DNA of 22,898 bases from NCBI GenBank assembly GCA_022759065.1, contig JAEMPZ010000170.1, forward strand, positions 1 to 22,898, in the 5' to 3' direction. Shown piece after piece: positions 1 to 22,898 of this stretch (the first letter of the stretch is position 1; every line of letters begins with the position of its first letter). The translations under genes and the position numbers were made by a program. The notes beneath the pieces are model-generated. The model did not search any database. It saw only the letters and a program-made list of their open reading frames with translations, and was not told the DNA's origin. Source of the DNA: Acidobacteriota bacterium. GTDB lineage: Bacteria; Acidobacteriota; UBA4820; DSQY01.

Positions 1-4
1 CGGC

Positions 5-33
5 TTGACGGGCGTTCCGGGCTGGTTTACGAT
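5..33 (+). promoter_or_regulatory. Putative sigma-70-type promoter for the FecR/TPR cassette
   Basis: TTGACG at 5-10 (5 of 6 to the -35 consensus) is followed after exactly 17 nt by TACGAT at 28-33 (4 of 6 to the -10 consensus). It would start transcription near 40 and leave a leader of about 95 nt before the FecR-protein start at 137. No gene is visible in 1-136. Assigned by eye only; the window edge prevents excluding an upstream promoter. Confidence 0.35.
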
Positions 34-136
34 TGTTGTCACAAGGGGGCGATGGTTTAAAAAGGCGCTTTCAATTCGCGAAACCGGTGTTGTAACCATT
101 TTCACGAGTTGAATTAAAGATTTGCTGGAGGGCGTC

Positions 137-1042
137 ATGTCGCGATTGTCCATCAAGCTGTTCGGGCCTCTTTTGGTCGCAACCATAACGGTTATTGCCT
201 TTGGGGGAGTTTTGGCGTTCGCGCAAGTAAAGGTGAAGCCCAAGCCAGACCTGGGTTTTCTCGACCGTCTTGAGGGCCGTTTGGAAAGGGACCTGGACGT
301 GGCGCGCGCCGACCAGGCAAACAACAAGAAGACCCTGGATGATGCCAGGGCGCTCTTGTCCCGGGCACAGGCGTCCAAGAGTCCGGCCGCCGTTTCAGGC
401 GCCGAGCGGGCGGTGAGCCTTGCCGAGCAGGCCTTGCAGAAGAACCAGCTGCGCGAACAGCGGGTCCTGCGCGCCATCGGCTGGGTGCAAAAGCTGAAAG
501 AGAGCGCCGCCGCCGTTGGTCCAATCGGCGCCTTTATGCCGAGGGCGGAAGGGACCGTGGAGGTCGAGCCCAAGGATGGAGGGCCTCCTCGCAAGCTTTC
601 CGGCGACGTGCCACCAGTTGCAGGGCCTGGCGACACTGTGAAGACCGGCGCGGACGGCAGAGCGGACCTGCTCCTTCCAAACGGGAGCACTCTCAACCTG
701 GATGCCGCCTCCGCCGTCACGCTTCTTGATGATGGCCTCAATCTGCTATTCGGCCAGATCAGAGCCAAAGTCCAGCACGTCATGGGGCAAAGATTCGATG
801 TAAGAACGCCAACTGCCATCTGCGGCGTGCGCGGAACCGACTTCATCGTGCGCGAGAAGGCCGGGAAACCGGCGAGCCTTGTAGTCATCGAGGGGCAGGT
901 TGCATTCAGCGACATCAAAGGAATAAAGACGGTGCTAGTGAACGCGGGCCAGCAAAGTTATCTGCTGCCTGACGGGACGCCGGCTGAGCCAACAAGAGCG
1001 AATATCCATGACATGCCAAAGTGGTGGGAGGAGCAGCCATGA
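137..1042 (+). CDS. Exported FecR-domain protein with N-terminal coiled coil
   Basis: 301 aa. The start is the ATG at 137, preceded by GGAGG at 127-131 with good spacing; an in-frame TTG at 122 has no such site. Residues 1-29 look like a signal peptide or anchor ending in AFA before Gln30. Residues about 42-115 are charged and Ala/Leu-rich, a probable coiled coil (LDRLEGRLERDLDVARADQ). Residues about 135-265 match the FecR fold: a valued loop with GDTVKTGADGRADLLLPNGS, then the characteristic RTPTAICGVRGTDF segment. FecR domains in this arrangement are usually periplasmic or outer-membrane beta-rich modules. There is no FecI sigma factor or TonB receptor nearby, so classical iron-signalling is not supported here. 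The stop overlaps the next gene's start (ATGA), so the two are probably translated together. The domain call is firm; the role is not. Confidence 0.88.
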   Translation: MSRLSIKLFGPLLVATITVIAFGGVLAFAQVKVKPKPDLGFLDRLEGRLERDLDVARADQANNKKTLDDARALLSRAQASKSPAAVSGAERAVSLAEQALQKNQLREQRVLRAIGWVQKLKESAAAVGPIGAFMPRAEGTVEVEPKDGGPPRKLSGDVPPVAGPGDTVKTGADGRADLLLPNGSTLNLDAASAVTLLDDGLNLLFGQIRAKVQHVMGQRFDVRTPTAICGVRGTDFIVREKAGKPASLVVIEGQVAFSDIKGIKTVLVNAGQQSYLLPDGTPAEPTRANIHDMPKWWEEQP

Positions 1043-2265
1043 AGCTCGGCATGCCTGGATTTGCCATTTTTGCATTTCTGTGGGCACTGTTGGCGTCAGG
1101 CGCGCCCGCGATGGCGCAGACTCCTGAAATAGACTGCCAAGGAACCCTTCAGGCCTGGGCGATTGACCGAGTTACGCCGGGAATGCAGGAGTTCATGGCC
1201 ACGCATCACTGTTCTTGCCCGTGCAGCACCTGCGAGCCAAATTGCACAGCCATCGGCTCCGCCCCCGCCGCCCCGTGGTCGGGCAGCCACGTCACGCACG
1301 CCACCAGTTCACAGATGTTCGCCGCGCAGATGGTCGGCCAAATGATCGGCCAGATCATAGCGTCGGCTTTCGCCGAGCCCAAGGTTGACGAGGCCGCCCT
1401 CGCGGCGCAAAAGCAAAAAGAGGAAGAAGAACGGAAGAAGGCCGAGGCGGAAAAACAGAAGCTGCTCGCCGCTTGGAAAGCCAAGCAAGCTCAAGCGGAA
1501 AAGGATCGCCAGGCCGCGCAAGCACAGAACCAGCAGGCCGGGAACGATCTTCTCAACCATATGCAGACCTTCGACGGCACCGGGGCCTCTTCTCAAACGC
1601 TCGCCGTTGAACCGGTCGCGGGCGCGTTTGGAACAATGCAATTGAAGCCGATCACCGCCTCTTCAGGAGCTGAATTCAAACCGATGTCGCGCGCCAGCTA
1701 TGACACATCGGGCTTAAAGGATTGGCAGAGGGCGCTGTGCGCGGCCTACCTTTCCCAGAGCGCCCTTTCGGTCGTAAGGACCGATCCCGAACAGGCGCGC
1801 TATTTCGATGATCAGGCCGCGCTCGCGATGTCCGGCCAGCCGATCGAGGTGCGTTGCCAGTTCCCAAAAATGGCCGAGCCGCCCCAACCGCAAGCCGGTT
1901 CAAGCGCGTCAATGGACAAGACCGTGAAGGCCATCGAGTTTGTCCAGGCGCGCGCCAAGGACCTTCAAGACATCGAGACCAAGCTTCAAAAAGCCAAGTC
2001 CGAAAAGAGCGGGGCTGAATCTATGCGGAAGCAGGCCGAGGAAGCGCTGGCCCAGGCCCAAACGCAAAAAGCGCAGGCAAAGCCTGATGACGCGGCTTTG
2101 CTCGCTGAAATTGCGCGCAAAATCAACGAAGCGCAGTGCCAGCTCAACGACGCCAACAACAAGCTGGATGCCTTGTCCAAAGAGACCGATGAACTTTACC
2201 AGCAGAAAGAGTCCATCCGCCAGGAGCTTCAGAACGTGCAGCAGCAGGTACAGGGAGCGCAGTGA
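1039..2265 (+). CDS. Secreted Cys-cluster coiled-coil protein of unknown function
   Basis: 408 aa, no family recognised. The ATG at 1039 overlaps the FecR gene stop by 4 nt and follows GGGAGGAG; upstream in-frame GTGs are less likely. Residues 1-26 form a signal peptide (hydrophobic core, then PAMA-Q). Just after it lies a tight Cys motif, HHCSCPCSTCEPNC, with Cys at 58, 60, 62, 65 and 69, plus Cys33. Residues about 92-112 are a Met/Gly/Ile-rich hydrophobic stretch with spaced glycines (MVGQMIGQIIAS) that could be a membrane-interacting helix. Residues about 117-168 are a highly charged Lys/Glu/Ala/Gln coiled coil. The middle (about 170-295) is globular-looking, with two more Cys. Residues about 300-405 form a second long coiled coil rich in Gln and Lys. 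The Cys cluster could form disulfides in the periplasm or bind metal; neither is shown. Its coupling to the FecR protein suggests a shared complex. Confidence 0.8.
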   Translation: MKLGMPGFAIFAFLWALLASGAPAMAQTPEIDCQGTLQAWAIDRVTPGMQEFMATHHCSCPCSTCEPNCTAIGSAPAAPWSGSHVTHATSSQMFAAQMVGQMIGQIIASAFAEPKVDEAALAAQKQKEEEERKKAEAEKQKLLAAWKAKQAQAEKDRQAAQAQNQQAGNDLLNHMQTFDGTGASSQTLAVEPVAGAFGTMQLKPITASSGAEFKPMSRASYDTSGLKDWQRALCAAYLSQSALSVVRTDPEQARYFDDQAALAMSGQPIEVRCQFPKMAEPPQPQAGSSASMDKTVKAIEFVQARAKDLQDIETKLQKAKSEKSGAESMRKQAEEALAQAQTQKAQAKPDDAALLAEIARKINEAQCQLNDANNKLDALSKETDELYQQKESIRQELQNVQQQVQGAQ

Positions 2266-2270
2266 AAATT

Positions 2271-2334
2271 ATGAATTACGAATGTTGAAGGAAAAAGAAG
2301 TACCTCACTTCATCCTTCAACCTTCATACTTCAT
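2271..2334. repeat. Imperfect inverted repeat (21-nt arms) between coiled-coil and TPR-PDZ genes
   Basis: The arm at 2271-2291 and the reverse complement of 2314-2334 agree at 18 of 21 positions. A second nested perfect stem lies inside (2297-2301 pairs with 2307-2311 around a 5-nt loop). The right arm contains short tandem TTCATACT-type units. The interval 2266-2361 is distinctly AT-richer than the flanking genes and has no coding potential. It looks like a small mobile palindromic (REP/MITE-like) element or an intercistronic hairpin; without a run of T it is not a classical terminator. Confidence 0.6.
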
Positions 2335-2361
2335 ACTTACTCCATTGATCGGAGGGGTCAG

Positions 2362-4308
2362 ATGCAGAAGGTTCGCGCTATCAGCATCGTGGTTTTGTTG
2401 GTTGTCTTGGCCGCCGTGCCCGCCTTGGCTGGTTTCGGCCAGATAAACGCCACAACCAAGTGGCTCCAGGGAAAACAGGCCTTCCTTGCGGGGAACTACT
2501 CCCAGGCGATCGCCATCTGGACCGAGGAAAGCGTCGTCAAGTACAACGTGAGCGACCCAGGATATTACTACTGGCTCGCCAACGCATACGCGAGGACAGG
2601 GGCCAACGACAAGGCGGTCGAGACGGCCAAGAAGGGATTGGCTCTTGGGCCAAAGGCGGGGGATCCCAACGTAGTCGGCAATCTGCAGTGGGTCCTCGGC
2701 CAGGCTTACAACGGATTGAAGCAGTACGACTCGGCCCTGGCCGCTGCCCAGGCGGCCATAGCAGCCCAGCCACAGGATCCGGACAATTACAACCTCCTTG
2801 CCAATATCTACATGGACATGGAGAAATACGACGACGCCATGACCGCGGCCAAGAGAATGGTTGAGATGAAGCCTTCCCCGGCCGGCTACTCCACAATAGC
2901 GCTCTGCTGCTATAGGAAGGGCGATCTCGACAGCGCCCTGGATAACATTAACAAGGGGCTGGCGCTGGCGCCGCAGGACGCCAATCTCTTGATGGGCCAG
3001 GGGCGGATATACTTTGACAAGTTCCTCTTCGATCAGGCGGCATCCTCCTATTCAAAGGCTCTGGAGGCTAAAGCTCAAGACGCCCGAAGCTGGATCGCCC
3101 TTTGCAGATACTACCAGGGCAGATACGACGACGCGCTGGCTCAGGTGGACGCCGGCGCCACCAACGCCCAACAAGGGCAGGTGGGGCTTAACTTGAAGCT
3201 GAACGAGCATAACGCGATCGCGGTCGCCTCTGTAGAGCCTCAGAGCCCGGCGGCCGAAGCAGGCCTTCAGCCTGAAGATTGGATCATGGAGATCAACGGC
3301 GAGAAAACCTACAAAGGCATGGTTAACATCACCCCTCTCCTGACGGTTGACGAGGCTGCGGCCAAACTGCGCGGCGCGCCTGGAACGTCAGTTGAATTAA
3401 AGCTCTGGCGGTCATCTGGGAAGGTATTGCCGTTCAAGCGGACCGTCGTCCGAAAGGTCATTGTGCCTCCCTCCTCCGCTCTCGATTACGCCATTCAATC
3501 GCTTGCTTTGAGAGCAAAAGGCGATTCCGACAAAGCGCTCTCGATAGCCGAGAAGGCGGCCGGCCTGGATTCCTCCAGCGAATGGGCGCAGCTGGCCCTT
3601 GGTTTCGCCCTTTTGGACAAAGGCAGATACGATGAGGCTTTAACCGCATTACAGCACAACGCCACGGGGCTAACCATTCCATACAGGCAGTTGGGACGGG
3701 CAATCTGTTTCGCGAAGAAGGGCGATCTCAAGGGAGCCGCCGACATCTATTTTGGAGATATCGCCGGGATGGGTTCGCTGGCAAAAACGCTAGACGCCCG
3801 CTGCGTCCCCCTCTGGCATGAAAGGGGCGCCCTGCTTGGGTTATTGCAGCCAACAATTCACGGCCACCTTGATCAGGCAAAGAAGCTTGAAGCGGAGGGC
3901 AAATACGCCGATGCGCTGCCTGAATACGCGCAGGCGCTCCGCTTCGCGGCGGACGACAAAGAGGCCGCGGAGTTGCGCGGCGCCATCTTCGCCGCCGCAT
4001 CGAAGATGCCAACTCCTCCCGAGCTGCCGGAAGACGCGCGCGAGAGGGTGGTCAGGGGCGAGACGCTCATTAAGGACGGCGACCTTGCCGCGGCAGTAAA
4101 GGAATTCAACGAGGCTATCGGCCTGGCGCCCTATATGCCGAAGCTCTATTACAACGCGGCGCTTCTAAACGGCCAGCTCAAGCGGTACGCCGAGGCCATA
4201 AGGCTGATGAACATTTACTTGCAGGGCGCTCCCGACGCACCGGACGCCCGAGCAGCTAAGGACGAAATCATCAAATGGAAGCTCGAAATGGAACGGCAGG
4301 GGAAGTAA
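2362..4308 (+). CDS. Exported TPR protein with an internal PDZ domain
   Basis: 648 aa. The start ATG follows GGAGG at a normal distance. Residues 1-23 are a signal peptide (VPALA before GFGQ). Tandem TPR-like helical pairs fill about residues 30-265 (for example GKQAFLAGNYSQAIAIW and YYYWLANAYARTGANDKAV). At about 272-365 a PDZ-like domain interrupts the array: AVASVEPQSPAAEAGLQPED then WIMEINGEKTYKG are the typical carboxylate-loop and ligand-groove segments. No Ser/His/Asp protease domain is present, so it is not an HtrA or Ctp protease. TPRs resume from about 375 to the end. The last 100 residues are nearly identical to those of the next gene. It is likely a periplasmic or outer-membrane-associated scaffold with one peptide-binding (PDZ) and several TPR surfaces. 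The partner is unknown, and the FecR and Cys-cluster proteins are the obvious candidates. Confidence 0.87.
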   Translation: MQKVRAISIVVLLVVLAAVPALAGFGQINATTKWLQGKQAFLAGNYSQAIAIWTEESVVKYNVSDPGYYYWLANAYARTGANDKAVETAKKGLALGPKAGDPNVVGNLQWVLGQAYNGLKQYDSALAAAQAAIAAQPQDPDNYNLLANIYMDMEKYDDAMTAAKRMVEMKPSPAGYSTIALCCYRKGDLDSALDNINKGLALAPQDANLLMGQGRIYFDKFLFDQAASSYSKALEAKAQDARSWIALCRYYQGRYDDALAQVDAGATNAQQGQVGLNLKLNEHNAIAVASVEPQSPAAEAGLQPEDWIMEINGEKTYKGMVNITPLLTVDEAAAKLRGAPGTSVELKLWRSSGKVLPFKRTVVRKVIVPPSSALDYAIQSLALRAKGDSDKALSIAEKAAGLDSSSEWAQLALGFALLDKGRYDEALTALQHNATGLTIPYRQLGRAICFAKKGDLKGAADIYFGDIAGMGSLAKTLDARCVPLWHERGALLGLLQPTIHGHLDQAKKLEAEGKYADALPEYAQALRFAADDKEAAELRGAIFAAASKMPTPPELPEDARERVVRGETLIKDGDLAAAVKEFNEAIGLAPYMPKLYYNAALLNGQLKRYAEAIRLMNIYLQGAPDAPDARAAKDEIIKWKLEMERQGK

Positions 4309-4310
4309 AG

Positions 4311-4328
4311 GCTTTTCGCCATAAAAGC
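4311..4328 (+). other. Short intercistronic hairpin between the two TPR genes
   Basis: GCTTTT (4311-4316) pairs with AAAAGC (4323-4328) around a 6-nt loop, three bases after the first TPR gene stop. There is no T run after it, so termination is unlikely. It could stabilise the 3' end of a processed transcript or mean nothing. The following AAAGGAG is the ribosome-binding site of the next gene. Confidence 0.25.
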
Positions 4329-4344
4329 ACAAAGGAGTGAGCAA

Positions 4345-5988
4345 ATGAGAGCATTTCGTTTCTTGGCGTTCTTCCTGGCTGTTTCTCTCGCTTTTTCGGC
4401 CCCGGCCGCGGCGGGCTTCATTCAAGCCATGGCGGCTGTTCATTTCCAGCAGGGCCAAAAGGCTTTCAACGCGGGAGATTTCGACAAGGCAATCAAAATA
4501 TGGACCGAGCCCAGCGTGGAGAACGTCTACAGAAACGACCCTGGTTACTGGGACTGGCTGGCCAAGGCCTACCGCGGGGCGAAGCTATATGACAAAGCCC
4601 TCGCGATGGCACAAAAGGGGCTTAGCCTGCAACCTGCCGACCCAAACGTGGCCGCGGAGTTAAACGCCCTTTTAGCGCTCACCTATGAAGACATGGGCCA
4701 GTACCAACAGGCGATCGCGCCCGCTCAAGCCATAATAGCTGCGGCTCCGAAAGAACCAATGGCATACCTGATCCTCGGGAAAATCTACTTGGACATGAAC
4801 CGCTTCAGCGACGCCGAGACCGCGGCGCTGCGATCCCTCGAAATCAAGCCTACCGGCGACGGGCTGGCCGTTCTTGGTGTCGCGCACCTGCACATGGGGC
4901 TCATAAAGGGCGCGCTCCAGAACTTCACGATGGGGCTCACTTACGACCCGAAGAACGCCAACCTTCTAAGGGGCGTGGTGGCAGCCCAGTTGTCGCTATT
5001 CAACCTGAGCGCCGCGATGGAGGCGGCCAGAAACGCCGCGGCGGCGGGCGTCCCGGACGCGCCCTTATATGAAGGCTTCGTCCTTTACTATCAGGGTGAC
5101 ACCGCGGCCGCCTTGGACAAGATCAACGCCTTCATAGCATCCATTCCCAAGCTGGAGAAGGATGCGGCGGCTGATTTCGCGCTCAGGTCGTTTTTATACC
5201 GCGCCAAGGGCGAGAACGACAAGGCGCTAGAGGACGCCCAGCAGGCCGCCTCCTTTGACAAGAAGGCTTTCGCGTCTGGGTACGCCCTTGGATTTGCCCT
5301 GCTTGGAAAAGAGAGGCCGCAGGAAGCGCTGGCGGCCTTCGACGACCCATCGCTTGAGCCAGCGCTGATGCCGTTCACCGAGGCGCACCGGCAGCTTGGC
5401 CGGGCGCTTTGCTACGCCAAAATGGGGAACTTGGACAAGGCCGCTGACATCTATTTTGGCGTTGCTGGCCAGATAGACCAGCGCTACGCGCCCATTTGGC
5501 AGGACAAGGCGGCGCTGGCGGCGCAGTTCGCGCCATCTTTGCAACAACACCTTGAACAAGCCAGAAAGTTAGAGGCCGATGGCAAGTACGCCGATTGCCT
5601 CCGGGAATATGCCCAGGCTATGAGGTTTGCCGACGGAAAACAGGCCGAGGATATTCGCGCCGCGAGTTTTGCCGAGGCCGCAAAAATGCCGACGCCTCCT
5701 GAACTTCCCGAAGACGCCCGGCGACGCGTCGTCAGGGGCGAAGCGCTCATAAAGGACGGCGACCTCGCCTCCGCCGTGGCCGAGTTCAACGACGCGCTGC
5801 GCCTCGCGCCCTACATGCCCAAGCTCTACTACAACGCCGCCCTATTGAACGGACAGCTCAAGAAGTACCCGGAAGCGATCAGGCTCATGAACATCTACCT
5901 CCAGGGCGCGCCCGACGCCCCCGACGCCAGAGCCGCCAAGGATGAAATCATAAAGTGGGAGCTGGAAATCGAGCGGCAGGGGAAGTGA
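4345..5988 (+). CDS. Exported TPR protein, PDZ-less paralogue of the preceding gene
   Basis: 547 aa. The ATG follows AAAGGAG with a 7-nt gap. Residues 1-23 are a signal peptide (SAPAAA before GF), so the mature N-terminus resembles that of the preceding protein (GFIQ against GFGQ). TPR-like pairs run through almost the whole chain (FQQGQKAFNAGDFDKAIKIW, DPGYWDWLAKAYRGAKLYDK and so on). It aligns with the preceding protein along its length except that the PDZ segment is missing, which accounts for the 101-residue size difference. The C-terminal 100 residues (nt 5686-5985) are 89 percent identical to the paralogue by direct count. The 36-nt spacing implies one transcript. It arose by tandem duplication, with PDZ loss or gain in one copy. 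Function unknown; probably a second scaffold subunit of the same envelope assembly. Confidence 0.86.
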   Translation: MRAFRFLAFFLAVSLAFSAPAAAGFIQAMAAVHFQQGQKAFNAGDFDKAIKIWTEPSVENVYRNDPGYWDWLAKAYRGAKLYDKALAMAQKGLSLQPADPNVAAELNALLALTYEDMGQYQQAIAPAQAIIAAAPKEPMAYLILGKIYLDMNRFSDAETAALRSLEIKPTGDGLAVLGVAHLHMGLIKGALQNFTMGLTYDPKNANLLRGVVAAQLSLFNLSAAMEAARNAAAAGVPDAPLYEGFVLYYQGDTAAALDKINAFIASIPKLEKDAAADFALRSFLYRAKGENDKALEDAQQAASFDKKAFASGYALGFALLGKERPQEALAAFDDPSLEPALMPFTEAHRQLGRALCYAKMGNLDKAADIYFGVAGQIDQRYAPIWQDKAALAAQFAPSLQQHLEQARKLEADGKYADCLREYAQAMRFADGKQAEDIRAASFAEAAKMPTPPELPEDARRRVVRGEALIKDGDLASAVAEFNDALRLAPYMPKLYYNAALLNGQLKKYPEAIRLMNIYLQGAPDAPDARAAKDEIIKWELEIERQGK

Positions 5989-6006
5989 GAAAGCCATTCA
6001 CCGCCC

Positions 6007-6041
6007 TTCGAGTCCCGGACGTGGCTTGTTCAAATCCCGGC
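6007..6041 (+). other. Two short tRNA T-arm-like segments beside the intact tRNA
   Basis: TTCGAGTCCCGG at 6007-6018 is identical over 12 nt, in opposite orientation, to the T-arm of the tRNA-Leu at 6076-6162 (plus-strand 6087-6098). A second segment at 6028-6041 (GTTCAAATCCCGGC) also resembles a T-loop and its 3' stem. Neither can fold into a full tRNA. A small hairpin CCGGC-GAT-GCCGG follows at 6038-6050 without a T run. They may be tRNA-gene debris, or chance given the short length. Confidence 0.3.
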
Positions 6042-6075
6042 GATGCCGGCTCATTGTTTGGTTGAAGTTTCTTGA

Positions 6076-6162
6076 TGGTGCCGAAGCCGGGACTCGAACC
6101 CGGAAGGCCTTGCGACCGGGGGATTTTGAGTCCCCTGCGTCTGCCAATTCCGCCACTTCGGC
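6076..6162 (-). tRNA. tRNA-Leu (anticodon CAA)
   Basis: On the minus strand an 87-nt gene begins GCCGAAG, pairing with the 3' CUUCGGC acceptor strand, followed by discriminator A and an encoded CCA. The D-arm region GCGGAATTGGCAGACGC, anticodon stem GGGGA/TCCCC around the loop CTCAAAA (anticodon CAA, reads UUG), a long variable arm typical of class II tRNAs, and the T-arm with GTTCGAGTC are all visible. It lies 42 nt downstream of the PP2C gene on the same strand, so it could be co-transcribed or have its own promoter. Confidence 0.97.
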
Positions 6163-6204
6163 GAGTTGTTAGTTTACACGAGAAGGGCGCTAATGGACAA
6201 GTGG

Positions 6205-6969
6205 CTACTCGTCTCGCCTCAAAAGCAGCACGGTCACGTTGTCCTCGCCGCCACCTTCATTGGCCGCTTCGACGAGGGCTTTGCAGGCCTTGTCAAGGTC
6301 GCGCGCCTCTGAAAGCAGCTTTGCGATCTTTTCGTCCGAAACCATGGTATTCAAACCGTCGGTGCAGAGAAGGACCAGATCCCCGGCCATCAGCGGGGTT
6401 TCGCTCACGTCGGCAAGCGCCTCGCCTTTGGTGCCAAGGGCCTTCGTTATTACGTTCCTGAACGGGTGATGCTGCGCCTCGCTTTGTGACAAAAAGCCCA
6501 TCTTCACCTGCTCGTTGACCCACGAGTGATCGGAGGTAAGCGCGGACAATGCCCCGCCCCTGAACAGGTAGGCGCGGCTGTCTCCCACGTGGGACATTAT
6601 GAGCCTGTCGTCGTGTACCATCGCGGCAACCACGGTGGTCCCCATGCCGCGCGATTCGGCGTGCTGGCCAGCGTACTCCTGAATTTTCTCGTTCGCGGCG
6701 GAGACCGCGGTCTTGAGCTTGTTCCCCTGGAAGGAGAGCGAATCATCGTAAGCGTACGGCCACGTGCTCTCCTCGTCGAGGCGGGAGTTTTCTAGGAACT
6801 CCACGATCTGGCTGACCGCTATTTTGGAGGCGACCTCTCCGCATGAGTGCCCCCCCATGCCATCGGCCACCACGTAAAGGCCAAGGTCCGGCCTAAGAGC
6901 GTAGGCGTCCTCGTTGTTGGTTCTTTTCATCCCCACGTCAGATAGCGCCGCCGATGAATATCTGCTCAT
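6205..6969 (-). CDS. PP2C-family protein serine/threonine phosphatase
   Basis: 254 aa, a minimal single-domain PPM/PP2C phosphatase of the Stp/PrpC type that removes phosphate from Ser/Thr on cytosolic proteins using two metal ions. The expected motifs occur in order: DVGMKRTNNEDAY near residue 11, VADGMGGHSCGE (metal Asp36, Gly37), GMGTTVVAAMV, MSHVGDSRAYLFRGG, LTSDHSWVNEQV, LLCTDGLNTMV, and the C-terminal GGGEDNVTVLLL. No membrane or sensor domain is attached. The ATG at 6969 overlaps the stop of the J-domain gene by 4 nt (ATGA), so translation is coupled. No Ser/Thr kinase is in the window; the J-domain/TPR protein is the nearest possible substrate or adaptor. Family certain; target unknown. 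Confidence 0.95.
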   Translation of the reverse strand: MSRYSSAALSDVGMKRTNNEDAYALRPDLGLYVVADGMGGHSCGEVASKIAVSQIVEFLENSRLDEESTWPYAYDDSLSFQGNKLKTAVSAANEKIQEYAGQHAESRGMGTTVVAAMVHDDRLIMSHVGDSRAYLFRGGALSALTSDHSWVNEQVKMGFLSQSEAQHHPFRNVITKALGTKGEALADVSETPLMAGDLVLLCTDGLNTMVSDEKIAKLLSEARDLDKACKALVEAANEGGGEDNVTVLLLRRDE

Positions 6970-7625
6970 TTTTTCCCGCCAAAGATAGAAAACTTCCCGC
7001 CGGCAGCCCCTTCCTGCGGCTTCGAGCAACGATCGAGAAGCGCCTTAATCTCGTCGCTGGCCGGATTGTCCGCCGCGGCCTTGGCAAGGATTCTGGCGGC
7101 CCTCATAGTCTGCCCCATCGTCAAGAGAAGCCTGCAATACTCCAGGACATATTCAGCATTGTACGGCTCAAGAGCAATGGCCTTTTCGACCGCCTCCGCT
7201 CCGGCGTTTCGCCATTTCGGGTTTCTAAGCTTGACCATTCCCCCGTAGTACAGGGCCTGAGAGTGGTCCGGCTGGACCCTCAGAACGTGGTCAAAAAGCC
7301 CGACGGCGGCGCTCAAGTCACCACTTCGATAGCGCGCCAGCCCCTGCTGAAAAAATTCCTTCGCCTGCTCCTGCGGCGATTTGACCGCGTGCGCCGACCC
7401 CTGCGAGTCGAGGGACTTGTCGTAGTTCTCCCGCCGTTTAGGGTCGTAGAGGGCGTTGAAAGCTTCGGTTATTTCCTTGAGCGTCTCCTCGGCCTGGCGC
7501 TTGCGCGCGGCATCCTGAAATTTGTCGGGATGGTTTTCCCTGACGAGGTCGCGGAAGGCCTGAAGGATATCTTGCCTGCTGGACTGCCGGGTGATGCCGA
7601 GGATTTGGTAAAAGTCACGTTCCAT
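6966..7625 (-). CDS. J-domain (DnaJ-like) co-chaperone with C-terminal TPRs
   Basis: 219 aa. Residues about 3-70 are a J-domain (DFYQILGITRQSS, then HPDK with HPD at 32-34, then an EAFNALYDPKRRENYD helix IV), which stimulates the ATPase of DnaK-type Hsp70. There is no Gly/Phe region, zinc finger or CTD, so it is a type III J-protein rather than DnaJ. Residues about 88-200 are TPR-like (FFQQGLARYRSGDLSAAVGL and following). The C-terminal tail is Gly/Lys-rich. The start is taken at the ATG at 7625 directly before the J-domain; it has no Shine-Dalgarno (CCTCCT precedes it). A GTG at 7634 with GGAG 10 nt upstream is the alternative. Overlaps the phosphatase by 4 nt, suggesting joint function. Confidence 0.9.
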   Translation of the reverse strand: MERDFYQILGITRQSSRQDILQAFRDLVRENHPDKFQDAARKRQAEETLKEITEAFNALYDPKRRENYDKSLDSQGSAHAVKSPQEQAKEFFQQGLARYRSGDLSAAVGLFDHVLRVQPDHSQALYYGGMVKLRNPKWRNAGAEAVEKAIALEPYNAEYVLEYCRLLLTMGQTMRAARILAKAAADNPASDEIKALLDRCSKPQEGAAGGKFSIFGGKK

Positions 7626-7632
7626 AGGAGGC

Positions 7633-7662
7633 ACTATAACCCATCTCCGCAATTGACTGCAA
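7633..7662 (-). promoter_or_regulatory. Proximal putative promoter giving a leaderless J-domain mRNA
   Basis: On the minus strand TATAGT (7633-7638) lies 18 nt downstream of a weak TTGCAG (7657-7662). Only 7 nt separate the -10 box from the ATG at 7625, so transcription would begin at the start codon itself. That agrees with the lack of any ribosome-binding site there. Weak -35; tentative. Confidence 0.3.
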
Positions 7663-7705
7663 TGGGAAGCGCGGCCAGGGCCAACCTTCCCGCTTTATGT
7701 CCATG

Positions 7706-7734
7706 ACTATAACGCAGCGCGGCGGTTTGCGCAA
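7706..7734 (-). promoter_or_regulatory. Distal putative promoter for the J-domain/PP2C pair
   Basis: Reading the minus strand, TTGCGC (7729-7734) is separated by exactly 17 nt from TATAGT (7706-7711), a 5-of-6 match to the -10 consensus. It lies in the 123-nt gap after the helical-repeat gene and would give a leader of about 75 nt. No T-run terminator for the upstream gene is visible in this gap. Confidence 0.4.
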
Positions 7735-7748
7735 CCACCCGGCGCGGG

Positions 7749-8951
7749 CTACTTGCCCTTCTTGTAATTGACCTTCTTTGGGGTATGGCGCAGATCGTAT
7801 ATTTTGCGCGCCTCGCGCCTTATGAGGTCTGAAACATTTTTGTCCCTTACCAAGTTCTTGATGTCAAAGTCGTTCAGCCTCGAAACCAGTGGCATGGCAA
7901 TGCCCAGCGGCGTCTTGGGGTTGGTTACCAGGCCGTGAATCACCGCGTACCGCTTCATCCACTCCCCGTTCCTGGCTATCTTCCTGAGCAATTCCTCCGG
8001 CAGGTTGCGCATCTTGGCGATGGCTTCAACCTCTCCATCGGTCAGTTTGGGCGAATCCATCACGGCCTCTTGGACCACCTTGTTGCTGTCCCGCATCAAA
8101 AGAGTGCGCGCCTCTTTGTCACCCCGAACGGCGAGAGAAATCTTTTCTGGGACGCTCATCGTCAGGAGCTTTTCGTACAGAGTCCTGCGCTCTTCCTCGG
8201 AAGCAGCCTCCTCTTCCGCTTCGACGGCTTCAGCCGTCGCCGCCTGAGGCCCGGCCGGCAAAGCGGCGCCTGGCCTTGTGAGCGGGGCCGGCTCTTTAGA
8301 AACTTCTTCCGCCATTCGCTGCGGCGGGAGCTGGACGGAGGACGTTTTTTGGGGGGCCGCAGCGACCGGTGGCCCGGCATCATGGGCAGGCGCGAATTCG
8401 CCTCCGGCGTGGCCAATGGCCAATCCAAACCTCTCCCGCAAAAGCTTGGGGATCGCCGAATGGCCCCTGAAAAACTGCTCCGCCAGGTCGAAAAGGCGGC
8501 GGGCTTGGCTCTGAGAAACCGCCGCGTTTTGCAGCATGGCAACGACTATGTCAGGCTGGGCCAGCAGCCTGTTTTGCAGGTCCATAATCTGGTCAAGCAC
8601 CTGCCCGCGCGCCGTCCCGGCCAGGTGAATCAACGCCTCATCGGGCACCGCTTTGTTCCGCAAGAGGCTTTCGGCCAGATCCGGCGCGCGCGCCAGGACT
8701 TTGGAGGCAAAATCAAAAAACTCCGGGCGAAATGCTGCTTCGGGCAGAATTGCGCGCCACTCATTACTTGTGACGGCTGCCAGATTTTCACGGCAGGCGG
8801 CGCGGACTGCCGGATCCTCGTCGTTGCGGAGGCAGGTCCAAAGCTCGATCTGGTCCTCCCGCGGGATTGGCAGCAAGCCCTGAGCCGCCGTCAGGCGGAC
8901 GCTGGCCGGTACCTCTCCAGAGAGAACGCGTTCAACGACCGGATGGCTCAC
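7749..8951 (-). CDS. Helical-repeat (HEAT-like) protein carrying a shared C-terminal module
   Basis: 400 aa, starting at GTG 8951 with GGGAG six nt upstream. No signal peptide or membrane segment. The N-terminal half is made of HEAT/ARM-like helices (VRLTAAQGLLPI; DEDPAVRAACRENLAAV). The middle (about 195-255) is a low-complexity Ala/Pro/Glu linker (AEAVEAEEEAASEEE). Residues about 299-388 form a module that also occurs twice in the protein encoded at 9902-10681; conserved features are a central Leu-Pro, an aromatic W, NPKTPLGIA and LNDFDIKNLVRD. The tail is basic (KKVNYKKGK). It is separated from the RodZ-like gene by a 156-nt repeat-bearing gap, so it may have its own promoter, though I see no convincing one. 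Likely a cytosolic protein-interaction scaffold; no enzymatic motif is visible. Confidence 0.82.
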   Translation of the reverse strand: MSHPVVERVLSGEVPASVRLTAAQGLLPIPREDQIELWTCLRNDEDPAVRAACRENLAAVTSNEWRAILPEAAFRPEFFDFASKVLARAPDLAESLLRNKAVPDEALIHLAGTARGQVLDQIMDLQNRLLAQPDIVVAMLQNAAVSQSQARRLFDLAEQFFRGHSAIPKLLRERFGLAIGHAGGEFAPAHDAGPPVAAAPQKTSSVQLPPQRMAEEVSKEPAPLTRPGAALPAGPQAATAEAVEAEEEAASEEERRTLYEKLLTMSVPEKISLAVRGDKEARTLLMRDSNKVVQEAVMDSPKLTDGEVEAIAKMRNLPEELLRKIARNGEWMKRYAVIHGLVTNPKTPLGIAMPLVSRLNDFDIKNLVRDKNVSDLIRREARKIYDLRHTPKKVNYKKGK

Positions 8952-9007
8952 CTGGCGCTCCCATGGCCAAAAATTCCTCGATGGAGATGCTGTGCCTTCG
9001 GTGATCG

Positions 9008-9104
9008 GCCTGTCTTTGCTAACAGCCTTTTAGGCTTTAGGCTGCAGGCTGTAGGTAAAGCATCTCCTGCTAATACTCTATAGCCTGTGCTTGCTAATAG
9101 CCTG
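9008..9104. repeat. Cluster of AGCCT/AGGCT-type repeats in an intergenic gap
   Basis: The 8952-9107 gap contains a diverged direct repeat (about 9008-9029 and 9083-9104, 18 of 22 positions equal, each with a TGCTAA core), a third TGCTAA copy, and tandem AGGCT units at 9032-9050. ACAGCCT (9022-9028) and AGGCTGT (9046-9052) form a perfect 7-bp inverted repeat. It is AT-richer than the neighbouring genes. It resembles remnants of an expanding intergenic repeat; no T-run follows on either strand, so it is not an evident terminator. Confidence 0.55.
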
Positions 9105-9107
9105 TCT

Positions 9108-9905
9108 TCACCCATTCGCGGCCACCTTTCCACTTCCATCTGAAGATTCAGGCACCTTCATGTCCTTGACCACCGTCCCAGGCTTGCCTGGCAGCGCGAC
9201 CGGCTTCTTGTCATAGAAGAGCCTCACCATGGAAGCGTCTCCCACAGTCACGCGAAAAGCGCTCCCTTCAAAGGCCACCCGTTCTCCTGCCTTCATCTGT
9301 CTATAGACGAGGCGCTCCTGGCCACGGTAGACCTCGACCCAACAGGGGCCCGAAGTCTCAAGCGAGAGTCCCATCGCAACCGTTTCCGCGGGCTCGGCCG
9401 CCTTCTCGGCGGCCGCCTTCTCTGGCACCACGGGCGTTTCATTCGTCAAAGGCGGGGAGGGAACCTCTTCAGAATGGGACGCGCCTGCCGGGGCGGATTG
9501 TTGCGGCTCGACCGAAGCGCTGCCACTACCCATATTCAGGTAAATGACCAGGGCGGCCCCAGCCACCACGGCGCCGGCCAGCCCGGCGGCCACAAGCGTC
9601 AAGCTTATGCCCTTGCGTGGCGAAGCAGCCGGCTTGGCCGCCAAACCGCCGGCTTCATGCGCGGGACAACTTGCCTCATAAGCCGAGAGAAGAACGGATG
9701 GCCCGATTCCGAGGTGCTGCGCTATCGCTTTCAAATAGCCGGTGACGAACACGCGCGCCGGCAGAGCCTCCCACCGCTCGGCTTCAATGGCCTCAAGAAA
9801 GACACGCCTCACCTTCGTAGCTTGTGAAAGCTCCTCAATGCCTATGCCCCTGGCTTCCCTTTCGCGGCGAAGCACCGAGCCGATTCCTTCTTCCTTTACA
9901 GTCAT
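9108..9905 (-). CDS. RodZ-like HTH and single-pass membrane protein
   Basis: 265 aa, ATG at 9905 overlapping the upstream gene by 4 nt (ATGA). Residues about 6-75 are the xenobiotic-response-type HTH_25 domain typical of RodZ (GSVLRREREARGIGIEELSQ, then ARVFVTGYLKAIAQHLGI). A positively charged spacer leads to a transmembrane helix at about 98-120 (LVAAGLAGAVVAGAALVIYL). A Pro/Ala/Glu linker follows, then a periplasmic DUF4115-like beta domain (PCWVEVYRGQERLVYRQMK to about 255). RodZ couples cytoplasmic MreB filaments to the envelope in rods. No mreB, pbp2 or rodA lies in the window; instead its neighbours are two helical-repeat proteins. RodZ-like proteins with this layout also occur as general cytoskeletal or pole-associated factors, so a strict rodZ name is not given. 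Confidence 0.88.
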   Translation of the reverse strand: MTVKEEGIGSVLRREREARGIGIEELSQATKVRRVFLEAIEAERWEALPARVFVTGYLKAIAQHLGIGPSVLLSAYEASCPAHEAGGLAAKPAASPRKGISLTLVAAGLAGAVVAGAALVIYLNMGSGSASVEPQQSAPAGASHSEEVPSPPLTNETPVVPEKAAAEKAAEPAETVAMGLSLETSGPCWVEVYRGQERLVYRQMKAGERVAFEGSAFRVTVGDASMVRLFYDKKPVALPGKPGTVVKDMKVPESSDGSGKVAANG

Positions 9906-10681
9906 CGTTCTCCCCCGAGCCTCGCCTGAATCATCCGGCGCACCGCGGCCGGGACCTTGGGATCGTGGAGGAGGCTCTTCAGATCCTGGGCATTCAATTG
10001 CGTAATGAACGGGATGACCGCCGAAATCGGAGTGCTTCCGTTGCGGAGCAGGGCGACTCTCACTTCTTTGCGCGTTGACCATTTTGGGTCTCTCGCGATT
10101 ACCTCGAGCACCGGGCCGGGCGTGCGGCTCTGGTTGATGATGAAAAGCGCATCCTCCTCGACGAGCCTTGGGTTCTCAAGAAGCGCGGCCGTGACGCGCG
10201 CCTCCTTCTCAAGCCTAAGCGCCTTTAAAATTTGGCCTCCCGCGATTCTCGCCAGGAGAACCTTTTCTCCGACCGCGAGCGCGGGGAGCCGCTGGAAGAG
10301 CACCGACTCGGCCATGTGGCGCACTTCGGTTGCCAGGCGAAAATTCATCGTTACAAAGTTCAGGTCGCGCCAGAAGAGAAATTTCACGAAATTCATGGCC
10401 TGGGGCAAGGGCGTACGGGGATTGTTGACCAGATAAAATTGAACCCGGGGCGACCTGATCCACCTCGTTTTCGTGACGCCAGCAAGGAATTCCCCCGGCA
10501 GGTCCTGGCGCTCCAGAAGCTTCAATACGTGCTTCTCGTCCACGTGGGGATGGTCCAGAAGCAGGCCCAAATCCCCTCCGGAAAGCGCCGGCAAGGCAGC
10601 CCAAAGTTCGTCTGACGTCGCGTCCGAGCGGATCATTCTTCTTCGCAGCCTTCCCATCCGGAAGATCCGGATGGAGACCAT
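9902..10681 (-). CDS. Helical-repeat protein with two copies of the shared module
   Basis: 259 aa. The ATG at 10681 is preceded by GAGGG and lies 9 nt after the deaminase stop; internal ATGs at 10657 and 10636 are possible since recognisable sequence begins near residue 20. Two copies of an about 88-residue all-helical module fill it: residues about 43-129 (with NNPRTPLPQAMNFVKFLFWRD) and about 169-259 (with NGSTPISAVIPFITQLNAQD). Both align with residues 299-388 of the protein at 7749-8951. Conserved positions are an opening acidic-Pro pair, a Leu/Thr-Pro, Trp, Asn-x-x-Thr-Pro and Asp-Leu before the last helix. No signal peptide or membrane segment. Translationally coupled to the RodZ-like gene, suggesting it is its cytoplasmic partner. 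No named family is claimed. Confidence 0.82.
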   Translation of the reverse strand: MVSIRIFRMGRLRRRMIRSDATSDELWAALPALSGGDLGLLLDHPHVDEKHVLKLLERQDLPGEFLAGVTKTRWIRSPRVQFYLVNNPRTPLPQAMNFVKFLFWRDLNFVTMNFRLATEVRHMAESVLFQRLPALAVGEKVLLARIAGGQILKALRLEKEARVTAALLENPRLVEEDALFIINQSRTPGPVLEVIARDPKWSTRKEVRVALLRNGSTPISAVIPFITQLNAQDLKSLLHDPKVPAAVRRMIQARLGGER

Positions 10682-10690
10682 TCTATCCCT

Positions 10691-11650
10691 CTATACCATC
10701 CCGGCCAAGGCCTCTCTCTCTTTGGGGGCCAGAAGAGCGGCCCTGGCCGCCGCCTCGTTACAGCGGGTAATGTCCGCCTCCGATAGCCCGGCTCGCCTGG
10801 CGATGCGCTCCTCGCGGGCAAGAGACGTACAAAAGAGCCCCGGATCGTCCGTCGAAAGCGATACGGCCACTCGATGCTTTACCAGAAGGCCGACAGGATG
10901 GGGTGTTCCCATTGGCACGGCGCCGGTGGCGTAGTTGGACGAGGGGCAAACCTCGAGGTGAATCGCTTCGCCGGCGAGCCGTCTCATCAAAACCGGGTCG
11001 CCCGCCGCTCCGATCCCGTGGCCGATGCGCTTCGCCCCAAGGATGTCCACAGCGCCGGCGACCTCTTCAGGGCCCAGGGCCTCGCCCGCGTGGACCAGGA
11101 GCGGCATCCGCTCCTCGCGGCACGCGGCGGCCAGCCATGCAAAGAGCCTTGCTGGAGCAGCCGCTTCATCGCCGCCAAGGCCGAAGCCGGCCACCCCCTG
11201 CTTTCGGAATTGGAGAGCAAGGCCAAGGTCTCGCTCAAGCAGCGGCCTGTCCCACTGCCTGACGCCGTCAACGATAAACTGATATAGCACAGCGCCCTTG
11301 AACCGGGCTGCACAGAGGGCCTTTAAGCCGGGCTCCGGCTCAAGTCCGTGGCGTTCCCAAACGGAGGGGGAGACCCTGATCTCGGCATAGGCTACCCTTT
11401 GGCTTGCGAGGCGGCGCAATAGTTTTCCAAGAAGCCAGACCAGGTCCCCAGGCTCTCGCAAAAGGCTCGCGACCGTCCCAAAGTGGCGGAGAAAATCCCC
11501 AAGGCCGTGGTGAGCGTACAACTCTCCCACGGTCTTTTCGTCAATTCCGCTTGAATGGTATTTGGAGGCCAGAAAAAGCGCGTCCCTTGGGGTCGCCGCT
11601 CCTTCAAGATGCAGGTGCAACTCAACGCGCTTTCGGCCCCGCCTCAACAC
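10691..11650 (-). CDS. Adenosine deaminase family protein
   Basis: 319 aa, a zinc-dependent amidohydrolase of the adenosine/adenine deaminase family (adenosine to inosine and ammonia). Visible active-site elements: VELHLHLEGA (His12, His14, zinc), VHAGE (His187, Glu190 as proton donor), RIGHGIGAA, CPSSN, and STDDPGLF (Asp268-Asp269, zinc and catalytic). The start is GTG 11650 (a TTG codon follows); it is only a few residues before the first zinc motif, as is usual, and 18 nt after the previous gene with only a weak GGCGGCGG upstream. The length is slightly below the usual 330-345. Bacterial members of this family also include adenine, N6-modified adenine and aminofutalosine deaminases; the sequence alone does not settle the substrate. 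Part of the minus-strand operon. Confidence 0.9.
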   Translation of the reverse strand: MLRRGRKRVELHLHLEGAATPRDALFLASKYHSSGIDEKTVGELYAHHGLGDFLRHFGTVASLLREPGDLVWLLGKLLRRLASQRVAYAEIRVSPSVWERHGLEPEPGLKALCAARFKGAVLYQFIVDGVRQWDRPLLERDLGLALQFRKQGVAGFGLGGDEAAAPARLFAWLAAACREERMPLLVHAGEALGPEEVAGAVDILGAKRIGHGIGAAGDPVLMRRLAGEAIHLEVCPSSNYATGAVPMGTPHPVGLLVKHRVAVSLSTDDPGLFCTSLAREERIARRAGLSEADITRCNEAAARAALLAPKEREALAGMV

Positions 11651-11668
11651 CGCCGCCGCCCGGCGCCG

Positions 11669-12031
11669 TTAGTCGCGCGGTTCGCTGAAATCGTAATGCT
11701 GCTTGAGCGTCGTGACCTTGAGGTCAATCGGAACGTCGAAGACGACGTGGATGTGGTACCAATCCGAGTCCCTTCGAACCTGAATGTTCTCTTTCTTGAT
11801 CGGCAGGTGCAGCTCATCGGCCTTCTTGAGGAGGCTCTCGACCACCGCGTCACTATCGGCCCGCCGCATTTTTAGATCCGGGTCGGTGTTCCATCGCGTC
11901 ATTTCGTCTCTGAATTCGTAGGCGTTGACCCTGGGCGGGATCCATTTGATGGCCACGAAAACCGCTATGGCTATAGCGGCCAGGAAGATGAAAAGACTAA
12001 GTTTGCCTTCACCACGTTCTTTTCGGCTCAT
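11669..12031 (-). CDS. Small single-pass membrane protein of unknown function
   Basis: 120 aa from the ATG at 12031, chosen because AGGAG lies six nt upstream; an in-frame ATG at 12052 would add seven residues. A short basic N-terminus (MSRKERGEGK) precedes a transmembrane helix at about 11-31 (LFIFLAAIAIAVFVAIKWIP), so it is probably N-in with about 88 residues outside the cytoplasm. The outer part has a helical stretch and a beta-like DWYHIHVVFDVPIDL segment. It may belong to the small DUF4845-type membrane proteins, but I cannot confirm that. It sits between valS and the deaminase gene with 42 and 18 nt gaps. Function unknown. Confidence 0.8.
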   Translation of the reverse strand: MSRKERGEGKLSLFIFLAAIAIAVFVAIKWIPPRVNAYEFRDEMTRWNTDPDLKMRRADSDAVVESLLKKADELHLPIKKENIQVRRDSDWYHIHVVFDVPIDLKVTTLKQHYDFSEPRD

Positions 12032-12073
12032 GGGGCGCTCCTTACCTGCCACGAGTAAATTATGCCCAAATAA

Positions 12074-14740
12074 TTAATGCTGGTCAAGAAGGGACTCGAT
12101 TGCCGAACGGATGTCATCAGCCTTCCTGGCGTATTCCGCCATGAGCGTCCTGCTCTTTTCTACGACTTCGGCGGGGGCCCTCTCGGAAAAGGATGGATTG
12201 GCAAGCTTTGCGGCAAACTTGTCGCGTTCAGCCAGCGCCTTTTTAAGCTCGGCCTCAAGCCTCTGCCGTTCGCGGCCGGCGTCAACCGCCTGAGAAGCAG
12301 CGGCCCTCAGGGCAAAACGGAAGCCTCCAACGACGCCCTTCGTCCAGGACTGCTCATCAGGTAGCGCTTCGCTTTGGACAAGCGAAGAAAGGCGGGCAAG
12401 GAACATCACTTCGCCTCGCGACTCATCCAGGGCTTGCGCCAGCCCGGGACCTTGAGGGACAACGACGGCTTCCAGCGGGGCCGACGGGGAGAGGCCCCTT
12501 TCCGCGCGAACGTTCCTCATTTTGTTGACCAGTTCCATGACGCTCGGCAATTGGCTCGGCGCCGCATAATCGCCCTCGTTGCCGGCGGGATAATCGGCGT
12601 GAGCGATAAAACCCTCTCTTGGCGATATCCTTTGCCAGAGTTCCTCGGTGATGAAAGGCATTATGGGGTGAAGCAGCCTAAGCGTTCCGTCGAGGACGTG
12701 GACAAGGGTCCATCTGGCGGCGCCGGCCCTCTCCCCCCCCGACTGGATTGCCGGCTTTGAAGCTTCGAGATACCAGTCGCAGAAACTGTGCCATGTGAAG
12801 TGGTACAAGAGGTCAGCGGCCTCGTAGAAACGGAAGGCCTCCAGCGCGCTGTTCACCCCGCGCGCGGTTTTTTCAAACTCTGAAAGAATCCATCTGTCCC
12901 ACGGGCCGAGAGTTTCTCCTGCCGGGGCGGGCGGCTGCGCGTCCCCTGCCTGCATCATCACGTACCTGGAGGCGTTCCAAAGCTTGTTTGCGAAGGCGCG
13001 GTACCCCTCCATCCTTTTCGTGTCAAGCGCCACGTCGGTGCCTGGCACGCAGAGGATGGCCAAGGTGAAACGGACCGCATCGGCGCCGTATAGCTCGATG
13101 AGCTCGAGCGGATCCACCACGTTGCCCAGGGTCTTGCTCATCTTGCGCCCTTTAGCGTCCCGCACAAGGCCGTGGAGGAAGACCTCCTTGAAAGGCGGCT
13201 TGCCGGTAAACTTGAGCCCGGCCATGATCATCCTGGCTACCCAGAAGAAGAGAATGTCGTAACCGGTCTCCATGACGGCGGTCGGATAATAGCGTTCGAA
13301 GTCGGCCGTCTTTTCAGGCCAGCCCAGCGTGGAAAAAGGCCAGAGTTGCGAGGAGAACCATGTGTCAAGAACATCCGGATCCCGCCTCACCGCTTTGCCG
13401 CAGTAAGGGCAGGAGTCGAGGTCTTCCATCGAGACCATCTTGCGCTGCGGGTCTTCCCCGCCGGCCCCTTTGCCGCACGATTCGCAGTACCAGGCCGGTA
13501 TGCGGTGGCCCCACCAAAGCTGGCGCGAGATGCACCAGTCGTGTATGTCGCTCATCCAGTTGAGATAAACCTTTCGCCAGTGGTCGGGGATGATCCTGAT
13601 TTCGCCCTGCTCCACGGCCTTGATGGCCGGCCCGGCCAACGGGGCGATGCGAAGAAACCACTGGTTGGAGATGACCGGCTCCACCACGGTATGGCAGCGC
13701 TGGCAGTGTGACACGGCGCTCAGGTGCGGCTCGACTTTGACCATTAGCCCTTCCGCTTCGAGCTGTTTGATAATGCCCTTGCGGGCGGTGAAACGGTCCT
13801 GGCCGGCGTAAGGGCCGGCGTTGGACGTCATCCTGCCGTCGTGGCCTATGACCGCTATCGCTTCAAGGTTGTGGCGCTTCCCCGCCTCAAAATCGTTGGG
13901 ATCGTGCGCTGGGGTAATCTTGACGGCGCCGGTGCCGAAGGCGCGATCAACCATCGCATCGGCGATGACCGGGACGAAACGGTTGACCACGGGAACCAGG
14001 ACCCTCTTCCCGATCCACCCGCGGTAGCGCTCGTCTTCTGGATGAACCGCGACGGCGGAGTCCCCGAGAAGCGTCTCCGGGCGGGTCGTCGCAACCGTCA
14101 GCCCCTCGCCCGGAGCGCCTCCCTCCAAACGGTAGAGGATATGCCAGAGATTGCCCTGCTTCTCTTCGTGTTCAGCTTCGAGGTCCGAAAGGGCCGTTCC
14201 GCAGGAGGGGCACCAGTTGATCATGTAGTGGCCCCTGTAGATCAGGCCCTCCTGGTAGAGCTTGACGAAGGCGGTGCGAACCGCGTGGGACAATGACTTG
14301 TCGAGCGTGAAACGCGTTCGAGTCCAGTCGCACGAGGCGCCGAGCTTGCGAAGCTGCAACAAGATGGCGTCGCCCTTCTCGCGCCGCCACTCCCAAACTT
14401 TTTCGAGGAACTTCTCGCGCCCCAGCCCGCTTCTTGAAAGGCCCTGTTTTTCAAGTTCTTTGGAGACCACCATCTGGGTCGCTATGCCGGCGTGGTCGGT
14501 CCCGGGAAGCCAGAGGGCGTCGTACCCCTGCATCCTGCGCCAGCGAATGAGTATGTCCTGGAGCGTGACGAACATGGCGTGGCCGGAGTGCAAAACCCCA
14601 GTCACGTTAGGCGGTGGTATGACTATCGTGTAGGGTGGCTTCCCGCTTTCGGGCCTGGCGGTAAAGGCTCCCGTTTCTTCCCAGCGAACGTACCAACGCT
14701 CCTCGCACTCTTTCGGGTCGTACTTGGTCGCTATCTCCAT
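12074..14740 (-). CDS. valS: Valine--tRNA ligase
   Basis: 888 aa, the usual size. A class I synthetase that charges tRNA-Val and edits mischarged Thr in the cytoplasm. HIGH appears as HSGH at residues 51-54 inside [22 protein letters not shown] starts at 533. The CP1 editing domain contains [19 protein letters not shown]. Zinc-type Cys pairs are seen at [26 protein letters not shown] and [11 protein letters not shown]. An anticodon-binding domain and a C-terminal coiled coil (about 815-885, [20 protein letters not shown]) complete it. The ATG at 14740 follows the response regulator stop by 15 nt without a clear Shine-Dalgarno, so translation may be coupled. No T-box element is seen upstream, which fits an operon position in a Gram-negative. 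Confidence 0.98.
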
Positions 14741-14755
14741 GGCGGTGGTTGCAGG

Positions 14756-16471
14756 CTACTCGGCCTGGGCCTCCAGCTCCTGGATGCGCCGCTTGATAAG
14801 GCTTTCGGCCAATTCCGGAATCGTCTCCCAGGCGACCTGGCGCAGGATTTCAGGCGCCATTTCCTCAACCACCTTCCGGACGATGGCTTCAATCTGAGCA
14901 GGCGTTACCGCGACATCCTGGACTGCCGCGCTCGAAGGGGCCGGCGGCACCTCGGCGCCGCTTGGCCTCGGTTCTTGCGCCACCACTTCCGCCGGGCTCG
15001 TGTCTTCGGTGTGGGCCACGCGGGCTGTTTCAATCGTGCTCTCTTCCGATATGGGCTGCTCTTCAATCTTCTCTTCCCAGAAGGGGGCCTGTTCCGGCGA
15101 TGGCGTCTCTTCAATAACCGTTTCCGCCGGCTCCCGCGGCGCCATTAATTTCTGCGCCTCGGCCACCATCTCCTGCTGCTCGCTCATGTCGTGGACGATG
15201 CCCTCATCCGGTGCAACGGGCTCTGGCGTTTTAGCTTCGGCCTGAAGCCACGCCGACGACTCCAGTTCCATCTCGCCCGCTGGTTCTTCAAGGAGCGGCG
15301 CCTCATTCTCCGCTGGCTGTTCTTCTGGCTGGCTGGCCGTGAAGGGTGCCGGTTCGGCCACGGCAGAAGCGGGCGGCTCGGCAGGCTTCGCCTGCTCCGT
15401 GGCCGCTTCCTCCTTGGCGGGAGCGATGTCCTCCGGAAGGACGATCTCTTCTCCAAAGGCGGATGACGAGGCGATCAGGGTCGCCTCCGGCGAAGCTGAA
15501 ATGGGCTGTGGCGCCAGCGGCTCTGGAGCTTGTGTTTGCGCCGGAGCCTCAGCCAGTCCTTCGAAAACGCTTTCAGGGACGGGCTGCGTCCCCAGCATAG
15601 CCACGTCCATTATTGGCGGTTCTGCCGCCGCTGCCTGGGGCTGAGGCGGTTCCGGGGCTTTTAACACCTCGCCGGGCCCCGGCTCTACCGCGGCCTCGAA
15701 AGCTTGCGCTGGCTCTGGCGGCTGGGCGGTAGCGGCTGGGGCTTCATCCGACTGAGCCGGCGGGGCGGGCTCAAAAGCGGCCTCAAAGGGAGATTCCTGA
15801 ACGGGCGGCTCGGCGGCGGCCGCTTGGGGCTCCGGCTCAAAGGCGGCCGCTTCGAAAACCTTGGGCTCGGCTGGCTTGAAAGACGGGGCAGCGGGCTGTG
15901 GGACGAACTGCTGCGGTGACTTGGCCGCGTCAGGTTCGGATTCGAAGGCGGCCTCAAAAACTTGTTCCGGAGCGACGCTGGCAGCCGCTGGCGCTGTACT
16001 GGCCGGAGAGAACGGCGACTCGGCTTCCTGTGGCCTGACGGTCATCTCCTGCCTGGCCACGACTTCAAAAGAGGGGGCAGGAGCCGTCGTGTCCATTACC
16101 AGCCGCTTCGCCAAGAGGCTTTCGACCTTCTCGACCAGCATCCTGGAGTCGAACGGCTTTGTAATGTAAGTGTCGGCGCCGGAAAGGCGCGCCTTTTCCT
16201 CGTCAAACGGCTCAAACGTGCCGGTGAGGAGGATGACTGGGATCGCCGAATAAACGGGGTTCTTTTTGACGAACTGGGCCACGTCGTACCCGCTCACTTC
16301 CGGCATGATGATGTCGCAGAGCATGATGTCCGGCCTGGCAGCCTGGAGCCTCTCGATGGCCGCCTTGCCATTGGAAACGCAAGTGACCTCGTAATCTCCC
16401 TCCGCAAAGGTCAACTCCACGACCTTCTGGATTGTCACGCTGTCATCCGCCAATAGTATTTTCTTCGGCAT
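14756..16471 (-). CDS. Response regulator with long Pro/Ala/Glu spacer and amphipathic C-terminus
   Basis: 571 aa from the ATG at 16471 (GGGGG five nt upstream; a TTC-extended start at 16501 is weaker). Residues 1-122 are a CheY-like receiver: acidic pair Asp9-Asp10, phospho-acceptor Asp53 in MLCDIIMPE, Thr83, Lys105 in ITKPFD. Residues about 125-510 are extremely Pro/Ala/Glu/Gln-rich, presumably disordered, and include repeated FEAAFEPEP-type units. The last about 50 residues (IEAIVRKVVEEMAPEILRQV then AWETIPELAESLIKRRIQEL) are predicted amphipathic helices, a tail I associate with receiver proteins of Desulfobacterota. There is no DNA-binding, enzyme or kinase domain. It probably acts by protein contact. 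Two CheW-like genes are directly upstream, so a chemosensory-type input is likely; the kinase is not in the window. Confidence 0.92.
   Translation of the reverse strand: MPKKILLADDSVTIQKVVELTFAEGDYEVTCVSNGKAAIERLQAARPDIMLCDIIMPEVSGYDVAQFVKKNPVYSAIPVILLTGTFEPFDEEKARLSGADTYITKPFDSRMLVEKVESLLAKRLVMDTTAPAPSFEVVARQEMTVRPQEAESPFSPASTAPAAASVAPEQVFEAAFESEPDAAKSPQQFVPQPAAPSFKPAEPKVFEAAAFEPEPQAAAAEPPVQESPFEAAFEPAPPAQSDEAPAATAQPPEPAQAFEAAVEPGPGEVLKAPEPPQPQAAAAEPPIMDVAMLGTQPVPESVFEGLAEAPAQTQAPEPLAPQPISASPEATLIASSSAFGEEIVLPEDIAPAKEEAATEQAKPAEPPASAVAEPAPFTASQPEEQPAENEAPLLEEPAGEMELESSAWLQAEAKTPEPVAPDEGIVHDMSEQQEMVAEAQKLMAPREPAETVIEETPSPEQAPFWEEKIEEQPISEESTIETARVAHTEDTSPAEVVAQEPRPSGAEVPPAPSSAAVQDVAVTPAQIEAIVRKVVEEMAPEILRQVAWETIPELAESLIKRRIQELEAQAE
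15690..15962 (-). repeat. Degenerate in-frame repeats (FEAAFEPEP type) within the response regulator
   Basis: Approximate bounds. Four or more copies of a unit of about 20-30 residues recur in the disordered spacer: VFEAAFESEPDAA, VFEAAAFEPEPQAA, PFEAAFEPAPPAQ, AFEAAVEPGPGE. At DNA level this shows as recurring GGCGGCC-TC-AAA-type stretches on the plus strand. Phe embedded regularly in acidic Pro/Ala sequence suggests multivalent short linear motifs. Such repeats are also prone to length change. Confidence 0.6.
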
Positions 16472-16504
16472 GTCAGCCCCCTTCGCTCCTTCCTCGGCCA
16501 TATT

Positions 16505-16912
16505 CTACTGTATGCCAAGGACGCTGTAAAGCTTTTGCAAGTCCGGCCTCAGCGCGGCCCCGGTTTCGCGGACTTCCACCGCTCCGGCAACGGGCAGGCC
16601 CGCCTCGTTCGCCACGCCGATATTATCACACAAAGCGCCTCTCAACAGCGTGACGTCCTGGCAAGGCAGCCCAAGCAGCGTTCCCTGGAGTTCGACAACC
16701 AGAAGCACGGCGGGCTTCCCAAGATGGCCGTAGGCATCCCCGCCGAGCACCGGGACAAAGTGATCCTGAAACGTTACCCAGCCGGCGCACCATGATCTGC
16801 CGCCAGGCAGCGGGCGCAGCGGCGGGCCGTCCATCACGGCGATAGTCTCCTTCACCGAAAGGGCAAGGCGCGCGCCGCCTGAAATGGCGATCAGCCAAGG
16901 CTCTTCAACCAT
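16505..16912 (-). CDS. CheW-like domain protein (second of a pair)
   Basis: 135 aa. The ATG at 16912 overlaps the upstream CheW-like gene by 8 nt and follows GGAGG by seven nt. The open frame continues much further upstream, but there it is only a shadow of the first CheW-like gene. The chain fits one CheW SH3-like double-barrel domain: WLIAISGGARLALSVKETIA (sheet 1 and groove), PLPGGRSWCAGWVTFQDHFV then PVLGG (first lobe end), VLLVVELQGTLLGLPCQDV (second lobe), and a closing GAVEVRETGAALRPDLQKL. CheW scaffolds bridge chemoreceptors and CheA. Here there is no cheA or mcp gene, and the response regulator follows 33 nt downstream. Divergent from classical CheW, so a dedicated adaptor role is likely. 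Four Cys are unusual for the family. Confidence 0.75.
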   Translation of the reverse strand: MVEEPWLIAISGGARLALSVKETIAVMDGPPLRPLPGGRSWCAGWVTFQDHFVPVLGGDAYGHLGKPAVLLVVELQGTLLGLPCQDVTLLRGALCDNIGVANEAGLPVAGAVEVRETGAALRPDLQKLYSVLGIQ

Positions 16913-17279
16913 GGAGCGCCTCCAGGGCCGCGGGATCGGCCACGAAAGCCCACCCGTCCTCCCACGCAAGCACGCCCTTGCACCAAGGAGGCTGGCGCTC
17001 AAACAAGCATGGAGGAATCGCCATGAATCGTGCCTCTTTGCCATCGTCCCAAAAGGACGCCTCGCCGGCATGCCAGCACGTCCCGTCCCTGAGAAGGACC
17101 AGGATTCCCTGGAGTTCTGGATCCGGGTGGACTCCAAGAGCCGCGGAAAGCGGCCAAGCCTGAAAAGAAAGCTCGGCATACTCCGGATCGGCGCGATGCA
17201 CGATCCTCTCGACCACTTCCAGTGGCAGCGCCACGTCCCAGCCACGCACCACCTTGAGATGGAGCCACCGTTCTTCCAA
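16905..17279 (-). CDS. Divergent CheW-like protein (first of a pair)
   Basis: 124 aa from TTG 17279. I chose TTG because AAGGAGG ends five nt before it, the N-terminus (EERWLHLKVVRGWDVALPLE) then aligns with that of the next protein, and a promoter with a perfect -35 box places transcription start downstream of the alternative ATG at 17312. The second lobe is CheW-like: GILVLLRDGTCWHAGEA, PPWCKGVLAWEDGWAFVADP and a final ALEAL helix. The first lobe is shortened compared with CheW. It is Trp-rich (seven Trp) and has two Cys. No catalytic motif. First gene of the minus-strand operon; probably a tandem duplicate of the downstream CheW-like gene that has diverged strongly. Similarity to CheW is by pattern only. 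Confidence 0.62.
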   Translation of the reverse strand: MEERWLHLKVVRGWDVALPLEVVERIVHRADPEYAELSFQAWPLSAALGVHPDPELQGILVLLRDGTCWHAGEASFWDDGKEARFMAIPPCLFERQPPWCKGVLAWEDGWAFVADPAALEALHG

Positions 17280-17296
17280 GTCCTCCTCCTTTGAAG

Positions 17297-17325
17297 AGAT
17301 TAAGCTTCTCATCCGGCCATGTCAA
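17297..17325 (-). promoter_or_regulatory. Promoter of the CheW-like/RR/valS operon
   Basis: Reading the minus strand, TTGACA (17320-17325, perfect -35) is followed by exactly 17 nt and TAATCT (17297-17302, 3 of 6 to -10). Initiation seven or so nt later would fall near 17289, just before GGAGGAGGAC and the TTG start at 17279, giving a very short leader. Confidence 0.5.
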
Positions 17326-17379
17326 TCCGCCCCCGCGCCGGTGAAATCACCCACCTTTTGAACCCGCATCCAGAAGGGG

Positions 17380-17408
17380 TGGCATCGGGCTGGGCATAGG
17401 CGTATACT
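17380..17408 (+). promoter_or_regulatory. Possible promoter for the pyruvate oxidoreductase gene
   Basis: TATACT at 17403-17408 is a 5-of-6 -10 match, but the sequence 17 nt upstream (TGGCAT, 17380-17385) is a poor -35. It would give an about 100-nt leader to the ATG at 17513. An activator-dependent or alternative-sigma promoter is equally possible in this 187-nt divergent gap. Confidence 0.22.
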
Positions 17409-17477
17409 TGCGCCTTTGCGGGGCGCTTACGACGCCTCGCGGCACTGGCGGCAAACACTCGCTGAAACAACGACAAA

Positions 17478-17493
17478 GCGGGCTGTAGCCCGC
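17478..17493 (+). promoter_or_regulatory. Perfect GC-rich hairpin just upstream of the pyruvate oxidoreductase start
   Basis: GCGGGCT (17478-17484) and AGCCCGC (17487-17493) form a perfect 7-bp stem around GT, ending 19 nt before ATG 17513. With no T run it is not a terminator. It could be a dyad operator, a leader-RNA hairpin affecting ribosome access, or a dispersed intergenic repeat. A two-base loop favours a DNA dyad over a stable RNA hairpin. Confidence 0.4.
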
Positions 17494-17512
17494 ACAACGC
17501 ATGGAGAACGGC

Positions 17513-21085
<3,573 letters not shown>

Positions 21086-21095
21086 CATTAAAATG

Positions 21096-21136
21096 AAGGC
21101 GCGTCCGGCGGCAAGCCGGGCGCGCCTTTATTTTAT
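21096..21136 (+). terminator. Strong intrinsic terminator after the pyruvate oxidoreductase gene
   Basis: Bases 21096-21109 pair with 21115-21128 as a 14-bp, GC-rich stem (one G-T pair) around a GGCAA loop, followed by TTTATTTTAT. It begins 10 nt after the stop codon. The ribosome-binding site of the next gene begins at the end of the T-rich tail, leaving no room for a promoter between them. Confidence 0.85.
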
Positions 21137-21148
21137 GAGGAGGCGGCA

Positions 21149-22141
21149 ATGGATCTTTCGACGACTTACCTGGGAATGAAACTTAAAAACCCCATCGTCC
21201 CCGCGGCATCGTCGCTCAGCCGCGACCTCTCCAAACTGAAGGCGATGGAGGACGCCGGCGCCTCGGCTGTCGTCCTTGAATCGCTTTTCGAGGAACAGCT
21301 CGAAGGCGAAGCCGCCTCCATTGACCACTATCTGACCTACGGCGCTGAAAGCTACGCGGAAGCGACCTCTTATTTTCCCGTGCTAGGCGATTTCGACAAG
21401 GGGCCGGAGGAGTATCTGGAACACATCCGCAAGGCGAAGCAGGCGCTGTCAATCCCCGTGATCGCGAGCCTCAACGGCGTCTCGCGCGGGGGCTGGATGC
21501 GCTACGCCAGAAAGATGGAAGAAGCGGGCGCCGACGCCATCGAGCTAAACGTCTATTTCATTCCGACCGACCCGAATATGCCGGGCGGCGAAGTGGAGGC
21601 GATGTACGTCGAAGCACTGCGGGCAGTGAAGGAGGCGGTCAAGATTCCGGTGGCCATAAAAGTCGGGCCCTACTTCAGCAACATGGCCAACATGGCGCGA
21701 AGGCTCGACCAGTCTGGCGCAAACGGCCTCGTCCTCTTCAACCGCTTTTATCAACCGGACATTGACCTTGAGGAAATAGAGGTCGTCCCCCACCTCCAGT
21801 TCAGCTCATCGGTAGCGATGCTTCTGGGGCTCAGGTGGGTTGCCATACTGCACGGCAAGATAAACGCCGACCTTGCCGCCACCAACGGCATACACACGCA
21901 TGAGGACGTCCTTAAAATGTTGATGGCGGGCGCCGCGGTGACGCAGATGGCGGCGGCCCTCTACAAGAAAGGAATCGGCCATATCTCGGCCGTGCTCGCC
22001 GACATGCAGGCGTGGATGGAACAACACGAGTACGAATCGGTTGCCCAGATGCGAGGCTCTTTAAGCCAGAAGAACTGCCCCTCGCCGTCAGCCTTCGAGC
22101 GCGCCAACTACATGAAGGCCATAGTTGGATACAAGCCCTGA
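21149..22141 (+). CDS. Dihydroorotate-dehydrogenase-like flavoprotein
   Basis: 330 aa, ATG after GAGGAGGC. A TIM-barrel protein of the class 1 DHODH/PreA-like FMN family: MDLSTTYLGMKLKNPIVPAA at the N-terminus, SIPVIASLNGVSRGGWMRYA, a KIPVAIKVGPYFSNMANMA strand, GANGLVLFNRFYQPDIDLEE, and the phosphate-binding end VLKMLMAGAAVTQMAAALYK. The loop that in class 1 DHODH carries the catalytic Cys (N-x-x-C-P) is instead ELNVYFIPTDPNM, without Cys or Ser at that position, so ordinary pyrimidine synthesis is doubtful and no pyrD symbol is given. Genes of this type are known to sit beside single-chain pyruvate oxidoreductases, as here, suggesting a redox-linked but undefined role. It lies directly beyond a strong terminator. 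Its stop shares one base with the start of scpA. Confidence 0.88.
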   Translation: MDLSTTYLGMKLKNPIVPAASSLSRDLSKLKAMEDAGASAVVLESLFEEQLEGEAASIDHYLTYGAESYAEATSYFPVLGDFDKGPEEYLEHIRKAKQALSIPVIASLNGVSRGGWMRYARKMEEAGADAIELNVYFIPTDPNMPGGEVEAMYVEALRAVKEAVKIPVAIKVGPYFSNMANMARRLDQSGANGLVLFNRFYQPDIDLEEIEVVPHLQFSSSVAMLLGLRWVAILHGKINADLAATNGIHTHEDVLKMLMAGAAVTQMAAALYKKGIGHISAVLADMQAWMEQHEYESVAQMRGSLSQKNCPSPSAFERANYMKAIVGYKP

Positions 22142-22896
22142 TGGAAGCTGACGTGATGGCAATGCCGCTGGCCGAAGGGGCCGTGGCGCCGGAGGATGCG
22201 CCGCGCTTCGCGCTGCCCGTCTTCGAGGGGCCTTTGGACCTGCTTTTGTACCTCATCCAGAAAAACGAAGTTGACATCTACGACATACCTGTGGCCAAGA
22301 TCACCGAGCAGTACACTCTCTACCTGGACCGGATGCGCGAGCTGAACCTTCAGGTCGCCGCCGACTTCATCCTCATGGCCGCCACGCTGATACACATCAA
22401 GAGCCGGATGCTCCTTCCCCGCTCTCCGCAAGAAGCGGGGCCGGACGCGGCGCTTGAAGATCCGCGCCAGCCGCTGGTTGAAAAGCTTTTGGAATACCAG
22501 CGCTTCAAGGAGATATCGCGTCTTTTGGAGGAGCGGGAGGCCGTTTCGTCGGCTCAATATGAAAGGCCCCCAGCCGAAGCCTCGGCTGACGCGGTCGCGC
22601 TAGACGTTGACGTTTACGACCTGATGGCCGCCTTGCAGGAGGTCCTCAAGCGCGCCTCCGACCGCAAGGAGCGGCTTGTTTACGCGCAGGAGATCAGCCT
22701 CACCTCCCGCATGAACCTCATCCTTGAACGGCTCGCCGAACACGGCTCGCTTCTATTCGCCGAGCTTTTCGACTCCTCGTCCAGCCGCCTCGAAATCATA
22801 GTCACCTTCTTAGGCCTTCTCGAACTCGTCAAACAACGAGCCGTCCTCCTTTTCCAGGAACAGCCCTTCGGCCCCATCCGCGTCGTCATGGTGTGA
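22141..22896 (+). CDS. scpA: Segregation and condensation protein A
   Basis: 251 aa, complete; it ends two bases before the window edge. ScpA is the kleisin that bridges SMC heads and binds ScpB in the bacterial condensin. The N-terminal kleisin signature is clear: FALPVFEGPLDLLLYLIQKN, EVDIYDIPVAKITEQY, then NLQVAADFILMAATLIHIKS and RMLLP. A Glu-rich middle (LLEEREA) and a C-terminal winged-helix domain (RMNLILERLAEHGSLLFAEL, then IIVTFLGLLELVKQ) follow. Start at ATG 22141, overlapping the previous stop by one base (TGATG); ATG 22156, with GGAAG upstream, is an alternative, and the conserved domain begins near residue 22 either way. scpB would be expected just beyond the window. Confidence 0.94.
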   Translation: MEADVMAMPLAEGAVAPEDAPRFALPVFEGPLDLLLYLIQKNEVDIYDIPVAKITEQYTLYLDRMRELNLQVAADFILMAATLIHIKSRMLLPRSPQEAGPDAALEDPRQPLVEKLLEYQRFKEISRLLEEREAVSSAQYERPPAEASADAVALDVDVYDLMAALQEVLKRASDRKERLVYAQEISLTSRMNLILERLAEHGSLLFAELFDSSSSRLEIIVTFLGLLELVKQRAVLLFQEQPFGPIRVVMV

Positions 22897-22898
22897 GC

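What the first reader, a model, noticed from the sequence alone, without database searches (positions are those of the whole stretch)
137..5988. Four-gene exported FecR / Cys-cluster / TPR-PDZ / TPR cassette with no known reference system
All four products carry a signal peptide or N-terminal anchor, are closely packed on one strand, and combine a FecR-type beta domain, long coiled coils, a PDZ peptide-binding domain and TPR arrays. There is no enzyme, TonB receptor, sigma factor or secretion ATPase with them. That composition fits a periplasmic or outer-membrane scaffold or fibre assembly rather than iron signalling. I know of no named system with this set.
Basis: partly seen in the sequence, partly recalled or inferred. 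Interest (0 to 1): 0.72.

Follow-up and report, generated by a model that had tools for sequence, protein, structure and literature searches.

The report
Unnamed exported Cys-coil/TPR/FecR gene cassette
Neighbouring genes for exported proteins, one of them matching no known protein family, recur together in three distantly related groups of bacteria, which points to an undescribed envelope or secreted protein assembly whose job is still unknown.

Summary
Their grouping recurs. The core is a Cys-rich/helical protein with no family match (P0002) beside a TPR protein (P0003), often with a FecR protein (P0001). Of 46 loci mapped, 26 hold the helical Cys protein: 24 have a TPR neighbour, 18 a FecR-type gene, 16 both. 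Of 31 loci returned by Cys-profile searches, 29 have the TPR neighbour against 4.1 expected; 22 of 24 after removing loci tied to the TPR profile. In 21 genomes, 9 of 10 full-length FecR-type genes lie at the Cys gene; 3 of 4 outside the profile's own rows.

Hosts: the window's phylum, a Nitrospirae and a Deltaproteobacteria group; a Chloroflexi case is a shared contig.

Corrections: the fourth gene is a PDZ-less TPR paralogue, rare elsewhere. Cys-domain relatives carry other C-termini. P0001's coil fails my heptad test.

Best reading: an exported modular assembly on a Cys-protein/TPR pair. Linkage is shown; export, binding and function are inferred. No library or paper search here named it. 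The contig starts at base 1.

The parts
137..1042 (+). Exported (by reading) FecR protein P0001; FecR domain at residues 166-255, C-terminal WWE motif found in 6 of 8 aligned rows
   Evidence: 55% identical relative in G192
1039..2265 (+). Exported (by reading) Cys-domain/helical protein P0002, no known family; Cys columns 33, 58, 60, 69, 234, 273 hold Cys in 10/10, 9/10, 10/10, 9/9, 11/12 and 11/12 rows
2362..4308 (+). Exported (by reading) TPR-PDZ-TPR protein P0003, with a well conserved C-terminal TPR segment of about 105 residues
4345..5988 (+). Exported (by reading) TPR protein P0004 without PDZ, paralogue of P0003; accessory

Best explanation
The cassette encodes a Sec-exported protein assembly of the cell envelope. 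Its core is a pair: a Cys-domain protein with a long antiparallel helical pair (arms of about 55-60 residues in the model), and a TPR superhelix partner. Shown: the pair is co-encoded and its trees agree, with cross-phylum groupings that suggest joint transfer. Inferred: export; docking of the N-terminal disulfide-rich domain on the conserved C-terminal TPR segment (the parts most often kept when the rest of the two genes differs); a further client held by PDZ or ankyrin repeats; and attachment of the FecR protein through its N-terminal segment (kept when its beta domain is exchanged), presenting a beta domain that resembles part of an adhesin retention domain. The whole would work as a modular periplasmic or surface scaffold. 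P0004 would be a second, PDZ-less adaptor.
For: Same order FecR-Cys-TPR in G192 of another family, 55/40/46% identity. Of 12 loci fetched by the TPR alignment, 11 have a Cys-family gene upstream in the same run (10 of 11 without duplicate L050; in L051 it is the papain-like type, in L052 another TPR gene stands between). 24/26, 18/26 and 16/26 linkage. 29 of 31 against 4.1 expected, or 22 of 24 against about 2.8 without loci tied to the TPR profile. 9 of 10 full-length FecR-type genes at the Cys gene, 3 of 4 outside profile rows, plus 5 of 5 that match only by the N-terminal segment. Cys and TPR distances agree on 20 loci, r 0.758, 0 of 5000 permutations. Cys 234 and 273 are lost together in 1 of 12 rows and present in the other 11, as expected of a disulfide. 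FecR profile matches chain 5ix9, E 1e-5.
Against: No interaction was predicted or measured. FecR is missing from the cassette in 8 of 26 loci and TPR in 2 of 26. In the phylum sample 11 of 396 genomes have a strong TPR match; at the loci fetched a Cys-family gene is beside it in 7, none was seen in G223, G231 or G255, and G001's contig ends there, so the TPR segment is not specific to the Cys domain. FecR distances agree weakly with Cys (r 0.30, 0.018 of permutations) and TPR (r 0.47, 0.0006); these tests do not remove species relatedness. The profiles include several of the loci counted. P0001 alone has no PDB match at 0.1 and no retention_LapA match. The model is partial: mean pLDDT 66.7, pTM 0.33. 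Heptad tests fail for P0001 and P0005.
Confidence: 0.45

Rival explanations
1. Envelope assembly or quality control: the TPR-PDZ protein is a periplasmic chaperone or assembly factor whose client is the Cys/helical protein, with the FecR protein a second client. The product is a secreted fibre or structural protein, not a standing complex.
For: The Cys protein nearly always has the TPR gene beside it (29 of 31) while TPR relatives occur without it, the asymmetry expected of chaperone and client. The partners vary in PDZ and ankyrin content.
Against: Cys and TPR distances agree closely, as for a complex; no protease or isomerase domain among the Pfam matches shown for the TPR proteins scanned.
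Confidence: 0.22
2. Polymorphic secreted effectors with TPR/ankyrin immunity or carrier proteins; the helical form in the window is one variant.
For: The N-terminal Cys domain is joined to different C-termini: helical (window type), papain-like (L041, L043, L044), lipase-like (L046, L048) and another helical type (L137, L138) (readings mine). TPR/ankyrin neighbours, two short TPR genes in L048.
Against: The window type has no enzyme motif that I could see; the partners have their own signal peptides by reading; no Pfam, NCBIfam, PADLOC or PDB match for the C-termini tested.
Confidence: 0.1
3. A signalling cassette: FecR as periplasmic sensor coupled to a receptor or cyclase encoded upstream or elsewhere.
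For: FecR domain. In G518 (L126) the Cys gene lies about 30 nt from a TPR-CHAT gene that follows FecR-TPR, DUF4384 and CHASE2-cyclase genes. LysM-FecR/CHASE2 kinase operons are described (PMC5192318, passages seen).
Against: Only 1 of 47 loci compared by phmmer shows the CHASE2, cyclase, CHAT or DUF4384 genes at 1e-4. P0001 has no anti-sigma match; no sigma factor or TonB receptor in the window ORFs scanned.
Confidence: 0.12
4. Loosely linked envelope genes, with adjacency inherited from a common ancestor and no joint function.
For: Gene order varies.
Against: Membership is kept while order varies across three phyla, and both Cys and TPR trees join loci from different phyla (support values were not examined).
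Confidence: 0.04

Closest known systems
LysM-FecR / CHASE2 histidine kinase operons (PMC5192318, passages seen)
   Same: Exported FecR-domain protein in a small envelope operon, not an ECF anti-sigma factor
   Different: Theirs has a response regulator, LysM, a CHASE2 kinase and DUF4136; P0001 has no LysM match, and the Cys and TPR-PDZ genes have no counterpart in the passages seen
Retention domain of LapA-type RTX adhesins (5ix9, NF033682; PMC12077191, passages seen)
   Same: 72 positions of the FecR profile align with 5ix9, E 1e-5; relative L054 weakly matches retention_LapA, 17.7 bits against a cut-off of 50
   Different: P0001 alone matches neither; no adhesin or type I secretion genes among the window ORFs scanned. 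That 5ix9 is the adhesin's retention region is recalled
FecR anti-sigma regulators
   Same: PF04773 domain
   Different: No anti-sigma domain match; no sigma factor or TonB receptor in the window ORFs scanned
TPR proteins MamA, Tgl, GltE, PrsT (NCBIfam)
   Same: TPR array similarity
   Different: All below curated cut-offs (for example MamA 94 bits against 200)
Leptospira FecR proteins LipL45, Lsa33
   Same: FecR-domain similarity, E 5e-12 and 4e-12
   Different: Far below cut-offs (46 bits against 350 and 420)

Membership tests
FecR anti-sigma / FecA-FecI iron signalling | FecR domain PF04773 | tested here: met
   E 2.8e-17
FecR anti-sigma / FecA-FecI iron signalling | N-terminal cytoplasmic anti-sigma domain | tested here: not met
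   PF04773 is the only Pfam match of P0001 at E 0.1; N-terminus reads as a signal peptide
FecR anti-sigma / FecA-FecI iron signalling | Adjacent ECF sigma factor and TonB receptor | tested here: inconclusive
   None in the window ORFs scanned, but the contig starts at base 1
LysM-FecR / CHASE2 operon | LysM and FecR in one protein | tested here: not met
   No LysM match in P0001
LysM-FecR / CHASE2 operon | CHASE2 sensor gene adjacent | tested here: inconclusive
   None in the window ORFs scanned, upstream unseen; CHASE2 in 1 of 47 loci compared, L126
LapA-type retention module | NCBIfam NF033682 over cut-off | tested here: not met
   P0001 no hit at 0.001; L039 relative no hit, L054 relative 17.7 bits against 50
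Known anti-phage defence systems | Match to a PADLOC model | tested here: not met
   0 matches for 8 proteins at 0.001
Selenoproteins (relative L052 only) | In-frame TGA at a conserved Cys, downstream hairpin with G in a small apical loop, SelB in the genome | tested here: inconclusive
   TGA at the Cys 69 position; hairpin loop GGUCAG, but 13 of 200 shuffles fold as well; SelB over cut-off in G396; loop feature from PMC1088965 passages

The most novel reading that the evidence does not exclude
An undescribed modular export-and-display system of bacterial envelopes. A disulfide-rich adaptor domain pairs with a TPR carrier, and each side swaps its remaining parts: cargo (helical, papain-like, lipase-like ends) on the adaptor, PDZ or ankyrin readers on the carrier, and FecR or other heads on the accessory protein. 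It has spread between phyla.
Probability: 0.3. Interest if true: 0.75.

Novelty: categorically new. Interest (0 to 1): 0.56.

Why it matters
A gene set kept together across three phyla, with a core protein outside the family libraries searched, marks a function that these largely metagenome-known bacteria keep and that I could not find named. It gives a defined target (one protein pair, testable in E. coli periplasm) and a domain signature for finding more members.

Tried and rejected
Rejected: the Chloroflexi occurrence. L049 (Acidobacteria MAG) and L050 (Chloroflexi MAG) are 100% identical over 4835 bases, and 0 of the other 200 genomes sampled in that phylum match. L141, a different contig of the same suspect genome G403, stays in the counts of 46 and 26. 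Rejected: the fourth gene as part of the general cassette. I first took P0004 for a recent copy of P0003; the tree groups P0004 with G192's single TPR gene (99/97), so the duplication may be older. Uninformative: the FecR part of the control (12 of 31 observed, 8.2 expected, since placements in a short locus fall near the same gene); one search replaced it.

Led nowhere: the genome-contig scan with P0002 alone; PDB searches with the Cys and papain-like profiles and with P0001 alone; PHROGs and PADLOC. Paper searches listed nothing that describes the cassette by title or start of abstract; I looked into three papers only, by passages (PMC1088965, PMC12077191, PMC5192318). No model of P0001 and no fold search was obtained.

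Dropped rows: 20 of the 46 loci hold no helical-type Cys gene. L050, L051, L056 and L058 were left out as duplicates of L049, L045, L026 and L042. Of 17 Nitrospirae-phylum genomes matched, 8 were not fetched; so 31 of 39 Cys-search loci (window excluded) entered. Three of the 31 (L053, L054, L057) had first been found through the TPR alignment and four (L026, L039, L042, L045) supplied rows of the TPR profile; the other 24 give 22 of 24, with about 2.8 expected when I add up the printed values. One search was given 21 of the 26 genomes with helical-type Cys genes (not G396, G399, G402, G403, G604). One search used 20 of the 26 loci. The N-terminal FecR-segment profile contains L053 and L057, so their match to it is by construction. 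L131 has two Cys genes and was counted once.
Full report
WHAT IS THERE. The window is the start of contig C1 of a 1.91 Mb, 86.5% complete genome, G000. Four + strand genes fill 137-5988: FecR (P0001), Cys/helical (P0002), TPR-PDZ (P0003) and TPR (P0004). A tRNA-Leu on the other strand follows at 6076-6162. Further on are a PP2C phosphatase, RodZ, adenosine deaminase, valyl-tRNA synthetase, a response regulator, pyruvate:ferredoxin oxidoreductase, a dihydroorotate dehydrogenase-like protein and ScpA; I see no tie to the cassette. P0002 has no Pfam or NCBIfam match over cut-off, only weak coiled-coil similarity, and no PHROGs or PADLOC match.

RECURRENCE. In 100 relatives P0002 finds one other genome, G078, and P0001's best foreign hit is on the same contig. 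That locus (L026) has Cys, TPR-PDZ and FecR genes in a row. A two-row profile finds 11 of 396 genomes in the phylum, G000 included. In G192, of a different family, the order is FecR-Cys-TPR as in the window, at 55, 40 and 46% identity. A scan of GTDB species genomes with the TPR-PDZ alignment gave 12 loci; 11 have a Cys-family gene upstream in the same run, of the papain-like type in L051. Record titles name Acidobacteria/Aminicenantes, Deltaproteobacteria, Nitrospirae/Thermodesulfovibrio and one Chloroflexi; the last is an identical contig shared with an Acidobacteria MAG. Profile searches at 1e-10 matched 17 of 245 genomes in the Thermodesulfovibrio record's phylum, 11 of 297 in the Deltaproteobacteria record's phylum and only the suspect genome among 201 in the Chloroflexi-labelled one. 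G078, G043 and G386 have the contig lengths of Aminicenantes records; that GTDB puts these in Acidobacteriota is recalled.

COUNTS. Of 46 loci mapped, 26 hold the helical-type Cys gene (window and the suspect genome's L141 included). 24 have a TPR gene next to it (not L136, L139), 18 a FecR or FecR-N-terminal-type gene in the cassette, and 16 both: order FecR-Cys-TPR in 6, Cys-TPR-FecR in 9, FecR divergent in 1. The cleaner figure is: 31 loci returned by Cys-profile searches, 29 with a same-strand TPR gene within 300 nt, against 4.1 for random placement in the same loci. Setting aside the 7 loci first found through, or contributing to, the TPR profile leaves 22 of 24. The FecR part of that control was uninformative (12 against 8.2). 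In 21 Cys-bearing genomes, 10 full-length FecR-type genes were found: 9 at the Cys gene, and one (G671, L142) near what reads as a ribosomal protein gene. Six of the 10 are rows of the profile; of the other 4, 3 lie at the Cys gene. Five more matches cover only the N-terminal segment and all lie at a Cys gene. Five matches to the FecR domain part lie elsewhere. Three genomes had none at 1e-6.

AGAINST. Seen from the TPR side the link is looser: 11 of 396 phylum genomes have a strong match; at the loci fetched 7 have a Cys-family gene beside it, 3 showed none (G223, G231, G255), and G001's contig ends there.

THE FOURTH GENE. P0003 and P0004 are 88% identical over the last 105 residues and 45% elsewhere; the congener G001 has the same pair (84% and 30%). 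G043 has its own pair, the second copy without PDZ, and G396 two PDZ-bearing copies. The tree groups P0004 with its G001 partner and then G192's single gene, so the duplication may predate the genus. A second TPR gene stands in the run in 4 of 24 helical-type loci.

ANATOMY. Cys columns 33, 58, 60, 69, 234 and 273 hold Cys in 10/10, 9/10, 10/10, 9/9, 11/12 and 11/12 rows; the last two are both missing in L059. The AlphaFold model (mean pLDDT 66.7, pTM 0.33) shows a short strand pair at 56-59/68-71, a helix at 118-178, two helices at 228-264, and an antiparallel helical pair 286-346/352-406. FecR proteins share an N-terminal segment that reads as helical, and a C-terminal WWE motif in 6 of 8 rows. 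In L053 and L057 the FecR domain is replaced by a segment without Pfam match. Part of the FecR profile matches 5ix9 at 1e-5, but P0001 alone does not.

DOMAIN SWAPPING. The N-terminal Cys domain also heads proteins with papain-like motifs (L041, L043, L044), lipase-like motifs (L046, L048) and another helical-looking C-terminus (L137, L138). Two papain-like proteins in L045 have a different N-terminus. These names are my motif readings; the family and PDB searches made give no support. In L041, L043, L044, L046, L047 and L048 the TPR or TPR-ankyrin neighbour matches only the C-terminal part of P0003/P0004, while in L045 it is a full TPR-PDZ protein.

CO-INHERITANCE. Cys and TPR distances of 20 loci agree (r 0.758, 0 of 5000 permutations). 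Both trees join L042 (Aminicenantes) with L130 (Deltaproteobacteria-type phylum), and L059 (Thermodesulfovibrio) with L132-L134, which suggests transfer of the pair between phyla; branch support was not examined, and MAG contamination could mimic single cases. FecR agrees less: r 0.30 with Cys and 0.47 with TPR on 15 loci.

MECHANISM AND VERDICT. Shown: linkage, agreement of trees, conserved Cys, a partial helical model. Inferred: export, a Cys-domain/TPR contact, a scaffold role. I give the scaffold reading 0.45, chaperone-client 0.22, signalling 0.12, polymorphic effectors 0.10; the facts mended on re-checking did not change these odds. The cassette is real and unnamed in what I could search; its function is open.

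Noticed in passing
L052 716-718 (genome G396): The Cys-protein gene has an in-frame TGA exactly where relatives have the fourth conserved Cys (69). The genome encodes SelB over cut-off and a hairpin with loop GGUCAG follows, though 13 of 200 shuffles fold as well; 6 of 186 one-step nonsense changes in the gene fall on its remaining Cys codons. Selenocysteine or a sequencing error.
   Followed up: partly
L126 521-9148 (genome G518): The Cys gene lies directly beside a FecR-TPR, DUF4384, CHASE2-cyclase, TPR-CHAT gene run, a possible link to signalling.
   Followed up: partly
L049 and L050: A 4835-base stretch is 100% identical in MAGs labelled Acidobacteria and Chloroflexi, which suggests cross-bin contamination in public genomes.
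   Followed up: yes
L131 1194-8909 (genome G775): Run of Cys, FecR-N-terminal-type and TPR genes with two Cys genes; one has an in-frame TAG.
   Followed up: no
window 9902-10636 and 7749-8951, - strand: Two ORFs near the RodZ gene without a Pfam match.
   Followed up: no
L026 3943-7014, + strand: A gene convergent with the cassette in G078 that reads as a Ser/Thr kinase with TPRs; the kinase reading is from sequence only.
   Followed up: no
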